From: an uncultured bacterium
Lineage (GTDB): Bacteria > Cyanobacteriota > Vampirovibrionia > Gastranaerophilales > Gastranaerophilaceae
Assembly: GCA_949296355.1 (NCBI GenBank)
Contig: CASFPS010000001.1
Span: 1-64,000, forward strand
Reading direction: 5' to 3'
DNA length: 64,000 bases
How positions within the stretch are numbered: position 1 is the stretch's first letter; every line of letters starts with the position of its first letter. Of this stretch, positions 1-64,000 are shown in pieces. The position numbers were made by a program, and so were the translations under genes. A model generated the notes under the pieces. That model searched no databases and was not told the origin of the DNA. It saw only the letters and a program-made list of their open reading frames with translations.

Positions 1-290
1 TCACCCCTACCCCCTCTCCCACAAGGGGGAGAGGGGAATAAACCGACCAACCCTTCACCCTACTCACTTTTCTATTCCGTTGGGAACGCTGACGCTTTTC
101 TTAGCCTGGGGTTAGTGATTGGTAAGATTCCGAAACAAGTTCGGGATGACAGCAATACTGGCGAGCCTGTTACGTGGTTTGAGAAGGTTTTAGAGATTCT
201 TCGGACTGACGTCCTCTGAATGACGGCACTCTTGTGAATAAAAACTACAAGAAATATCGGTCGGGCTTTAGCCTGACCGATGATAGACTT
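1..290. repeat. Intergenic mosaic of dispersed repeat fragments
   Basis: No convincing gene lies here. The first 40 bases form a C-rich/G-rich hairpin (CCCCTCTCCC with GGGAGAGGGG). Bases 192-227 match one half of the inverted-repeat element found complete at 24122-24255 and 43829-43966 (AGATTCTTCGG ... GAATGACGGC). Bases 262-285 hold a small hairpin (GGTCGGGCT / AGCCTGACC) that recurs at about 60345-60365. The open frame over 234-446 spans repeat DNA and a terminator and is not credible. Confidence 0.6.
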
Positions 291-346
291 ATGATAAAAC
301 TAATGAATGGGACGGCGTATGGTGCTAAAATTTTACAAGAAGTAAA

Positions 347-371
347 AAAGAGTGGATTTAATCCACTCTTT
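347..371 (-). terminator. Intrinsic terminator of the DUF378 gene
   Basis: AAAGAGTGGATT pairs with AATCCACTCTTT. On the minus strand the stem runs into a T tract. It lies 11 bases past the stop of the leftward DUF378 gene. Confidence 0.75.
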
Positions 372-381
372 CTGCCGTTGT

Positions 382-597
382 TCATTCTTCAATACAGTAT
401 CTTTTTTCGTACATATGTCCGGTTACAGCAGCAACTACGGCACTGATACCGATTAAGCTATAGACAAGCCGCGCAAGCAGTGTCATATCTCCGAGCATAA
501 ATTCAACGAGGTTAAAGTCAAAAAGTCCGACGAGCCCCCAGTTGAGTGCGCCTAACAGAACAAGAAAGTAAGAAGTGATTTTTAGAAACTTATGCAT
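382..597 (-). CDS. DUF378 family small membrane protein
   Basis: A 71-residue protein with two hydrophobic segments (about residues 5-25 and 40-62) and a short charged tail. The segment around NWGLVGLFDFNLVE matches the DUF378 family of small bacterial membrane proteins. Family function is unknown. The start was moved to the ATG at 597 because a strong Shine-Dalgarno (AAAGGAGGT) lies just upstream; a longer reading to 621 would swallow that site. The gene stands alone between two terminators and is probably monocistronic. Confidence 0.8.
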   Translation of the reverse strand: MHKFLKITSYFLVLLGALNWGLVGLFDFNLVEFMLGDMTLLARLVYSLIGISAVVAAVTGHMYEKRYCIEE

Positions 598-691
598 CCA
601 GTGACCTCCTTTCGGGTACATACTTATTATTAAACTTTTTTTTTGTATTTAATCAGCTATCCGGGCAACTGCTTTAGTATAATTTATACAT

Positions 692-724
692 AAAAAAACG
701 GCTTGCCAAAATGGCAAGCCGTTT
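692..724 (-). terminator. Intrinsic terminator of the 743-940 gene
   Basis: A 13-base-pair stem (AAACGGCTTGCCA / TGGCAAGCCGTTT, loop of three) is followed by seven T on the minus strand. It separates the two small leftward genes. Confidence 0.85.
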
Positions 725-742
725 CTTTTATAGAATCTTTTA

Positions 743-940
743 TTATAACAATTTTTCAATACTTGCATTCATTTCTTCTGTATATTTAGCAAGTGCTTCA
801 GCAGAAATCTCAACCGTATCCTGAATCAGTGAACCTGCAATATAACTTGTCTGTTGTGACATACTCATACATTTTGCAGCGTATTGAGCCTGAACTTCCG
901 GAGTTAATGCACTTCCGTACCCTACTGAGCTAACATCCAT
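743..940 (-). CDS. Small unknown protein, possibly YjfB-like
   Basis: A 65-residue acidic, helix-prone protein without membrane segment or signal peptide. The N-terminus (MDVSS, then an A/Q/M-rich helix) loosely resembles YjfB-type putative motility proteins; this is weak and I would not assign a function. It has a good Shine-Dalgarno (AGAGGA, seven bases from ATG), its own sigma-70-type promoter at 973-1001 and its own terminator, so it is very likely a real, separately transcribed gene. Confidence 0.65.
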   Translation of the reverse strand: MDVSSVGYGSALTPEVQAQYAAKCMSMSQQTSYIAGSLIQDTVEISAEALAKYTEEMNASIEKLL

Positions 941-972
941 ATAAATATCCTCTTCTTATTTGTGACATTTAT

Positions 973-1001
973 ATTTTAACACGTATTATATATTTATGCA
1001 A
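973..1001 (-). promoter_or_regulatory. Sigma-70-type promoter for the 743-940 gene
   Basis: On the minus strand TTGCAT and TAAAAT are separated by exactly 17 bases. Predicted transcription start is about 966, giving a short leader of about 26 bases with the Shine-Dalgarno in it. Confidence 0.55.
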
Positions 1002-1035
1002 TATCCGGAATATACGCTATTAAATTTATGGGCAT

Positions 1036-1758
1036 CTATTTTATTTTAAATGATACGTTTGCAACAGCCGTAACTTTTTTATCTATTGAAGTTGTGTCAT
1101 TAATGCCCATATCGGAAACGCTTGTTGAATCAACAGGGGTTATTTGATAAACTCCCATTCTTACGGATTGAATTTTTCCTACGGAGTTGCCTGTTGGTTT
1201 TAACATGGAAGAAGCTCTGTTTTTAGCATCCTGTGAAGCTTTTTCAAGTAATGTAACCTTTAAATCCGGCAGTTTTGAATAATCGTAAGATGCCGGAGAG
1301 ACATTTATGTCAACACCTTGATTAATAAGGCTTGTAATATCATTAGAAATTTCTTTGATTAATTCTACGTTATCAGAGTTTATCTGCATAGGCTGGTATA
1401 AGTTATATGCATCCTGAATGTCAGTATATGCTCCGGTTTTAGCGTCGCGTTTATATGTGTAATACCCGTTAATGGTTTTTCTCTCAATGTTTTTGATATT
1501 TTTGTCATTGAGGTATTTTTCAACTGTTTTAAGCTGATTTTGTAAAGCTGCATAAGCCTCCTGCTTTGTGCTGCGTTTTACGACAACATCAAAATTTAAA
1601 CTGCCTGAATCTGATTTTACAATCTCATAAGCGGAGCCGGTAACTGAAATAACATTGTTTGAAACGGTTGAAGCGACCATTCTTGTAGAAACAACAAGGG
1701 CGAGTGCAATGAGTACTCCGAGGGAAATTACCTGTAGTTTTTCAATTCTTTCAAGCAT
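1036..1758 (-). CDS. SIMPL domain (DUF541) membrane-anchored protein
   Basis: A 240-residue protein with one N-terminal membrane segment (about residues 10-30), then a SIMPL/DUF541 domain starting near VISVTGSAYEIV. The middle contains the family's pattern of alternating strands and a helix with many Lys/Asp residues. SIMPL proteins are periplasmic or surface-facing and their biochemical role is not settled. It is the last gene of a leftward group (gpsA, ricT, an unknown gene, this), 13 bases after its neighbour. The first residues are probably cytoplasmic and the domain extracytoplasmic. Confidence 0.8.
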   Translation of the reverse strand: MLERIEKLQVISLGVLIALALVVSTRMVASTVSNNVISVTGSAYEIVKSDSGSLNFDVVVKRSTKQEAYAALQNQLKTVEKYLNDKNIKNIERKTINGYYTYKRDAKTGAYTDIQDAYNLYQPMQINSDNVELIKEISNDITSLINQGVDINVSPASYDYSKLPDLKVTLLEKASQDAKNRASSMLKPTGNSVGKIQSVRMGVYQITPVDSTSVSDMGINDTTSIDKKVTAVANVSFKIK

Positions 1759-1771
1759 AAATCAATCCTTT

Positions 1772-2296
1772 CTACTTTTGTTTTAATTTCTGCATATCTG
1801 CCAGGCAGTCTGCATTTGTAACAATATCTTTAATGTTGTTATATACAACGTTAAGGTATTCATCCATTTTTAACTGTTTGTGTGCAAGTTTTTTGTTAAG
1901 TCTTTTAATCTGCCAGTTGTGATAAATTCTTTTGTATGGAGAAGGTTCCTGTTCTGAGGTGAGGAGCATTCTCGGCTCCATAGAGCGAACCCTTAATAAA
2001 TCATCAAAAGAAGTTATAAAGCCTGACTGTTCGCGACCTTCGTGATTTTCTATTACAACTCTGCCTTTGCCTTTTTCATTCTCCGGTTTTATAACGACAT
2101 TGTATGTAGAATTGTTCATTGCTTCTTTTTTTAAACCTAACAGTCTTCTGTAGAAGTTTAGAAGATGCTTATTGTAATCCGGATAGCTTTTGTCCGGAAA
2201 ATATTTTGATTGTTTTAGAGCCTCAAAACTCCCCGGCTTGATTATAAGTTTGCCGAAGTTCGGGGCAGGGGGCGGATTAATTGATTGGATTTTCAT
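1772..2296 (-). CDS. Unknown basic protein with N-terminal NFGK motif
   Basis: I do not recognise this 174-residue protein. It is rich in Lys/Arg, has no membrane segment and its last 60 residues are probably helical. The N-terminus carries a short Pro-rich stretch followed by NFGK. Comparable FGK or FKGK tags occur near the N-termini of the proteins at 62219-63397 and 63401-63823. It sits 14 bases after ricT and 13 before the SIMPL gene, so it is probably co-transcribed with them. The Shine-Dalgarno is weak (AGAAAG). Confidence 0.6.
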   Translation of the reverse strand: MKIQSINPPPAPNFGKLIIKPGSFEALKQSKYFPDKSYPDYNKHLLNFYRRLLGLKKEAMNNSTYNVVIKPENEKGKGRVVIENHEGREQSGFITSFDDLLRVRSMEPRMLLTSEQEPSPYKRIYHNWQIKRLNKKLAHKQLKMDEYLNVVYNNIKDIVTNADCLADMQKLKQK

Positions 2297-2310
2297 AATT
2301 TTTGCACTTT

Positions 2311-3243
2311 CTACACATTTCCTGTTGAACTGTTGCGGTCGTCTTCAAGTTGTTTTAATTGTTTTGCGTCGACTTTTTCGTCAGTTGAATAATTATTTAT
2401 ATTAGGGATATCAATATCGACGTTAACGTCCGCATCAACCATTTCGATATCTGTTTTACTATACTCCTTAATTTTACCATCTTCAAATTTAACTGCAACA
2501 GAATTGTTAAGAAATTGTATAAAACAGACTTTCCCGAGCCCCTGAGGAGTCATAACGGTTGAGCCGATAGGCGGCATACCTTTGGCGGCTTCTATATAAT
2601 TAGAATACTCATAAGTAAGGCAGCACAAAAGCCTTCCGCATGTGCCTGAAATTTTTGAAGGCGCAATCGGCATACCCTGATCTTTTGCCAATTTTACATT
2701 TATTGATTCAAATTTTCTTAAATACGAAGAGCAGCAGAATGGTTTTCCGCAGATTCCGCAGCCGTCCATAATTGAGGATTCGTCTCTGACTCCGATATGG
2801 CGCAGGTCTATACGCATTCTTTTAAAAACCTGGGTTAAATCTTTCAAAAGCTCTCTAAAATCTACACGCTCGGGAGCCGTATAATAGAAAGATATTTTTC
2901 TTCTGTCAAATGTTATTCTGCACTGAACCAGATTCATTACAAGATTATGTTTTTTGACAAGTTCTTTGCATTTAAAAAACGAAGTTACTTCTTCTTTTTT
3001 AAGCTCTTCAAAGGTTTTCAAATCCTCTTCTGTCATAATTCTTATAAACTCAAACGGGGCAGGTGTTTTATCCGAGTCTGAAAACAATTTTGCAATCTCA
3101 TCATTAACAAGAAATGCTTTTAATGCTTCTTCACCTTTTTCAGTACGGGCAATTATCATAGCGCCGCAGTCCAGATTAATGTTATCAGGACAGTTTAAAG
3201 GAACAAAAGTATTTTTCAGATAATGAACCGCGTATTTAAACAT
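2311..3243 (-). CDS. ricT: PSP1-domain protein RicT (YaaT)
   Basis: A 310-residue protein of the PSP1/YaaT family. The diagnostic cysteine-rich parts are visible: GCGICGKPFCCSSYL near residue 160 and GTCGRLLCCLTYEY near residue 200. In Bacillus, RicT joins RicA and RicF in a complex that carries iron-sulphur clusters and influences RNase Y processing and development. The role here is inferred from family. The C-terminal 50 residues are acidic and variable. The start overlaps the end of gpsA by eight bases, indicating translational coupling. Confidence 0.85.
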   Translation of the reverse strand: MFKYAVHYLKNTFVPLNCPDNINLDCGAMIIARTEKGEEALKAFLVNDEIAKLFSDSDKTPAPFEFIRIMTEEDLKTFEELKKEEVTSFFKCKELVKKHNLVMNLVQCRITFDRRKISFYYTAPERVDFRELLKDLTQVFKRMRIDLRHIGVRDESSIMDGCGICGKPFCCSSYLRKFESINVKLAKDQGMPIAPSKISGTCGRLLCCLTYEYSNYIEAAKGMPPIGSTVMTPQGLGKVCFIQFLNNSVAVKFEDGKIKEYSKTDIEMVDADVNVDIDIPNINNYSTDEKVDAKQLKQLEDDRNSSTGNV

Positions 3244-4237
3244 AACTTTCTTCCTTTTTGAGTTTTCTGTTCATAAGTTTTGATAAAACCTGATCCGGTG
3301 TAATATCTGTGTAAACTGCTTCATAAATTGCGTTTGAAACAGGTACTTCCACACCTAATTTTTCAGCTAAATCACATACTGCTTTTGAAGTTTTTACCCC
3401 TTCCGCAACCGAGCCGAGTTCGTTCAGAATATCATTAATCTTTTTGCCTTTTCCGAGCATTGAACCGACTGTATAATTTCTCGACATCGGGCTGGAGCAG
3501 GTTGCAATCAAATCTCCCATCCCAGAAAGCCCGTATAATGTGGAAGGATTAGCGCCGAGTTTTACGGAAAGTCTTACAATTTCTGCCATTCCTCTTGTAA
3601 GAAGAGACCCCATGCAGTTGTCGCCTAAATCCATTGTGTGAGCAAAACCTGAGGCTATTGCAATAACATTTTTTAAGCTTCCGCCGAGTTCAACACCTAT
3701 TACATCAGTGTTTGTATAAAGTCTGAATCTGTTTGGAACATTGCAGGCTTTTTGTACAAATTCCGCTGTTTCTAAATCTTCGCAGGCAACGCAGGCAGCG
3801 GTCGGTTTACCCATAAGAACTTCTTTAGCCAAAGTCGGTCCGGAAAGGATTACAATTTTTTGTTCCGGAAGGACATCTTTTATAACTTCCGACATGCGCA
3901 TAAGAGTATTCAATTCAAGCCCCTTAGATGCGTTAACCAGAGGTGTTTCCGGCTTAATGCCGGCTGCTTTAAGCTGCTCGCAAACAGGTCTTACGCCTGA
4001 TGTTGCGACTACGGAAAGTATTATATCAGCCCCGTCTATTGCTTTTTTTAAGTCGGAAGTAATCTCAACCCTTTTATCTAACTGTACTTCAAGAGGTTTT
4101 GAGCAGTGTTTGTTGATAACAAGTTCATCATTCAGGTCTGATTCTCTGCCCCAGACTGTAATTTCATCAAAGTTGTCATTCATAAGCCAGGCGAGTGTTA
4201 AACCCCAGCAGCCCGGACCGAGTACAGTTAATTTCAT
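3236..4237 (-). CDS. gpsA: NAD(P)-dependent glycerol-3-phosphate dehydrogenase
   Basis: Reduces dihydroxyacetone phosphate to sn-glycerol 3-phosphate for phospholipid synthesis. At 333 residues it has the usual length. The N-terminal Rossmann motif reads GPGCWGLTLAW (GxGxxG class), followed by SGPTLAKEV. Further on come the catalytic-lysine region ELGGSLKNVIAIASG and the C-terminal GLSGMGDLIATC signature. A clear Shine-Dalgarno (GGAGGGG) fixes the start, and a TATAAT-like box lies at about 4265-4270 on the minus strand. It leads a leftward operon with ricT. Confidence 0.95.
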   Translation of the reverse strand: MKLTVLGPGCWGLTLAWLMNDNFDEITVWGRESDLNDELVINKHCSKPLEVQLDKRVEITSDLKKAIDGADIILSVVATSGVRPVCEQLKAAGIKPETPLVNASKGLELNTLMRMSEVIKDVLPEQKIVILSGPTLAKEVLMGKPTAACVACEDLETAEFVQKACNVPNRFRLYTNTDVIGVELGGSLKNVIAIASGFAHTMDLGDNCMGSLLTRGMAEIVRLSVKLGANPSTLYGLSGMGDLIATCSSPMSRNYTVGSMLGKGKKINDILNELGSVAEGVKTSKAVCDLAEKLGVEVPVSNAIYEAVYTDITPDQVLSKLMNRKLKKEESYV

Positions 4238-4319
4238 AGGATTGTCCCCTCCATCATAAAAATTATTATACTATAAAATTCCCCCGGCTTCTTCGTTTTG
4301 TAAATATTTATTAACAAAA

Positions 4320-4351
4320 GGCAATTATTTCTCAAATAATTACTTTTTATA
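4320..4351 (+). promoter_or_regulatory. Bipartite promoter-like motif, copy 1 (lysozyme-like gene)
   Basis: GGCAATT at 4320-4326 and TACTTTTTAT at 4341-4350, first bases 21 apart. The same pair at the same distance lies before the FHA gene, the 18071-18289 gene and the 34373 gene. The gene start follows 32 bases after the second box. Confidence 0.6.
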
Positions 4352-4372
4352 TATAAGCAAAGGGATTTAGAG

Positions 4373-6334
4373 ATGACGTATAAATTATATGATATTACTT
4401 TAAAAAAGGAATCTACTCTTGATTTGAAGAACTGTACAATTCAAGGTAACAGTTCTTTGTACGAAGTAAAAGACGGTACAATCAAACGCTATAATATTGT
4501 TGACGGTATTGTTGATATGACGAGCGGGGTAACTGTTCCGAGAATTGAGTTAACAAATTATCAATTAGCCCTGTTTAATATGTTAAAAGGCAGGGATGGT
4601 GATGAGGGAAGGCTTGATGAAGCTGATTTAGAGAACCTGACGCCTGAGATATTGAAGCGGGAGATGAATGCCATATATAAAAAGAAAAATGTTTATACTG
4701 CGGTTTGCGCGGACGCCGGAGAATATAATGCTGAACTTACGATTAATAAAAACGGAATTGACAGCGAGAAAAATATAAGTATAAAATTTGAAGACAGCGG
4801 CTTTTTCGGAAATCTTTTGAGCGAGGCAAATAAGTACAAAAAGAATCTGCCGCAAACACAGGAAGCAGAATCCGAGGAAAGTGCAGATGGTGAAGCTGAT
4901 GTAAAAAATGAGGCTGAGGAAGTAAACAAAGAGCCTGTATATACATTATTTGATATAACCACAAAACGGGAAGCAGAAATCAATTTAAAGAATTGTACAA
5001 TTACCGGAAACAGTTCTGTATATAAAGTAAAAGACGGAGTTATTACGAAATATAATATCGTAGACGGAAAAGTCGACAAAAAGAGCGGCGAAGAAGTTTC
5101 GCGAATAGAGTTGACTAATTATCAGATAGCATTTTTCAATCTGCTTAGAGAAAAAGACGGAAATTTTGACAGATTTGATGAAAAAGATTTGAAAGATTTG
5201 ACGCCGGAAGCTTTACAGGAAGAGATGAACGCAATTTATAAGGAAAAAGCGGTTTATACAGCCGTCGCTTCCGATGCGGGAAATTATAATGCAGAAATAA
5301 CAATCAAGAGCAAAGATTCGGACAGCGAAAAGAAAATCGGTGTAGAATTTGAAAAACCGGGATTCTTTAAAAGAATCTGGAACGGTATTTGCGGATTTTT
5401 TAAAGGCATAGGTGAATTTTTCTCTAATCTTTCCGGCGGCAGTGATGATAAGAAAGCAAAGAAAAAAGATAAAGAACAAGATAAACCTCAAATGAATGTT
5501 GATATAAAGCCTGAGTACAAATATGTTGCAAAAGGCGGAGAGAAGCCTTATGTGTTGGCACATGAACTGGGAGTTTCATTATACCGTCTGAAAGAGGCAA
5601 ATCCTGACCATAATCTTGACTGGGTAATGGAAGAAGGACAAACTATTGTAGTTCCTGAAACTTATACGGTAAAAAGCGGCTCTACAACTAGTATTGCAGA
5701 TATCTCTAAAAATATTTGTGTGTCTGAAGATTACATTAGAGATATTTTGTTCGGTATAGAAGGCAGACATTCCAAACCGGATTTGACTCCTTATTATGAC
5801 GGGGTGCCGGATGAAACACATCCAAAAGGATATTTAACAATAGGGTTCGGGCATACAGGACGTGTTCACGGCGTAGAAATGAATTCGAAAAATATGGATA
5901 AAATTCAAATAACAGAAGCGGAAGCGTATGAAATTCTTGCGCAGGATATATTACACGCTAAATTAGACGCTATGGCATATTTTGGAGAAGATTTTGAGAA
6001 AGCTCCTCAGTCAATTCAGGATGCAATTGTAGATATAGTATTCAATAAAGGTCTTGACGGACTTGAAAAACCGGGCTCTCCGACCTGTAATTTGAAAGAG
6101 GATTTGAAAAACCGCGACTATGTTTCAGCCGCAGCGCATGTAATATACAAAACTCCGGTAAAAGGGCTAAAGAAGCGTAATATATACAGAGTTGCACTTG
6201 CAATGAATGATCTGAAACCGCGTGAGCAGCACAAAGTCCGTGAAAAATGCCAGAAGTATTATAATGACATTCACAAACAGTATACAGGTACAGAGCAGGA
6301 TTCACTCACAAAAGCGTGGAATTTGGAGCTCTAA
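4373..6334 (+). CDS. Lysozyme-like (GH24) protein with duplicated N-terminal domain and LysM
   Basis: A 653-residue modular protein. Residues about 3-135 and 190-325 are two copies of one domain (both contain LKNCTI.GNSS, RIELTNYQ, LTPE and EMNAIYK blocks); I do not recognise it. A linker rich in Glu separates them. A short amphipathic, Gly/Phe-rich stretch and a Lys-rich stretch follow. A LysM-like module (about 382-430) comes next. The last 200 residues resemble T4-type lysozyme (GH24), with a candidate catalytic Glu in GIEGRH and a downstream YLTIGFGHT signature. No signal peptide is seen, so export would need another route or an ancient phage-type release mechanism. Start ATG has AAAGGGA upstream. 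It is preceded by the bipartite promoter-like motif. It converges on murQ with a four-base overlap. Confidence 0.8.
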   Translation: MTYKLYDITLKKESTLDLKNCTIQGNSSLYEVKDGTIKRYNIVDGIVDMTSGVTVPRIELTNYQLALFNMLKGRDGDEGRLDEADLENLTPEILKREMNAIYKKKNVYTAVCADAGEYNAELTINKNGIDSEKNISIKFEDSGFFGNLLSEANKYKKNLPQTQEAESEESADGEADVKNEAEEVNKEPVYTLFDITTKREAEINLKNCTITGNSSVYKVKDGVITKYNIVDGKVDKKSGEEVSRIELTNYQIAFFNLLREKDGNFDRFDEKDLKDLTPEALQEEMNAIYKEKAVYTAVASDAGNYNAEITIKSKDSDSEKKIGVEFEKPGFFKRIWNGICGFFKGIGEFFSNLSGGSDDKKAKKKDKEQDKPQMNVDIKPEYKYVAKGGEKPYVLAHELGVSLYRLKEANPDHNLDWVMEEGQTIVVPETYTVKSGSTTSIADISKNICVSEDYIRDILFGIEGRHSKPDLTPYYDGVPDETHPKGYLTIGFGHTGRVHGVEMNSKNMDKIQITEAEAYEILAQDILHAKLDAMAYFGEDFEKAPQSIQDAIVDIVFNKGLDGLEKPGSPTCNLKEDLKNRDYVSAAAHVIYKTPVKGLKKRNIYRVALAMNDLKPREQHKVREKCQKYYNDIHKQYTGTEQDSLTKAWNLEL

Positions 6335-7224
6335 ACCTGAGAAAAACTTACAAGAGCACGTCTTAAAACACCGCAGTTTTTACGCAGAAGCTCCTGAGCG
6401 TCCTCTTTATTAAGATTGCACTTTAGCATAATAATTGCAGTTTTTACGCTCCAGTCGCATTCCAATAATGTTTGAAGCGCGCGGGAATTATTAACTTCTG
6501 CAATTTCTGCCACAATTCTGATAGCTCTGTCTTTAAGCTTTTCGTTTGTCGGCATTAAATCAATCATAAAGTTTTCATAAGTTTTGCCGATTTTAATCAT
6601 GGCGCCGGTTGAGAGCATATTGAGAACCATTTTCTGAACAGATCCGGCTTTCATTCTGCTTGAGCCTGCAATAACTTCCGGTCCTACTTCCACACAGATT
6701 CCAAGCCCTGCTTCTTCAAGAATCAAAGCCTTGTGGTTGCAGGTTAGAGCTATTGTTCTGCAATTTACCTTGTCTGCCTGAGAGAGAACCCCGAGAAGAT
6801 ATTTAGGATTTCCGCTTGCAGAGATGGCAACGCATACATCTAAATCAGTGAGAACCTGAGCGTCTTTGACTCCCTGTTCAAAATTATCCTCAGCGCCTTC
6901 TGCAGCCGTTCTTATAGCCTTATCACCGCCTGCAATAATCCCTGTTACCATATCTTCCGGAACCCCGAAAGACGGCGGGCATTCAGAAGCGTCAAGGATT
7001 CCGATTCTTCCCGATGTACCGGCTCCGAAGTAATATAATTTTCCTCCCATAAGGAATTGTTTGGCAATCATATCTATTGCTTTTGCGATATTCGGAAGTT
7101 CATCTTCTATAGCAAGCGGTACGAGTTTATCTTCTTCGTTGATTTTTCTCACAATATCGATTGTTGACAGCAAATCAATGTCTTTTGTGTTCTCATTTCT
7201 GTACTCTGTAATCACTTCACTCAT
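6331..7224 (-). CDS. murQ: N-acetylmuramic acid 6-phosphate etherase
   Basis: Cleaves the lactyl ether of MurNAc 6-phosphate to give GlcNAc 6-phosphate and lactate, in recycling of cell-wall sugars. It has 297 residues, the normal length. The SIS-domain signature GAGTSGRIGILDASECPPSFG is present (slightly divergent from the usual ending), with SASGNPKYLLG later. I set the start at 7224 because GAAGGAG lies eight bases before it; the reading to 7266 adds 14 residues without a ribosome site. Its TAG stop overlaps the TAA of the convergent lysozyme-like gene. The pairing of a muramidase and MurQ is suggestive of wall turnover, but they are on opposite strands. Confidence 0.93.
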   Translation of the reverse strand: MSEVITEYRNENTKDIDLLSTIDIVRKINEEDKLVPLAIEDELPNIAKAIDMIAKQFLMGGKLYYFGAGTSGRIGILDASECPPSFGVPEDMVTGIIAGGDKAIRTAAEGAEDNFEQGVKDAQVLTDLDVCVAISASGNPKYLLGVLSQADKVNCRTIALTCNHKALILEEAGLGICVEVGPEVIAGSSRMKAGSVQKMVLNMLSTGAMIKIGKTYENFMIDLMPTNEKLKDRAIRIVAEIAEVNNSRALQTLLECDWSVKTAIIMLKCNLNKEDAQELLRKNCGVLRRALVSFSQV

Positions 7225-7289
7225 ATCACACACTCCTTCGGGGTAAATAATAACCGGTGCGGTCATTATTTACATATTTTACTACACTA

Positions 7290-7754
7290 CTAACCTAATT
7301 TACTTATTAAATTTGCCATTTCGATTGCAGATTTAGCGGCATCAGCGCCTTTGTTGCCGGCTTTTGTTCCGGCTCTTTCGATTGCCTGTTCTATATTATC
7401 GGTTGTAAGGACTCCGAATATAACAGGAACTTCCGTTTCAAGGCTTACAGCGGCAACGCCTTTTGAAACTTCCGCGCACACATAATCATAATGAGAAGTT
7501 GAACCTTTAATTACTGCTCCGAGTGCAATAACTGCATTATATTTATGTGATTTAGCGCATTTTTTAGCGATAACAGGAATTTCAAAAGCCCCCGGACACC
7601 ACACAATATCAATATTTTCTTCTTTAACACCGTGGCGCTTAAGTTCATCCAGCGCGCCCGAGAGGAGCTTTGAACTTATAAACTCATTAAAACGTGATAC
7701 GATTATACAAAACTTTTCATTTGTAACAGTTAATAAACCTTCGATTACAGGCAT
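7290..7754 (-). CDS. ribH: 6,7-dimethyl-8-ribityllumazine synthase
   Basis: Condenses ribityl-aminouracil with dihydroxybutanone phosphate, the penultimate step of riboflavin synthesis. At 154 residues it is full length. Visible signatures are [24 protein letters not shown] (with the catalytic His) and FGVLTTDN. A strong Shine-Dalgarno (AAGGAGAAGG) and a TATAAT box about 40 bases upstream are present. No other riboflavin gene is adjacent, and I see no FMN riboswitch in the 80-base gap to rsgA. Confidence 0.95.
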
Positions 7755-7819
7755 TTACCTTCTCCTTAAAATATCTGTATAAATATTATACACGATTTTA
7801 AAAGATTTTACTACATTTA

Positions 7820-7828
7820 TGCTAAAAT
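7820..7828 (+). promoter_or_regulatory. Extended -10 promoter of rsgA (leaderless)
   Basis: TG-C-TAAAAT ends six bases before the ATG at 7835, with no Shine-Dalgarno between. Transcription would start on or next to the initiation codon. Confidence 0.6.
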
Positions 7829-7834
7829 TATTTT

Positions 7835-8836
7835 ATGCAGAAGGGACAAATTTATAAAATACATTCCGATTTTTATTATGTGCACTCTGATGGTGCGGAT
7901 TATGAATGCAAAGTCCGTGAAGTTTTGAAAAAACAAAAACAAAAAATCTATGTCGGTGATTATGCAGAATTTGAAAACGGGGCAATTGAAAGTATTCTTC
8001 CGCGGAAAAATTTTATTACACGTCCGACAGTCGCTAATATTGATCAGGTTATCATAATTTCTGCGGTGAAAGAACCTGATTTGAACTTTACCCAGCTTAA
8101 CAGATATATTTCTTTTGCAAAGTATCATAACTTGCCGGCAGTTCTCTGTTTTAACAAAAACGATTTGTCAGAGGATGATAAAACAATAGAAAAAGTTTTT
8201 TCAATCTATCAGCCTCTGGGGTATGATATATTGTTTACTTCTGCTCTGGAAGGTTACGGTATAGAAGATTTTAAAGAGATTCTCAAGGGTAAAACTTCCG
8301 TACTATGCGGAGCTTCGGGAGTCGGAAAATCAAGTCTTATAAATGCGGTCTGTCCGGGGGTAAATATTAGAACAAAAGAGGTTAGCGAAAAGACTCAAAG
8401 AGGTACTCATACAACAAGACATTGCGAGATTATAGCTCTTGATGAAGATTCAAGAATCGTCGACACTCCGGGATTCAGCCATTTGAAATTTGATTTTTTG
8501 ATGCCGCCGGAAGTCGGTAATTTGTTTGATGAGATTTCAAAATACAAACCTGATTGTAAGTTCCCTGATTGCTTACATCTTACGGAAACAGGCTGTGCTG
8601 TAAAGGAAAATCTTGATAAAATTGATGAAACGAGATACAAAAGTTATGTTGATTTTGTGAATGAGGCAAAAGAATACAAAGAAAAAGTCAAATATCAGGG
8701 AGTGAAAACGGAAACTTCGCACAAGCAGCACTATAACAAGACTGCAGTAAAAATAAGTGCAAAAAAAAGAGAAGTTTCCAGAAATACAAAAAAACAAAAA
8801 ATTTATAAGGACGTAGAAGATGAAAGAATTGATTGA
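7835..8836 (+). CDS. rsgA: Ribosome small subunit-dependent GTPase A
   Basis: Circularly permuted GTPase that acts in late maturation of the 30S subunit. An N-terminal OB-fold region (about 1-65) is followed by the motifs in permuted order: NKND (near 106), GASGVGKSS (Walker A, near 160), then DTPG. A zinc site (C-x4-C-x-H-x5-C, around CKFPDCLHLTETGC) follows. The 333 residues include a basic C-terminal tail of about 45 residues that is longer than in many homologues. It overlaps ispA by 17 bases. There is no Shine-Dalgarno; the -10 box lies six bases before ATG. Confidence 0.93.
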   Translation: MQKGQIYKIHSDFYYVHSDGADYECKVREVLKKQKQKIYVGDYAEFENGAIESILPRKNFITRPTVANIDQVIIISAVKEPDLNFTQLNRYISFAKYHNLPAVLCFNKNDLSEDDKTIEKVFSIYQPLGYDILFTSALEGYGIEDFKEILKGKTSVLCGASGVGKSSLINAVCPGVNIRTKEVSEKTQRGTHTTRHCEIIALDEDSRIVDTPGFSHLKFDFLMPPEVGNLFDEISKYKPDCKFPDCLHLTETGCAVKENLDKIDETRYKSYVDFVNEAKEYKEKVKYQGVKTETSHKQHYNKTAVKISAKKREVSRNTKKQKIYKDVEDERID

Positions 8837-9692
8837 ACTGGTGGACAAACATCTGGATGAATACCTGCCGGTATGTTATCCTGAGGATATTTTTAAGGCA
8901 ATGAAGTATACTCTGATGCTTCCGGGCAAGCGCTTAAGACCTGTAATGTGTCTTGAGACCGCAAGGATTCTCGGCGGTGATATGACTAATGTTATGCCTG
9001 CCGCCTGCGCTATTGAAATGCTCCATGTTCAAAGCCTTATACATGACGATCTTCCGTGTATGGATAATGATGATTTCAGACGCGGCAAACCTTCAAACCA
9101 CAAAGTTTTTGGAGAAGCTAATGCGGTTCTTGCAGGAGACGCTCTGCTTACGTTTGCGCCGCAGTTAATTATTGAAAAATCAACCGGACTTAATCCGGAG
9201 CAGATATTAAAAATACTGCACGAATATACAAAATTTGCCGGTGCATACGGGCTTATTGCCGGTCAGGTTGTGGATATTGAATCAGAAGGCGGAAAGTTTG
9301 TAAAATCTCCGGAGGAAACCCTTGATTTTATTCATCTGAACAAAACCGCGGTTCTTTTCAGGCTTGCGGTAAGAATCGGGGCAATTGCCGCTAATGCAGA
9401 TGAAAAAACTATTGAAGAGTTTGATAATTTTGCAAAAAAATTCGGACTGGCATTCCAAATTTATGATGACATTATGGATGAAATTTCTACTTTTGAAGAA
9501 TTGGGTAAGACAACCGGTAAAGATAAAAATAGCGGAAAACTTACTTATGTGTCGCTTTACGGACTTGAAGAAGCAGAAAATAAATTCAGAAATTTGATAA
9601 AAGAATGTTATGGTATAATAGAAAAGTACCATTCAAAAGTTTTTGAGGAGATATTAAAGAAGTTGAGCGACAGAATCGGGAGTGATAAATGA
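8820..9692 (+). CDS. ispA: Polyprenyl (farnesyl-type) diphosphate synthase
   Basis: Joins isopentenyl diphosphate to allylic diphosphates, supplying farnesyl or geranylgeranyl units. At 290 residues it fits the short-chain IspA/CrtE group. The first aspartate-rich motif reads DDLPCMDND near residue 79 and the second reads DDIMDE near 217; GKRLRP and the QxxD-like GQVVDIE are also present. Product chain length cannot be read safely from sequence alone. It lies in a tight cluster with rsgA and a DUF212 protein. Confidence 0.9.
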   Translation: MKELIELVDKHLDEYLPVCYPEDIFKAMKYTLMLPGKRLRPVMCLETARILGGDMTNVMPAACAIEMLHVQSLIHDDLPCMDNDDFRRGKPSNHKVFGEANAVLAGDALLTFAPQLIIEKSTGLNPEQILKILHEYTKFAGAYGLIAGQVVDIESEGGKFVKSPEETLDFIHLNKTAVLFRLAVRIGAIAANADEKTIEEFDNFAKKFGLAFQIYDDIMDEISTFEELGKTTGKDKNSGKLTYVSLYGLEEAENKFRNLIKECYGIIEKYHSKVFEEILKKLSDRIGSDK

Positions 9693-10153
9693 GTTTGAGA
9701 CAATTCTACGGAACCGGATATGAAGTAATTTTGATAGCATTTTCCGGAATAGTTGTTGCCCAGATAGTGAAATGTTTTTTGCATCTTATAAGAAAAAAAA
9801 GTCTGGATTTGAGACTGTTTATAACAACAGGCGGCATGCCGAGTTCGCATTCTGCCGGGGTAATGGGCTTATCTACAGCGGTCGGGCTGATTAACGGATT
9901 TGACTCTATAGAATTTGCAATTGCTCTCGGGTATGCGTTTATTGTAATGTATGATGCTGCAGGAGTGAGACGTGCTGCAGGAAAACAGGCTGCCTGTCTG
10001 AATAAAATTATAATGGATTTGTATAAACAGGATCTTGCGGAAGCCGGCGGAAAGCTGAAAGAATTATTGGGACATACGCCTATTCAAGTTTTTGCAGGTG
10101 CAATATTCGGCGTTTTATATGCGTTTTTTATCCATTATAAATTGCTGCATTAA
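9689..10153 (+). CDS. Divergent PAP2 family (DUF212) membrane protein
   Basis: A 154-residue integral membrane protein with three to four hydrophobic segments. GGMPSSHSAG matches the phosphatase-like SSHS motif of divergent PAP2 (DUF212, COG1963) proteins, followed by YDAAGVRRAAGKQA. The family is common in cyanobacteria, Firmicutes and plants; a polyprenyl-phosphate phosphatase role is plausible because it directly follows ispA with a four-base overlap, but this is inference. Confidence 0.88.
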   Translation: MSLRQFYGTGYEVILIAFSGIVVAQIVKCFLHLIRKKSLDLRLFITTGGMPSSHSAGVMGLSTAVGLINGFDSIEFAIALGYAFIVMYDAAGVRRAAGKQAACLNKIIMDLYKQDLAEAGGKLKELLGHTPIQVFAGAIFGVLYAFFIHYKLLH

Positions 10154-10300
10154 ATATAAGGATTTTTTTACGAAATTTCAATAGAACGACAGCACGCATT
10201 CTCTCTCTGCAAAAACTTTGTGGAGCAAGCTCCACACTACTTTTAATGCTCTACTCACTAATCTTCCCTGCTTTACAAAATTTTACATAATTTGCTCTAC
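10154..10300. repeat. Intergenic repeat fragment between DUF212 gene and rpsE
   Basis: The segment about 10186-10215 (GAACGACAGC then GCATTCTCTCTCTGC) is an inverted partial copy of sequence at about 43545-43575. Bases 10220-10235 form a hairpin, GTGGAGC/GCTCCAC. There is no gene. Confidence 0.55.
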
Positions 10301-10305
10301 TATGC

Positions 10306-10334
10306 TTGCAATAAAAATACATTTATATTAAAAT
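10306..10334 (+). promoter_or_regulatory. Probable promoter of the rpsE-secY cluster
   Basis: TTGCAA and TAAAAT are spaced by 17 bases. The predicted start is about 10341, leaving a leader of about 125 bases before rpsE that could hold autoregulatory structure, although I cannot identify one. Confidence 0.4.
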
Positions 10335-10466
10335 TTTTATGTCAGAAAGTAACCCGCAATTGAATATTCTGTAAATGCCTGAAAAGGTGTTTTTATGATG
10401 TTAGATATTTGATTGCTTTAACCTAAAAATAAGTAGAACACTATATTAAACAAAGAAAGGTTTAAC

Positions 10467-11120
10467 ATGTCAGAAGAAAAATTAGAGACACAAGTCGAAG
10501 AAACTGTTGAAACAGAAGCTGTTGCAGAAGAAAACTCTTCTGAAGCTGCAGAAGCAGCTGTTGAAGAAGTTCAAGCTGAAGTACCGGCTAAAAAACAGCG
10601 CAGCAGAAAGAAAAAAGTAGAAACTCAGGAAGTAAAACCTGAATCAGAATGGAAAGAACAGGTTGTTCAAATCCGTCGTGTAACAAAGGTTGTAAAGGGC
10701 GGTAAGAAATTAAGCTTTAGAGCAATCGTTATTGTAGGAAACCAGAAGGGACAGGTTGGCGTTGGCTGTGCTAAGGCTTCCGAAGTTATTATTGCTATTC
10801 AAAAAGCAATTGCAGACGGAAGAAAGAACCTTATTACAGTTCCTATCTTCAAAACAACAATTCCTCACCCGATTACAGGACGTTCAGGTGCAGGTGCTGT
10901 AATGCTCAGACCGGCTTCTCAAGGTACCGGTATTATTGCCGGCGGTGCAGTTCGTTCAGTGCTTGAACTTGCAGGTATTGAAAACATTCTTTCAAAATCT
11001 TTAGGTTCAAAATCACCTCTTAACGCTGCAAATGCAACTTTAGAAGCTCTTAAATCATTAAGACCGTTTAATGAAGTTGCTAAAAAACGCGGTTTGACAA
11101 TGGCTGAATTATTAAACTAG
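10467..11120 (+). CDS. rpsE: 30S ribosomal protein S5 with acidic N-terminal extension
   Basis: Small-subunit protein that helps decoding accuracy and forms the mRNA entry site. The core from about residue 58 is typical ([40 protein letters not shown]). It is preceded by about 55 residues rich in Glu, Ala and Val ending in a Lys/Arg cluster, so the protein is 217 residues against about 167 in E. coli. A strong Shine-Dalgarno (AAAGG) confirms the long start. Its TAG stop overlaps a GGGGTAAATG repeat core. L18, L6 and S8 are not upstream. Confidence 0.95.
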
Positions 11121-11231
11121 GGGTAAATGAAGAGATATAACGCTTATTACCTCTAAGGATTATTAAACTGGTAGGCTATTTAAGTTATTAGTTTGAAATG
11201 AAATAATAAAATAATAAAAAGGATAAAAACA

Positions 11232-11420
11232 ATGGCAGATACAAAACAAATAAAAATAAAACTTGTAAGAAGTTTAATCGGCTGCTCTCCTGCGCAGCGT
11301 AAAGTTGCTCAGGCTCTGGGCTTAAGCAAAACCGATCAGGTTGTTGAACACTACAACAGTGCAACAATTATGGGTATGGTAAACAAGATTTCTCATCTTG
11401 TTAAAGTGGTTGAAAACTAG
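11232..11420 (+). CDS. rpmD: 50S ribosomal protein L30
   Basis: A 62-residue large-subunit protein of the usual bacterial length. It shows the family pattern KIKLVRSLIGCSPAQRK, the helix around ALGLSKTDQVVEH and the conserved MGMVNKISHLVKV end. Gene order S5-L30-L15-SecY is the standard end of the spc operon. The 111-base gap after rpsE is much wider than usual and contains a repeat core. A Shine-Dalgarno (AAAAGGA) precedes the start. Confidence 0.95.
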   Translation: MADTKQIKIKLVRSLIGCSPAQRKVAQALGLSKTDQVVEHYNSATIMGMVNKISHLVKVVEN

Positions 11421-11487
11421 TGAATAGTGACTGGTGAATAGTAATTAGAATATTCCATTCACTACTCACAATTCACTATTCACTACG
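11417..11487. repeat. Heptad-repeat hairpin between rpmD and rplO
   Basis: Tandem seven-base units (GTGAATA, GTGACTG, GTGAATA) are followed by their inverted counterparts (ATTCACTA, ATTCACTATTCACTA). The whole can fold into a long interrupted hairpin. The same heptad occurs in the MITE-like elements at 24122-24255 and 43829-43966. Confidence 0.75.
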
Positions 11488-11505
11488 TAAGAAAGGAATA
11501 AAAAA

Positions 11506-11955
11506 ATGACAAATATAACATTAGAAGATTTGAGACCGGCAGAAGGTGCTACCGGCAAATCAAAAAGAGTAGGCAGAGGTCGTTCTTCAGGACACGGAAA
11601 AACTTCCTGCCGCGGTAATAACGGTGAAGGGCAGCGTTCAGGCAGAGCTTCTAAAAGAGGTTTTGAAGGCGGACAGATGCCTGCTTACAGAAGATTACCT
11701 AAATTAAAAGGGTTCAAAATTATTAATCAGAGAAATTACGCTCAAATCAATGTTTCAAGACTTGCTGATTTAAAAGTTGATGAAATTTCACTTGAGTCAT
11801 TGAAAGCTATTAAGAAAGTACACCCTTCTTGCGACGGCTTAAGAATTTTAGGCGGCGGAGAAATTAAGAAGGCTGTTACTGTAAAAGCTTGCTATGTAAC
11901 TCCATCAGCAAAAGAAAAAATTGAAGCAGCAGGCGGAAAGGTTGAATTAGTATAA
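11506..11955 (+). CDS. rplO: 50S ribosomal protein L15
   Basis: A 149-residue large-subunit assembly protein. The N-terminus is Gly/Arg/Lys rich (GKSKRVGRGRSSGHGKTSCRG), followed by FEGGQMPAYRRLPK, both family signatures. The stop and the secY start overlap as TAATG, indicating coupled translation. A Shine-Dalgarno (AAAGGAA) is present downstream of the heptad hairpin. Confidence 0.96.
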   Translation: MTNITLEDLRPAEGATGKSKRVGRGRSSGHGKTSCRGNNGEGQRSGRASKRGFEGGQMPAYRRLPKLKGFKIINQRNYAQINVSRLADLKVDEISLESLKAIKKVHPSCDGLRILGGGEIKKAVTVKACYVTPSAKEKIEAAGGKVELV

Positions 11956-13292
11956 TGACAGGCGGAATGAGAATGCCTACAACGGCAGATCTGATGTCAA
12001 TGTGGAACGCATCAGGCTTGAAAGAAAAATTAATATTTACTTTTCTAATGCTTGTACTGTTCCGTTTTGGTATCCATTTACCGGTATTCGGCATAAATAA
12101 TGAAATTTTTGCAAGAATCGCTTCCGGAAATAACATTTTAGGTTTTCTGGATTTGTTCTCCGGCGGTGCTTTGGGTAAAGTTTCTATTTTTGCACTGGGT
12201 ATCGGTCCTTATATCACTTCATCAATTATTATGCAGTTGATGGCAGTAATAATTCCTGCATTGGAAAAGTTGCAAAAAGAGGACGGAGAAGCCGGCAGAC
12301 GTAAACTTTCGCAGTATACAAGATTGTTTACGGTTGTTCTTGCGGCTTTTCAGGCTGTAATATTTATGGGATATCTGGCACATCTCCCGGGTTCAATTAC
12401 TCCGGGGCTTAATCACACAATGTTCTATATATCCTCGGTAATAACACTTACGGCAGGTTCTGTTCTTGTAATGTGGATGTCTGAATTAATTACTGAAAAA
12501 GGTATAGGTAACGGCGGTTCTTTGATAATATTTGTGGGTATCTTATCGGGTATTCCTCTATATTCTTCAAGAACAGCCCAGATGGTTTCTAATGATTCAT
12601 CGCTTATGTGGGGACTTATTCTTTTACTCGCAATCTTCTTTGTTACAATGGTTTTCATTGTAATTATGCAGGAAGCTGTAAGAAAAGTTATTATAGTTAA
12701 TCCGAAAAGACAGGTCGGAAATAAAGTTTATGGCGGGGTAAATACGTTTATTCCGTTCAAACTCAATCCGGGCGGGGTTATGCCGATTATCTTTGCGGTT
12801 GCAATTCTTTTGTTCCCGTCTACTATATTAAGCCTTGTCGGTCAGGCTAATTTGCCGGCAGGATGGGTTCAGAACCTGATTATAGTACTCAACAAAATAT
12901 TCAACCCGAGCGGTATAACTTATTATGCTATATACTTCATTATGATTGTCGGCTTAACTTTCTTCTACGCATCAATCATGCCGAATATGCAGCCGAAGGA
13001 AATTGCTGATAATTTGAAGAAATACGGCTCATCAATTCCGGGTATCAAACCGGGCAAGCCTACTGCAGAAGCTCTTGATAAAATTTTAACAAAAACCACT
13101 TTTATCGGAGCGCTGGGTTTAGGTATCATTGCTCTGGTTCCGGCTTTTGCAAGTTATATTACAAGGATAACTACCCTGCAAGGTATCGGGGCAACATCTT
13201 TAATAATCATGGTCGGTGTTGCGCTTGATTTCATAAACCAGATAAGAACTCATCTTCTTGCAAGGAACTATGAAACATTCCTGAAAGAGTAA
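11955..13292 (+). CDS. secY: Preprotein translocase subunit SecY
   Basis: The channel subunit of the SecYEG translocon. A 445-residue protein with ten predicted membrane segments. Visible signatures include RFGIHLPVFGI at TM1, the plug-side LDLFSGGALGKVSIFALGIGPYI, ITEKGIGNGGSLIIF and the cytoplasmic loop NLKKYGSSIPGIKPG. It ends the ribosomal cluster; adk, map and infA, which often follow, are absent and a terminator comes next. Confidence 0.97.
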   Translation: MTGGMRMPTTADLMSMWNASGLKEKLIFTFLMLVLFRFGIHLPVFGINNEIFARIASGNNILGFLDLFSGGALGKVSIFALGIGPYITSSIIMQLMAVIIPALEKLQKEDGEAGRRKLSQYTRLFTVVLAAFQAVIFMGYLAHLPGSITPGLNHTMFYISSVITLTAGSVLVMWMSELITEKGIGNGGSLIIFVGILSGIPLYSSRTAQMVSNDSSLMWGLILLLAIFFVTMVFIVIMQEAVRKVIIVNPKRQVGNKVYGGVNTFIPFKLNPGGVMPIIFAVAILLFPSTILSLVGQANLPAGWVQNLIIVLNKIFNPSGITYYAIYFIMIVGLTFFYASIMPNMQPKEIADNLKKYGSSIPGIKPGKPTAEALDKILTKTTFIGALGLGIIALVPAFASYITRITTLQGIGATSLIIMVGVALDFINQIRTHLLARNYETFLKE

Positions 13293-13307
13293 AAAACATC
13301 AATATAT

Positions 13308-13342
13308 AAAAAACCCTTTAGATTTTCTCTAAAGGGTTTTTG
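13308..13342. terminator. Bidirectional terminator between secY and YkgJ-type gene
   Basis: AAAACCCTTTAGA pairs with TCTAAAGGGTTTT, with A and T runs on either side. It serves both convergent genes, and the stop of the leftward gene lies inside it. Confidence 0.85.
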
Positions 13343-13838
13343 TTTTTATCCAATCAAAAAGATTTCTTATTTCTCCATAATCAAAATCTTTCAGTACGTT
13401 TGGCGTATCAAGATTTTCCGTAACCGGATTTATTCTAATCTCGCCTTTTTCGTATACATCAGAGTAATTTTTATTATCATTGACGCAATACGGGACTTTA
13501 ACTTTATTATCTTTACACAGGTAAGCCAGCCCGTGAGCTCTGCATATAATCGGGCGGTAAAGATAAACAGAACACTTTTTGTCAACCAAAAAAGGGCAGC
13601 GTCCTCCTTTTTCCATCTTTTTGATATTTTCTTGAACTTTTATTTTGACTTTATTTTCAAGATTTATATAACCCTGCATAAGATATTCCAGTTCAAGCTG
13701 AGAAAGCGGATAATCACCGGTTTCGCAACAGGAAGAACACCCGATTTTGCAATGGATATGAGATTTATGTTGATTGAAATAGTTTAATAATTTTGAGTCA
13801 AGCTCTTTTAAGAAATCTTTGTATTTTTGAATCATCAT
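13329..13838 (-). CDS. YkgJ-type cysteine cluster protein
   Basis: A 169-residue protein of the YkgJ/UPF0153 family, thought to chelate zinc or iron. The diagnostic cysteines are in HCKIGCSSCCETG near residue 31, CPFLVDKKCSVYLYRPIICRAHG near 90 and a final C in VPYC. No substrate is known. A Shine-Dalgarno (TAAGG) lies directly before the ATG ATG start, inside the end of the upstream gene, so the two are coupled. Confidence 0.82.
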   Translation of the reverse strand: MMIQKYKDFLKELDSKLLNYFNQHKSHIHCKIGCSSCCETGDYPLSQLELEYLMQGYINLENKVKIKVQENIKKMEKGGRCPFLVDKKCSVYLYRPIICRAHGLAYLCKDNKVKVPYCVNDNKNYSDVYEKGEIRINPVTENLDTPNVLKDFDYGEIRNLFDWIKTKTL

Positions 13839-13841
13839 ACC

Positions 13842-14468
13842 TTAACGTTTGCTGCGGAAACGAGCCCAGAAGCTTTTTGAGGCGTGACTTTCAAGCTGCT
13901 CAATTCTTTGAGAAAGTTCTTTATTGTGCTCTAAAAGTTCTTTTACCTGTTTAGCCAGGATTTCATTATCTCTTTTGTATCCGCCGGCTTCAATAAGCCT
14001 TGTTGCCATATCCGAGTTTGTAATATCATCACTGATTTTTTTTGCAACAGCTTCGGCTAGCATCTGCAGAGTCTGGCTTGATACATCGAGTGTAAAGCTT
14101 TTTCCCTGCGGTATAATCTCAGGTGCAGTTTCTTTTTTAATAATCATACCTGCAGTATCCCTGTTCTCGTCGGATGAATCACTTAAGATAACAGGTTGTA
14201 CAGGTTTAACCGGTTCGTCGGTTTTTTCTACCTTTGCTTCCATTCTGGAAAGTTTTGTTATGATTTGTTCATCACTGTATCCCTGGGCTTTTAGTGAAAT
14301 TCCTTTTTTAATCTTTTCAAGAGCCAGATCGTCATAGAATTCAAGCCCGTCTTCATCTTCGTATATTGATTCAATTTTCCAGTCTTCAAGAAACAAATCA
14401 AGCGAATGGTTATCTATGTAATAATTTTCAGCATTTAAATTTTTTAAAATTGATTCTCTGTTAAACAT
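13842..14468 (-). CDS. Unknown protein with possible MerR-like N-terminus and C-terminal coiled coil
   Basis: A 208-residue soluble protein. The first 70 residues have a helix-rich, acidic composition ending in SLKAQGYSDEQI, which resembles the winged-helix or MerR-like modules of chromosome-anchoring and regulatory proteins; this is a guess. The middle is a flexible Pro/Glu-rich linker and residues about 165-198 form a coiled coil (KQVKELLEHNKELSQRIEQLE). The tail is basic. A Shine-Dalgarno (AGAGGAA) is present. No function is assigned. Confidence 0.6.
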   Translation of the reverse strand: MFNRESILKNLNAENYYIDNHSLDLFLEDWKIESIYEDEDGLEFYDDLALEKIKKGISLKAQGYSDEQIITKLSRMEAKVEKTDEPVKPVQPVILSDSSDENRDTAGMIIKKETAPEIIPQGKSFTLDVSSQTLQMLAEAVAKKISDDITNSDMATRLIEAGGYKRDNEILAKQVKELLEHNKELSQRIEQLESHASKSFWARFRSKR

Positions 14469-14507
14469 CCGCCATTCCTCTTTCTATAATATATACAGGT
14501 ATTTTCC

Positions 14508-14954
14508 CTATCTTTTCATCAAACGAGCCATATCTCTGTCCTGAGTCTTTTTTGTAATTGCTTCGCGTTTGTCGTAAAGTTTTTTACCTTTGGCTAACCC
14601 CAGCTCTATTTTAGCAAAACCATGTGTTAAAAACAATTCTAAAGGAATAATTGTTACACCGTCTTTTTTTACTTTATCCTGAATTTTCAGAATTTCACGT
14701 TTATTCAACAGTAGTTTTCTCACCCTGTCAGGTTTATGGTTAAACCGGTTTCCCTGTTCATATGGTGAGATGTGCATTCCGTATAAGAAAACTTCGTTAT
14801 CTTCAATTTTTGCAAATGAATCTTTAAGGTTGATTGTTCCTCTGCGGATAGATTTAATTTCTGTTCCTGTAAGCACAATCCCCGCAATAAATTTATCAAA
14901 AATTAAAAAGTCATGGAAAGCTTTTCTGTTTGTTGAAATTACTTTTTTATCCAT
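14508..14954 (-). CDS. smpB: SsrA-binding protein SmpB
   Basis: Binds tmRNA and delivers it to stalled ribosomes in trans-translation. The 148 residues show STNRKAFHDF, VLTGTEIKSIR, the MHISPYEQGN block and the basic tail ending in RDMARLMKR. I chose the ATG at 14954 over a TTG at 14972 because TATAAT lies exactly six bases upstream, as in other leaderless genes here, and neither start has a Shine-Dalgarno. The -10 box overlaps the last codons of the upstream radical SAM gene. Confidence 0.95.
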   Translation of the reverse strand: MDKKVISTNRKAFHDFLIFDKFIAGIVLTGTEIKSIRRGTINLKDSFAKIEDNEVFLYGMHISPYEQGNRFNHKPDRVRKLLLNKREILKIQDKVKKDGVTIIPLELFLTHGFAKIELGLAKGKKLYDKREAITKKTQDRDMARLMKR

Positions 14955-14960
14955 AGCTGT

Positions 14961-14966
14961 ATTATA
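14961..14966 (-). promoter_or_regulatory. -10 box of smpB (leaderless)
   Basis: TATAAT on the minus strand, followed by six bases and ATG. It overlaps the stop region of the upstream gene. Confidence 0.55.
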
Positions 14967-15876
14967 ATTCAAATTTTAAGCCCTGTCCAGAATTTCTGCG
15001 CTCAAACTCCCTGTCTATCTTATTAAGGCAGTCGAGTTTTTTCCCTATCCATCTGGGGGCAACAAGTTCTGTTCTTAATCCGTTTCCTGCAAGACGGTGA
15101 ATTGTGGTTTTTGAAGGTAAATATTCTAAGAAGTCACAAACGGTCGTTACATATTCATCTTCTGACATAAATTCAATTTCTCCCGCTCTGTACATCTCTG
15201 CCAGTTTTGTTCCTTCAAGTGCACACAGCATATGAATTTTAACCCCTTCCGGTTCTAATTTTGCAATAGTTTTTGCAGTCTCCATCATCTCATCGTAAGT
15301 TTCAAACAGGTTAAGAATAATATGCAGACAAATATTTATACCGTAAGATTTTGTTTTTTCATACGCATCCAGAAAACATTTGTAATCATGTCCGCGGTTA
15401 ATTTTTTTCAGCGTTTTGTCATGAACAGACTGCAGACCGTATTCAATCCAGGTGTAATAATCAGGGGTAAACGATGAGATAAGTTTGAGTTTATCATTAT
15501 CAATACAATCAGGGCGTGTGCCGATTGAAAGCCCTACGATGTCAGGATGCCCGAGCGAAGCTTTATAAATTTTTTCAAGTTCCTGAACCGGTTTATAAGT
15601 GTTTGAAAAAGCTTGAAAATAAGACATGAATTTTTGAGCCTTAAACCTTCGCTGCAAAGTCTCAGCCCCGATTTGCACCTGCTCTTCAATGCTCAATTTA
15701 TTGGAATGCGCCTGAGAAAAGCTTCCGCCGTCATCACAAAATATGCAGCCGCAATTTGAGATTGTTCCGTCTCTGTTGGGGCAGGAAAATCCCGCATCTA
15801 TGGTTATTTTATAAACTTTAGCGCCAAATTTTTGTTTTAAGAAACTGCTGTATTGATTGTATCTTTTTTCTTCCAT
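14962..15876 (-). CDS. TIGR01212 (YhcC) family radical SAM protein
   Basis: A 304-residue radical S-adenosylmethionine enzyme. The cluster-binding cysteines lie in CGCIFCDDGG; FSCPNRDGTISNCGC is the TIGR01212/YhcC signature, and GLSIGTRPDCID and EYGLQSVHD match the SAM-domain core. Family members are related to Elp3-like enzymes, but their substrate is not established. There is no Shine-Dalgarno; TATAAT lies six bases before ATG. Confidence 0.9.
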   Translation of the reverse strand: MEEKRYNQYSSFLKQKFGAKVYKITIDAGFSCPNRDGTISNCGCIFCDDGGSFSQAHSNKLSIEEQVQIGAETLQRRFKAQKFMSYFQAFSNTYKPVQELEKIYKASLGHPDIVGLSIGTRPDCIDNDKLKLISSFTPDYYTWIEYGLQSVHDKTLKKINRGHDYKCFLDAYEKTKSYGINICLHIILNLFETYDEMMETAKTIAKLEPEGVKIHMLCALEGTKLAEMYRAGEIEFMSEDEYVTTVCDFLEYLPSKTTIHRLAGNGLRTELVAPRWIGKKLDCLNKIDREFERRNSGQGLKFEL

Positions 15877-15882
15877 TGTTTG

Positions 15883-15888
15883 ATTATA
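15883..15888 (-). promoter_or_regulatory. -10 box of the radical SAM gene (leaderless)
   Basis: TATAAT on the minus strand, six bases before the ATG at 15876, with no ribosome-binding site between. Confidence 0.55.
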
Positions 15889-15924
15889 ACTTAAAAACGG
15901 GATTAGTTAATGTCGACCAGGTAA

Positions 15925-16044
15925 AGCCGACATGCAATTAAAAAATCGTTCAATTTTGCTGTATATAATTACACCGGAAAAGCAAACGGAGTCTTTAAAA
16001 ATGTAGTTGGGTTTACTAATCCGACAAAAACTTTTACAAACTAA
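15925..16044 (+). pseudogene. Possible C-terminal remnant of a lost gene
   Basis: A 39-codon open stretch after an in-frame stop reads as protein-like sequence (for example FAVYNYTGKANG and VGFTNPTKTFTN) and ends in TAA. It has no start codon or ribosome site and overlaps the end of mgtE on the other strand. It may be the tail of a deleted gene or chance. Confidence 0.25.
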
Positions 16045-17401
16045 TCAAATACCATGTAACAAGAGTCAGGTAAATAGCTAGTCCGATAACATCTATAGTA
16101 GTAGCAATAACAGGACCGGATGCAACTGCAGGATCGATTTTCATTTTCTTTAAAATCAAAGGTGTGCAGGTTCCGATAACTGTTGCGATAGTCATATTAA
16201 GAGACATTGCAATCCCGACAATAAGTCCTAATTCAAGGTTATGCTGCCAGCCCCAGGTTACAAGGGTTACAACCATTCCAAAAATGGCTCCGATACTCAA
16301 GCCTGTAATAGTTTCTCTCATAATTTGATGCCAGCCTGAACTCAGAGTAATTTGTCCTGTTGACATACCTCTGACCATAAGAGTGATACTTTGTGTGCCG
16401 ATGTTTCCGCCAAGACCGGCAAGGAGCGGCATAAATGCCGCAATTATCGGAAGTGCTGAAAAAGTTTTGTCATACTTATTTGTAACAGTTACGGCAATAA
16501 ATTCTCCGATTAATGTTATAAAAAGCCACGGAATTCTTGCCTTGATTGAATGCGCAAGGCTTCCTGTCAGGATATCGTCATCGTCATCACCTAAATCCGT
16601 TACGATACCTGAAGATGTATAGATTTCATCAGTTGTTTCTTCCTCAACAATGTCCTGAACATCATCCCACGTAACGATTCCTTTTAAGTGGTCATATAAA
16701 TCAACTACAGGCAGGGCATTGAATTGATATTTCATAAAAATATCCGCAATATGTCCCTGATAATCGTCAATATGCACTTTTACAATGTCTTTAGACATAA
16801 TGTCGGAAATATTAAGGTCGACAGGCGTTGTAAGCAGATTTCTAAGAGAAACAACTCCGACAAGGTGATTATGTTTATCAACTACATAAACATAATAGAG
16901 TTCCATATTCTCTTTTTCCGCTTTGATACGAATTGTATCAAGGGCTTCTTTAACAGTCATGTTCCCGTAGACAGTAAGAACAAGCGGGTTCATGATACCG
17001 CCTGCTGAGTCTTCGTTGTATGTTAAAAGTTCACGGACTTCCGAGGAGAATTTTTGCGGCAACTGTTCTAAATACGCGCGCGACTCATCCTCTTCCATGT
17101 CGCCCAGAACGTCGGCAGCTTCATCGTGAGGAAGTTTTGAAATTAATCTTGATGCAAGTTCTGTATCAATATCGCCAAGAATTTCCACCTGCAGCTGCGG
17201 CGGAAGGTATTCAATAACATCAGCAGCTTTTTCTTCATCAATAGCCGGAAAACATTTCAGCCTCTCATCCGGCTTAAGCTGCTGGAGTATGTCAGCCAAA
17301 TCTGCCGAGTGATAGCTGTTTAGCTCTTCACTAAGCTGTTTTTCGGATCCGTTATCAAGGATTTCCTGTATTCTGTCTATGGTGTTTTCGATATTGGTCA
17401 T
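16034..17401 (-). CDS. mgtE: Magnesium transporter MgtE
   Basis: Inner-membrane Mg2+ channel. The 455 residues show the N-terminal superhelical domain (LPHDEAADVLGDM), two CBS domains (about 135-260, with IVTWDDVQDIVEEE) and five C-terminal membrane helices with GLGGNIGTQSITLMVRG. Binding of Mg2+ to the cytoplasmic domains closes the channel in characterised members. No Shine-Dalgarno or Mg2+ riboswitch is visible; the upstream 90 bases are simple repeats. Confidence 0.95.
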   Translation of the reverse strand: MTNIENTIDRIQEILDNGSEKQLSEELNSYHSADLADILQQLKPDERLKCFPAIDEEKAADVIEYLPPQLQVEILGDIDTELASRLISKLPHDEAADVLGDMEEDESRAYLEQLPQKFSSEVRELLTYNEDSAGGIMNPLVLTVYGNMTVKEALDTIRIKAEKENMELYYVYVVDKHNHLVGVVSLRNLLTTPVDLNISDIMSKDIVKVHIDDYQGHIADIFMKYQFNALPVVDLYDHLKGIVTWDDVQDIVEEETTDEIYTSSGIVTDLGDDDDDILTGSLAHSIKARIPWLFITLIGEFIAVTVTNKYDKTFSALPIIAAFMPLLAGLGGNIGTQSITLMVRGMSTGQITLSSGWHQIMRETITGLSIGAIFGMVVTLVTWGWQHNLELGLIVGIAMSLNMTIATVIGTCTPLILKKMKIDPAVASGPVIATTIDVIGLAIYLTLVTWYLISL

Positions 17402-17490
17402 GTTAGTTTAGGAGTTTAGAAGTTTAGGAGTTTAGAAGAGTTTATTCTCCTTCTCAACTACTCAACTGCTAAACTTATCTCCGTTTAACT
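17402..17490. repeat. Octad repeat array upstream of mgtE
   Basis: Four direct eight-base units (TTTAGGAG, TTTAGAAG, TTTAGGAG, TTTAGAAG) at 17407-17438 are followed by a partly inverted set (TCTCC, AAACTTATCTCC). This occupies the space between mgtE and yajQ. Confidence 0.7.
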
Positions 17491-17494
17491 CTTT

Positions 17495-17995
17495 CTATCT
17501 GTAATTGGTAAACTGCAAAGGAGCATCGTATTTTTCTTCATTGGAGCGAAGCATTTGAATTACAGCCTGCAAATCGTCTCTGCTTTTGCCTGAAACCCTT
17601 ACCTGCTCGCCTTGAATTGATGCCTGAACTTTTAACTTTGTATCTTTAATGTCGCTTACAATCTTTTTAGCAAGCTCCTGAGTAAGCCCTTTTCTTAAGT
17701 TAAAAACCTGTCTTACATTACCGCCAAGCGCATTTTCAATTGGCTGCGGATCAAGAATTTTTATACTTATTCCTCTTTTTATAAGTTTTGACTGCAAAAT
17801 ATCAAAGATATTTTTAAGCTTCATATCATCATTTGTGGTAATTGTAATGGATTTATCAGCCTCGAGATCAATTGAAGAATTAGAATTTTTCAGGTCAAAG
17901 CGTGATGTTAAATCTCTTTTAACCTGATCAACAGCATTAACCAGTTCTTGCTTATCGAATTCGGACACAACATCAAAACTGCAATCTTTTGCCAT
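17495..17995 (-). CDS. yajQ: YajQ family nucleotide-binding protein
   Basis: A 166-residue soluble protein of the YajQ family (UPF0234), described as a cyclic di-GMP-binding effector in some bacteria. The family ends are clear: N-terminal CSFDVVSEFDKQELVNA and C-terminal RSNEEKYDAPLQFTNYR. The start at 17995 is set by AGGAG eight bases upstream. A PilZ-domain gene lies elsewhere in the window, but no diguanylate cyclase is present to test a shared signal. Confidence 0.93.
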   Translation of the reverse strand: MAKDCSFDVVSEFDKQELVNAVDQVKRDLTSRFDLKNSNSSIDLEADKSITITTNDDMKLKNIFDILQSKLIKRGISIKILDPQPIENALGGNVRQVFNLRKGLTQELAKKIVSDIKDTKLKVQASIQGEQVRVSGKSRDDLQAVIQMLRSNEEKYDAPLQFTNYR

Positions 17996-18070
17996 TTTTA
18001 CGACTCCTATTTTTCTACACAAAAAATGATACCACGAAAAAATGATAAAAAACAGGAGTAGATTTATAAA

Positions 18071-18289
18071 TTACCCGCCCAGAACATTATTTAAAAACCG
18101 TTTTAACAAAGACGGCTTTAATGCATTTTTAGGCTCCGGAGTAACCGGTATCGGCATTTCCTTCCAGTATGGAGTAGTTCTAAAGCAGTCTTCACAACCG
18201 TATTTGTTGCGGAAATATACGTTTGTATTCCCGCTATGCATACCGTACATTCCACACATTCCCGGGTATCCGAATCCAAAATTCATCAT
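18071..18289 (-). CDS. Unknown small Gly/Met/Tyr-rich protein
   Basis: I do not recognise this 72-residue protein. The first 20 residues are rich in Gly, Met, Tyr and Phe, there are three cysteines (one pair in GCEDC), and the second half is basic with prolines. It has a good Shine-Dalgarno (AAGGTGA) and its own copy of the bipartite promoter-like motif, divergent from that of the FHA gene. That shared control suggests it is expressed with the exported proteins. Confidence 0.65.
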   Translation of the reverse strand: MMNFGFGYPGMCGMYGMHSGNTNVYFRNKYGCEDCFRTTPYWKEMPIPVTPEPKNALKPSLLKRFLNNVLGG

Positions 18290-18319
18290 AATTTCACCTT
18301 CACATTTACTACACTATAT

Positions 18320-18350
18320 ATATAAAACAAGTTGTTCTTCAAAAATTGCC
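18320..18350 (-). promoter_or_regulatory. Bipartite promoter-like motif, copy 2 (minus strand)
   Basis: On the minus strand GGCAATT (18350-18344) and TGTTTTATAT (18329-18320) have first bases 21 apart. The 18071-18289 gene starts 40 bases beyond. The upstream box is one arm of a 13-base inverted repeat shared with copy 3. Confidence 0.6.
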
Positions 18351-18375
18351 TAATTGTAAACTTCTGTTACAAAAA

Positions 18376-18407
18376 GGCAATTTTTGAAAACAGATATACT
18401 TTATATA
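18376..18407 (+). promoter_or_regulatory. Bipartite promoter-like motif, copy 3 (FHA gene)
   Basis: GGCAATT at 18376-18382 and TACTTTATATA at 18397-18407, first bases 21 apart. The GGCAATTTTTGAA box is the exact inverse of 18338-18350, giving back-to-back divergent promoters. Confidence 0.65.
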
Positions 18408-18439
18408 ACTAAGGGATTGGAAAATTAGAGGAGCATAAT

Positions 18440-20410
18440 ATGAGAAACTTAAAGAAAAAGATTTCAGCACTGGTTTTATCAACAGTATTCGCTTCAATGC
18501 AGTTAGGTTCACTTGCTGCAGGTTTGAGCGATGCCTCAATTAATAAAATTGACGGCGGTTTTGTAAACGCAATAGAAGGTAATAATTCCTTAGACTTAAA
18601 CTTTAATGGCAGTGCTCATGTAAACTGGAATCAGTTAAATGTTAACAAAGGTGAATCATTAAACTTTAATGCAGTTAACGGTGCTAACGGACTTACAATT
18701 TTGAATACGGTTAATCAGGGTATGACAACTATTGCAGGTCAGGTTAATGCTAATGCCGGAATTGCAAAATTAATTATCTCAAACCCGAACGGTGTATTTT
18801 TTGACGGCGCCCAGTTTGCAACTGCAGGTGACACAATGGTTACTACCCAGCCGTTGACCGCAACTTTTGTTGACGGAGTTATGAATGTTTCAGCTATTCC
18901 TACATCAAACACACTTGGTGTTGTAACAATCGAAGATTCAAACTTTAATGTAGGCGGCGAATTCAATATCTTAGCTTCTTCTATTAATGTGGTAGGCGGT
19001 GAAATTGCAGCACAAAACGGAATGAAAATGATTACCCAGAACGGTCAGGATTATATTGCAAACGGCTTTAAAGATACAGTAAGAATGGAAGCTGTAAATA
19101 TTGACGGCGACGTTTATATTGTAGCTAAAAAAGGTACTGTTAAAACCGTAGGCGGCGGTGAAATCAAAGGTAATTTGAATATTAAATCTGACGATAGTGT
19201 TTCATTAAACTATGTTGCAGACGGCAAAGCTCTTCACGTAACAGGTGATGTTGATGTTGAAGGTAACGGAGTTTTGATGTATGCAAGAAATACTAAAGTT
19301 GACGGTAACTTAAATATGACAAACGGCGGCGGTTTCTTAGAAGTCGGTAATGTTCAGGTCGGTAAAGATATGAACTTAAAGACAGTTGCAAAATCTGAAA
19401 ACCCTCAAGGTTACAAACACTTTGTTCACGTAGTCGGCAATAACAAAATCGGCGGTAATGCAAATATTGAATCAAAACACAATATTCACATCGGTAACTA
19501 CAAAATTGAAGATAAACAATTATTAGACGGCAGTCTTGAAGTCGGCGGTAAGTTAACAGCACACGCAACAGACGGACACGTTATGACAACAGTTAACGTT
19601 AAAGCTGATAAGATTTCCTTAAAATCCGATAACTTGAATGTATTAACAGACGGTAAAGCAGTATTGGATGCTAATGAATATGAATTCTCTTCAAACGGCT
19701 ATCTCGGCGGTTTGAAAGGAACAGGCGATACAACCGTTGACGAAAAAGTAATAGCTATTATGGAAGGATATGTACCTATCGAAGATAGCGTAGGAACTCC
19801 GGGTAATATCAATATCACCGGCGGAACAATCACTAAGATTGAAACACCTTCAAATGCAACAACCCAGATAGCTTCATCAGGCGATGTGAAAGTAACGGGA
19901 GCAAATGCAGGTAAGGTAAATATTACAGCTCCGGATAAATACATAGAAATTACAGGTGATGTAAACGCTGATACCATAAATGTCGGCAAAGAAACTGATA
20001 AAGTTAAAGTAGACTTCCCGGGAAGAAACTTCAAATTGAAATTCACAAATATCAAGGACAACAAAGAAGTAACAATTAACGGTAATGAAGAAATTACATA
20101 CGAGATTACAAACGGTGAAGGCGGTCACAACGACGGTACACAAATCAAAGGTGAAAATACCTACCTTGTAGGTCCTGATAAAGAACCTGAACCGCAACCG
20201 GAACCTGATCCGGATCCAATTCCAACACCTGATGGAAACGAAAACGTAAAAGTTTTGAGAAGCTTTGAAAATCAATCAGTAAATATGAATCAGGTATACA
20301 CACCGGTAGCATACGCAGCAGATTTGGAAGATGATCAAAACGATACGGGAGTCAGAAAGAATGTTGACGGTTCGGTAACAGTCGTAAGAGCATTCCCGAT
20401 GGGCAAATAA
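18440..20410 (+). CDS. Filamentous haemagglutinin N-terminal domain exported protein
   Basis: A 656-residue exported protein. A signal peptide covers about residues 1-26 (ending SLAAG). A TPS-type haemagglutinin domain follows, with the signature NPNGVFFDGAQF near residue 113, then repetitive beta-helix-like sequence with many GDV, GGG and GNLN turns. Near residues 570-595 is a Pro/Glu/Asp linker, then a short conserved-looking tail. In two-partner secretion a TpsB porin exports such proteins; no TpsB gene is in the window. It is probably an adhesin or surface protein. A Shine-Dalgarno (GAGGAG) and the bipartite promoter-like motif precede it and a terminator follows. Confidence 0.9.
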   Translation: MRNLKKKISALVLSTVFASMQLGSLAAGLSDASINKIDGGFVNAIEGNNSLDLNFNGSAHVNWNQLNVNKGESLNFNAVNGANGLTILNTVNQGMTTIAGQVNANAGIAKLIISNPNGVFFDGAQFATAGDTMVTTQPLTATFVDGVMNVSAIPTSNTLGVVTIEDSNFNVGGEFNILASSINVVGGEIAAQNGMKMITQNGQDYIANGFKDTVRMEAVNIDGDVYIVAKKGTVKTVGGGEIKGNLNIKSDDSVSLNYVADGKALHVTGDVDVEGNGVLMYARNTKVDGNLNMTNGGGFLEVGNVQVGKDMNLKTVAKSENPQGYKHFVHVVGNNKIGGNANIESKHNIHIGNYKIEDKQLLDGSLEVGGKLTAHATDGHVMTTVNVKADKISLKSDNLNVLTDGKAVLDANEYEFSSNGYLGGLKGTGDTTVDEKVIAIMEGYVPIEDSVGTPGNINITGGTITKIETPSNATTQIASSGDVKVTGANAGKVNITAPDKYIEITGDVNADTINVGKETDKVKVDFPGRNFKLKFTNIKDNKEVTINGNEEITYEITNGEGGHNDGTQIKGENTYLVGPDKEPEPQPEPDPDPIPTPDGNENVKVLRSFENQSVNMNQVYTPVAYAADLEDDQNDTGVRKNVDGSVTVVRAFPMGK

Positions 20411-20432
20411 GCATAAGATGTAAGATACTCTG

Positions 20433-20463
20433 AAAAGGCGGATTTAAATAATCCGCCTTTTTC
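20433..20463 (+). terminator. Intrinsic terminator of the FHA gene
   Basis: AAAGGCGGATT pairs with AATCCGCCTTT and is followed by TTTTC. Confidence 0.85.
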
Positions 20464-20520
20464 TGTTGTAAAAAATTGAATATTTTTAGTATAATAAACA
20501 CATAAGGAGGGGGCTTAAGT

Positions 20521-21681
20521 ATGATAATAATAGAAAAACCTTACGCGTCGGAGTTTTTAATTGATACTGTTGTTCAGAATGATTGGAAAGTATTGGAGAA
20601 TGATGCGATAAGAGATGCTGATATAGAAGAAGGCGCGCTTGAGCTGGTACCTTCTGAGGCTGCAAAGAACTATTATCTGACTCAGGAATACCCTCTTATA
20701 TATGCAAATTCCGAGAATGCGATTTCATGGGTTTTACAGAATCTGCCTGATTCAAATTTAAGTAATTATATACGTTTTTGCAAGGATAAAGCAGCATTCA
20801 GGGAAGCTCTCTCTGAAATGTACCCTGATTTCTATTTTAAATCAGTAGAGCTGGAAGAATTAAAAAAGATGTCTGCCGAGGATGTAAAATTTCCTGTCGT
20901 TTTGAAGCCTGCAGTAGGATTTTTAAGCTTTGGCGTCCACGCTGTTAAGGAGGCAAAAGAATGGAAAGAGGTTATAGATAAACTTGATAAAGAGATGAGA
21001 ATGGCTGCATTTATGTACCCGTCTCATGTTGTAAGCTCTGCAAAATTTATAATAGAAGAAATGATTGAAGGTGAAGAATTTGCCGTAGATGCATACTATG
21101 ACAGAGACGGCGAACCTGTTATTTTAAATATTTTCCAGCATCCTTTTAATAATTCAAAAGATGTAAGTGACAGAATTTATTTGATGTCAACCGGGATTAT
21201 GATTAAATATATGGCAAAGTTCGGGCTTCTTCTGCGCGAAATCGGACATCTGAAAAATATTAAAAATTTCCCTATGCATATAGAACTCAGGGTTACAAAA
21301 GATGATAAAATTATTCCTATAGAAATTAACCCGATGAGATTTGCCGGCTGGTGCACAACGGATGTCGCAAAATACGCATGGGGTATCAATGTTTATGAAT
21401 GCTTCTTCAGCCAGCAAAGACCGGATTGGAATACGATTTTAACGAATGCAGGAAAAGAGGTGTATTATTTTTCTATGGCAGAAGTTCCATCAGGTCAGGA
21501 CAGAGGAAAAATTCAGGGTTTTGAATATGAAAGATTTCTTGCTAATTATTCAAATGTGCTGGAACTAAGGCGGATTAATTTTAAAGAAAATCCTTTGTTT
21601 GCTATAGTATTCGGTTCCACAAAAAGCAAAGATGAAGTGGTGAAGATTTTATCTTTGAAAACTTCTGATTATATTTTGTAA
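20521..21681 (+). CDS. ATP-grasp domain protein
   Basis: A 386-residue ATP-grasp ligase-like protein of unknown substrate. Visible parts are the nucleotide-binding lysine region FPVVLKPAVGFLSFGVH, the FIIEEMIEGEEFAVDAY strand, and the metal-binding end PIEINPMRFAGW with acidic and Asn residues. Such enzymes join a carboxylate to an amine or thiol using ATP. An AGTATAAT box and a strong Shine-Dalgarno (AAGGAGGGGG) precede it. It has no linked biosynthetic genes. Confidence 0.82.
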   Translation: MIIIEKPYASEFLIDTVVQNDWKVLENDAIRDADIEEGALELVPSEAAKNYYLTQEYPLIYANSENAISWVLQNLPDSNLSNYIRFCKDKAAFREALSEMYPDFYFKSVELEELKKMSAEDVKFPVVLKPAVGFLSFGVHAVKEAKEWKEVIDKLDKEMRMAAFMYPSHVVSSAKFIIEEMIEGEEFAVDAYYDRDGEPVILNIFQHPFNNSKDVSDRIYLMSTGIMIKYMAKFGLLLREIGHLKNIKNFPMHIELRVTKDDKIIPIEINPMRFAGWCTTDVAKYAWGINVYECFFSQQRPDWNTILTNAGKEVYYFSMAEVPSGQDRGKIQGFEYERFLANYSNVLELRRINFKENPLFAIVFGSTKSKDEVVKILSLKTSDYIL

Positions 21682-21696
21682 TTTGCTTCTTTTATA

Positions 21697-21705
21697 TGAT
21701 AAAAT
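21697..21705 (+). promoter_or_regulatory. Extended -10 promoter of lptC (leaderless)
   Basis: TG-A-TAAAAT ends six bases before the ATG at 21712. A TTGTAA lies 18 bases upstream of the hexamer. Confidence 0.6.
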
Positions 21706-21711
21706 GTTTCT

Positions 21712-22368
21712 ATGGAAACTCTTAAGAGATTTTATGAGAGATTTAAACAAATAGACAAAAAGAAGCGGACTTATCTTCTTGCCGGTCTTGCCGTGATTTT
21801 TGTTATGGGCTGGGCTTTCATAAGCGCGGCTTTGATTACTGCAAATTATACCCGCGCGCAGCTTAAAGGTACTCCTAACGAACAGAAAGTTGATGCAGAG
21901 GGAATTATCATAACCGAGACTAAAGACGGCGGCAAGTATTTTGAGATTTACGGAGAGACGGGGAATTACAGCAACGATCACAGTATTGCGACTTTACATA
22001 ATGTTATAGGAAATTTCTATAAAGAAGGTAAAGTTTCAATGAGTTTCCAATCCTCAAAAGGAACTTATAATGAAAAAACAAAAGAAATTATCCTTTATGA
22101 AAATACATATATTGTGCTTGAGGACTCAACCTCTCTTAACACCGATAAATTAATCTGGTCAGGGTCGGATAAAGATACTCTGGCAGAAGGGCATGTTGTT
22201 ATTAAGAAAAATAATGAGATGGTTGCAACTGCAGAGAGAGGTGTTATAAGTGCAGGTTATGAAAAGTTTAAGATAATGGGAAAAACAACGACAAAATTAT
22301 ATGATAAAGACGGAAATGACAGCTCGGAATCCGCGCTTCCGCTGAATAATAAGAAAGGGGCTAAATGA
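21712..22368 (+). CDS. lptC: LPS export periplasmic protein LptC
   Basis: A 218-residue bitopic protein with one N-terminal membrane segment (about residues 22-45) and a periplasmic beta-jellyroll of the LptC/YrbK type. It hands lipopolysaccharide from the LptBFG transporter to LptA. The repeated pattern of strands ending in SFQSSKGTYNEKTKEI and AEGHVVIKKNNEMVATAERG is typical. It overlaps lptA by four bases. There is no Shine-Dalgarno; the promoter's -10 box is six bases before ATG. Its presence supports an outer membrane with LPS. Confidence 0.85.
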   Translation: METLKRFYERFKQIDKKKRTYLLAGLAVIFVMGWAFISAALITANYTRAQLKGTPNEQKVDAEGIIITETKDGGKYFEIYGETGNYSNDHSIATLHNVIGNFYKEGKVSMSFQSSKGTYNEKTKEIILYENTYIVLEDSTSLNTDKLIWSGSDKDTLAEGHVVIKKNNEMVATAERGVISAGYEKFKIMGKTTTKLYDKDGNDSSESALPLNNKKGAK

Positions 22369-23321
22369 AAAAGGTTTTAGTTTTATTATTGTTAATATTT
22401 TCAAGTTTGGCGGTTTTTTCGTCAGATTTGATTATTGATTCCAAAACGCAGACTTATTCTGAAAAAGAAAAGAAAATAAAACTCGACGGCGGGGTTAAAG
22501 TTAAGCTTGATAATTTGACCGTACAGAGCGATCGGGCAGATGTTACAATTAGACGTAACAACAAACTTGATACCGCGACTTTTTATGATAAACCTTACGC
22601 TTATGAAGTAAATGAAAATAAGAAAAGAGAAGTTAAGGCAAATATTTTGAAAGTCTCTTTGATTAATAAGATTGTAAGAGCGGAAGGTGAAGCGCAGTCT
22701 GTTATAACAGAAGGAAATACGCCTATAGTTGTAATAAACGCCGATGCTCAGGAATATGATATTAAAAGCAGTGTTATGGTTTGCACAGGCGGGGTTACTA
22801 TAAAATACAAAGATATAGACACGTTTTCCGATAAAGCTGTAATTATAGCGGATGAAAAAGGCGGATTAAGAAAGATTGATTTAATAGGTAATGCAAAAGT
22901 TAAGCAGGAAAATAATGAATCAGAGGGGCATCATTTTGTCTACAATCCTTTGACAGAGGAAATGAGCGTTTCCGGAAATACCAAAACAATTGCTTATTCA
23001 GACGACGGCAAAAAGCTTACAATTCATTCCGATTACCAGCAGTACAGCAAAACCCAGAATTCATACATAGGAAGCGGGCATGTAAAAATCTGGTTTGATG
23101 ATTATTATGCACAGGGACCAAAGGTTTCGGTATTTCCCGATGCAGAGACCGGAAAACCTAATGAAGTTTATTTTACGGGAAGGTCAAAGATTGTTCAGCA
23201 GGATAAGGATATAATTGCGGATAAAATTAAAATGACAATGGATCCGAAAGATTTTGTTGCCGAAGGAAATGTAAGAACAATTATCCATAATATTGATACA
23301 AAGGACGAAGAGGATTTATAA
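22365..23321 (+). CDS. lptA: LptA/OstA-type LPS transport protein
   Basis: A 318-residue exported protein with a signal peptide (about residues 1-19) and two tandem OstA-like regions (about 20-160 and 160-310). Repeated signatures include DSKTQTYSEKEKKIKLDGGVKV, QEYDIKSSVMVCTGGV and SGHVKIWFDDYYAQGP. LptA forms the periplasmic bridge for lipopolysaccharide. It is about twice as long as E. coli LptA, as in several other phyla. The partner genes lptB, lptF, lptG and lptD are not in the window. Confidence 0.85.
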   Translation: MKKVLVLLLLIFSSLAVFSSDLIIDSKTQTYSEKEKKIKLDGGVKVKLDNLTVQSDRADVTIRRNNKLDTATFYDKPYAYEVNENKKREVKANILKVSLINKIVRAEGEAQSVITEGNTPIVVINADAQEYDIKSSVMVCTGGVTIKYKDIDTFSDKAVIIADEKGGLRKIDLIGNAKVKQENNESEGHHFVYNPLTEEMSVSGNTKTIAYSDDGKKLTIHSDYQQYSKTQNSYIGSGHVKIWFDDYYAQGPKVSVFPDAETGKPNEVYFTGRSKIVQQDKDIIADKIKMTMDPKDFVAEGNVRTIIHNIDTKDEEDL

Positions 23322-24089
23322 ATGTCTGAAAAAATAGATAAGGCAATGAGCCTTTTTAAGGAACGCAAGTACGAAGAAGCAATAGACGCATTCAGCTCCG
23401 TACTGGAAACAGAACCTGATAATGCGGATGTGTATAACAATATGGGTGTTGCCTATTCCTGTCTCGGAAACTTTGAACAGGCAGAGAAGTTTTACACAAG
23501 AGCAATCGAACTGGATCCTGAGTTAGCTCAGGCATATATAAACCTTTCTGATTTGTATTACAAAGCCGGTGATATACCGTCGGCTCTCGGAACTTTGCAG
23601 CGCGGAAGCTATGAATTACCGGAAAATCTTGCTATTGCGCATCTTCTTGCAAGAGTTTATATTGAAGATCAAAGATGGGAAGACGCTATTGTAGAATTGG
23701 AAAGAGTTCTGGATGGTGAACCTGAAAACTATGATGCGTATTATGATTTAGGGCATGTGTATTTTGAACTCGGAGATTATGAGAGTGCAATATCTAATTT
23801 TGAAAATGTAATTGAGTATAAAGAAAATAACGAACTTCTATACTACGCGCTTGCTCAGGCGTATGAGGCTAATAATGAGATTGATAAAGCAATTTCTAAT
23901 TATTTAAAGGCAATTGCCGTTAATGATAAATTTACCCTTGCTTATAAGAAAGTCGGAATACTCTTTCTTGCAAGAGAAGATTATGAGGACGCAATTGAGT
24001 ATTTTGAGGATTATATAAATTTTGATATTCCGGAATCGGAAAAAGAGAGTGTCTCAAAACTGATAGAAAGAATAAAAGCCCGGGGGTAA
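23322..24089 (+). CDS. Tetratricopeptide repeat protein
   Basis: A 255-residue protein made almost wholly of TPR units (about six), for example NADVYNNMGVAYSCLGNFEQAEKFYTRAIELDP. There is no signal peptide, so it is likely a cytoplasmic scaffold. It begins directly after the lptA stop and shares that operon. Its last codons (ARG, stop) are formed by a GGGGTAAATG repeat core, so the C-terminus may have been altered by repeat insertion. Confidence 0.85.
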   Translation: MSEKIDKAMSLFKERKYEEAIDAFSSVLETEPDNADVYNNMGVAYSCLGNFEQAEKFYTRAIELDPELAQAYINLSDLYYKAGDIPSALGTLQRGSYELPENLAIAHLLARVYIEDQRWEDAIVELERVLDGEPENYDAYYDLGHVYFELGDYESAISNFENVIEYKENNELLYYALAQAYEANNEIDKAISNYLKAIAVNDKFTLAYKKVGILFLAREDYEDAIEYFEDYINFDIPESEKESVSKLIERIKARG

Positions 24090-24121
24090 ATGTTCGGGCT
24101 GGTATTGAAACTTACCAATGT

Positions 24122-24255
24122 GCCGTCATTCAGAAGGCGTTAGCTCGAAGAATCTCTATAACTTATGAAAATTTCTATTCACGATTCACTCCTCACTATT
24201 CACTAGTTAAAGAGATTCTTCGCGCCTGAATGGTTATTGCGCTCAGAATGACGGC
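24122..24255. mobile_element. MITE-like inverted-repeat element, copy 1
   Basis: A 134-base element with perfect ends GCCGTCATTC / GAATGACGGC and inner inverted CGAAGAATCTCT / AGAGATTCTTCG. The core is an inverted heptad array (ATTCACT units). Copy 2 is at 43829-43966. It encodes nothing. Confidence 0.7.
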
Positions 24256-24765
24256 AATCCGGTTTAACGCTAATTGAGCGCGGCTGCTTCTGCCCCCCTT
24301 GCGGGGGAAGCGGATTTGCGGACGGACGACACGAACGTTAGTGAGGTAGTCCGGATAGCGAGCAAAGCGAACAGACAGGAGCTCTGCTCCGAAAGTGAGA
24401 TTTTGCGAGCGTGGAGCAAATCCAAGACAGTGACCGGAGGTCGTAGGGGGGATTGGTTTTCAGCCCCGCACCCACATCCGTAAATTTTGCCTGACGGCTC
24501 AAGCTGGTTCGGATGGGGATTAGCTTTGACTGAACCCCACCCGCATTTGTAGCTCACTGGCGTTCGCACAACTGCGACCTCCCCAACTTGGGAGGTAAGC
24601 GCGATTATCGGGCGTTGGTAATGTGTTAATTGAGCGACAACGCGCGTTCCTTCCCTATATGAGGGAAGGATAGGATGGGTGATTGAACTGTCGCTCCAAA
24701 ATATGTAGGATGCGGTAAATCAAAGATTTACCGCATCAAAAAATTCCCCCGGCATTAACTTTTTA

Positions 24766-24774
24766 TGCTAAAAT
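24766..24774 (+). promoter_or_regulatory. Extended -10 promoter of dprA (leaderless)
   Basis: TG-C-TAAAAT ends six bases before the ATG at 24781, with no Shine-Dalgarno. Confidence 0.6.
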
Positions 24775-24780
24775 TAACCT

Positions 24781-25878
24781 ATGAACAAAAAATACTGGAT
24801 AGCTTTTTCTGCAATTGAGCAGTTGGATTCAACTTTTATTCAGCGGCTTTATAACTACTTTGGCGACATAGAAACCGCATACAAAGCAAGCCTCAATGAT
24901 TTAAAGCAAATTGAGGGTTTGAGTGTTAAAAAAGCCGAAAATTTTATTGAAAAAAAGAAAAATATTAATCCTGATAAAGCTTTGGAGGAAGTTCAGAGGC
25001 GGGGAATAAATTTTGTAACTTTTGATGATACAAAATATCCTTATATGCTGTCTCAAATTTATAATCCGCCGATGACTTTGTATTATAAAGGGGATTTATT
25101 CGGGTGTAATCTTGAAAAGACAGTTGCTTTTGTCGGCTCAAGAAAAGCAAGCTTCAACGGTAAAGAAGGTGTCCGAAAAATTATAAGCGACCTTGCTAAT
25201 ACAGATATTTGTATAGTGTCCGGTCTGGCATCCGGAATTGATTCCGTCTCTCACGAGAGCGCAATTGCGAATAATCTTAAAACAATAGGAGTTATAGCAA
25301 GCGGGTTTGATTATACGTATCCGGCAAGCAATCGCCACTTATATGAGCAAATAGAAAACGGATGCGGTGCAGTTGTTACTGAATACTATCCGACTTTTCA
25401 GCCGATAAAATTCAGGTTTCCGCAAAGAAACAGAATTGTAACAGGACTCTCTTACGGAACTGTTGTCGGAGAAGCTGCAATGAAAAGCGGCGCTTTGATT
25501 TCCGCTAATTTAACTCTGGAGCAGGGAAGAGAGTTGATGTGTATTCCGGGCGCTATAAACAATGTGAATACGGAAGGTGTTTATAAATTAATCAAAGACG
25601 GAGCAAGTATTGTAACTTCAGGCGACGATATTTTGAATGTTCTTAACTGGGAAAAAACACAGAAAGCCGGAGAAGCCGCAAGTGAAAATTTAGACAATAT
25701 TCCGCAAGACCCTGTACAAAAATTAATTTTTGATATAATAAGAGTTGAACCTAAAAGTTTTGATGAGATTCAGGGTTTAACAAAATTAGACACGGAGAGC
25801 CTTCTAACAGCGCTAACAATGATGGAGCTGGAGGGCTTTGCGGAAAAAACGGAAGGTGACAGGTACAAAAGAGTATGA
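24781..25878 (+). CDS. dprA: DNA-processing protein DprA
   Basis: Loads RecA on incoming single-stranded DNA in natural transformation. The 365 residues show an N-terminal HhH-like region, the Rossmann core (VAFVGSRKASFNGKEGVRKI, IVSGLASGIDSVSHESA, ENGCGAVVTEYYP, FRFPQRNRIVTGLS) and a C-terminal winged-helix-like domain. It overlaps topA by four bases, a common DprA-TopA order. Together with comM in this window it suggests the lineage takes up DNA, although no uptake machinery is seen here. Confidence 0.94.
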   Translation: MNKKYWIAFSAIEQLDSTFIQRLYNYFGDIETAYKASLNDLKQIEGLSVKKAENFIEKKKNINPDKALEEVQRRGINFVTFDDTKYPYMLSQIYNPPMTLYYKGDLFGCNLEKTVAFVGSRKASFNGKEGVRKIISDLANTDICIVSGLASGIDSVSHESAIANNLKTIGVIASGFDYTYPASNRHLYEQIENGCGAVVTEYYPTFQPIKFRFPQRNRIVTGLSYGTVVGEAAMKSGALISANLTLEQGRELMCIPGAINNVNTEGVYKLIKDGASIVTSGDDILNVLNWEKTQKAGEAASENLDNIPQDPVQKLIFDIIRVEPKSFDEIQGLTKLDTESLLTALTMMELEGFAEKTEGDRYKRV

Positions 25879-28172
25879 CAACGGCAGCGGCTGAAAAGAA
25901 AACAACAAAACCAAAAAAGGGAAAAGCGCTTGTAATAGTTGAGTCTCCGGCAAAATCTAAAACTATTAAAAAGATTTTAGGAGACGGGTATCAGATAGAA
26001 GCGAGTTTCGGGCATGTAAGAAATCTGCCGGAGAATGTCCTCGGATTTGATGTAAATAATGATTTTAAGCCGACTTATGTCATTATTCCGGAGAAGAAAA
26101 AAGTTGTTACGAAACTGAATGATTTAGCCAAACATTCAGATAAAATTTATCTGGCATCCGACCCCGACAGGGAAGGGGAAGCTATAGCCTGGCATGTCAG
26201 AGAACTTCTGGATGTGCCGGATGATAAAGTTTTCAGGATTGAATTTAATGAAATTACCCCGAAAGCTGTCAAATACGCGGTAGAGCATTCTCGCCAGATT
26301 GATATGGACAAAGTTAAAGCCCAGCAGACAAGACAGATTCTGGATAAACTTGTAGGTTACAAACTTTCGCCGGTTTTGTGGAAACAGCTTGGAAACTACA
26401 GGCTATCTGCCGGAAGAGTTCAATCAGTTGCGCTCAGAATGATTTGCGAAAGAGAAGAAGAAATTGAAGCTTTTGTTCCTAAAGAGTACTGGTCTATTCA
26501 TACAATTATGGATAAAGATGGTAAACTTTTTGAGGCAGAGGTTAATAAATACAAGAATAAAAAACTTGAGATTAATAATGAGGAAGAAGCGAATAAAATA
26601 AAAGAATATCTTCTGAATCCCGAGACTGAATTTGTTGTTGAAAAGGTCACTAAAAAAGAAACAAAAAGAAAGCCGACGGCACCTTTTATAACTTCTACCC
26701 TGCAGCGTGCTGCAAGTTCAAAGCTTGGTTTTGGTGTATCAAAAACAATGCAGGTAGCGCAGAAGCTTTATGAAGGTATAGAAATTGAAGGAACTCCGGT
26801 CGGTCTTATTACTTATATGAGAACCGACAGTGTCAGGATTTCTGACGATGCTCACCAGATGGCAAAAGATTTTATTATCAATAATTATGGTGAAAAATAT
26901 TACCCTCCGACAACAAATGTTTACGTAAAAGGCAAACAAAATGTTCAGGACGCCCACGAAGCTATCAGACCTTCTTATCCTGAGAGAACCCCGGAGAGCA
27001 TAAAACAGTACTTATCTTCTGATCAGTACAAATTGTATAAGCTTATCTGGGACAAATTCATGTCTTCCCAGATGGCGCCTGCAGAGATTGCAAATAAAAC
27101 AATTGATATAAAAGCCGGAGATTATAACCTCAAAGCCGGAACGAGCAAAATCCTCTTTGACGGGTTCTTAAAACTCTATAATGACGCGGAAGAAGATGAA
27201 AAAGATGCGGATGCAAAAATTCCGGATTTAGAGCAGGGTGATAAGGTTAAATGTAAAGAAATTAATCCTAAGCAGCACTTTACCCAGCCGCCTCCGAGAT
27301 ACAATGAAGCCTCTCTTGTAAAGGCTCTTGAGGAGCACGGAATCGGGCGTCCGTCTACTTATGCAACAATTATTACTGTTATTCAGACAAGAAAGTATGT
27401 AGAGAAAAAAGACAAAGCTCTTGTTCCGACTCTTCTCGGCAGAACTGTCTGCAAGCAGCTTGTAAGCCAGTTTGCTGATATTATGGACTACAAATTTACT
27501 GCCGGCATGGAAGAAAAACTGGATAAAATTGCCGAAAAGAAAGCAGTGTGGAATGTAGTCTTGAAGGAATTCTACACTCCGTTTATGGAAGTAGTTAATT
27601 CCGTAATGAAAAGCGGACAGAGAGTTGTTATTGAAAGCGACAAAAAATGCCCTAACTGTGGTCGTGTAATGCTCGTAAAAACAAGCCGTTTCGGAACACA
27701 ATTCTTAGGATGCTCCGGTTATCCTGAATGTAAGACAATAATTTCTCTAAACAACATTGTTGAATTAGACAGTGTTGACGGAGAAAACAAAGAAGCAACA
27801 GTTGAAGAAAAGTGTGAGAAATGCGGCGGCGAGATGGTCTTGAAAGTAGGACCTTACGGAAAATATCTTGAGTGCAAAGAGTGTAAAAACCGCAAAAAAT
27901 ATGTCCGTTCAACAGGCGTCAAATGTCCAAAATGCGGTGAAGGCGTTATTATTGAAAAGAAATCAAAATACGGAAAAATATTCTTTGGCTGCAACAGATA
28001 TCCGGAATGTTCTTACGCATTATGGGATGAGCCTACGGGGAATACCTGTCCGGAATGCGGCGAACTTTTAGTCAAAAAGAATACCAAAAACGGATTATAT
28101 GAAGTTTGTTCAAATAAAACCTGCTCTTTCAGGCGTGAAATGAACGACGGCGAAGAAAAGTCAGCGGAATAA
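25875..28172 (+). CDS. topA: DNA topoisomerase I
   Basis: Type IA topoisomerase that relaxes negative supercoils. The 765 residues show a Toprim domain (VIVESPAKSKTIKKIL, SDPDREGEAIAWH), the active-site tyrosine in GLITYMRTDS, and GRPSTYATII. Four C-terminal zinc ribbons follow (CPNCG.., CEKCGG.., CPKCGEG.., CPECGEL..). One ribbon pair has the cysteines more widely spaced but all appear intact. It is translationally coupled to dprA. Confidence 0.97.
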   Translation: MTTAAAEKKTTKPKKGKALVIVESPAKSKTIKKILGDGYQIEASFGHVRNLPENVLGFDVNNDFKPTYVIIPEKKKVVTKLNDLAKHSDKIYLASDPDREGEAIAWHVRELLDVPDDKVFRIEFNEITPKAVKYAVEHSRQIDMDKVKAQQTRQILDKLVGYKLSPVLWKQLGNYRLSAGRVQSVALRMICEREEEIEAFVPKEYWSIHTIMDKDGKLFEAEVNKYKNKKLEINNEEEANKIKEYLLNPETEFVVEKVTKKETKRKPTAPFITSTLQRAASSKLGFGVSKTMQVAQKLYEGIEIEGTPVGLITYMRTDSVRISDDAHQMAKDFIINNYGEKYYPPTTNVYVKGKQNVQDAHEAIRPSYPERTPESIKQYLSSDQYKLYKLIWDKFMSSQMAPAEIANKTIDIKAGDYNLKAGTSKILFDGFLKLYNDAEEDEKDADAKIPDLEQGDKVKCKEINPKQHFTQPPPRYNEASLVKALEEHGIGRPSTYATIITVIQTRKYVEKKDKALVPTLLGRTVCKQLVSQFADIMDYKFTAGMEEKLDKIAEKKAVWNVVLKEFYTPFMEVVNSVMKSGQRVVIESDKKCPNCGRVMLVKTSRFGTQFLGCSGYPECKTIISLNNIVELDSVDGENKEATVEEKCEKCGGEMVLKVGPYGKYLECKECKNRKKYVRSTGVKCPKCGEGVIIEKKSKYGKIFFGCNRYPECSYALWDEPTGNTCPECGELLVKKNTKNGLYEVCSNKTCSFRREMNDGEEKSAE

Positions 28173-28176
28173 TCGT

Positions 28177-28518
28177 ATGTTTAATGATATTTTTGAAAGG
28201 CTTGCTAAATCAAAATTTAGAAGCCGGTTTAAGCTTAGAGATAAAGAAAAACAGTATATTCAGGACAAAGGATTAGATAAAATCCGCTCTCATGCTGAGG
28301 ATTTTATATCCAAAAGGCTTGCGCCGGCTGATATTTCAAATGACGGAAAGCAAACTCCGATGAGAGGGCATCCTGTATTTATTGCACAGCATGCAACCGC
28401 AACCTGCTGCAGAGGATGTCTTGAAAAATGGCATAAAATTCCTAAAGGAAGAAATTTAACTGATGTAGAACAAAAATACATCGTGGATATAATTATGGAA
28501 TGGATTAAAAGGCAATGA
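28177..28518 (+). CDS. DUF4186 family protein
   Basis: A 113-residue protein of the DUF4186 family. The conserved centre reads RGHPVFIAQHATATCCRGCLEKWHKIPKG, with His and a CCxxC motif that could bind a metal. The function is unknown. It starts four bases after topA and overlaps the next gene by four bases, so it belongs to the dprA operon. Confidence 0.85.
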   Translation: MFNDIFERLAKSKFRSRFKLRDKEKQYIQDKGLDKIRSHAEDFISKRLAPADISNDGKQTPMRGHPVFIAQHATATCCRGCLEKWHKIPKGRNLTDVEQKYIVDIIMEWIKRQ

Positions 28519-28994
28519 GCGAATATAAAACAAATGTAATGCGGATTTTAGATAAAGCTAAAATTAGCTATAAACACTATACTTATGCAGATACTGACGC
28601 AATAAGCGGGACGGAAGTCGCTGCAGTTTTAAAACAAAATCCTGAGCAGGTATTTAAAACACTTGTTACCGCGTCTAAATCCGGAAACCATTATGTATTT
28701 ATGATTCCGGTTGAATGTGAACTTGATTTAAAAAAAGCTGCTTGCGCCGTTGGGGAAAAATCGGTAGAAATGCTTAAGCTAAAAGAGCTTTTACCATTAA
28801 CAGGATATGTGCACGGCGGCTGCTCTCCCATCGGGATGAAAAAACTGTTCAAAACCGTTATAGATTCATCTGCACAAGCATTTGACACAATTATTTTCAG
28901 TGCCGGAAAAATCGGGTATCAGGTTGAATTAAAACCTGATGATTTAAGAAAAATCGTTCCGTTTGAGTTTAAAGAGGTTGTTTTCCAAGCCTGA
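28515..28994 (+). CDS. ybaK: Cys-tRNA(Pro) deacylase, YbaK type
   Basis: A 159-residue editing enzyme of the YbaK/EbsC family that hydrolyses Cys mischarged on tRNA(Pro). Family features include a conserved Lys in VFKTLV, YVHGGCSPIGMKK, and the C-terminal LKPDDLRKI. The start overlaps the DUF4186 stop as ATGA. Its 3' end overlaps the convergent DUF2023 gene by 26 bases. Confidence 0.9.
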   Translation: MSEYKTNVMRILDKAKISYKHYTYADTDAISGTEVAAVLKQNPEQVFKTLVTASKSGNHYVFMIPVECELDLKKAACAVGEKSVEMLKLKELLPLTGYVHGGCSPIGMKKLFKTVIDSSAQAFDTIIFSAGKIGYQVELKPDDLRKIVPFEFKEVVFQA

Positions 28995-29400
28995 TTTCAT
29001 TGTTTTTTATTTTCATATATCTTTCACATTGCTTAACTCTGTCGTAGCCGAGCATTATCCCGAGCATAAAATCCTGTTCGGGAGTCAGTTCGTTCAGTTT
29101 AGGGCTAAAAGTTCTTACTACATCAACACATTCCTTTGTTCCAAAATACACGTTAATTTTTTTTGGGTCGACATCGTGAATTAAATAACTAATATGTTCT
29201 TTTTTTAGTTTGTTTTCAATGCTTTCTTTATATTTGGATTTTTCAGTGGTTAAAATAAGGTTTCGGATTCCTTTTTTAAATTCATATATATGGTGGTGAA
29301 AAACTCTTAAATCAGCAATCTCTGCCATAGAAGCAGGATTTTTCCCTCTGTAAACAGGACTCACTCCACTCTGGTACATAATAACTTTTGGAACAAACAT
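28969..29400 (-). CDS. DUF2023 family protein under palindromic operator
   Basis: A 143-residue soluble protein. From residue 25 it matches DUF2023: VFHHHIYEFKKGIRNLILTT, then INVYFGTKECVDVV and a Glu/Asp-rich helix. The biochemical role is unknown. The Shine-Dalgarno (GAAGGAG) supports the start at 29400, which gives about 24 residues before the domain. A strong promoter with a 22-base palindrome over the start site lies upstream, implying tight repression, perhaps by a metal-responsive regulator. Confidence 0.78.
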   Translation of the reverse strand: MFVPKVIMYQSGVSPVYRGKNPASMAEIADLRVFHHHIYEFKKGIRNLILTTEKSKYKESIENKLKKEHISYLIHDVDPKKINVYFGTKECVDVVRTFSPKLNELTPEQDFMLGIMLGYDRVKQCERYMKIKNNEIRLGKQPL

Positions 29401-29415
29401 AATTACTCCTTCTAA

Positions 29416-29472
29416 AAAGTTAGGATATTCTAACTTTAATATTATATTAAACTATGTTTGTTATTCTGTCAA
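29416..29472 (-). promoter_or_regulatory. Promoter plus palindromic operator of the DUF2023 gene
   Basis: On the minus strand TTGACA (29472-29467) is followed after 17 bases by TAATAT (or after 20 by TATAAT at 29446-29441). The perfect palindrome AAAGTTAG-N6-CTAACTTT at 29416-29437 covers the predicted transcription start. The TTAG...CTAA core resembles DtxR/IdeR-type boxes more than Fur boxes. Confidence 0.65.
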
Positions 29473-29488
29473 AGTGAATTTTGAAAAA

Positions 29489-29523
29489 GTTAATGCCGGC
29501 TTTACCAAGCCGGCATTAACTTT
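29489..29523. terminator. Terminator of the M16 protease gene
   Basis: A 14-base-pair stem (GTTAATGCCGGCTT / AAGCCGGCATTAAC, loop of four) has T runs in both directions. It lies right after the leftward protease stop. Confidence 0.85.
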
Positions 29524-32094
29524 TTATTTAACATCGGATTGAATAATATTGTTATTAAAATATTTATTTGCAACGCTCATTATATCGGAAGCCGTAACTT
29601 CATCAATCATTTTAATATATTCATTCAGGAAATCATACCCGAACCCGTAAGTCTCAAAAATCCCGATATTGGAAGCTTTTTCGGAATTTGTTTCCATTGC
29701 AATTATGAAACTTCCTTTGAGCCTGTCTTTTGCGTCCTGAAGCTCCGTATCGGATACAAATTCCATCTTAAATCTTTCGATTTCTTTAAGAATTTTTTCT
29801 CTTGAATAATTAAGAGTATCCGGATTTGTACCGATGTAGGCAAAGAATGTACCTGCAAGCATTTGCGGAGAATAGCTTGAACCCAGCTGATAAGCAAGTC
29901 CGTCCTGCTCTCTGAGGTTTCTGAACAGTCTTGAGCTCATGCCGGAGCCGAGAATTGTATTCATAACCTTCAGGGTTACAAAATCTTTTTTATTCTGAAC
30001 ACCTGCAGTCTGCCAGCCGATAAATAGCCATGAGGTTTTCAAATCTTTAATTGTCTGAGAAACTGTTTTGGGCGCAGCTGCTTTTGTAACTCTGTAATTT
30101 GCATAATTTACAGCAGGCGAATTTGTGTCCTTAAGGATTGAACCAAATTCTGTAATCATTTTTTGCGGGTCAACATTTCCGTTTATTGAAACGATGACGT
30201 TTTTAGAATCCAGAATTTTATTATAATACTTTACAATATCCTCCCTCTGTATAGCAGGAAGTGTTTTTTCCAGGATTTTATTTGAATGTGAATATACGCT
30301 TCCTTCAAATATTATTGTCTTAAAGTTTTCCAGAGCAACATTCATCGGAACATCTCTCTGCTGGCGGATTCTGTTTAAGATTTCCGAACGCTTCTTTTCT
30401 ATTTCATAATCGTCAAAAGTTGCGTTATTCATAATTTCATCTAAAATTTCAATAGTTTTATCAAGCTGGGCAGTGGTTGTCTGCACATTTATTACAAAGA
30501 AATCTTCGCTGCTTGAAGGTGAAATTATAATCCCGTTTTCGTCCATAATCTGGGCAAGCTCCTGAGCGGAATATTTCATTGTTCCTTTTGTCATAACTGC
30601 AGCTGCTAAAGTACCTTCACCCGGAATGCTTTCTAAAAATTCTCCGCCTTTTGCAATAATACTCATTGCAATAATATCGTTATTTTTATTCTGATTTACA
30701 AGCAGAGTTGTTCCGTTATCAATCAGATATTTTGCAGTTCCGTTGTGTTCGGAAACCTTTGCTGCAGTATGGGTTTTTGCTTCCTTAACCTGCTTTGCTC
30801 CTTTCATTGAATCCGGCAAAACTATAGAAACCGCGCTTCTGTTAACTCCTAAGTATTTTTTAGCCGCATTTACAACTTCATCCGCCGTAACCTGCTTTAT
30901 TCCGTCCACATAAGTGTCATACAATTCAGAACTGTTTGTAAGTGCCATTATATAGCCGAGTTCGGAAGAGATATTAGAAGTCGATTCTCTGGAATAATAC
31001 GTATCCTGAACAATTACATTTTTTGCTCTTTGTAACTCTTCGTCAGTAATTCCGTATTTCTGAAGATGGGTTATTTCTTCAAAGATTGATTTTTCAAGTT
31101 TTTCAAGGCTTGTAGGAATAAAGTTTGCGCTTATATATAAGATTCCGTCATCTCTGTAGCTTCCGTTTGCAGCTGATATTGAGTATGCAAGCCCCTTTTG
31201 TTCTTTAATATCTCTATATAGTCTTGAAGATTTTCCGCCGCCTAAAATTTCAGCCAGAACATCGAGCGCAAAAGTCTCTTTGTCTGAAATATTTACTCCT
31301 CTAAAGCCTATCATCATATAGCCGGATTGCGTGTCAGTGTAATCTACTTTGCGTTTTTGACCTTGGAGAAGGCTTTCTTTTATGTAGTGCTTGTTAACAG
31401 GTTTTCTGTATTCCTGATTAAATGCCTGCTGGACTTTTGCAACAGCTTTTTCCGGCTCGACATCACCAACAACAAGAGTTACCATATTTGAAGGCGCATA
31501 GAAATTATTGAAATATTCAAGGATTTCTTCTCTTCTTATTGTTCCGATAATATCTGCAGAACCGATAACTTTTCTTTTATAAGGATGTTTTGTATACATC
31601 ATCTCGTTTAAGTTGTCATAAACTTTTGTAGAAGGAGTATTGCCGTCTTTTGCAATTTCCTCAAGCACAACTTTTCTTTCTTTTTCAAGTTCTTTTCTCG
31701 GAATCTGCGGGTTAAGAAGCATATCTGAATGTAATTCCATTGCCGTATCAAAATATTCAGAAGGGATTGTTATATAGTAGTGCGTAAAGTCTTTGCTTGT
31801 TGCAGCATTAACAACCGCGCCTTTTGATTCAAGGATTCTGTCAAAATCACCGGTCGGGTGTTTTTTTGTTCCTTTGAAAAACAAATGTTCCAAAAAGTGA
31901 GCAACTCCGTTATTTGTGTCATTTTCATTAATAGAACCTGTTTTAATCCAGGTATCTATAGTGACAATCGGGTTATCTTTGATTGGATAAACAACAACAG
32001 TCTGCCCGTTCGGAAGTTTCTGTACTGTATAATCCGCTGCATAGCAGGATACAGTTACTAAAAATAACGCCAGTATAATTAATAATTTTCTCAT
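29524..32094 (-). CDS. Exported M16 family zinc peptidase, two-domain fusion
   Basis: An 856-residue protein with a signal peptide (about residues 1-20) and two M16 halves in one chain. The N-terminal half has the inverted zinc motif HFLEH at residues 66-70 and a downstream acidic cluster (EKERKVVLEEIAKDGN) that supplies the third ligand. The C-terminal half (from about residue 440) lacks HxxEH and is the non-catalytic partner. VSC at residues 15-17 could be a weak lipobox. It likely degrades peptides in the periplasm. A Shine-Dalgarno (GAGGGG) precedes it; the gene stands alone. Confidence 0.92.
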   Translation of the reverse strand: MRKLLIILALFLVTVSCYAADYTVQKLPNGQTVVVYPIKDNPIVTIDTWIKTGSINENDTNNGVAHFLEHLFFKGTKKHPTGDFDRILESKGAVVNAATSKDFTHYYITIPSEYFDTAMELHSDMLLNPQIPRKELEKERKVVLEEIAKDGNTPSTKVYDNLNEMMYTKHPYKRKVIGSADIIGTIRREEILEYFNNFYAPSNMVTLVVGDVEPEKAVAKVQQAFNQEYRKPVNKHYIKESLLQGQKRKVDYTDTQSGYMMIGFRGVNISDKETFALDVLAEILGGGKSSRLYRDIKEQKGLAYSISAANGSYRDDGILYISANFIPTSLEKLEKSIFEEITHLQKYGITDEELQRAKNVIVQDTYYSRESTSNISSELGYIMALTNSSELYDTYVDGIKQVTADEVVNAAKKYLGVNRSAVSIVLPDSMKGAKQVKEAKTHTAAKVSEHNGTAKYLIDNGTTLLVNQNKNNDIIAMSIIAKGGEFLESIPGEGTLAAAVMTKGTMKYSAQELAQIMDENGIIISPSSSEDFFVINVQTTTAQLDKTIEILDEIMNNATFDDYEIEKKRSEILNRIRQQRDVPMNVALENFKTIIFEGSVYSHSNKILEKTLPAIQREDIVKYYNKILDSKNVIVSINGNVDPQKMITEFGSILKDTNSPAVNYANYRVTKAAAPKTVSQTIKDLKTSWLFIGWQTAGVQNKKDFVTLKVMNTILGSGMSSRLFRNLREQDGLAYQLGSSYSPQMLAGTFFAYIGTNPDTLNYSREKILKEIERFKMEFVSDTELQDAKDRLKGSFIIAMETNSEKASNIGIFETYGFGYDFLNEYIKMIDEVTASDIMSVANKYFNNNIIQSDVK

Positions 32095-32194
32095 AAAATC
32101 CCCTCTTCAAACTCTATTATAAATATATAGTAATATATTCCAAAGAGAATTTCCAGCCGGATATGTATAATAATTGTAAAAAACCTCTTAAATA

Positions 32195-32203
32195 TGATAT
32201 TAT
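32195..32203 (+). promoter_or_regulatory. Extended -10 promoter of the orphan HEPN gene (leaderless)
   Basis: TG-A-TATTAT ends six bases before the ATG at 32210. A TTGTAA lies 18 bases upstream of the hexamer, as at lptC. Confidence 0.55.
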
Positions 32204-32209
32204 CAACTT

Positions 32210-32608
32210 ATGGAAACTCTTGATTTAACATCTTTCGAAAAAGCTTTGAACAGTTTATTTGAAGTAAATGAAGTATACAATTCTGATAAAAATAATCTCA
32301 TTACCAGAGATTCTATGATACAGAGATTTGAATATACATATTTGCTTTCTTTGAAAATGATAAAACGTTATCTTGCAAAGAGTGCATTTGTGTTTGAAAA
32401 CCTCGAAGGAATGAGTTTCAATGAAATGATTCGTCAGGCAAATAAAATGGGGCTTTTGCGTTCAAATCTGGAAAAATGGGATGATTACAGACAAAAGAGA
32501 AATCTCACGTCACATACTTATGATGAAGAAGCTGCAAAAAGTGTTGTTTCCATAATAGAAGATTTTGCTCTGGAAGCAGAGTTTTTACTTACCAGTTTGA
32601 AGAAATAA
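32210..32608 (+). CDS. Orphan HI0074-type HEPN protein
   Basis: A 132-residue helical protein of the nucleotidyltransferase substrate-binding (HI0074) family, part of the HEPN superfamily. The motif R-x4-H-x-Y is intact in RNLTSHTY, so RNase activity is possible. It is a paralogue of the 49736-50152 protein (shared RFEYTY/RFEFTY, MSFN.MIR and LEKW blocks). Unlike that copy it has no nucleotidyltransferase partner downstream; the 270 bases after it contain none. It may be an unpartnered toxin, or be neutralised by the distant partner. Confidence 0.8.
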   Translation: METLDLTSFEKALNSLFEVNEVYNSDKNNLITRDSMIQRFEYTYLLSLKMIKRYLAKSAFVFENLEGMSFNEMIRQANKMGLLRSNLEKWDDYRQKRNLTSHTYDEEAAKSVVSIIEDFALEAEFLLTSLKK

Positions 32609-32726
32609 GAGGTTCAAGTGCCGGAAGAAGAGAAAAAATATTAATAATATCGTAAATTTGTTTTAACTGTTTAGCAGAACAGGCTGATAGAAGTGTTACA
32701 ATATTTTCTATTATGCCAGATGTAGG

Positions 32727-32746
32727 TGTAGGATTCGAATCCTACA
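32727..32746. repeat. Perfect 20-base palindrome
   Basis: TGTAGGATTC and its exact complement GAATCCTACA abut. The shape resembles a tRNA T-arm but no tRNA can be folded around it. The outer TGTAGGAT/ATCCTACA matches the ends of the family C hairpins in this window, so it may be a collapsed copy. The rest of the 32609-32882 gap shows only a small hairpin at about 32763-32782. Confidence 0.5.
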
Positions 32747-32882
32747 TTGCTGCATAAAAAATCCTTTCTTTTTTAAGGATAAAACCGGTAAATAAAATTT
32801 GCTATTTGATAAAAAAATAATTCATATAGAGGATGTGGAATAATAATAATAATAGATTTATTAATAAATGAAGGAGATTTAT

Positions 32883-33014
32883 ATGATTTCAAGATTAATC
32901 AGCAGATTGGGTGAAAAAAAATTATGCATAGCATTGATAGTGATAGGCGGTATCATCCTCTTGATTGCCAATTATTTTTATCAACAGCAGCTAAATAGCT
33001 TTATGGGTTCATAG
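32883..33014 (+). CDS. Small single-span membrane protein, 43 residues
   Basis: A short frame with a strong Shine-Dalgarno (AAGGAG, seven bases before ATG). It encodes a basic N-terminus (RLISRLGEKK), one hydrophobic helix of about 18 residues (ALIVIGGIILLIANYF) and a polar tail. It lies 14 bases before the DUF3137 gene and is probably translated from the same mRNA. The function is unknown; a partner role for the DUF3137 protein is plausible. Confidence 0.6.
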   Translation: MISRLISRLGEKKLCIALIVIGGIILLIANYFYQQQLNSFMGS

Positions 33015-33028
33015 TTTGAGAAAATAAT

Positions 33029-33952
33029 ATGATGGATAATAATTCTTATAACCAGATGAGGCAGGAATTTTCAAAAAAGTTCCGCCAGAAAATATCACCA
33101 TTGCTTGATAAATTTGAAACAAAAAGAAAAATTTTTCTGGCTCTTGCGTGCATATTTTCCAGTGTCTTTCTGATTTGTGCTCTTTATATCCTCTATTACA
33201 GCCTGACCAGCATAAGCGATTTTTCCGACAAAATAAATTTTTGGTTTGGTACAGCCATTATGGCAAGCCTGGCGTATGGCTGTTGGAAAGGCTTTAAAGA
33301 TGTATTTGAAGACAATATTAAGTCAAAAGTAATGAATGATGTCTGCCGGTGTTTTGGTGAGTTAACATACTCCAAAACACCCAAGAAATATCTCAATCTG
33401 GGTAATCTTGTACCAAAATTTAATCGTAAGTATTTTGATGATATATTCTACGGTAAATATAAAGATATTAACTATTCAATCATTGAAACAAAGCTTGATA
33501 TGCATATTGATAAGCTGGACATTACCGTATTTAACGGGGTTATCATTCAATTTGACATGAAAAAAAGGTTTGAAGGCAACACCGTTATTCTCCCGAAGAC
33601 TTCAGTACCCATTTCTCCGGATGCACAATTAAAACATACTTCCATGGAAGATCCTGTATTTAACCAAAAATTTGATGTTTTTACTACTGATGAAACAGAA
33701 GCAAGGTATCTTATAACGCCATCTTTTATGGAAAGACTTAACCATATGCAGGTAAGCTTTTCTGCAGACAAAATTTCTTGTGCTTTTTTTGAAAAAAATT
33801 TACTAATCGGACTGCATACCAAAAAAGATTTGTTCTCCATCGGCTCGCTTATTAAACCGGCAAATGATGCAGAACAATTCTTTGCATTGTTCGAAGAAAT
33901 TTTATCAATAATTCAACTCATTGATTATTTCAAATTAGACCAGAATATCTGA
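33029..33952 (+). CDS. DUF3137 domain membrane protein
   Basis: A 307-residue protein with two N-terminal membrane helices (about residues 35-58 and 70-86) and a cytosolic C-terminal part of the DUF3137 type (DNIKSKVMNDVCRCFG, VFNGVIIQFDM). The function is unknown; in other genomes the family often neighbours LemA, which is not seen here. The ribosome site is weak (TTTGAG), which fits coupling to the small membrane protein upstream. Confidence 0.75.
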   Translation: MMDNNSYNQMRQEFSKKFRQKISPLLDKFETKRKIFLALACIFSSVFLICALYILYYSLTSISDFSDKINFWFGTAIMASLAYGCWKGFKDVFEDNIKSKVMNDVCRCFGELTYSKTPKKYLNLGNLVPKFNRKYFDDIFYGKYKDINYSIIETKLDMHIDKLDITVFNGVIIQFDMKKRFEGNTVILPKTSVPISPDAQLKHTSMEDPVFNQKFDVFTTDETEARYLITPSFMERLNHMQVSFSADKISCAFFEKNLLIGLHTKKDLFSIGSLIKPANDAEQFFALFEEILSIIQLIDYFKLDQNI

Positions 33953-33989
33953 CTTTAACAAAGTTTGTACTTAAAGCAGCCTGCACCTC

Positions 33990-34217
33990 GCTCTCTAAAA
34001 TTCACGTCATTGCGAGAGAATATCCATTCAGCCCGAAGCAATCTTGAACAAATTTTACAATTAAAACAGTAGGACAGGACAATCTACGAACTAAGTTGCA
34101 AAAACTAGGGTGGGCTAAGTCTCTGTCCATTTTTATTGTAAATAAGAAAATTTCGCTAAGCAAGGGTGGACAAAACTCTGTAGGATGTGGTAAATTTCTG
34201 ATTTACCACATCCTACA
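33990..34217. repeat. Two dispersed repeats between DUF3137 gene and 34373 gene
   Basis: Bases 34006-34080 are a half copy of the MITE-like element at 60106-60206 (TCATTGCGAGAGAA ... CCCGAAGCAATC). Bases 34179-34217 are a complete family C hairpin (TGTAGGATGTGGTAAAT ... ATTTACCACATCCTACA). No gene is supported in 33953-34372. Confidence 0.65.
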
Positions 34218-34314
34218 TAACTTTACCTATATAAAAACCCTAAAAAGAAAAATTTGTTGTTCAGATAAAATGCGGCAACAAAGTTTTATATTATGTAAAA
34301 ATTTGTAAAGAAAA

Positions 34315-34346
34315 GGCAATTATTATTTGTGAAAATACTTTATATT
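34315..34346 (+). promoter_or_regulatory. Bipartite promoter-like motif, copy 4
   Basis: GGCAATT at 34315-34321 and TACTTTATAT at 34336-34345, first bases 21 apart. The 34373 gene starts 37 bases after the second box. Confidence 0.65.
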
Positions 34347-34372
34347 AATAGCTTATTAAAGGGAGGATATTT

Positions 34373-34849
34373 ATGCCAGACAGTGTTATTATATTAGGTA
34401 ATGTAAGTTTTAATAAATCAGATGTAAAAAGCTACGAAACTAAAGTAGTGCCAGCGAAGTACTTTGGCAAGGATGGAAGTTGGACCGAAGCTCCTGTAAA
34501 AAAATGGTTTGTTACATTAAAACAGGGAACAAAGCTCATATTCCCTGAGCAGGACACTGATTATACTATGCCTTCCGTGCGTGTTAATGAAAATAATTTG
34601 TATTTTGCAGCATTGGAGAGAGCTAAAGTTATTGATACTAAAAAATCAGAAAACTTTATATTTGAGGGGTGTAATCTTGTTAATTTAGACTCAAATAGTG
34701 GTGGTGGTGGAACTGATACCGTAACCTCATCTGATTTGTTTTTAATGGGCGGTCCATCAAAACCACAAGGCAAATGTTCTGGCAATTTTAATGCCGGTGA
34801 TAAAGTAAATGGATATACCTCAGAAACAGATTTTAATATGTTTTTTTAA
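34373..34849 (+). CDS. Unknown protein under the bipartite motif
   Basis: I do not recognise this 158-residue protein. It has no signal peptide or membrane segment. It contains a Gly-run (SGGGGTD) near residue 107 and short strand-like blocks. Proline is written mostly as CCA, unlike the CCG/CCT habit of housekeeping genes nearby, which may hint at transfer. The Shine-Dalgarno (GGGAGG) is good. Sharing its promoter motif with the FHA and lysozyme-like genes suggests a surface or envelope role. Confidence 0.65.
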   Translation: MPDSVIILGNVSFNKSDVKSYETKVVPAKYFGKDGSWTEAPVKKWFVTLKQGTKLIFPEQDTDYTMPSVRVNENNLYFAALERAKVIDTKKSENFIFEGCNLVNLDSNSGGGGTDTVTSSDLFLMGGPSKPQGKCSGNFNAGDKVNGYTSETDFNMFF

Positions 34850-34862
34850 CATATAGACTATA

Positions 34863-35002
34863 GAAGCGGTGGTAAATCAAAGATTTACCACCGCTTCAAA
34901 AATAAAGCAATTCGCAAATGTAGGATGCGGTAAATCTCCGATTTACCGCATCAAAAAAGACATCCAAAATAAAGGCGCCGCAGCAGTTGCTGCGGCGCCT
35001 TT
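34863..35002. terminator. Family C hairpins followed by strong terminator hairpin of hepT
   Basis: Two family C hairpins (34863-34897 and 34919-34952) precede a 15-base-pair stem at 34971-35002 (AAAGGCGCCGCAGCA / TGCTGCGGCGCCTTT). On the minus strand the stem is followed by ATTTTG and ends the hepT transcript. The same C plus stem unit is at 36572-36654. Confidence 0.75.
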
Positions 35003-35008
35003 ACAAGT

Positions 35009-35353
35009 TTATAGTTCTTTGCGAATTAATTCCAATATATCCAGTTCAAACTGCGGTAATTTTGTTGTTATCGTTTTCCAAACTATTTCATAATCAATTC
35101 CAAAATAATCATGAATCAATTTATCCCGCATACCCGCAATTTGCTTGAATGGGATATGAGAATGCTCTTTTCGAAAATCTTCTGATAAATGTTTAACAGC
35201 TTCTCCCATAATTTCAAAATTTCTTTCTACAGCATCCTTTGTTTTATCATCTTTAACAAAATCTTCATAACACATACCTTCTGTGTATTTAAGAATTTTA
35301 CTAAGTGAATTTTGAATATCTTGTAAGAAAAATATTTCATCTTTTTTAGTCAT
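35009..35353 (-). CDS. hepT: HepT-like HEPN RNase toxin (DUF86)
   Basis: A 114-residue helical DUF86 protein. The catalytic HEPN motif R-x4-H-x-Y is present in RDKLIHDY near residue 76, after NFEIMGEAVKHLS. In characterised pairs HepT cleaves RNA and MntA neutralises it by AMPylation of a tyrosine near this motif. It overlaps mntA by four bases and ends at a strong hairpin terminator. Confidence 0.88.
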   Translation of the reverse strand: MTKKDEIFFLQDIQNSLSKILKYTEGMCYEDFVKDDKTKDAVERNFEIMGEAVKHLSEDFRKEHSHIPFKQIAGMRDKLIHDYFGIDYEIVWKTITTKLPQFELDILELIRKEL

Positions 35354-35655
35354 AATACTATTGCTTCTTTTAATATTGAGCCTTTCACAAATTCTTTTAA
35401 ACTGTTTATCGTACCTAAATCAATTTTTTTTCTGAAAATTTTGGAAAGATACTCTTGTAAATCAATAAAATCAAACATATCAATCGGTTGTTTAAAGTTT
35501 ACAAGCAAATCTATATCACTATCAGCTGTTTGTTGATTTTTTGCATAAGAACCAAATAAAAGAAAATTCTCAACACAGTATTTATTTTCAAAAAAATCCT
35601 TATGAGAATTTATTATTTCTTTTATTTCTTCTATTGAATAAACTTTATTTTCCAT
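35350..35655 (-). CDS. mntA: MntA-like nucleotidyltransferase antitoxin
   Basis: A 101-residue minimal nucleotidyltransferase. The motif GS-x10-D-x-D is complete in FGSYAKNQQTADSDIDLLV near residue 34, with a later Asp in KKIDLG. It is the cognate antitoxin of the HepT protein with which it overlaps. There is no Shine-Dalgarno; an extended -10 box lies six bases before ATG, so the antitoxin mRNA is probably leaderless. Confidence 0.88.
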   Translation of the reverse strand: MENKVYSIEEIKEIINSHKDFFENKYCVENFLLFGSYAKNQQTADSDIDLLVNFKQPIDMFDFIDLQEYLSKIFRKKIDLGTINSLKEFVKGSILKEAIVL

Positions 35656-35661
35656 AAATTA

Positions 35662-35670
35662 ATTATAACA
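35662..35670 (-). promoter_or_regulatory. Extended -10 promoter of mntA-hepT (leaderless)
   Basis: On the minus strand TG-T-TATAAT ends six bases before the ATG at 35655. Confidence 0.6.
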
Positions 35671-35699
35671 TATACTTCTATTATAAAAAAGCAGTAGAA

Positions 35700-35738
35700 T
35701 GTAGGATGTGGTAAATCTTTGATTTACCGCATCCTACA
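35700..35738. repeat. Family C hairpin
   Basis: TGTAGGATGTGGTAAATC pairs almost perfectly with GATTTACCGCATCCTACA around a three-base loop. It lies between mntA and the 35840 gene. Confidence 0.7.
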
Positions 35739-35839
35739 AGACTAACTATATTACCATTAAATTCCATTTTATTCCAGATTTAGACTTAAAATACCAAATC
35801 ATCACACTTATCAGGTTCTCTATCATAAGTGTAAGGTGT

Positions 35840-36430
35840 TTAATGATTTTTCAAATTTGCACGCAAAGTTTTAAAAAATGCCGGTGCATAAGGTCTGGAA
35901 TCTGCTCTTAGAAATTTTGCTAACCCGAAAGTCATTATATTTGCAAGCAAAGATACCGGCGGCTGATAAAAACTGTTCTTCTGTTCCTTCTCGTATCGCT
36001 CTTTTTCGTAAGCCAGTTCTTTGTCATCATTGTAACCGATTTTTTTATGAATTCTTTTTATCTCTGCAAGCCTCTGTTTCTGCTCTTCCTGCGGAATTGT
36101 CTTCTCACCGCTTGCAGTCCAAAGCCCGTTTTGGTTTGCAAAGTATAAAACTGATTTTTGATTAGTTCTTTGTTTTGTCTTAGGATTGATGTAGTAAGTT
36201 GCATACAAAATTTTTTCATTCAGAACAGTTTTTCCGTCAACTTTTTGGCGTTGTATTTTACTGTAACTGTACATTTCTGCAGAATCTTTGTATATTATTC
36301 CAAAAGAATGTTTAATCATATTAATTTCATCTGGAGAAGTACCTTTTGGATTTTTTAATAATCTATACCCTTGAAGTCTCTTTCGTAATGCGTACGCTGT
36401 GGTTTCAAGGTTTGCCAATGTTATTTTCAT
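35840..36430 (-). CDS. Unknown basic protein
   Basis: I do not recognise this 196-residue protein. It is rich in Lys, Tyr and Gln, has no clear membrane segment, and a helical charged stretch covers about residues 118-150. A strong Shine-Dalgarno (GAAGGAG) eight bases before the ATG at 36430 shows it is a real gene. It stands between two family C hairpins and could be accessory. Confidence 0.6.
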   Translation of the reverse strand: MKITLANLETTAYALRKRLQGYRLLKNPKGTSPDEINMIKHSFGIIYKDSAEMYSYSKIQRQKVDGKTVLNEKILYATYYINPKTKQRTNQKSVLYFANQNGLWTASGEKTIPQEEQKQRLAEIKRIHKKIGYNDDKELAYEKERYEKEQKNSFYQPPVSLLANIMTFGLAKFLRADSRPYAPAFFKTLRANLKNH

Positions 36431-36571
36431 CAAATATTCTCCTTCATATATAAAATATCACAAAATTGTTTGTAAAAATGCTTATTACTCAATTCATTTA
36501 AAAATGATTTGTGTTAAAATAAAATCCAGGGATTACGAACCATGAAAAATATTTCAATCAAATGTCCAGAC

Positions 36572-36654
36572 TGTAGGATGTAGTAAATCTTTGATTTACC
36601 GCATCAAAAAAAACATTCAAAATAAAGGCGCCGCAGCAATTGCTGCGGCGCCTT
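36572..36654. terminator. Family C hairpin plus strong terminator hairpin after the acyl-CoA synthetase gene
   Basis: The C hairpin at 36572-36605 is followed by the 36624-36654 stem (GGCGCCGCAGCA / TGCTGCGGCGCC), which on the minus strand runs into TTTATTTTG. It is a near copy of the 34919-35002 unit. Confidence 0.75.
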
Positions 36655-36669
36655 CTTATTAATCATATT

Positions 36670-38835
36670 TTATATAGAGCAAGCGCAAACGCCGTCTTTG
36701 CAGCAGTAGTTCAAAGCTTCTTGAGCTTCGCTCATTCTAACTTTGATACGTCCGTCTACAGCGATACCTTCACCTGTTTTTTCAGAAATCAACAACGGGT
36801 TGATATCTAATTCGTCGATGAATTTGAAGTCGTTAACTAATTGAGATAATCTCAATAAAGTTTCTTCGATTTGTTCCATCTGAGCAGGTTTAGTACCTCT
36901 TGCGCCTTCAAGCAATTTATAAGCCTTAACTGACTTAATCATTTCTTTAGCGTCAACGTCAGTCAGCGGAGCAATTCTGAAAGTTACGTCCTTCATAACT
37001 TCGATAAATACGCCGCCTAAGCCGAACATCATCATAGGTCCGTATTGAGGGTCGGTTGCAATACCGCAAACCATTTCTCTGTTGCCTTTTACCATTTCCT
37101 GAATGATAACGCCTTCAAGACCTTCAAGAAGTCCTTTTGCTTCGAGCTTAGAAATCAAGTCTTTATATTCAGCTCTAAGTTGTTCAGCAGATTGAATGTT
37201 AACTCTAACACCGCCAACATCTGTTTTGTGGGAAGTTGTTTTAGAGGTCATTTTCATAACAACCGGATAGCCGATAGAATCAGCTATTGATACAGCTTCG
37301 TCTTCGGATTTTGCAAAACCTGATTTACAAACTCTGATTCCGTAAGCGTCAAGTACATCAATTGATTCACGTGTTGTTAACTGATCTCTGCCTTCATTAA
37401 CAGATTTAGCAATGATTTCCTGAGCTTTTTTGTAATCAACATCAAATGTAGGAATTTTGCCTTCAGCTCTTTCCATCCATAATCTCTGCTGGTTAAGTCT
37501 GTTTAAGCCGTCAGCAGCTTCTTCTGCGTACATAAAGAACGGCATATTAACATCCATATCAGAAATCTTGTTGAAGAATTCGCTCTTAGTCATAAATACA
37601 CCGATAACAGGTTTTTGCGGATTCTTAGCCTTGATTTCCATAAGAGCCTGAGCAACATCGATATCTTTTAAGCCCAAGAATGGGAGATAGATTGTAATAA
37701 TCATATCAACATTTTCATCGGCAATAACTGTTTCTAATGTTTGCTTGTAGTGTTCGATTGGAGCTGAAGCAATCATATCTACAGGGTTTTTAACAGAAGC
37801 TGCAGCCGGTAAGAAGCTTCTTAACTTTTCTTTTGTAGCGTCTGTTAATTTAGCCATCTGCATACCGTGTTCGCAAACAGCATCTGTTGCCATAATTCCA
37901 GGACCGCCTGAGTTTGTAATAATAGCAACTCTGTTTCCTTTAGGAATAGGGCAGTTTGCAAAAACTTTAGCGGTTGCAAACAGGTCTTTAAGTGAGTATT
38001 CTCTGATTACACCTGATTGAGCCAATAATGCATTAGCAGCCTTATCAGCACCTGCTAAAGAGCCGGTGTGAGAAGATGCTGCACTTGCACCGGCTGCAGA
38101 ACGTCCTGCTTTAAGTGCAAGAATAGGTTTTTTCTTAGAAATTCTGGTAGCTAATTTTCTAAAGTTTGCAGGGTTTTGAATTGATTCCATATAGAGAAGA
38201 ATTTGTTCAACGTCAGAATCATTTTCCCAGTATTCAAGAGCGGTTTCAGCATTAACATCAGCCTGATTACCGATTGAAATAAATTGTGCAAAACCGAGGT
38301 TGAGGTCTTTTAAGATGTTTAAAATACCGCCGCCTAAAGCACCTGATTGGGATACGAAACCGATGTTTCCTCTCTCAGGCAGAGATTCAGCAAAGCATCC
38401 GTCCATTCTGATATCAGGGTGAGTGTTTACAACACCTAAGCAGTTAGGACCAACACATCTCATACCGTATTCACGGACTTTTGCCAACAATTGTTTTTCA
38501 AGTTCAGCACCTTCTGCACCTGTTTCTTTAAAACCGGCTGTAATTATGCATAAGCCTTTGATACCTTTTTCGTGGCATTGATCAATTGTTGAAAGTACAA
38601 ATTTTGCATTAACAACAATGATTGCCAGATCAACTTCTCCTGGAACTTCCAGTACAGAAGTGTAAGCCTGTAAGCCTTCAATTATACCCCCTTTTGGGTT
38701 AACAGGATAAATTTTACCGTTAAAATTGTATTCCTGTAATCTTTTCATAATATCTGAACCAATTGTGTGTTCTTTGGTAGAAGCACCAATAACCGCAATT
38801 GATTTTGGTTTCATGATTTTGTCTAAAACGTTCAT
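36670..38835 (-). CDS. ADP-forming acetyl(acyl)-CoA synthetase, fused alpha-beta
   Basis: A 721-residue single-chain enzyme converting acetyl-CoA (or another acyl-CoA), ADP and phosphate to the acid, CoA and ATP. The N-terminal CoA-binding domain (SIAVIGASTKEHTIG), the ligase-CoA region with the phospho-histidine candidate in SSHTGSLAG, and the C-terminal ATP-grasp domain (from about residue 490, YPVVMKMTSKTTSHKTDVGGV, ELDINPLL) are all present. It would give ATP by substrate-level phosphorylation, fitting a fermentative anaerobe. A Shine-Dalgarno (AAGAAAGGAAG) precedes it. Confidence 0.92.
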   Translation of the reverse strand: MNVLDKIMKPKSIAVIGASTKEHTIGSDIMKRLQEYNFNGKIYPVNPKGGIIEGLQAYTSVLEVPGEVDLAIIVVNAKFVLSTIDQCHEKGIKGLCIITAGFKETGAEGAELEKQLLAKVREYGMRCVGPNCLGVVNTHPDIRMDGCFAESLPERGNIGFVSQSGALGGGILNILKDLNLGFAQFISIGNQADVNAETALEYWENDSDVEQILLYMESIQNPANFRKLATRISKKKPILALKAGRSAAGASAASSHTGSLAGADKAANALLAQSGVIREYSLKDLFATAKVFANCPIPKGNRVAIITNSGGPGIMATDAVCEHGMQMAKLTDATKEKLRSFLPAAASVKNPVDMIASAPIEHYKQTLETVIADENVDMIITIYLPFLGLKDIDVAQALMEIKAKNPQKPVIGVFMTKSEFFNKISDMDVNMPFFMYAEEAADGLNRLNQQRLWMERAEGKIPTFDVDYKKAQEIIAKSVNEGRDQLTTRESIDVLDAYGIRVCKSGFAKSEDEAVSIADSIGYPVVMKMTSKTTSHKTDVGGVRVNIQSAEQLRAEYKDLISKLEAKGLLEGLEGVIIQEMVKGNREMVCGIATDPQYGPMMMFGLGGVFIEVMKDVTFRIAPLTDVDAKEMIKSVKAYKLLEGARGTKPAQMEQIEETLLRLSQLVNDFKFIDELDINPLLISEKTGEGIAVDGRIKVRMSEAQEALNYCCKDGVCACSI

Positions 38836-38934
38836 TAGTCTCTTCCTTTCTTGTTTTTAAAAACCACATTTAAATTATAGTACAAACACTGTTTAAGAGG
38901 TAATAAAATATATAGTTTTGTTAAAAAATATTCA

Positions 38935-38943
38935 TGCTAAAAT
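38935..38943 (+). promoter_or_regulatory. Extended -10 promoter of the MTA phosphorylase gene
   Basis: TG-C-TAAAAT, here with a leader of about 35 bases and a normal Shine-Dalgarno (GAAAGGA) before ATG. It shows the same -10 type as the leaderless genes. Confidence 0.5.
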
Positions 38944-38982
38944 AAGAAATATGCAACATAAGGGATAAATGAAAGGAATTAA

Positions 38983-39783
38983 ATGATGGAAAAATTAGCA
39001 GATATTGGCGTATTTGGCGGCTCGGGGTTTTATAAATTTTTGGAGGATATAAAAGAAGTAAAAGTTGAAACTCCTTATGGCATGCCGTCTGACAGCTTGT
39101 TTATCGGAAAAATCGGCTCACACAATGTAGCGTTTATGCCGCGTCATGGAAGAAGCCACACAATACTTCCACATTTAATTAACTACAGAGCAAATGTTTG
39201 GGCAATGAAAGAAGTTGGCTGCAAGAGAGTTATTTCTCCATGTGCTGCAGGAAGTTTGCAGAAACATGTTGAGCCGGGGCATTTTGTAATCTGTGATCAG
39301 TTTGTAGACTGGACAGACGGCAGAAAGACAACTTTCTTTGAAGGTCCGATTGTAACTCACCCGTCCGCTGCCGAGACTTACTGTCCTGAACTTAGAAAAT
39401 TAGCAATTGATACTGCAAAAGATTTAGGTATAAAAGTTCACGAAACAGGTACTGTTGTTGTAATAAACGGTCCGAGATTTTCAACAAAGGCTGAATCAAA
39501 GTTCTTTACATCGCAAGGGTGGGAAGTTATTAACATGACAGCGTTTCCGGAAGCTTATCTTGTTAAAGAAATGGATATGTGCCCGTTGAATATTTCTCTT
39601 ATAACTGATTATGATGCAGGTCTTGTAGGAGATGTTCCTCCGGTTTCTCATCACGAAGTTATTCAGGTATTTAATAACAATCTGGATAATTTGAAAAAGC
39701 TTTTATTTACTATGATAGAAAAGATTCCTGCAGAAAATAACAATTGCGAGTGCGCTCAGACAAGAAAACATTCGCAGCTGTAA
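38983..39783 (+). CDS. mtnP: S-methyl-5'-thioadenosine phosphorylase
   Basis: Cleaves methylthioadenosine with phosphate to adenine and methylthioribose 1-phosphate. The 266 residues contain GGSGFYKFL, MPRHGRSHTILPHLINYRANVWA, SPCAAGSLQ, ETGTVVVINGPRFSTKAES and the substrate-binding NMTAFPEA. The Ala/Phe pattern of the last motif cannot alone exclude use of other 6-oxopurines or inosine. A Met-Met start with GAAAGGA upstream fixes the frame. Confidence 0.92.
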   Translation: MMEKLADIGVFGGSGFYKFLEDIKEVKVETPYGMPSDSLFIGKIGSHNVAFMPRHGRSHTILPHLINYRANVWAMKEVGCKRVISPCAAGSLQKHVEPGHFVICDQFVDWTDGRKTTFFEGPIVTHPSAAETYCPELRKLAIDTAKDLGIKVHETGTVVVINGPRFSTKAESKFFTSQGWEVINMTAFPEAYLVKEMDMCPLNISLITDYDAGLVGDVPPVSHHEVIQVFNNNLDNLKKLLFTMIEKIPAENNNCECAQTRKHSQL

Positions 39784-39850
39784 TTTCAAATATTAAGACC
39801 GCACCCGAACCCTCTTTTGTAAGGATAGGAAACGAGACTAAGGAGACAAA

Positions 39851-40114
39851 ATGATATCGTTTATAGTGGCAAAATTATTTTATTTCTATTATTTGCTGTT
39901 GATTATAAGAATTTTCTTAACCTGGCTTCCGAATATTGACTGGAACCAGCAGCCGTTTTATGGTTTGCGCTCAATTACTGATCCGTTTTTGAATATTTTC
40001 AGAAATGTGATTCCGCCAATCGGAATGCTTGATATCTCTCCGATTTTAGCAATAATTTTATTAATGGTTCTTCAGGGAGTTATTTGCGGATTCTTGCAAG
40101 GGTTAGGCTTATGA
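39851..40114 (+). CDS. YggT family membrane protein
   Basis: An 87-residue inner-membrane protein with two hydrophobic segments and the YggT signature around RIFLTWLPNIDW and DPFLNIFRNVIPPIG...ISPILAIILL. The family is linked to osmotic tolerance, cell division sites and, in plants and cyanobacteria, cytochrome or thylakoid biogenesis; the role here is unknown. A Shine-Dalgarno (AAGGAG) precedes it. It overlaps the next gene as ATGA. Confidence 0.88.
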   Translation: MISFIVAKLFYFYYLLLIIRIFLTWLPNIDWNQQPFYGLRSITDPFLNIFRNVIPPIGMLDISPILAIILLMVLQGVICGFLQGLGL

Positions 40115-41700
40115 TAGATATTGAGCTTATACAAAAGGCTATAGCTTTAACTCAGAGCGGGAAAGTTCAGGAAGCAAAAGAAATTTATGAAGATTTACTT
40201 AAAAAAAATCCCGATGACGGAAATTTATTATCTGTCTACGGGCTTTTTTATGTAAATATCGGGGATTATGATAAAGCGTGCGAACTCTTGAGACGGGCGT
40301 GTGAAATTAATGAAACTTTCGGGACTATATCAGCCCTCGGGTTTGCGGAATTTGAACGGGGAAATTATCTTGAAGCAGCGCAAATTCTGGAAAAAGCTAT
40401 TAGTTTAGGCGAAAATCCGGATATTTACAACAAACTTGTAATGAGTCTTTTTGAAATCAGAAGTTACAAGAAGGCAGTTGAGTATGCGGATAAAATGTAT
40501 GAACTGTATCCGGACGATGTGAGAGCAGTTGCAAACAAAGTCAAGGCTTTGACCCGGACAGGGAAACTTATCGAAGCGGAAAAGCTTTGTGTTGAGACTC
40601 TAAAAAAGAATAACCAAGCCGCATCCTTATGGTTTCATCTCGGATTCTTAAAGGAACTTATCTATTGTAACGATAAGCAGGCAAAAGAATGTTATCAAAT
40701 TGCCTCTGACCTTGGAAATCCGGAGGCTGATTATAATATTGCGGTGAGCGCCCAGAAACTCGGTGAGTATGAAGAGGCGGAAAAACATTATAAAATTATG
40801 CTTGAAAGATTTCCTAATGATATCAATACAATAACTTCACTCGGCATGTGCTATTTGACTCAAAAAAAGTTTAAAGAAGGATATGACCTGTTTTTCAGGC
40901 GGGATAAATCTAAGTTTAAAGATTTATCAAACAATTTCTGGAAACCCGGAGATAAAATTGATGATGAAATCAACATAATATGCGACCAGGGATACGGCGA
41001 TCATATTATGTTTGTAAGATACTTACCGTTTTTGAAAGATAAAAAAATTACTGTAGGCTGCCGTGAGAGTTTGAGAGAACTTTTTTCTAAAAATTATGCA
41101 GAAGCGGATTTTATTCCCCATGAAGAGTTGAATCCGGATAATCAAACGCTTTTTATAACAGACCTTGCGTACGCTCTCAATATGGATTTTGATAATATTC
41201 CGTTTGCGGAAGGGTATTTGAATGCGGAAAAAGCTGCAATTGAAAATTCCAAACCCAAAGTCGGATTCTGCTGGGAAGCAGGAAGCGCCGGCATTAGAAC
41301 AATGATTAACCGGACAATCAATATAAAATTCTTTGAAAAAATGCTGAATCTGGAAAACATACAAGTTTATTCTTTTCAGGTAGATGACACACTTGACGGC
41401 AACGGCAGATATCCGCAGATGATTAATCTGGCAAAAGATTTTAAGAATTTTTCCGATACGGCATCTGCTCTTAAGGCAATGGATGTTGTAGTGACTGTTG
41501 ACACTTCAGTTGCGCATCTTGCAGGTGCTTTAGGCGTTAAAACTTATCTGATGCTTCCTTATGCCGCTGATTGGAGATGGTTCAGAGATACAAAAACAAC
41601 CCCATGGTACAGAAGTGTTGAAATCTTTAAGCAGCAGGATTGTATCTCGTGGGAAAAAGAAATTAATGAAATAGTTGAAAATCTAAGGGGTTTAAACTAA
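40111..41700 (+). CDS. TPR protein with glycosyltransferase 9-like C-terminus
   Basis: A 529-residue protein. Residues about 1-260 are TPR units (for example GKVQEAKEIYEDLLKKNPDDGNLLSVYGLFY). The C-terminal half resembles heptosyltransferase-type GT9 domains: CDQGYGDHIMFVRYLPFL, VGFCWEAGS, and DVVVTVDTSVAHLAGALGVKTYLMLP. I took the ATG at 40111, overlapping the yggT stop; a reading from 40084 would only extend into yggT. The acceptor is not known; envelope glycan or protein glycosylation is likely. Confidence 0.85.
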   Translation: MIDIELIQKAIALTQSGKVQEAKEIYEDLLKKNPDDGNLLSVYGLFYVNIGDYDKACELLRRACEINETFGTISALGFAEFERGNYLEAAQILEKAISLGENPDIYNKLVMSLFEIRSYKKAVEYADKMYELYPDDVRAVANKVKALTRTGKLIEAEKLCVETLKKNNQAASLWFHLGFLKELIYCNDKQAKECYQIASDLGNPEADYNIAVSAQKLGEYEEAEKHYKIMLERFPNDINTITSLGMCYLTQKKFKEGYDLFFRRDKSKFKDLSNNFWKPGDKIDDEINIICDQGYGDHIMFVRYLPFLKDKKITVGCRESLRELFSKNYAEADFIPHEELNPDNQTLFITDLAYALNMDFDNIPFAEGYLNAEKAAIENSKPKVGFCWEAGSAGIRTMINRTINIKFFEKMLNLENIQVYSFQVDDTLDGNGRYPQMINLAKDFKNFSDTASALKAMDVVVTVDTSVAHLAGALGVKTYLMLPYAADWRWFRDTKTTPWYRSVEIFKQQDCISWEKEINEIVENLRGLN

Positions 41701-41733
41701 CAAAAAACAAAATTTACAGGGTTTTTATTTTGT

Positions 41734-42441
41734 ATGGTAAAAATGAATTTCTTATCAAAACCTGTATGGAAAAATTTTTCTGATGTGAAGCTCTGCTCTT
41801 TTTCGCTTAATAAACAGGGGCTGGGTGAAATAAGCGCCAATGTTTCCCATAGGCGTGATAATTATTATTTAACAACACTCGCCGCTAAAGACGGAAAAAC
41901 TCTCGGAACGGATAGTTTTGGTATGTATCCGGAGGAAAAGCGAATGTTTGATTTTGATATAACAACGCTGCCGTTTTTCAGAGGGAAATTCCGTTTGGGC
42001 GAACTTATGCGTCTTATAAGCATTATGGAAATGTTTGAAAATAATCTTGAATTTATGGAATTATATTCACGTGAAACCGCTATCAATTTTCATGCAAAAT
42101 ACGGCTTTCGTCCTGACATAAAAAGGTTTCTGCACAGAGATATGACACTTAAAACAATCTCAGAAGACATAAGGTTTGAAGAGCTTTCACAAAAAGCAAA
42201 ATTTCTGATTGATAAAGTCAAATCAAGTACCCGCGGAGAAGAGCTGCGGAACCTTTGCCGGCTTACCTCAAAACTTGCTGATGAATATCTGCAAAAAGTT
42301 AAAAATCTGCAAATTCAGGAGCAGAAAATGTTTCTGTTTAAAGAAGGGTTTGATATGAAGCTTAATAAAAATGATATTTTACAGCAAAAAGACAGGTTTA
42401 ATGATTTGTTTGAAAATCACGGAATTGATTATAAAATCTAA
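41734..42441 (+). CDS. Unknown protein, possible GNAT-like fold
   Basis: A 235-residue soluble protein that I do not recognise. Residues about 80-125 (FRLGELMRLISIMEMFENN.., then ETAINFHAKYGFRP) resemble the acyl-CoA-binding helix and final strand of GNAT acetyltransferases, with AKYGF like the common YEKxGF block. The last 100 residues are helical and charged. Starts at 41734 or 41743 are possible; neither has a clear ribosome site. It is convergent with the acyltransferase gene, overlapping at CTAA. Confidence 0.55.
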   Translation: MVKMNFLSKPVWKNFSDVKLCSFSLNKQGLGEISANVSHRRDNYYLTTLAAKDGKTLGTDSFGMYPEEKRMFDFDITTLPFFRGKFRLGELMRLISIMEMFENNLEFMELYSRETAINFHAKYGFRPDIKRFLHRDMTLKTISEDIRFEELSQKAKFLIDKVKSSTRGEELRNLCRLTSKLADEYLQKVKNLQIQEQKMFLFKEGFDMKLNKNDILQQKDRFNDLFENHGIDYKI

Positions 42442-43277
42442 ACCCCTGAACCTTTGACTTCAATCTTTTTCAAACGCTGTTCAATTCTTCTGTACCATTT
42501 TAATTTTCTCTGGAAAAGAGTTTCGTACCCTTTAAAATTAGCATGACTTATATCATAGAACTGTTTGTCGCATAATTCTTCAAGCGTTTTGCCGAGAAAA
42601 TGCGTATATTCTTTTCTGTCAGGCTTGTCGCTTGTAAGCTCTATTACTTTACCCATCTCAACAAGAACCTCCGGTCTGTTGTCTCTGAGGAACATATAAT
42701 TAACCGCAACCGGCATGAGATGAACTTTTCCGTATTTTTTAGCGGCTTTTTCCGCTATATAAGTTAAGCCTGATTGAAGCTCAATAGGTCTGTAATTAGG
42801 CGGTTTAATTATTCCCTGCGGAAACAGGTAAAGAATGTTATTTAAATCTCCCAGAACATTAACAGAATATTTTATAGCCTCCATAGAAGCCTGAGGGGAT
42901 TTTTTGTTAACATTAAATGCTCCGCCTCTTCTTAAAAGCGGAAACCGGTTAAGCTCTTCCACCATCAAGCGGATTTCTTTTTTGAAAATTCTGTTACAGA
43001 TATTATACCCGACAATTCCGTCCCACCAGTTGCTGTGAGGAGCAAATAAAATTATAGGAGTATTCATATCTCTTAAATAAAAATTTTCAGCCCCTTTGTA
43101 CCTGAACGCATAGAATCGGTTTTCCAGCATTCCGTAGAAAAATCTGTCAGCTACCCACAACCAGAACGGTGAAGTTTGCGCCGGACGGAACTTCTCGTCA
43201 ATATTCCTTAACTTTGTCGGCGGTACTTCCGAATATAAATCCTCTAAGTTTATAAACATATTATCTATAATACACAT
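42438..43277 (-). CDS. PlsC-like 1-acylglycerol-3-phosphate acyltransferase
   Basis: A 279-residue acyltransferase of the PlsC/LPLAT family. The catalytic H-x4-D motif is APHSNWWDG near residue 85 and the second motif is YLFPQGIIKP, where FPQG replaces the usual FPEG. It could acylate lysophosphatidic acid or an envelope lipid. The start was set at 43277 because AAAAAGGG lies seven bases upstream; a GTG at 43298 lacks such a site. Downstream on its 5' side lies the large repeat region. Confidence 0.82.
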   Translation of the reverse strand: MCIIDNMFINLEDLYSEVPPTKLRNIDEKFRPAQTSPFWLWVADRFFYGMLENRFYAFRYKGAENFYLRDMNTPIILFAPHSNWWDGIVGYNICNRIFKKEIRLMVEELNRFPLLRRGGAFNVNKKSPQASMEAIKYSVNVLGDLNNILYLFPQGIIKPPNYRPIELQSGLTYIAEKAAKKYGKVHLMPVAVNYMFLRDNRPEVLVEMGKVIELTSDKPDRKEYTHFLGKTLEELCDKQFYDISHANFKGYETLFQRKLKWYRRIEQRLKKIEVKGSGV

Positions 43278-43360
43278 TTCAACCCTTTTTGTGAACACTC
43301 TTTAGTATTAATTTAATTAAAGTTTACAATTTGAAAAGAGATAGGAGTTGAACGCGCAGC

Positions 43361-43747
43361 TGTCGTCCGATTAACGCGTTCTCTGCGCCCGATAAACGCG
43401 TTTACCTCCCAAGTTGGGGAGGTCGCAGTTGTGCGAACGCCAGTGAGCTACAAATGCGGGTGGGGTTCAAACAACGTCCCCCCCCTCCCTAACCCTTCCC
43501 GGGGGTAAATATCTTGGTATGTGATACTACAAGCAGGAGGTTTTTGCAGAGAGAGAGAATGCACACTGTCGTTCAATTATTCCAGCCCCTCTCCCTAACC
43601 CTCTCCCCAAAGGGGCGAGGGAACACGCTTTGTCGTCCGATTAACGCGTTCTCTGCGCCAGATAAACGCGCTTACCTCCCAAGTTGGGGAGGTCGCAGTT
43701 GTGCGAACGCCAGTGAGCTACAAATGCGGGCGGGGTTCAAACAACGT
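43361..43747. repeat. Two direct copies of a 117-base repeat, 270 bases apart
   Basis: 43361-43477 and 43631-43747 are nearly identical. Each holds TGTCGTCCGATTAACGCGTT, the hairpin ACCTCCCAAGTTGGGGAGGT and the stretch GTGCGAACGCCAGTGAGCTA. Further copies are at 24533-24604 (inverted, partial) and 59843-59965. The DNA between holds C-rich/G-rich hairpins and a piece shared with 10186-10215. The open frame 43514-43885 is repeat DNA. Confidence 0.8.
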
Positions 43748-43828
43748 AAAGTACCCCCCTACCCCCTTCGGGTACTTCCCCCGCAAGGGGGGCAGAAGCA
43801 GCCGCGCTCAATTAGCGTTAAACAGGAT

Positions 43829-43966
43829 TGTCGTTATTCTGAGCCAGACAGCAATTTAGGGGCGAAGAATCTCTTTAACCAGTGAATAGTGAGGAGTGAA
43901 TAGTGAATAGAAAATTTTAACAAAAGTTAAAGAGATTCTTCGGGCTCACGCCCTCTGAATGACGGC
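43829..43966. mobile_element. MITE-like inverted-repeat element, copy 2
   Basis: Imperfect outer ends GTCGTTATTC / GAATGACGGC enclose perfect inner 17-base inverted repeats (CGAAGAATCTCTTTAAC / GTTAAAGAGATTCTTCG). The core has four heptads (GTGAATA, GTGAGGA, GTGAATA, GTGAATA). It is inverted relative to the core of copy 1 at 24122-24255. Confidence 0.75.
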
Positions 43967-43984
43967 AATCCGGTAAGTCTTAAT

Positions 43985-44296
43985 ACTAACCCGATACATT
44001 TACCCTCGTAATGACACCAAGCTGGTAGACTTACCTACTAACCCGATACATTTACCCTAGTAATGACATCAAGCTGGTAGACTTACCTACTAACCCGATA
44101 CATTTACCCTCGTAATGACATCAAGCTGGTAGACTTACCTACTAACCCGATACATTTACCCTCGTAATGACACCAAGCTGGTAGACTTACCTACTAACCC
44201 GATACATTTACCCCCGCAATAACGCAAATCCGGTAGACTTTCCTCAAAGCCCGATACATTTACCCCCAAAAACTGTAGACTTACCTGCCAGTCAAA
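43985..44296. repeat. 52-base tandem array
   Basis: Five near-identical units starting at 43985, 44037, 44089, 44141 and 44193, then a degenerate sixth at 44245. Each reads ACTAACCCGATACATTTACC, a C-rich link, GTAATGACA.CAAGCTGGTA and GACTTACCT. There are no variable spacers, so it is not a CRISPR array. The reverse complement contains GGGTAAATG and the array runs into the stop codon of comM. Confidence 0.9.
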
Positions 44297-44302
44297 ATCC
44301 AT

Positions 44303-45835
44303 TTACCCCTTAGAGCTTTCATTGCTGCGATATTGCAAAGCCTGGGTTACATGCTCAATAGAAATATTTTCTTTTCCATCTAAATCAGCAATTGTTCTTG
44401 CAAGTTTTAATATTCTTGAATACTTTCTGCCTGATAGCTGGAATTTTTGCGCCGCAAGTTTCAAAAATTCCGTAGTTTTTTCATCAGTTTTACAAAAGAT
44501 TTTAATCTGAGCGGCATTTAACTCGGAATTTGTAAAAATTCCCTCGTTTTTGTAGCGTTCAGCCTGAATTTCTCTTGCTCTGATTACCCGCTCTCTTATT
44601 TTTGAAGAAGGCTCGCCTTCGGCTTTTGTATTAATAAGCTCATCCGTTGTCAGTCTCGGAACATCAATTATCAAATCAATTCTATCCAGAAGCGGTCCGG
44701 ATAATTTTGAACGGTATCTCTGTATCTGGAATTCAGAGCAGGTGCATTGTTTTTCTTTGTCTCCGAGATATCCGCAAGGACAAGGATTCATTGCCCCGAC
44801 CAGAATAAATCTTGCGGGATATTTTATAGAGGTTTTTGCCCTTGATATAACAACTTCTCCATCTTCAAGCGGCTGCCTTAAGACTTCTAATACCTGCCGC
44901 GGAAATTCAACCATTTCATCCAGAAACAACACTCCCCGATGAGCCAGTGTAATCTCTCCGGGTTTCGGATTCGTACCTCCTCCTATTATGCCGTTCGGTG
45001 AAGCCGTATGGTGTACTGCTCTAAAAGGTCTATGTACCATAAGCGGATTGTCTTTTGATAATAAACCGCAAATGCTGTAAATTTTAGTAAGTTCAAAAGC
45101 TTCTTTTAATTGAAGCGGCGGAAGAATTGACGCCAGACATTTTGCCATCATCGTTTTTCCCGACCCGGGAGAACCTGACATAAGGATATTATGTCCGCCT
45201 GCTGCTGCAATTTCCAGAGCTTTTTTTGCTTTTTGCTGTCCTTTTACATCCTTAAAATCATAAATATAGTCTTTATCGGCATTGTCTTTAAGATATTGAT
45301 GTATATCAACAACCGTGGGTGCTATCGGAGTTTCTGCAAAATGATTGACAATATCTCCTAAATGTTTTGCCCCGAAAACTTTTATATCCTGTACAAGCGC
45401 TGCTTCTCTGGCGTTTTCTTCCGGCACAAATACCGTTTTTATTCCGCACTCTTTTAATCCGCTCACAAGCGGAAGAATTCCGTTAACTTTTCTTACCGAA
45501 CCGTCAAGCGAGAGTTCGCCCAGAAAAGCAGTAGTATTGTCATCCGGAATATCAATCCCCTGTTCTTTTAAAATTCCGACTGCAATCGGAAGATCAAAGT
45601 TTGTACCTTCTTTCCTTATATCAGCAGGCGCAAGATTAACAATCACCTTGCCTGTCGGGAAAGAAAATCCTGAATTCTTTATAGCAGAATGAACCCTCTC
45701 TCTTGCCTCGTTAACGGAACTATCAGGCAGCCCGACAATACTGACACCCGGAAGAGAGTTTGTTACATCGACTTCCACTTCTATTTTGCAGGAATTAATT
45801 CCAAAGGTTGTTGCAGTAATAGCTTTTGTAACCAT
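44303..45835 (-). CDS. comM: YifB/ComM family Mg-chelatase-like AAA ATPase
   Basis: A hexameric helicase that in Vibrio promotes branch migration during natural transformation. The 510 residues show the N-terminal Lon-like domain (SIVGLPDSSVNEARERVHSAI), Walker A GSPGSGKTMMAKCLASILP, the VHRPFRAVHHTASPNGIIGGG block, Walker B LFLDEMVEF and the C-terminal DLDGKENI. Its last codons (SSKG, stop) are formed by the CATTTACCCC repeat core on the plus strand. There is no Shine-Dalgarno; TATAAT is six bases before ATG. Confidence 0.94.
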   Translation of the reverse strand: MVTKAITATTFGINSCKIEVEVDVTNSLPGVSIVGLPDSSVNEARERVHSAIKNSGFSFPTGKVIVNLAPADIRKEGTNFDLPIAVGILKEQGIDIPDDNTTAFLGELSLDGSVRKVNGILPLVSGLKECGIKTVFVPEENAREAALVQDIKVFGAKHLGDIVNHFAETPIAPTVVDIHQYLKDNADKDYIYDFKDVKGQQKAKKALEIAAAGGHNILMSGSPGSGKTMMAKCLASILPPLQLKEAFELTKIYSICGLLSKDNPLMVHRPFRAVHHTASPNGIIGGGTNPKPGEITLAHRGVLFLDEMVEFPRQVLEVLRQPLEDGEVVISRAKTSIKYPARFILVGAMNPCPCGYLGDKEKQCTCSEFQIQRYRSKLSGPLLDRIDLIIDVPRLTTDELINTKAEGEPSSKIRERVIRAREIQAERYKNEGIFTNSELNAAQIKIFCKTDEKTTEFLKLAAQKFQLSGRKYSRILKLARTIADLDGKENISIEHVTQALQYRSNESSKG

Positions 45836-45841
45836 ATAAAT

Positions 45842-45847
45842 ATTATA
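45842..45847 (-). promoter_or_regulatory. -10 box of comM (leaderless)
   Basis: TATAAT on the minus strand, six bases before the ATG at 45835. Confidence 0.55.
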
Positions 45848-45867
45848 TTACAAAACGGGTAAAAAAA

Positions 45868-46119
45868 TTAAGAGTCAGGAAGCATTGATGAGATTTCTGC
45901 AACTATTCTTGCAATATCAGGACCTCCGAAGATTGCTTCCAGTATTAATGCAGAATTGATAATGACTGTTTCTCTATATTCCATAGTATCTACATCAATA
46001 ATATTAAACTCAATATAATCTTCTCCGACATACGTGATTTTGCCGTATTCAGCTCCGGTTGCCCATCTTAAAAAAACGTATTTCTGTTCAAAAATTTTGA
46101 GCCTGTTTATTAATTTCAT
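45868..46119 (-). CDS. Unknown small protein, beta-rich
   Basis: An 83-residue protein with a strand-rich centre (GKITYVGEDYIEFNIIDVD.., YRETVIIN) and an acidic helical C-terminus. The pattern is that of a small barrel, perhaps Sm-like, but I cannot assign a family. A Shine-Dalgarno (AAGGTGAAGG) supports it. It lies between the PilZ-type gene and comM in the same direction. Confidence 0.65.
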   Translation of the reverse strand: MKLINRLKIFEQKYVFLRWATGAEYGKITYVGEDYIEFNIIDVDTMEYRETVIINSALILEAIFGGPDIARIVAEISSMLPDS

Positions 46120-46180
46120 CTAAATACCTTCACCTTTGTATATAATATTATTAGTCTGATTTTAAACAAAGTCAAATTTT

Positions 46181-46837
46181 TTAATCAATTTTTTGAATGA
46201 GAAAACCTCTGAGTAAATCTTCGTCATCTTTCGGCAAATTGACGAATTTATAACAATACAAATACTCTCCGTAATGTTTTTCATCATTCTCTTCCTGACG
46301 CATTCTCACAAAATTTGTTTCTACAACTAACTGACCGTCAGGATTTTGAAGCCACATTTCTTTAGGAAATTTTAAGGTTAGTATTGCAGGGCTTTTGTGG
46401 TATATTTCTGAAAATTTCTGTTTTGAGTAGAATGCAATACCTCCGAGTGCCAAATCGTATGTATGGGTATTGATTTCAAATCCGTCATTATATTTTATGG
46501 TAGCCTCTAATGAAACTCTGTTTCTTGCGCTGCTTCTCAGGTTATCAAAATTCCATAATTTAGGCAGACTTACTTCAAACAAAACTTCATCCATAGCGTA
46601 CTGACTGTCATTGATTTGAACATTAGCCTGATATACACCGTCAATGCTGTAAACTTTAACAAGCGCATCAGTTTTTTTCTTAGGCTTTGCAAAAACTTTA
46701 TCTCGCGGCGCTGAGAAATATGCCTGCTTTGTATCCATAAAACGGAATAAAACTTCTATAACACGTTTAATCTCGTGATCTTTATATGAAATAAAAATAT
46801 TATTAGCTAAAGGGTCTCTCAAAATATTGTATCGCAT
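46181..46837 (-). CDS. PilZ domain protein
   Basis: A 218-residue protein. An N-terminal part (about 1-100) of YcgR-N-like strands precedes a PilZ domain. The cyclic di-GMP contacts are visible as R-x3-R in LRSSARNRVSL and as the second motif DLALGGIAF, where Ala replaces the usual Ser of D-x-S-x-x-G. It probably links cyclic di-GMP to surface or motility functions. A Shine-Dalgarno (GAAAGG) precedes the start. Confidence 0.75.
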   Translation of the reverse strand: MRYNILRDPLANNIFISYKDHEIKRVIEVLFRFMDTKQAYFSAPRDKVFAKPKKKTDALVKVYSIDGVYQANVQINDSQYAMDEVLFEVSLPKLWNFDNLRSSARNRVSLEATIKYNDGFEINTHTYDLALGGIAFYSKQKFSEIYHKSPAILTLKFPKEMWLQNPDGQLVVETNFVRMRQEENDEKHYGEYLYCYKFVNLPKDDEDLLRGFLIQKID

Positions 46838-46905
46838 AAATTACCTTTCATATATCCATATATAGAATAGCACATAAAAAATCAGATAACAATATTATTT
46901 TTTAC

Positions 46906-46934
46906 TTGACGCTAATTTTAATAAGCTGTAAAAT
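46906..46934 (+). promoter_or_regulatory. Sigma-70 promoter of the glutamate synthase genes
   Basis: TTGACG and TAAAAT, spaced by 17 bases, with TG directly before the hexamer. The hexamer ends seven bases before the ATG at 46942 and no Shine-Dalgarno lies between, so the mRNA is probably leaderless. Confidence 0.65.
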
Positions 46935-46941
46935 CAATCTT

Positions 46942-48048
46942 ATGTGTAGAATAGGTGCGATTAAATCAAAACAGAAGCTGCACCCGTCGATAGCTTTAAA
47001 GTTAATGCGGAGCCAGCAGGAAGGTCATGACGATTCAGGGTTTGCCTTTGTAATGCAGGATATGGGGGGAATTTTTGAGAACTACAAAGAACTTCCTCTT
47101 ATGTCTATGGCAGGAACTGTTGAAGGTGCCCGTCTTGCGGAAGATATCTTAAGAGATATCGGGTTTACGCGGGTAATGCAATGGTCTCCGGATATTAACA
47201 ATAAAAAGGGCTTGAAAATAGAGGCGCTTCCTATATATATGTTTGAAGCTTTGCAATACCCTAAAAGCTACAAGCATGCCACAAAAGAAGAAAAAGAAGA
47301 GTTACTTATTGATACTTCAATAAGATTAAGAAAGGCGCTCGAGGAAACAAATTCAGGGTATATTTATTCCTTCTGGCCCGACACGTTGACTCTCAAAGAA
47401 ATCGGAAGTCCTAAAGATATCGGTACTTACTTTAATTTATGGGAAGAAAATAAAGATTTAACTTCAAGTATAATAACCGCGCAATGCAGGCAGAATACAA
47501 ATTATGATATTGTAAGGTACGCTGCCCATCCGTTCTTTTTAGAGGGATATACAGGGCTGGTAAACGGCGAGAACACTTTTTATGAGAAGAACAAATCTTA
47601 TCAGGAACGCTTGTACAAAGGGTATTTAGGGTTTGAATCAGACTCCCAGTGCCTTTTATACACGCTTCATTATATCCGTAAGATTTTAAAATGGCCGCTT
47701 CAATATTTTAAACATACAATAACTCCGCTGAGTTATGACGAGATAATCAAAAGAGAGGACAGCGATATTTTACTCAGGATAAAAGCTTCGCTTGAACATC
47801 TTGAGGTTAACGGACCTAATACATTTCTCGGCGTAACTCCGGATAAGGAACTTATTTGTGTATGTGATTCAAAAAAACTCCGTCCGGTTGTAATCGGAAA
47901 ACATAATGATACAGTTATTATGACCTCTGAAGTTGCAGGGATAAATGATTTGATGCCGGATAGAAACACGGAAGAGGATATTTATCCCAATGAGCGGGAA
48001 ACAGTTGTGATAAAAGATGATTTGACGGTGGAAAGATGGCAGCAGTAA
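46942..48048 (+). CDS. Glutamate synthase, class II glutaminase subunit
   Basis: The glutamine amidotransferase part of an archaeal-type split glutamate synthase; it releases ammonia from glutamine. The start at 46942 puts the nucleophile Cys at position 2 (MCRIGAIKSKQ); a frame from 46906 would bury it. QQEGHDDSGFAFV and AAHPFF/NGENTFY match the class II core. The protein has 368 residues and overlaps the next subunit by 13 bases. Confidence 0.88.
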   Translation: MCRIGAIKSKQKLHPSIALKLMRSQQEGHDDSGFAFVMQDMGGIFENYKELPLMSMAGTVEGARLAEDILRDIGFTRVMQWSPDINNKKGLKIEALPIYMFEALQYPKSYKHATKEEKEELLIDTSIRLRKALEETNSGYIYSFWPDTLTLKEIGSPKDIGTYFNLWEENKDLTSSIITAQCRQNTNYDIVRYAAHPFFLEGYTGLVNGENTFYEKNKSYQERLYKGYLGFESDSQCLLYTLHYIRKILKWPLQYFKHTITPLSYDEIIKREDSDILLRIKASLEHLEVNGPNTFLGVTPDKELICVCDSKKLRPVVIGKHNDTVIMTSEVAGINDLMPDRNTEEDIYPNERETVVIKDDLTVERWQQ

Positions 48049-49664
48049 AAATAAACGAACTTCATAAAAGCGACTTGCCGTGGATTCTTGAGTATGATGA
48101 ATCCAAGTGTATTCAATGCGGCAAATGTACTGCTGTATGTTCTTTTAATGCAATAAAACCGGCAGTTGAAATAAGAAAGAAATCAAATTCAATCACTGAA
48201 AAAAATAAAACAGAAAGAGTTCTTGTAATAAAGCAGAATATTTCACTCGACAATTATTGCCGCGGATGCGGAATGTGCGCCAATGTGTGCCCGAACGGCG
48301 CAATAAGGCTTATAAGAAATAAAGATGACAAGTATTCTGTTGCATACAGGGCAAATAAAGCTGATTCATTCAAAAAAGGCGGACGCTCGAACTTGAATAC
48401 AGAAGGAAGAACTCTGGATAAAATTAAAATCGGAAGAATATCCCAGATGACTGACCCGTCTCTTGATGCGCAGAGACATACGTTTGAACTTAGAACGCCG
48501 TTCGGAAGAGTTTTAAAAGCCGACAAATTAAACTTTGATGTAAAAGACGGAAAAATAGTGGAGACAACCCAGCTTCCGCCGAACAGATGGATTTATCCGA
48601 TAATTTTTGGTGATATGTCTATTGGCGCTGTTTCGTGGAGAATGTGGGAAGCTATGGCTATTGCAACCGCATACTTAAACGAAGTTATGGGAATTCCTAT
48701 CCGTATGTGTACCGGAGAGGGCGGAATTCCTACCAAGCTTTTGAAGTCCAGATATGTTAAGTACATGATTCTCCAAATAGCCTCCGGTCATTTTGGATGG
48801 AACAGGATTATAAAAGCCATGCCTGATATGACGGAAGATCCTGCAGGGATTTTGATAAAAATAGGACAGGGCGCAAAACCCGGCGACGGCGGACTTCTTC
48901 TTGCAAGTAAAGTCGCAAGATACGTTCAGGAAATAAGGGGCGTTCCCAGAGCAGATTTGCTTTCTCCACCTACCCATCAGGGTTTGTATTCAATAGAAGA
49001 GAGTGTTCAGAAGATGTTTCTCTCTATGAATGCAGCTTTTAAGTTTAAAGTTCCTGTTGCAATAAAGGTTGCAGCTTCTGTAACGAGTGTTCCGGTATAC
49101 AATAACTTGTTACGTGATCCGTATAATATCGTAGGCGGCTTCTTTTTGGATGGTTTAGCAGCCGGTACGGGAGCCGCGCATGAAATTTCTCTGAACCATA
49201 CCGGTCATCCTATTACTTCAAAACTCAGAGACTGCTATCTTACGGCGGTAAAACAGGGCAGGCAGGGTGAAATCCCGCTTTTTGCAGGGGGCGGATTAGG
49301 GCAGACAGGAAGTTTTGCGGCTGATGCGTTTAAGCTTATTTGTCTCGGTGCAAACGGCGTATTTACAGGAAGAATGCTTCTGGAAATAGCAGGTTGTGTC
49401 GGAAGTGACACCGGAAAATGCAACGCCTGCAATACGGGACTTTGTCCGGCAGGAATTGCCGCGCAGAATGACAATCTCGTAAAAAGACTTGATGTTGATA
49501 AAGTTGCGCAAAACCTTGTAAACTATATTCTCGCAACTGATATAGAACTCAAAAAACTTATGGCGCCGATTGGCTGTTCTTCGCTTCCTATCGGACGTTC
49601 AGACGCGTTGATAACAGTAGATAAGCATATTTCAACAAGACTGGATATTCAATACGCGTGTTAG
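48036..49664 (+). CDS. Glutamate synthase, FMN-binding catalytic subunit with ferredoxin domain
   Basis: Converts 2-oxoglutarate and ammonia to glutamate on FMN. Residues about 22-90 form a two-cluster ferredoxin (CIQCGKCTAVC, CRGCGMCANVCPNG). The rest is the GOGAT synthase domain: CTGEGGIPT, GQGAKPGDGGLL, a Lys-containing VAIKVAAS, FFLDGLAAGTGAA, and the 3Fe-4S cysteines in KCNACNTGLCPAG. The 542 residues match archaeal-type GltB proteins rather than the 1500-residue bacterial form. Confidence 0.92.
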   Translation: MAAVKINELHKSDLPWILEYDESKCIQCGKCTAVCSFNAIKPAVEIRKKSNSITEKNKTERVLVIKQNISLDNYCRGCGMCANVCPNGAIRLIRNKDDKYSVAYRANKADSFKKGGRSNLNTEGRTLDKIKIGRISQMTDPSLDAQRHTFELRTPFGRVLKADKLNFDVKDGKIVETTQLPPNRWIYPIIFGDMSIGAVSWRMWEAMAIATAYLNEVMGIPIRMCTGEGGIPTKLLKSRYVKYMILQIASGHFGWNRIIKAMPDMTEDPAGILIKIGQGAKPGDGGLLLASKVARYVQEIRGVPRADLLSPPTHQGLYSIEESVQKMFLSMNAAFKFKVPVAIKVAASVTSVPVYNNLLRDPYNIVGGFFLDGLAAGTGAAHEISLNHTGHPITSKLRDCYLTAVKQGRQGEIPLFAGGGLGQTGSFAADAFKLICLGANGVFTGRMLLEIAGCVGSDTGKCNACNTGLCPAGIAAQNDNLVKRLDVDKVAQNLVNYILATDIELKKLMAPIGCSSLPIGRSDALITVDKHISTRLDIQYAC

Positions 49665-49735
49665 TGAGTTAACGCTGAAGCGTGAAGGGTATATTACAGC
49701 TTCATTTATATTTTGCACAAAAAGGAACAAAGACT

Positions 49736-50152
49736 ATGGTAGACGGAACATTAGATATCTCAATATTTGAAAGAGCGGTTAGCAAACTCGGTGAAATTCT
49801 TGAAAGATACGGGTTAAATAAAAATGATGAAGCTATAAGAGATGCTGTTATACAGAGGTTTGAATTTACATACTCATTAGCACTTACAACATTAAAAAAG
49901 TATTTTGCAGAACTTGCTTTTATAACGGAAGATGTAAGTCAAATGTCATTTAACGATATGATTAGAACTGCAAATCAACAAAATTTGCTTGTTTCGGATT
50001 TGGAAAAATGGTCGGACTATAGAAAAATGAGAAATATGACTTCACATACTTACGACGAAAATATTGCAAAAAAGGTTGTAGAGATTATTCCTGATTTTTA
50101 CAATGAAATGTTGTTCCTCTTGAACAGACTAAAGGAAGCAGTGAAAAAGTGA
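49736..50152 (+). CDS. HI0074-type HEPN protein inside the glutamate synthase cluster
   Basis: A 138-residue HEPN protein with R-x4-H-x-Y in RNMTSHTY. It is the likely toxin or substrate-binding half of a two-gene module with the overlapping nucleotidyltransferase. It is a paralogue of 32210-32608. The start was set at 49736 from AAAGGA upstream; the longer frame to 49682 has no ribosome site. Confidence 0.83.
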   Translation: MVDGTLDISIFERAVSKLGEILERYGLNKNDEAIRDAVIQRFEFTYSLALTTLKKYFAELAFITEDVSQMSFNDMIRTANQQNLLVSDLEKWSDYRKMRNMTSHTYDENIAKKVVEIIPDFYNEMLFLLNRLKEAVKK

Positions 50153-50448
50153 CAATACTAAATCTTGAAAATAAGTATAAAGAATTCATAAAAACTACAA
50201 TTGAAAGTATTTTAGAGGATGTGGAAATTTTTGTCTACGGTTCCCGGGTTCAAAGAAAGGCGCAAAAGTATTCTGATGTCGACATTGCTTTAAAATGTAG
50301 AGAAGAAATTCCTATAGAAAAACTAATACGTCTGAAAGCAATTTTTCACGATTCAACTTTTCCTTACAAAGTTGATATAGTTGATATTAGAGGACTCGAT
50401 AACAAGTTTTTGCAAATTATTGAAAAGGACTTATACAAAATTAATTAA
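50149..50448 (+). CDS. Minimal nucleotidyltransferase (HI0073 type)
   Basis: A 99-residue nucleotidyltransferase with the complete motif GS-x10-D-x-D in FVYGSRVQRKAQKYSDVDIAL near residue 29 and a later Asp in KVDIVD. It overlaps the HEPN gene by four bases. The pair is the likely antitoxin-toxin unit, in the order HEPN then nucleotidyltransferase, opposite to that of mntA-hepT at 35 kb. Confidence 0.85.
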   Translation: MTILNLENKYKEFIKTTIESILEDVEIFVYGSRVQRKAQKYSDVDIALKCREEIPIEKLIRLKAIFHDSTFPYKVDIVDIRGLDNKFLQIIEKDLYKIN

Positions 50449-50488
50449 TTAGAACCGGATAAATAAGGTTCCGGAAAAGGATATAAAA

Positions 50489-51544
50489 ATGGCAGTTTGT
50501 AAAATAAAAACGTTAAAAAACAATAACCGAATGTCGACTCAGGAACTTTTACAGACGATTTATAAGAAAATCGACGAAGGTCAGAGTGAGTTTGAAATTG
50601 AAGCCTGCGGGCAGCATGATATCGGCGGGGCGGTTAAGGCAAAGAGTGATGATAAGACTCTTTTGTTTAAAATAACCAATCCGGGGCAGAGAGTCGGCGC
50701 TATGGCTATGGACGGGGTTAAAATTGTTGTTGAAGGCTCAGCGCCTGCAGATGTCGGCTGGCTGAATTCCGGAGCGGAAATCGTTGTAAAAGGTGATGCC
50801 GGTGATACCGCCGCGCATTGTGCGGCAGGCGGCAAGGTTTTTATAGGCGGAAGAGTCGGAACACGCTCGGGGGCATTAATGAAACATGACCCGCGCTTTG
50901 AGCCGCCTCAATTCTGGGTTCTAAAAAATACCGGCTCATTCAGCTTTGAATTTATGGGCGGCGGTATTGCCGTTATATGCGGATATGATTGTGATAATTT
51001 AACTTCGGTTCTCTCTAACCGCTCCTGTGTCGGTATGGTGGGCGGAGTTGTTTATGTGAGAGGAAATGTCGAAGGGCTTGCAAATTGTGTTGAAAAACTT
51101 CCGCTCGACAAGCTTGATAAAGATTTTCTAAAATCCGGAATGCCGGAATTTTTAAAAGAAATCGGAAAACCTGAACTGGAAGAAGAATTGCTCGATTTTT
51201 CAAAATGGGCAAAAATTCTGCCGCTTCCAAAAGAATTGAAAGAAAAGAAGCAGCCGGTAAAAGATTTTATTAAAAACGAATGGTTTAAAGAAGGATTGTT
51301 TGGTGATCTTGTTGAAGATGACGGCAAAGTTTACGGTCTTGCAGAAACCGGAGACGCAAGGCTCAGAAAGCCGGAATGGGACAAAGATTTGTGTGTAGCG
51401 TGTGATTTATGTCTTAAAAATTGCCCGCAAAATGCCATAAAAAAAGATTTAACAAAATATATTTCCGAGTCTGAAAAATGCATCGGCTGCGGAATTTGTG
51501 CTGCAGTTTGTCCGCGTCAGGCATGGAAAATGACAGGAGCATAA
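50489..51544 (+). CDS. Glutamate synthase, GXGXG-domain subunit with ferredoxin tail
   Basis: A 351-residue protein. Residues about 25-245 form the right-handed helix of the GXGXG (GltB C-terminal) domain, with ACGQHDIGGAVKAKS, GDAGDTAAHCAAGGKVFIGGRVG and FMGGGIAVICGYDC. The last 60 residues add a two-cluster ferredoxin (CVACDLCLKNCPQN, CIGCGICAAVCPRQA). It completes the split enzyme, although a HEPN module separates it from the FMN subunit. A Shine-Dalgarno (AAAAGGA) precedes it. Confidence 0.9.
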   Translation: MAVCKIKTLKNNNRMSTQELLQTIYKKIDEGQSEFEIEACGQHDIGGAVKAKSDDKTLLFKITNPGQRVGAMAMDGVKIVVEGSAPADVGWLNSGAEIVVKGDAGDTAAHCAAGGKVFIGGRVGTRSGALMKHDPRFEPPQFWVLKNTGSFSFEFMGGGIAVICGYDCDNLTSVLSNRSCVGMVGGVVYVRGNVEGLANCVEKLPLDKLDKDFLKSGMPEFLKEIGKPELEEELLDFSKWAKILPLPKELKEKKQPVKDFIKNEWFKEGLFGDLVEDDGKVYGLAETGDARLRKPEWDKDLCVACDLCLKNCPQNAIKKDLTKYISESEKCIGCGICAAVCPRQAWKMTGA

Positions 51545-51606
51545 TAAGTGTTTGATACAAGTTATTATGTCATATGTAAAGTTTTGTATCAATTTTAGCA
51601 CTCGTT

Positions 51607-51667
51607 GAAAATTATAGCTTTAAAAAATGTTTATATATATATACTAACTATATATATATACTAACTA
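51607..51667 (+). promoter_or_regulatory. Weak bipartite motif overlapping a 17-base tandem duplication
   Basis: GAAAATT at 51607-51613 and TGTTTATATA at 51628-51637 keep the 21-base distance but match less well. A perfect direct duplication of TATATATATACTAACTA follows at 51634-51667. It may be the control region of the 51742-54343 unit, which begins about 100 bases on. Confidence 0.4.
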
Positions 51668-51741
51668 AAAACATATAACAAGCATAACATTTTGTATAAA
51701 ATTGTTATCCAAATATAGACAAAAATAAGAAAGGATATTTG

Positions 51742-52014
51742 ATGAATTACGAGATATATTCTGCTATTGCGCAGTCAGAAAACAAAAATACAGAAGATAC
51801 GATACATATTCTTGCTAAGGTCGATAATTTTGACTTGTATAAGACTTTGCCAGATGTTAGAAAATATCTGCTTGAAAAATACGGTATCAAAGGCAATGTG
51901 AGTAAATTTACATTGTGGCGAAACTGCTTTTTAAGTGTTACGGAATTTGAAAAATTTTTACAAATAAAACTTGAATGTAACAACGAAGTAAAGCTGTATT
52001 ATTACAACAAATAA
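51742..52014 (+). CDS. Unknown small protein
   Basis: I do not recognise this 90-residue protein. It looks globular, with mixed helix and strand, no membrane segment, and two cysteines. The ATG at 51742 is chosen because AGAAAGGA lies eight bases before it; a TTG one codon earlier is also in frame. It precedes the large unknown protein by 34 bases and is likely co-transcribed with it. Confidence 0.6.
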   Translation: MNYEIYSAIAQSENKNTEDTIHILAKVDNFDLYKTLPDVRKYLLEKYGIKGNVSKFTLWRNCFLSVTEFEKFLQIKLECNNEVKLYYYNK

Positions 52015-52048
52015 TATGTAAATAAATAGAATAAGGAGTTGAATTTTT

Positions 52049-54343
52049 ATGACAAATGTTAATGTGAACAATTTACCATACGAGTATATGGTGCAAATGG
52101 AGCAAAACAACAGTCGCAGTGGCGCTTCTAATAGTACAGAAACGCAAGAAACAAATTTTGTTGATGGAATAAATCAGAGACTGGGTTCTGGTGATAAAAC
52201 AGCAATTCAAGAACTGGAAGCAAAAGGTATTCCAGCAATAGTCGCTGAGATGGAAAACGGATACAAAGTTCAATATACATATGGTCGTGTAAATTACACA
52301 GTAACATATTTTGCGCCGTCTGAATCAAATCAAAATATTCCGGATGCAACTCAAGATTCAACAAATACAGCTCAATTGCCAGATTCTGCTCCGATAACAC
52401 TTCCAGAGAAGACTCCGGAAGAACCAGATGCCGCTATTCCAGAACCTGATAATTCTTCTCCGACAGCAGATTCTGTTATAGAACAGCCTACTGTAGTACC
52501 TGATGAGCCGGTAACTACACCTCCGGAAGAAGTTCCTGTTGAAGGGTTGGTTGATCCTAATGACGAGGATATGTGGAAAATTATAGTCGGAGCAGAAAAT
52601 GTTTCTAAATTTACAGATGCTAAGACCGGAAAGTTTTCTGTAGCCGAGGCAAAAGCCTGGTGTGCTACGGGTTTTCATTATGTACAAGGGGGAAGGAATA
52701 ATATAAATCAGATAGCTCCCGGACTGTTTCAAATTTATTATGATCAATCGGAAAATCAAGCAACTAATTATTGTTTGATGGTATATGATCCAACTACAAA
52801 AGAACTTCATCACGTCATGAATTACGAGGTACTTAATGTGGACATTACTGATCATTCTGGGAATACTACTAAAGCCGGAACCATTGTTGGTGGTGAGATG
52901 ACATATTTACGTGCAGACAAATACTATGATTTAGTGGATAAGTCTGATTATTTAAAAAATGCTATTGATACATATATACGTGACGGTTTATTTAAAGCAG
53001 AAAAACTGAGCTTTGATCAAGAGGGTGTCTCTGGAGAAAGAAATGCAGCAATTTACCATTCTGACGGGGATGTAAGCCCTGAGTATATAGAAAAAGTTAA
53101 ACAAACCTACAATCATTATATAGAGCATTCTAATTGGTGGGGAGCAAATTTTGACATTATAACATTCCAACGAACTCCTGAACTTCGTCCCGGGGTTTGG
53201 GGTAATCCACCTAATGATGTTTTATATTATTTTGACGGTGTTAATATTAAAAAAGTTGATAAAGATGAACCTGTGAATGAACTTATAAATGAGTGTATTG
53301 AATCATTAATAACAAGTGATGGTTTGTCACGGGAGATACAGACAGAAGCTTTTACCCAGCTATATCTTGCTCTTACCGGAAAGTCCCAGATGAGTATAAT
53401 TGAGCTGGATGATCACGGATTAAGCGGAATTGGCTTAACGGACAGAACAAGCCTTGATTTATATTACGGTAAAGATAACGTAAATCTGTCACACGAAATT
53501 GAAATTAATTCTCCGGTCAGACCTTCTAATAAATTCGTGGTTGTAGAGGATGAAAAAGAATTTCAAGAGTTTGTAAATGATATAAAGGAGCTGGCTGAGC
53601 AGCCTAAGATAATCTCTCCGGTAGAGAATGCTAATGATATATTTAAATCAGATGCTGCAATTGATTGGTTGGTAGCATACTTTGGATTGAATAATCCAAA
53701 AAATTACGGATATGGAAATAATAATTTGGAGACAAGTGCTTATACGCCAGAGATTAGATATTTTGAAGACGGAACTCCATATTATTATATAGGTAATGAT
53801 TCTACCTTGGTTAATGTCGGTGAAGTAGAGGAATTTAGCGGCTGGGCTGATATCGACGGAAAAGTTAGTGAATCTTTACCAATAGTAGAACAAGATGGAG
53901 AAAGATATTTTACTGCAGAAAGCGCATATAAATACTGGTATGAAAATAGCTATACTCCGAATGGTTTGGGTGGTACTCATAGCTCGGTGTTTCCTGATAA
54001 GACATTGTTTGCGAATTTCTTATATGCAGTTTGCCAAACTGATTATTACTGTGGTTCTACAGGAGAATTCCGTGATCGTATAAATGAATATTTTAAATCC
54101 ATTGGCGGTATAACAACAGATGGTGTGAACTATATGGTAACTTTCGAACAGCTCTTAAAAGCTTATATCAATCTTCAGAATATGCCGGAAGGTTTCTATG
54201 TTGCAAGCGGAGACAAAGATAATCTATTTATTATAGAAACGCCAAATGATGAAGAAGATGCGGAAGTAATCAATGATCGTATAGCAGGCATATATAATGA
54301 TGCCTGTGAAGATATTATATCTTATGGTGATATATTAGATTAA
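52049..54343 (+). CDS. Large unknown multidomain protein
   Basis: A 764-residue acidic protein that I cannot assign. Residues 1-90 are a small module ending in VQYTYGRVNYTVTYF. Residues about 95-165 are a Pro/Glu/Thr linker (PEEPDAAIPEPDN and similar). The rest (about 170-764) is globular, Tyr/Asn-rich, and includes an EF-hand-like stretch FTDAKTGKFSVAEAKAW near residue 187. No signal peptide or membrane segment is seen. Proline is often CCA, unlike nearby housekeeping genes. A Shine-Dalgarno (AAGGAG) and a terminator frame it. Confidence 0.6.
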   Translation: MTNVNVNNLPYEYMVQMEQNNSRSGASNSTETQETNFVDGINQRLGSGDKTAIQELEAKGIPAIVAEMENGYKVQYTYGRVNYTVTYFAPSESNQNIPDATQDSTNTAQLPDSAPITLPEKTPEEPDAAIPEPDNSSPTADSVIEQPTVVPDEPVTTPPEEVPVEGLVDPNDEDMWKIIVGAENVSKFTDAKTGKFSVAEAKAWCATGFHYVQGGRNNINQIAPGLFQIYYDQSENQATNYCLMVYDPTTKELHHVMNYEVLNVDITDHSGNTTKAGTIVGGEMTYLRADKYYDLVDKSDYLKNAIDTYIRDGLFKAEKLSFDQEGVSGERNAAIYHSDGDVSPEYIEKVKQTYNHYIEHSNWWGANFDIITFQRTPELRPGVWGNPPNDVLYYFDGVNIKKVDKDEPVNELINECIESLITSDGLSREIQTEAFTQLYLALTGKSQMSIIELDDHGLSGIGLTDRTSLDLYYGKDNVNLSHEIEINSPVRPSNKFVVVEDEKEFQEFVNDIKELAEQPKIISPVENANDIFKSDAAIDWLVAYFGLNNPKNYGYGNNNLETSAYTPEIRYFEDGTPYYYIGNDSTLVNVGEVEEFSGWADIDGKVSESLPIVEQDGERYFTAESAYKYWYENSYTPNGLGGTHSSVFPDKTLFANFLYAVCQTDYYCGSTGEFRDRINEYFKSIGGITTDGVNYMVTFEQLLKAYINLQNMPEGFYVASGDKDNLFIIETPNDEEDAEVINDRIAGIYNDACEDIISYGDILD

Positions 54344-54360
54344 GATAATCAAAACGCAAT

Positions 54361-54396
54361 AAGAGCCGGTGTTATTAAAACCCCGGCTCTTTGTTT
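54361..54396 (+). terminator. Intrinsic terminator of the 52049-54343 gene
   Basis: AAGAGCCGG pairs with CCGGCTCTT and is followed by TTGTTT. Confidence 0.8.
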
Positions 54397-54458
54397 AAAG
54401 AAATTCAACTAGTAGGCTGTGTTGTTTTGTAAACTTATGTAACGAAAAATTCTTCACC

Positions 54459-54490
54459 TGAAATTATTAGCAAAAGAAATACTTTATATA
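54459..54490 (+). promoter_or_regulatory. Bipartite promoter-like motif, copy 5 (no gene downstream)
   Basis: TGAAATTATTA at 54459-54469 matches 9 of 11 bases of copy 4 (GGCAATTATTA), and TACTTTATATATA starts at 54480, again 21 bases on. Downstream there is only a short stretch and a terminator. Confidence 0.55.
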
Positions 54491-54494
54491 TACA

Positions 54495-54576
54495 TAAGAC
54501 ATTAACAAGTGTTAGACATAAGAGAGAGAAAAAGAGAAATTGAAAAATAACTTCCCTTCTCGGGAAGCTTTTTTTT
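54495..54576 (+). ncRNA. Candidate small RNA of about 80 nt
   Basis: Starts just past promoter-like copy 5 and ends at an intrinsic terminator (CTTCCC, loop TTCTC, GGGAAG, then eight T) at 54551-54576. The body is purine-rich (AGAGAGAGAAAAAGAG) and has no credible reading frame with a ribosome site. The 3' end abuts the aroQ stop on the other strand. The transcript limits are inferred. Confidence 0.45.
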
Positions 54577-55015
54577 ACGACATCTTCTTTAAGTAATCAA
54601 CAAGTCCTTCTACGGCAAGCGTGTAACTTAGTTCCTTGAAACCTACAACCTGCGCAATGCAGACAGCTGAAAGCAGTGATGTATGACGAAACTCTTCACG
54701 GGCGTGAATATTTGTCATATGGATTTCTACTGTCGGAATTTGAACGGAAGATATTGCATCACGTATAACTACGCTGGTATGCGTGTAACCGCCGGCGTTA
54801 ATCAAAATCCCGTCGTAAATTCCTTTTGCGGACTGAATTTTATCAACAATCTCACCCTCGTGATTGCTCTGCAAGGTATCAATTTCCGCACCAAGAGAAT
54901 TTCCCTTTTCGATAACAGCTTTTTCGATATCCGAGAGAGTTGTATGACCATATTTTTCAGGCTCCCGTGAGCCAAGCATATTCAGATTCGCGCCGTTGAT
55001 AAGTAAAATTTTCAT
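54575..55015 (-). CDS. aroQ: 3-dehydroquinate dehydratase, type II
   Basis: Third step of the shikimate pathway. The 146 residues match type II enzymes: NGANLNMLGSREPEKYG with the catalytic Tyr, SNHEGEIVDKI, NAGGYTHTSVVIRDA and VEIHMTNIHAREEFRHTS with the general acid His. A Shine-Dalgarno (CAGGGG) precedes it. No other shikimate gene is adjacent. Confidence 0.95.
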   Translation of the reverse strand: MKILLINGANLNMLGSREPEKYGHTTLSDIEKAVIEKGNSLGAEIDTLQSNHEGEIVDKIQSAKGIYDGILINAGGYTHTSVVIRDAISSVQIPTVEIHMTNIHAREEFRHTSLLSAVCIAQVVGFKELSYTLAVEGLVDYLKKMS

Positions 55016-55086
55016 AAAATAAACCCCTGACTTTTAATATTACATATTTTATAATACAATAATCTTGATAAGAATGCGAGGAAAAA

Positions 55087-55410
55087 ATGATTAACAAACG
55101 CTGGTATGACAGAGATCCGATTTTAAAAGAAGCTTTAGAATTATTAAGACTTTCACCGGATGATACCAAAACAGAAGCGGCAGAATTTATGCTCCAGCTT
55201 CAAGAGCAGGTAGCAGGCGAAGTTATAGAACATGTTTACGATATTATAAACACTTATCAGGGTAAGGGAAACCGCTGGTATGATAATGATCCGATGATGT
55301 TAAAAGCAGTAGAGCTGCTGCGTAACGCTCCGCCTAAGGTTCAGAGAGTTGCCGCATTAAAACTTCTTATCGCGCTTGAACAGAAAAGCTTTGAGGGAGT
55401 AGAAATATAA
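55087..55410 (+). CDS. Unknown protein with internal duplication
   Basis: A 107-residue helical protein. Residues 3-41 and 61-99 are two copies of one unit, each opening with RWYD.DP and continuing with A.ELLR. I do not recognise the family. A Shine-Dalgarno (GCGAGGAAA) is present. It ends three bases before folE2, so the two are probably co-transcribed. It might be an accessory or a moonlighting neighbour; nothing in it suggests catalysis. Confidence 0.7.
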   Translation: MINKRWYDRDPILKEALELLRLSPDDTKTEAAEFMLQLQEQVAGEVIEHVYDIINTYQGKGNRWYDNDPMMLKAVELLRNAPPKVQRVAALKLLIALEQKSFEGVEI

Positions 55411-55413
55411 TAA

Positions 55414-56205
55414 ATGAAAGATGTTCAGAATCAATCTGATACACGCGGTGTAGAGATTCAAAAGGTAGGTATTAAAGGGTTTGAGCTTCCTCTTACTATT
55501 CAGAGGAAGGATAAGGAGGATATTGTTATATATTCTTCTGCAACCGCCGGCGTATCCTTACCGGCGCATTATAAAGGTACTCACATGTCAAGATTTGTAG
55601 AGGTTCTGAATAAATGGCGGAGCAAAAAGACTCTCGGGGTTGATATAAAAGGGTGTGTTGAAGCGATTATTCAGAAACTGAACGCAAAGAGCGGGTATTT
55701 GAAGCTTGATTTTAAATATTTTATAGACAAAAAAGCGCCTGTAACGGGAATTTCCGCCCCGATGTGTTATGATTGTACTTTTGAAGGCGTTCTTGATAAT
55801 TACGGTGAAGAAGATGAGGAATACAGATTTTTCCTCGGTGTGAAAGTTCCGGTAACGACGCTCTGCCCTTGCTCAAAAGAGATTTCCGAATACGGCGCGC
55901 ATAATCAGAGGGCTATAGTTTCGGTTAAAGTTACTTATCCTGAAGATGAGCACATCTGGCTAGAAGACTTAGTCAAAGATATCGAAAAATGTGCCTCATG
56001 CGAATTGTATCCTCTCTTAAAACGCGAGGACGAAAAGTTCGTAACAGAACGCGCGTACAATAATCCAAAATTTGTGGAAGATGTTCTTCGTGATGTTGTG
56101 TTATTGCTGAGAAACAATGATATAATTGATTCTTTTGAAGTCGAGTGTGAATCCTTAGAAAGCATCCATAACCACTCTGCCTGGGCTTACCAGCGGGAGG
56201 GATAG
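55414..56205 (+). CDS. folE2: GTP cyclohydrolase FolE2 (type IB)
   Basis: Opens GTP to dihydroneopterin triphosphate for folate or queuosine-type products. The 263 residues match COG1469: DVQNQSDTRGVEIQKVGI, ATAGVSLPAHYKGTHMSRFVEVL and the metal-site Cys region TTLCPCSKEISEYGAHNQR. This type uses varied divalent metals and often serves cells short of zinc. It lies just after the internally duplicated small protein. Confidence 0.93.
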   Translation: MKDVQNQSDTRGVEIQKVGIKGFELPLTIQRKDKEDIVIYSSATAGVSLPAHYKGTHMSRFVEVLNKWRSKKTLGVDIKGCVEAIIQKLNAKSGYLKLDFKYFIDKKAPVTGISAPMCYDCTFEGVLDNYGEEDEEYRFFLGVKVPVTTLCPCSKEISEYGAHNQRAIVSVKVTYPEDEHIWLEDLVKDIEKCASCELYPLLKREDEKFVTERAYNNPKFVEDVLRDVVLLLRNNDIIDSFEVECESLESIHNHSAWAYQREG

Positions 56206-56217
56206 AATATCTTGTCA

Positions 56218-56249
56218 GTGATCAAGTGACCAAGTGATCAGGTGATCAA
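56218..56249. repeat. Octad tandem repeat
   Basis: Four eight-base units: GTGATCAA, GTGACCAA, GTGATCAG, GTGATCAA. It fills the gap between folE2 and the membrane glycosyltransferase gene. Confidence 0.75.
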
Positions 56250-56260
56250 GAGGGTAAATT

Positions 56261-57685
56261 TTGAAAAATTTTAATACTAAAAATATTATCTTAATACTTG
56301 TTTTTACAATTGCTATCTATTTAAGGCTGGATGCGTATTTAATCAATAATTCTTTTTTTACGGATGAAATTTTACTGGCGCAGAATATTTTTGAAAGGAA
56401 TTATTCCGGCTTGTTTTTGCCTTTGAATTATTTTCAATCCGCTCCGTATTTATTTCTTGTAATTTCAAAATTCATTTCTTCAACTCTCGGAATAAACGAG
56501 CTTTGTTTCAGGTGGTTTCCTCTTATTTCAAGTCTTGTTTCGGTATTTTTGTTTTACTTACTATTAAAAGAATATTTTAAGAATTTTGCTGTCAAAACCC
56601 TCGGTTTGTTTACTTTTGCAATTTCATACCAGCTTCTTTTTTACTCTCAGGCTTTTAAACAGTATTCGTCAGATGTTCTTGCAGCAATTGTTATCTTGCT
56701 TCTATCATCAAAACTTTTTAAAACAGAACTATCTTCGCTCAAAACTTTTGCTCTGGGGTTTGTCTGGCTGATTTGTATAATGCTTTCTTTTCCCGCATAC
56801 ATAATGATAGCGGCGTTTTTTATTGCATATATTATTACTAAAAAGAATCTGAAAATTCTGTTTTCTCTTATAATTCCGGCATTGTTCAGTGTATTTTATT
56901 ATATTTTTAATCTCTCAAAAGTCGGCGCTTCGGCGTATCTTTCAGATTACTGGCAAAAGGGTTTTGAAATATTTTCACCTGGGATTTATAAACTAAATTT
57001 TGACTTTTTGTTTCAATACTATTCTTTTCCGATTTTGTTTTTGATTCTGTTAATAATTGGTTTTTGTTATTTGTATAAATATAACAGATTTTATTTCCGG
57101 AACTTATCCTTTTCTATAGGACTAACTCTACTCGCTGCTATTCTAAAAATTTACCCCTTTGAAAGACGGTTGTGTTTATTTTTGCTTCCGGTCTTAATAC
57201 TTATAATAATTTACCCCCTTGATAATTTGAAAGATAATATCAAATCAAAATTAATCCTGTTTGCGGCATTGATTTTTTTCGGGTTCGGGTATTTTAATTT
57301 TGCAAAAGAATTTGTAAGAGGAAATGTAAGCTATTTAAGGCAGGACGTAAAACCGCTTCTCGGAATTGTTTTACAAAAGAAGGAGAGTGAAAATATTTAT
57401 CTTTATTACGGCTCTTTGACGGCTTACTCATATTATTCAAAACTTTACCCCCTTCCAGCTGCAATCGGCGGAACTTATCCAAAAGATGAAAAGGTTTCGG
57501 AAAAATATATGCTCTCGGATTTAAGCCGGCTTCCGAAGGGTGTGTATTATCTATTATTTGTCAAAGGAACCTGGACTTTTGATAAAGATATTGAAGCTGC
57601 AAAAGAATGGTTTAATCTAAATGCGGAAATAGCGGATGAATACGCTTTAAAATCCGCATACTTATTTAAGATAAAGATTAAATAA
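56261..57685 (+). CDS. Multi-pass glycosyltransferase, GT39/ArnT-like
   Basis: A 474-residue integral membrane protein with about ten hydrophobic segments. The first periplasmic loop carries the acidic pair FFTDEILLAQN typical of PMT/ArnT/GT39-like GT-C enzymes, which use polyprenyl-phosphate sugars. The C-terminal 120 residues are a soluble extracytoplasmic part. Initiation is at TTG (56261) with AGAGGG upstream; there is no in-frame ATG until far into the domain. The acceptor is unknown. Confidence 0.72.
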   Translation: MKNFNTKNIILILVFTIAIYLRLDAYLINNSFFTDEILLAQNIFERNYSGLFLPLNYFQSAPYLFLVISKFISSTLGINELCFRWFPLISSLVSVFLFYLLLKEYFKNFAVKTLGLFTFAISYQLLFYSQAFKQYSSDVLAAIVILLLSSKLFKTELSSLKTFALGFVWLICIMLSFPAYIMIAAFFIAYIITKKNLKILFSLIIPALFSVFYYIFNLSKVGASAYLSDYWQKGFEIFSPGIYKLNFDFLFQYYSFPILFLILLIIGFCYLYKYNRFYFRNLSFSIGLTLLAAILKIYPFERRLCLFLLPVLILIIIYPLDNLKDNIKSKLILFAALIFFGFGYFNFAKEFVRGNVSYLRQDVKPLLGIVLQKKESENIYLYYGSLTAYSYYSKLYPLPAAIGGTYPKDEKVSEKYMLSDLSRLPKGVYYLLFVKGTWTFDKDIEAAKEWFNLNAEIADEYALKSAYLFKIKIK

Positions 57686-57742
57686 ATATTCTTGTATTTC
57701 TTCTATTATGGTTCTATAATTGTAAATAAAGGACAAGAGGGG

Positions 57743-59557
57743 ATGAAGAGCAAATTTTGGGTATTTTTATTATCTATGTTTTTAATATGTACTAAAGCAT
57801 TTGCTTTAGATGTTTATTCTCCGTATGTTCCGAAAAATAACGAGATTATTTTCAATCAGTCAATGTATAAAATTGATGTAATCGACCCTAAGGCTAACAC
57901 TAACTGGAAAGGTATAAATTATCCGGGGCTAAGAGGCGCTAACCAGCTTATAATTTATACTCCGTCTTTCGGTTACAGAACCGGTACAAACGAATACGGA
58001 ACGGAAGCTATTGTAACCGGAGATACCGTTACTTCTCTAAGCGGTGCGGATTCATTAATCCCTGCAAACGGACTTGTAATAAGCGGACACGGTCAGGCAA
58101 GAAAATGGATTAATGAAAATGTTATGGTCGGGGCAAAAATTTCTATTGACTATAATAAAAAAATAATAACATCATATATAACCTCTGATACTTTTCTTTT
58201 TACAGCCCGTGAGAGAATAAAAGAAGTTCAGAATATGATGCTCTATTACATACAAAGTGCTTCTAATTACAACCCGAAAAGAACCCAGCAAAATATTGAA
58301 AAAGCTAACGATTTGATTGAAAAAGCCCAGAAGAATACAGAGGATTCACAAAAATATGCTTCAAGAGCCATAGATTATGCAAACCTTGCAATGTCGACAG
58401 TTATCCCTTATGAGCCTTCCGAACTCAAAGGTGTCTGGATAAGACCTGCTTATTATAATGAAAGAGATATTGTAAAAAATGTGGAAAATCTTGCAAATGT
58501 AGGGATAAATAATATATTTCTTGAAACATATTATCACGGAAAAACAATATTCCCGTCCCAGACAATGACAAAATACGGGTTTATCCGCCAGAATGAAGAC
58601 TTTGTAGGATTTGACCCTTTAAAAATATGGATTCGTGAAGCACACAAACGCGGAATAAAAGTTCATATCTGGTTTGAAACATTTTACGCAGGAAACAGAC
58701 CGCCGGAGACTAACGCGGAATATATACTTGCAAAACGTCCTGATTGGGCGAATTGCAGAAAGAAAATGGCAAATTCAACCCAGCTAGATTATTCTGTTTC
58801 AGAACACAACGGATACTTTGTAGATCCGGCAAATCCGGAGGTACAGAACTTCCTGTATGAACTTTTGAGTGAAATAATTACAAAATATCGTCCTGACGGG
58901 ATTAATCTTGACTATATCAGATATCCGCAGGCACTTGATCCGGCTTATTCTACTTATGATTTATCCAACTGGGGATATACAAAATACGCAAGAACTGAAT
59001 TCAAGAACATGTACGGAGTTGATCCCGTTCTGTTGAAAACAAGCGATCCGTTGTGGTACCAGTGGAAATTTTACCGGTGCAATAAAGTTACAAGCTTTGT
59101 CCGGAGAGTAAGTCATCTTTGCAGGTATAATAAAATTGCCATAACTGCAGTTATTTTCCCTAACCGCAGAATGGCTCTTGATACAAAAATGCAAGACTGG
59201 CGGACATGGTCTATGAATAATTTTGTAGACGGATTTACACCGCTTTTTCTTACCTGTGATGATAAAACCGCTATGGGTTTGATGGATGAAGTTTTGAGAA
59301 ACAAATCGTCAAGTACAAAACTATACGCCGGATTGTTTGTAACATTTATGAACGGAGCTGCAACAGATTTAATTAAGCAAATTCATGCTGCAAGAAAGTA
59401 TGCTCTGAGCGGAATAATTATATTTGATTATGCACACCTTACGGATAATTATGTAATCACGCTTACGGAAAGCATATTCAGAGGCAGAAAAGAAGTAGTT
59501 ATACCGTCTCAGGGAGAAATTCCTGTTCAGAATAAGGATGTAAAGCGTGGAAGATGA
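57743..59557 (+). CDS. Secreted GHL10/DUF187-type glycosyl hydrolase-like protein
   Basis: A 604-residue exported protein. A signal peptide covers residues 1-20 (ending KAFAL). A non-catalytic region with a coiled-coil-like stretch (ENIEKANDLIEKAQKN type) spans about 20-220. A TIM-barrel of the glycosyl hydrolase-like 10 family follows, with LKGVWIRPAYYN, GIKVHIWFETFYAG and DGINLDYIRYP. It likely acts on a wall or surface polysaccharide; the substrate is unproven. The start at 57743 is set by AAGAGGGG. It follows the membrane glycosyltransferase. Confidence 0.85.
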   Translation: MKSKFWVFLLSMFLICTKAFALDVYSPYVPKNNEIIFNQSMYKIDVIDPKANTNWKGINYPGLRGANQLIIYTPSFGYRTGTNEYGTEAIVTGDTVTSLSGADSLIPANGLVISGHGQARKWINENVMVGAKISIDYNKKIITSYITSDTFLFTARERIKEVQNMMLYYIQSASNYNPKRTQQNIEKANDLIEKAQKNTEDSQKYASRAIDYANLAMSTVIPYEPSELKGVWIRPAYYNERDIVKNVENLANVGINNIFLETYYHGKTIFPSQTMTKYGFIRQNEDFVGFDPLKIWIREAHKRGIKVHIWFETFYAGNRPPETNAEYILAKRPDWANCRKKMANSTQLDYSVSEHNGYFVDPANPEVQNFLYELLSEIITKYRPDGINLDYIRYPQALDPAYSTYDLSNWGYTKYARTEFKNMYGVDPVLLKTSDPLWYQWKFYRCNKVTSFVRRVSHLCRYNKIAITAVIFPNRRMALDTKMQDWRTWSMNNFVDGFTPLFLTCDDKTAMGLMDEVLRNKSSSTKLYAGLFVTFMNGAATDLIKQIHAARKYALSGIIIFDYAHLTDNYVITLTESIFRGRKEVVIPSQGEIPVQNKDVKRGR

Positions 59558-59741
59558 TAACGACAAAAATGATAAAAGAAAGTTTCTCGGCATCTGGTTT
59601 GACTGCTGCCACACATACGGCAGATTGTATAAAAACCGTGAAGGAACGGCTTATGTAGGCAGATGCCCGAAGTGTCTGCGTCCTGTTAATGTCAAAATCG
59701 GCGGAGACGGTACAAGCAGAAGATTCTTTAGAGGGGAATGA
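59547..59741 (+). CDS. Small zinc-ribbon-like protein
   Basis: A 64-residue protein with an acidic/basic N-terminus, a CC pair and His near residue 20, and a CPKC knuckle near 41, arranged as a possible zinc ribbon. The start codon is GTG with AAGGA eight bases before, and it overlaps the hydrolase gene by 11 bases. The function is unknown. Confidence 0.6.
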   Translation: MEDDNDKNDKRKFLGIWFDCCHTYGRLYKNREGTAYVGRCPKCLRPVNVKIGGDGTSRRFFRGE

Positions 59742-60507
59742 GGGAAGTTGAAGGTCGGGTGAAACCCGGCAAAAACTTTACAGGAGATAGGTTTTTAAGA
59801 CCATCACCCTTCCTAACCTTCCCTCATATAGGGAAGGAACGCGCTGCCGTCGTTCGATTAATGTCTTCTCCATGCTAAATAACCGCGCTCACCTCCCAAA
59901 TTGGGGAGGTCGCAGTTGTGCGAACGTCAGTGAGCTACAAATGCGGGTGGGGATTAAATAACGTAAAGTACTCCCCCTCCCTAACCCTCCCCGCCGGAGA
60001 GGGAACGCGCGTTGTCGCTCAATTAGCGCATATCCCTCATCCTCTAAAAGCCACGTCATTGCGGGGGTAAATGTTTGGTTTGGTAGGTGAACCTACCAGC
60101 CCGACGTCATTGCGAGGGAACAACCATTTAGCCCGAAGCAATCCGGAACAAATATGACAATTAAATGAAAATGGATTGCCACGGCGCTCTGGCGCCTCGC
60201 AATGACACCCAGCCGGTAAATTCACTTTCCGGAGTTTAGCATTAGGATGTGGTAAATCGAAGACTTACCGCATCTTACTACTAGTTTGTTGTCATTGCGA
60301 GAAAATCTTTGATTTTCGTGGCAATCCATATTGTTATTGTTAGATTTATAGGTCAGGCTTCAGCCCGACAATAACTATAACTTTTTAATATCTCGTCACA
60401 GCATAAGTATGAGCGATATAGTAATTTCTGCAACTTTTTTTTGTATATTTTTGATTTTATACTATGATTAATATTAGAAATAAAATAAAAAAAGATAAGA
60501 GGGGCGT
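59742..60507. repeat. Repeat-filled intergenic region upstream of the M20 peptidase gene
   Basis: About 770 bases without a gene. It holds C-rich hairpins, one copy of the 117-base repeat (59843-59965), a GGGGTAAATG core (60064-60073), the MITE-like element 60106-60206, a family C hairpin (60244-60278), a second half element (60291-60330) and the small hairpin at 60345-60365. The short frame 60037-60225 is repeat DNA. The last 100 bases are AT-rich and probably carry the peptidase promoter. Confidence 0.75.
60106..60206. mobile_element. MITE-like element with perfect 12-base ends
   Basis: Ends GTCATTGCGAGG and CCTCGCAATGAC are exact complements; the inner GCAATCC / GGATTGC also pair. It is 101 bases long and non-coding. 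A half copy is at 34006-34080. Confidence 0.75.
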
Positions 60508-61797
60508 ATGAATTTAAGTGAATTAAGAGCAGAAAACGAGGTTTTGGATATTTTTTGTAATCTGGTTTCAATACCGTCTCCTTCATTAAAGGAAGAAAAG
60601 GTTATTGAATGGATTCTTGATTTTTGTAAGAAAAACGGCATCGAAGGAAGATGTGACGACTACGGAAATGTTTATATAAATGTTCCTGCGACAGATTCTT
60701 CTAAAGAACCTTTGATGTTATCCTCCCATATGGATGTTGTGGGGGATGACAGTCCGGTTAATATTTATCTTGACGGTGATTTTATAAAGGCAGAAGGCAG
60801 AACTCTGGGAGCGGATGATAAGGTTGGTGTTGCTTGCGCTTTGATGCTGGCTAAAGAGTTAACCCCGCCCCTCCCCGCAGGGGAGGGAGTGAATCCTCAT
60901 GGCGGGTTGACACCTCAAGGCGTCCCGCTAAAACATGGCGGGCTTGAAATCACTTTTACCCGTGATGAAGAATCCGGCATGTCAGGTGTTGAGCATGTCG
61001 AGTTTAACAAAATTAAATCAAAGCATATTCTTGTATGCGACGCGGATAAATTAGGTCAATTGCAAATTTCAGGCGCAAGCTACACTAATGCTAAAATTAC
61101 CGTCAGAGGTTTAAAAGGCGGGCACTCGGGAATTGATATCGGGGACGAAACAAGATTAAATGCCGCAAAAATGATAGCGGAATTACTTGCAGAATTTCCT
61201 CAGGGCGCTTATTATTCCGACGAAACAGGTGTTATAACCTCTTGCAATCTGGGCGCAATTGTTGCCGGCGGAATCCAAAACTCTGTTGCGGCAATCGTAG
61301 AAAAAGGAATTAAAACAAACGATTATATCTCAGAGATTATGAAAAAAACTTCTACAAATATTATAAATACTCTTGGGATGGCTTCTTATTCTATAAGAAG
61401 CGCAAGCGTTGAAAAAGAAAATGAATTAAAAAATCTTATGCAGTCTATTGTTGATAAATTTAACGAAAAACATAAAGGTTTAGCAGAAGCTGAGATTGAA
61501 TTTGAAGTTCATCTTCTTCCGTTTGAGAGAGCAAAAGACGACAGAATAGAAAAAGTTCACACTAAAGCATGCGAAAAAGCCGGAATCAAAAACGATATTT
61601 CCTCTTTCCACGCAGGAGCAGAAACTCATATATACTGCCATAACAAAAACGCAGCCGGCGAGACCTTTATGCCTGTACTTCTGGGGCTTGCAGATGTTTA
61701 TAATATGCACTCTGCCGCTGAAAAAGTAGATTACAAAACAATTATTAAAGGTTATGAAGTAATTAAGAATACTTTTGAAGAATTTCAAAATTTTTAA
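60508..61797 (+). CDS. M20 family peptidase (PepT-like) with in-frame repeat insertion
   Basis: A 429-residue dizinc peptidase. Metal and catalytic signatures are SSHMDVVG, GADDKVGVA, FTRDEESGMSG and SFHAGAETHIY. Residues 119-141 (60862-60930), between ALMLAKEL and KHGGLEITF, are not family-like: PPLPAGEGVNPHGG comes from C-rich/G-rich repeat DNA of the kind found between genes here. It lies in a surface loop next to the metal site and keeps the frame, so activity may survive. A Shine-Dalgarno (AAGAGGGG) precedes the gene. Confidence 0.88.
   Translation: MNLSELRAENEVLDIFCNLVSIPSPSLKEEKVIEWILDFCKKNGIEGRCDDYGNVYINVPATDSSKEPLMLSSHMDVVGDDSPVNIYLDGDFIKAEGRTLGADDKVGVACALMLAKELTPPLPAGEGVNPHGGLTPQGVPLKHGGLEITFTRDEESGMSGVEHVEFNKIKSKHILVCDADKLGQLQISGASYTNAKITVRGLKGGHSGIDIGDETRLNAAKMIAELLAEFPQGAYYSDETGVITSCNLGAIVAGGIQNSVAAIVEKGIKTNDYISEIMKKTSTNIINTLGMASYSIRSASVEKENELKNLMQSIVDKFNEKHKGLAEAEIEFEVHLLPFERAKDDRIEKVHTKACEKAGIKNDISSFHAGAETHIYCHNKNAAGETFMPVLLGLADVYNMHSAAEKVDYKTIIKGYEVIKNTFEEFQNF
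60862..60930. repeat. Dispersed repeat inserted inside the M20 gene
   Basis: A 69-base segment with the hairpin CCCCTCCCC/GGGGAGGG. CATGGCGGG occurs within it (60898-60906) and again just after it (60934-60942), which looks like a short duplication. Confidence 0.6.
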
Positions 61798-61867
61798 ATT
61801 AATAAAAAAGTTAACTAGCAAAAATAATATTTACAAGTTTTAATACAAGCAAAAAGGAGAATGTATT

Positions 61868-62167
61868 ATGAACGTAAATTCTTTAAGCAGAGTAAATACT
61901 GTAGGAAAAGTTAACGGCTATGTAGAAGCTATGTTAAATAGTGCCAATGCGGAAATCAATAATGTAGCTAAACAATTCGGAAGAAATGTTAAAATTGCTC
62001 AAAAAGGCGACCGTGTCCTTGTTAATTCCGGCACAATAACATCAAGTTTTGATTACAAGAAAATGCAAAAAGCAAGAGAATTTAAAGACAATATTTTAAA
62101 TAATCTTATTGCAAATCAAAAAGCCGAAGAAGGCTGCTTGAACAGAGGTTTTTCTGTCATAGCATAA
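61868..62167 (+). CDS. Unknown small basic protein
   Basis: A 99-residue protein with a Ser/Asn-rich N-terminus, a possible amphipathic helix (VEAMLNSANAEINNVAKQFG) and a charged C-terminal helix. I do not recognise it. A strong Shine-Dalgarno (AAAAGGAGA) and a downstream terminator show it is a real single gene. Confidence 0.7.
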   Translation: MNVNSLSRVNTVGKVNGYVEAMLNSANAEINNVAKQFGRNVKIAQKGDRVLVNSGTITSSFDYKKMQKAREFKDNILNNLIANQKAEEGCLNRGFSVIA

Positions 62168-62185
62168 AAATTCTGTATAAAAACA

Positions 62186-62219
62186 AAAAGCTCCGGATTA
62201 TCCGGAGCTTTTTGTTTTT
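62186..62219. terminator. Bidirectional terminator
   Basis: AAAAAGCTCCGGA pairs with TCCGGAGCTTTTT, loop of two, with T or A runs on both sides. It serves the convergent 61868 and 62219 genes. Confidence 0.88.
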
Positions 62220-63397
62220 TAATTCTGTTTTGAAAGAGATTCTTCAAGTTCTTTGATAATGCTTTCTTTTCTCTTCTGCTCCATACCTTGTTTTTTTACC
62301 GCATCGTAGCCGATTTTTTCATCTTCTCTTAGTACTTTTATTAAATTTTTTTTGGAATTGTAACTGCCATTTTTACAAAATTCGACAGCATCTTCTATAT
62401 TCATTTTGTTAGAAATATTTTTTACATCCCTGTAAGACATTCCTAACTCATAGAATTTTTGTGCAATAATTTCGTTTTGTTTTTCTGTAAATTTTTCTTT
62501 ACCGCTTTGAGTTTGAACAAGTTTACTCCAGGATTCTTTTATGAACCTAGGTTGTGGAAGAGCGAGCTCAAACTGATAATTAAACCTGCTTAAAATTGCT
62601 GTATTTAATCTAACGGCAGTATTATCACTTTTTATGCCATTAGGGTCTTTGTTAGTTGCTCCGATAAAAATTATATTATCGCATTTTTCTTGTAAATCTG
62701 TAATAGATTTTTTTAAAACATTGGTTAAATCTTCTGAATGTCTTAAATTGTTTCCTTTATCTATAGACATTGTGCCGTCTATTTCATCCATAAAAACAAC
62801 TATTTTCTTTTCCGGATGTTTTTGAGCATGTTGTTCAATCTGATTTATCAAACCAGAAAAATGTCTGGGACCTTCTGAGACATATTCAGAATCAAAAAGT
62901 TCCTTATTTAACGGTATAAAATCTGCATCAAGTTTTTTGGCAATACCCATGGCAGCAGAAGTTTTTCCTGTTCCTGGAAGTCCCCATAGTAATATTGAGG
63001 TAAATGATTCTATATTATGTTCTTTCATAGCCTGATTATTATCTAATAATGTTTTATACTTATTGATAAAAGCTTTTAATTCCTCTAAGCCGGCTAATTC
63101 ATCAATAGATTTAATTGCATCATTATCCTTAAACGATTTTATTTCTAAACTATTCTTTTGGGGAATAGTTTGTTTAAGATTTTTTGTTTGCGTTTCTGTT
63201 TCCTTTACAAAAAATTTTTGCAAGCGTGTTTTTGATGTTCTATCAAATAATATAAGACTCATTATACCGGTAAAACCGGCAAGAGAGTACAATAATATTT
63301 TATCACTCTTGGTTTCTTGGTTTTGTTGTTTTTGTTTTCCGAAAGTGATATTCAATTGATTATTTTTTTTGAGTTGTAAAACTGGTGATATTAGCAT
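62219..63397 (-). CDS. Membrane-tethered AAA+ ATPase
   Basis: A 392-residue protein. The N-terminus has a TFGK tag near residue 18 and one hydrophobic segment (about residues 34-48). A coiled linker is followed by a classic AAA+ module of the FtsH/Vps4 kind without protease: Walker A GLPGTGKTSAA, Walker B IVVFMDEIDGT, sensor 1 FIGATN and an arginine-finger region LSRF. Residues 345-392 are helical and charged. The substrate is unknown. It begins three bases after the upstream gene's stop, so the two act as one unit. Confidence 0.8.
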   Translation of the reverse strand: MLISPVLQLKKNNQLNITFGKQKQQNQETKSDKILLYSLAGFTGIMSLILFDRTSKTRLQKFFVKETETQTKNLKQTIPQKNSLEIKSFKDNDAIKSIDELAGLEELKAFINKYKTLLDNNQAMKEHNIESFTSILLWGLPGTGKTSAAMGIAKKLDADFIPLNKELFDSEYVSEGPRHFSGLINQIEQHAQKHPEKKIVVFMDEIDGTMSIDKGNNLRHSEDLTNVLKKSITDLQEKCDNIIFIGATNKDPNGIKSDNTAVRLNTAILSRFNYQFELALPQPRFIKESWSKLVQTQSGKEKFTEKQNEIIAQKFYELGMSYRDVKNISNKMNIEDAVEFCKNGSYNSKKNLIKVLREDEKIGYDAVKKQGMEQKRKESIIKELEESLSKQN

Positions 63398-63400
63398 ATT

Positions 63401-63823
63401 TTATTTATCTTTATTTTTGTTCTTTGATTTTTCTTTTTGTAAATCAATCATACAATCTTCTATATGTTCTATTTTTTTGTCAATTTGTTTATTTTCTTGT
63501 CTAGTTTCTGCTATATTTAATAACCCGTAACCGACCTCTGTTACTCCTAAAGAAAAAATCCCCATCAGAACTCTTGTTGTTTTTGGAGCTTCAGTGTCTA
63601 ATGTTTCATGCCAATTAGATATAGCTTCTGACACTGTTTGTTTTTGTTTTAAAAATTCATTTCTCCATTTAGGATTATCTAATGCTTCTTTTGCTTCTTT
63701 TATGATCCAATCTTCATATTCTTTTCCATTTACTTTGCCTTTGAAATTTAAGGACATGTTATTTGTCGTTATATTTTTTTGTTGTGTTATATTGTTTACT
63801 ATAGATATTTTTTGTACTCTCAT
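63401..63823 (-). CDS. Unknown protein paired with the AAA+ ATPase
   Basis: A 140-residue protein that I do not recognise. The N-terminus has a LNFKGK tag near residue 25. A helical, charged part precedes one hydrophobic segment (about residues 84-102), followed by a coiled coil rich in Lys and Glu. The Shine-Dalgarno (AAGGAGA) is strong. Co-transcription with the ATPase suggests an adaptor or membrane partner. Confidence 0.65.
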   Translation of the reverse strand: MRVQKISIVNNITQQKNITTNNMSLNFKGKVNGKEYEDWIIKEAKEALDNPKWRNEFLKQKQTVSEAISNWHETLDTEAPKTTRVLMGIFSLGVTEVGYGLLNIAETRQENKQIDKKIEHIEDCMIDLQKEKSKNKNKDK

Positions 63824-63907
63824 TTTTATCTCCTTGTTTTTATTTATTTTAAAACGAATAAAAAGTTTTCTTGCTATAAGTATATAATAAATTTTACAAA
63901 TCTAAAC

Positions 63908-63937
63908 AAAGAGACGGATTTTTAAATCCGTCTCTTT
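63908..63937 (-). terminator. Terminator of the gene entering from the right edge
   Basis: A perfect 14-base-pair stem, AAAGAGACGGATTT / AAATCCGTCTCTTT, with a loop of two and TGTTT after it on the minus strand. Confidence 0.75.
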
Positions 63938-63965
63938 AGCAATAGATAATTGTATAATTATTACA

Positions 63966-64000
63966 TTAGCCTTTCATAGCGTTTTCAACAGCTACAGCAA
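63966..64000 (-). CDS. C-terminal end of a leftward gene cut by the window edge
   Basis: The last ten codons read AVAVENAMKG then TAA, followed by a terminator. Too little is visible to name the protein. Confidence 0.5.
   Translation of the reverse strand, partial: AVAVENAMKG

Follow-up and report, generated by a model that had tools for sequence, protein, structure and literature searches.

Palindromic repeats of several families appear to have landed in protein-coding genes of a Gastranaerophilales genome and its relatives and to have persisted in tolerant surface loops, where the added peptide would be mostly neutral; we give this reading a probability of roughly 0.8. The clearest case was an M20-family peptidase gene in the window (the whole 64,000-nt stretch analysed), for which the first-pass annotation had proposed the in-frame entry of a dispersed intergenic palindrome, a claim that consensus scores and orthologue alignment bore out. 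The window came from a 2.09-Mb Gastranaerophilales genome of 41 contigs, closest in the public genome collection to Candidatus Gastranaerophilales bins, and this genome was searched and sampled by stretches.

The M20 gene and the anatomy of its insert

The features of the gene and its insert were as follows.

60508..61797, + strand: M20-family metallopeptidase gene (PepD/PepT-like), 429 aa, host of the insert
60862..60888, + strand: family-B palindromic repeat core, read TPPLPAGEG (residues 119-127), from orthologue alignment and consensus scan
60869..60887, no strand assigned: perfect 19-bp palindrome CCCTCCCCGCAGGGGAGGG, from palindrome search
60898..60906, + strand: direct repeat CATGGCGGG, copy 1 (HGG, residues 131-133), perhaps a target-site duplication
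60907..60933, + strand: second inserted piece TTGACACCTCAAGGCGTCCCGCTAAAA (LTPQGVPLK), from orthologue alignment and genome search
60934..60942, + strand: direct repeat CATGGCGGG, copy 2 (HGG, residues 143-145), from orthologue alignment

The gene product matched Pfam PF01546 (E 9e-9), its top NCBIfam matches were beta-Ala-His dipeptidase/PepT-like with scores under the curated cut-offs, and the nearest solved folds were PepT 3gb0 (E 1.5e-28) and the Xaa-His dipeptidase 2qyv. Residues H74, D76, D103, E154, E155 and H401 were invariant among 39 orthologues, as were the HMD, GADDK and DEE motifs, which indicated that the M20 metal-binding and catalytic residues were present. The codons flanking the insert had a dN/dS of 0.03-0.07, with dS reaching about 1 between insert-bearing species; the enzyme was therefore apparently functional with the insert, and the insertion old. 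These rates pointed to strong purifying selection on the enzyme.

The segment from GADDK to DEES comprised 56 residues in the window gene vs 38-42 in most orthologues of the genus, and the alignment gave 38-42 for distant relatives (52-58% identity) as well. The net gain was 14-18 residues and not 23, as the orthologues possess about 5-9 variable residues of their own in this loop. The first-pass annotation had read 60862-60930 as a single 69-nt, 23-residue hairpin insert; its extra codons between GADDK and DEES were found on alignment, but 23 residues amount to nearly the whole loop. Likewise, 60862-60888 was hairpin-derived, with a GC content of 0.81 vs 0.39 for the whole gene, but 60907-60942 was a separate 36-nt insertion, in which 27 nt of new sequence lay between 9-bp direct repeats. 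Together, these comparisons suggested that the insert is composite, made of 27 nt of hairpin DNA and a separate 36-nt insertion.

The palindrome DNA of family B in the genome read ACCCCCTCCCTAACCCTCCCCGNNGGAGAGGGA. Sister species retained the full 33-nt core (TPSPTLPAGEG), and the window copy had lost 6 nt, leaving the perfect 19-bp palindrome. The second piece was common to the window and L007/L086 and absent in L008/L036/L037/L038. It was considered as a dispersed repeat and rejected: a genome search tolerating up to 3 mismatches found its first 22 nt a single time, and its likeness to a repeat was confined to the first 11 nt, which equal the start of family A (with the flank included, 13 nt were common with L150). 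The 9-bp direct repeat flanked this second piece only, and no target-site duplication was recognised around the palindrome copy in M20. The insertion had no clean empty site; a small number of the loop's original codons were apparently lost, and its ends are approximate.

Position of the insert in the predicted structure

An AlphaFold2 model built with 39 orthologues gave a mean pLDDT of 87 for the M20 protein and placed the insert in an unstructured loop with a pLDDT of about 50, which follows helix 102-118 and precedes strand 146-151. Because the helix starts at the metal-site GADDK and the loop lies at its far end, the insert probably faces away from the active site. Within the 11-codon insert core, 5 codons varied silently and 2 by replacement (Fisher p = 0.016); the numbers are small, and this silent excess is a hint of some constraint on the peptide that would count against neutrality. 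A 45-nt segment of the insert was predicted to form a strong mRNA hairpin (-25.5 kcal/mol), as would suit a hairpin that is never translated, whether bypassed by the ribosome or removed from the RNA. Such an explanation was very improbable, given that the frame was intact, that it held zero stops, and that silent changes outnumbered replacements as expected of translated DNA.

Dispersed repeats in the window and the genome

Copies of the hairpin had been proposed earlier at 1-40, 43585-43620 and 59980-60005, and the repeat search recovered all three; the last corresponded to a family-B copy at about 59971-60007, within the cluster upstream of the M20 gene.

12..33, no strand assigned: intergenic hairpin copy CCCTCTCCCACAAGGGGGAGAG, family-C-like, from repeat search
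43586..43616, + strand: intergenic hairpin copy CCCCTCTCCCTAACCCTCTCCCCAAAGGGGC, from repeat search
43754..43796, no strand assigned: intergenic repeat with a 43-nt identical copy inside the CoaBC gene of the genome (100% over 43 nt, E 9e-19)
59803..60341, no strand assigned: intergenic cluster of dispersed repeats directly upstream of the M20 gene, from repeat search

A loose palindrome pattern matched 36 times per strand in the 2.09-Mb genome (some matches overlapping) vs once in a reversed control. In the window, Rfam gave no match at gathering thresholds. Several dispersed repeat families made up dense mosaics between genes at 24083-24743, 43350-44309 and 59803-60341 of the window, with CCTCCCAAGTTGGGGAGGT and GTCATTGCGAG..GCAATCC types among them.

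Three consensus scans of 90 M20 genes had their top matches all in the same loop. The top scores were 30/31 for family B, 32/36 for family A and 35/35 for family C vs shuffle maxima of 19, 21 and 20, respectively; consensus C was partly modelled on the inserts, and its independent support came from matches to the genomes' own intergenic copies. The M20 insert of G016 matched such a family-C copy at 41/41 nt, and that of G008 a family-A copy at 40/42 nt. For family B, L038 scored 30/31, L037 29/31, L007 27/31 and L008 26/31, compared with a best background score of 15 per gene and with shuffles that never exceeded 19; the window copy reached only 20/31 because of the 6 nt that it had lost.

Long M20 loops in which no repeat was recognisable occurred in L073, L080 and L081, indicating that this loop also grows by other means. 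They would fit a drift of loop length by slippage and point mutation, the likeness to repeats being due to chance. We consider that account scarcely credible for the inserts at issue, in view of scores far above those of shuffled sequences and of 41-43 nt stretches that matched intergenic repeats in their own genome perfectly. Long matches of this kind contradicted a chance likeness for families A, B and C.

Distribution and independent origins in M20

The window, L007/L086, L008/L036, L037 and L038 all had the peptide TP.PTLPAGEG, in some cases truncated or with small changes. In the tree, these family-B insert bearers formed a clade (support 100/99) whose nearest sisters lacked this peptide. 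The insert was confined to this clade, and other families carrying the same loop, as expected had it been ancestral, were not found; the family-B insert thus appears to be clade-specific rather than ancestral, and old, judging from a dS of about 1 across the clade. The insert might be thought an assembly artefact, since the genomes of the relatives were binned from metagenomes and repeats are easily misassembled. Its recurrence in separate bins and in different species whose silent sites had diverged (L007, L008/L036, L037, L038) left that explanation hardly any probability.

A second clade held family A in L020, L022 and L024, family C in L058 and L066, and a variant of family B in L025, with insert-free species interspersed among these bearers in the tree. 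The sister rows L024 and L058 bore A and C, respectively, in the M20 loop. An AU test rejected a single clade for all M20 inserts (p = 0.00023), and the placement of the second group's six palindromic rows in one clade was weakly rejected (p = 0.042); the groups were named after the tree had been seen, which weakens the second test in particular. As families A, B and C resemble each other, conversion of one resident repeat by another may have occurred within the second clade. Overall, the tree and the tests indicated that the M20 loop inserts arose independently at least twice, and probably three or more times.

The same process in other genes

In PrmC, the window's genome (G000) and G019 had a 12-residue net insert LTPHPDPLLKERE of family A, which in the window's genome was about 97% identical over 36 nt to an intergenic copy. 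The PrmC of G002 (L219) had a different insert, APRPNPPLSGRE / MAPRPNPPLSGRE, in the same loop, and the other PrmC orthologues read from the genus had 33 residues at the insert segment. The PrmC of G048 (L241), from another family, had RHSERSEESK in this loop, which resembles the peptide of another common dispersed repeat.

In CoaBC, the segment from NPDIL to GFCAES comprised 22-25 residues in insert-free species vs 35-110 residues of differing sequence in seven genomes of the genus. Dispersed repeats were contained in the inserts of two CoaBC genes on pairwise comparison.

L264 (G000:C6:63777-65189): CoaBC gene with dispersed-repeat-containing insert
L247 (G019:C25): CoaBC gene with dispersed-repeat-containing insert

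The first of these inserts included the 43-nt identical copy of the repeat at 43754-43796. Outside the loop, the two proteins agreed at 296/300 and 75/76 residues (98-99% identical), and their loop inserts, of 68 and 88 residues, were unrelated and partly made of dispersed repeats. Both started with KLSPL and then diverged completely. This comparison suggests that the insertion process is recent. The CoaBC genes of G011 and G008 had single-copy inserts in otherwise short loops.

The CoaBC and M20 comparisons also bear on whether insertion is directed, in that a first palindrome would be a preferred target into which later repeats insert or with which they recombine, nesting and gene conversion then producing composite, fast-changing loops. 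This is possible, though we lean against it. It would be consistent with the composite inserts in M20 (with its 9-bp direct repeats) and CoaBC, with the common KLSPL start of two CoaBC inserts between near-identical flanks, with families A and C in the sister rows L024 and L058, and with REPs nested in palindromes, which are on record from other bacteria (PMC3733652). However, no common target sequence was established, several inserts such as those of the G011 and G008 CoaBC genes were single copies, and loop tolerance alone could yield the same pattern. That the M20, CoaBC and PrmC loops are true insertion hot spots, their resident palindromes attracting several repeat families, is a tentative and rather unlikely proposal; if it were true, the continuing movement of repeats would remodel surface loops of essential enzymes within the time that strains take to diverge.

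The same comparisons made it doubtful that the added proline-rich peptides are kept because they are useful, for example in protein contacts or stability. The insert core was conserved across a dS of about 1, with the silent excess given above, as would be expected of a useful peptide. However, the same loop held unrelated peptides in sister species, the CoaBC inserts differed wholly at about 1% protein divergence, and many species had no insert at all.

Three further genes contained repeat-derived segments; these cases rest on the repeat peptide and the surrounding Pfam matches.

L319 (G000:C5:75500-79500), ORF 1321-2994, + strand: MnmE with repeat-derived segments in its N-terminal domain (ELTPPPNPLPQGAGE, SITQSLNH-type repeats)
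L249 (G011:C1:60000-63000): LpxK with family-B insert SPSLTLPAGEGTR
L260 (G009:C8:5800-7100): ABC-2 permease with a repeat in the opposite orientation, KLPSPLEGEGLGVRGT

Some candidates were discarded: L165 (G013) lay upstream of the rplK start and was rejected as an insertion, and the ORFs of L251, L254-L258 and L262 (G019) appear to be spurious reading frames that run across intergenic repeats. In UvrD-like helicase and AAA-ATPase ORFs of 1344 and 1244 residues (L253, G029:C131; L248, G016:C36), repeat peptides lay outside the recognised domains.

Proposed mechanism and relation to known elements

The mechanism that we favour is the landing of repeats in genes and their persistence in tolerant loops. 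We infer a route of repeat movement along the following lines, in which the insert would be translated, its peptide retained in the mature protein and its effect neutral. Several non-coding palindromic repeat families of about 33-43 bp would spread in the genus, now and then landing in genes. The repeat core is open in several frames, and its length is often near a multiple of three, so that some insertions would stay in frame. Selection would purge most intragenic insertions and leave those in flexible surface loops, of which the M20 loop described above would be one. Family B may have entered this loop before the window's species and its near relatives diverged; the window lineage would later have lost 6 nt of its copy, and the loop would then have gained the second, 36-nt piece. 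In other lineages, this loop would have gained family A or C. The added residues would be translated and mostly neutral.

Rickettsia palindromic elements (RPEs) are dispersed palindromes found between genes and in frame within conserved protein genes, to which they add peptides (PMC3733652). The repeats described here were likewise intergenic and in frame inside conserved genes, adding peptides: dispersed palindromes were multi-copy in the window's genome, and in-frame copies lay in conserved genes (M20, PrmC, CoaBC) whose orthologues lack them, both being features by which RPEs are recognised. The comparison with RPEs made in the first-pass annotation was therefore apt, the insert occupying a low-confidence loop position and the same process being seen in other genes of the genome. 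The repeats differed from RPEs in coming from a different bacterial phylum and in the presence of several families in the same loop of sister species. In the copies inspected, they also had no CGTC end tag as reported for RPE-4/RPE-6.

Intragenic GTAG/CGTC REPs are palindromes of 20-40 bp in housekeeping genes, single or in clusters that encode up to 82 residues (Di Nocera et al. 2013, PMC3733652). They have been described from O. terrae and elsewhere, in some cases with two insertions in a single gene, and recB of two Xanthomonas species has different REPs at about the same site (PMC3733652). Neither GTAG nor CGTC was present at the stem end in about 35 copies whose flanks were inspected by eye, and for want of these end tags the repeats were not filed in the RPE or GTAG/CGTC REP families. 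The hosts of GTAG/CGTC REPs include many DNA synthesis and repair genes, whereas those found here were M20, CoaBC, PrmC, MnmE and LpxK; in further contrast to those REPs, recurrence was traced here across dozens of sister genomes. By analogy, the repeats would work in the same way as RPEs and intragenic REPs. A search of the open-licence literature found nothing relevant on the insert peptides or on palindromes in Gastranaerophilales. What is unusual is that several families have colonised the same loops time and again in sister species, together with the unrelated inserts in near-identical CoaBC genes.

These findings add a clade of gut relatives of the cyanobacteria to Rickettsia and the few REP-rich bacteria in which palindromes insert in frame. 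They also provide replicated cases, in which one enzyme loop holds different repeats in sister species, and such cases open the question of whether the sites at which selfish repeats turn into protein are set by targeting of the insertion or by selection for loops that tolerate it.

One gene for a REP-associated tyrosine transposase (RAYT) was found in the genome (NF047646, 145 bits).

L156:1357-1893 (G000:C5:68236-68769): RAYT gene, with palindrome TTGTTGGGCAGGTATGCCCAACCGACAA directly upstream

In having a RAYT gene, the genome resembled those with REPtrons or RAYT-mobilised REPs. Unlike in those systems, this gene was flanked by a TTGTTGGGCAGG..CCAACCGACAA palindrome, and the CCCTCCCC families were not adjacent. 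RAYT as the mobiliser of families A-C was thus unsupported, since the adjoining repeat belongs to a different family, and no mobiliser for families A-C was found, this being the sole RAYT in the genome. A near-copy of TTGTTGGGCAGGTATGCCCAACCGACAA lay in frame inside the RAYT coding sequence itself (NVGQVCPTDDL) and was present in the orthologues L290, L293 and L294 as well.
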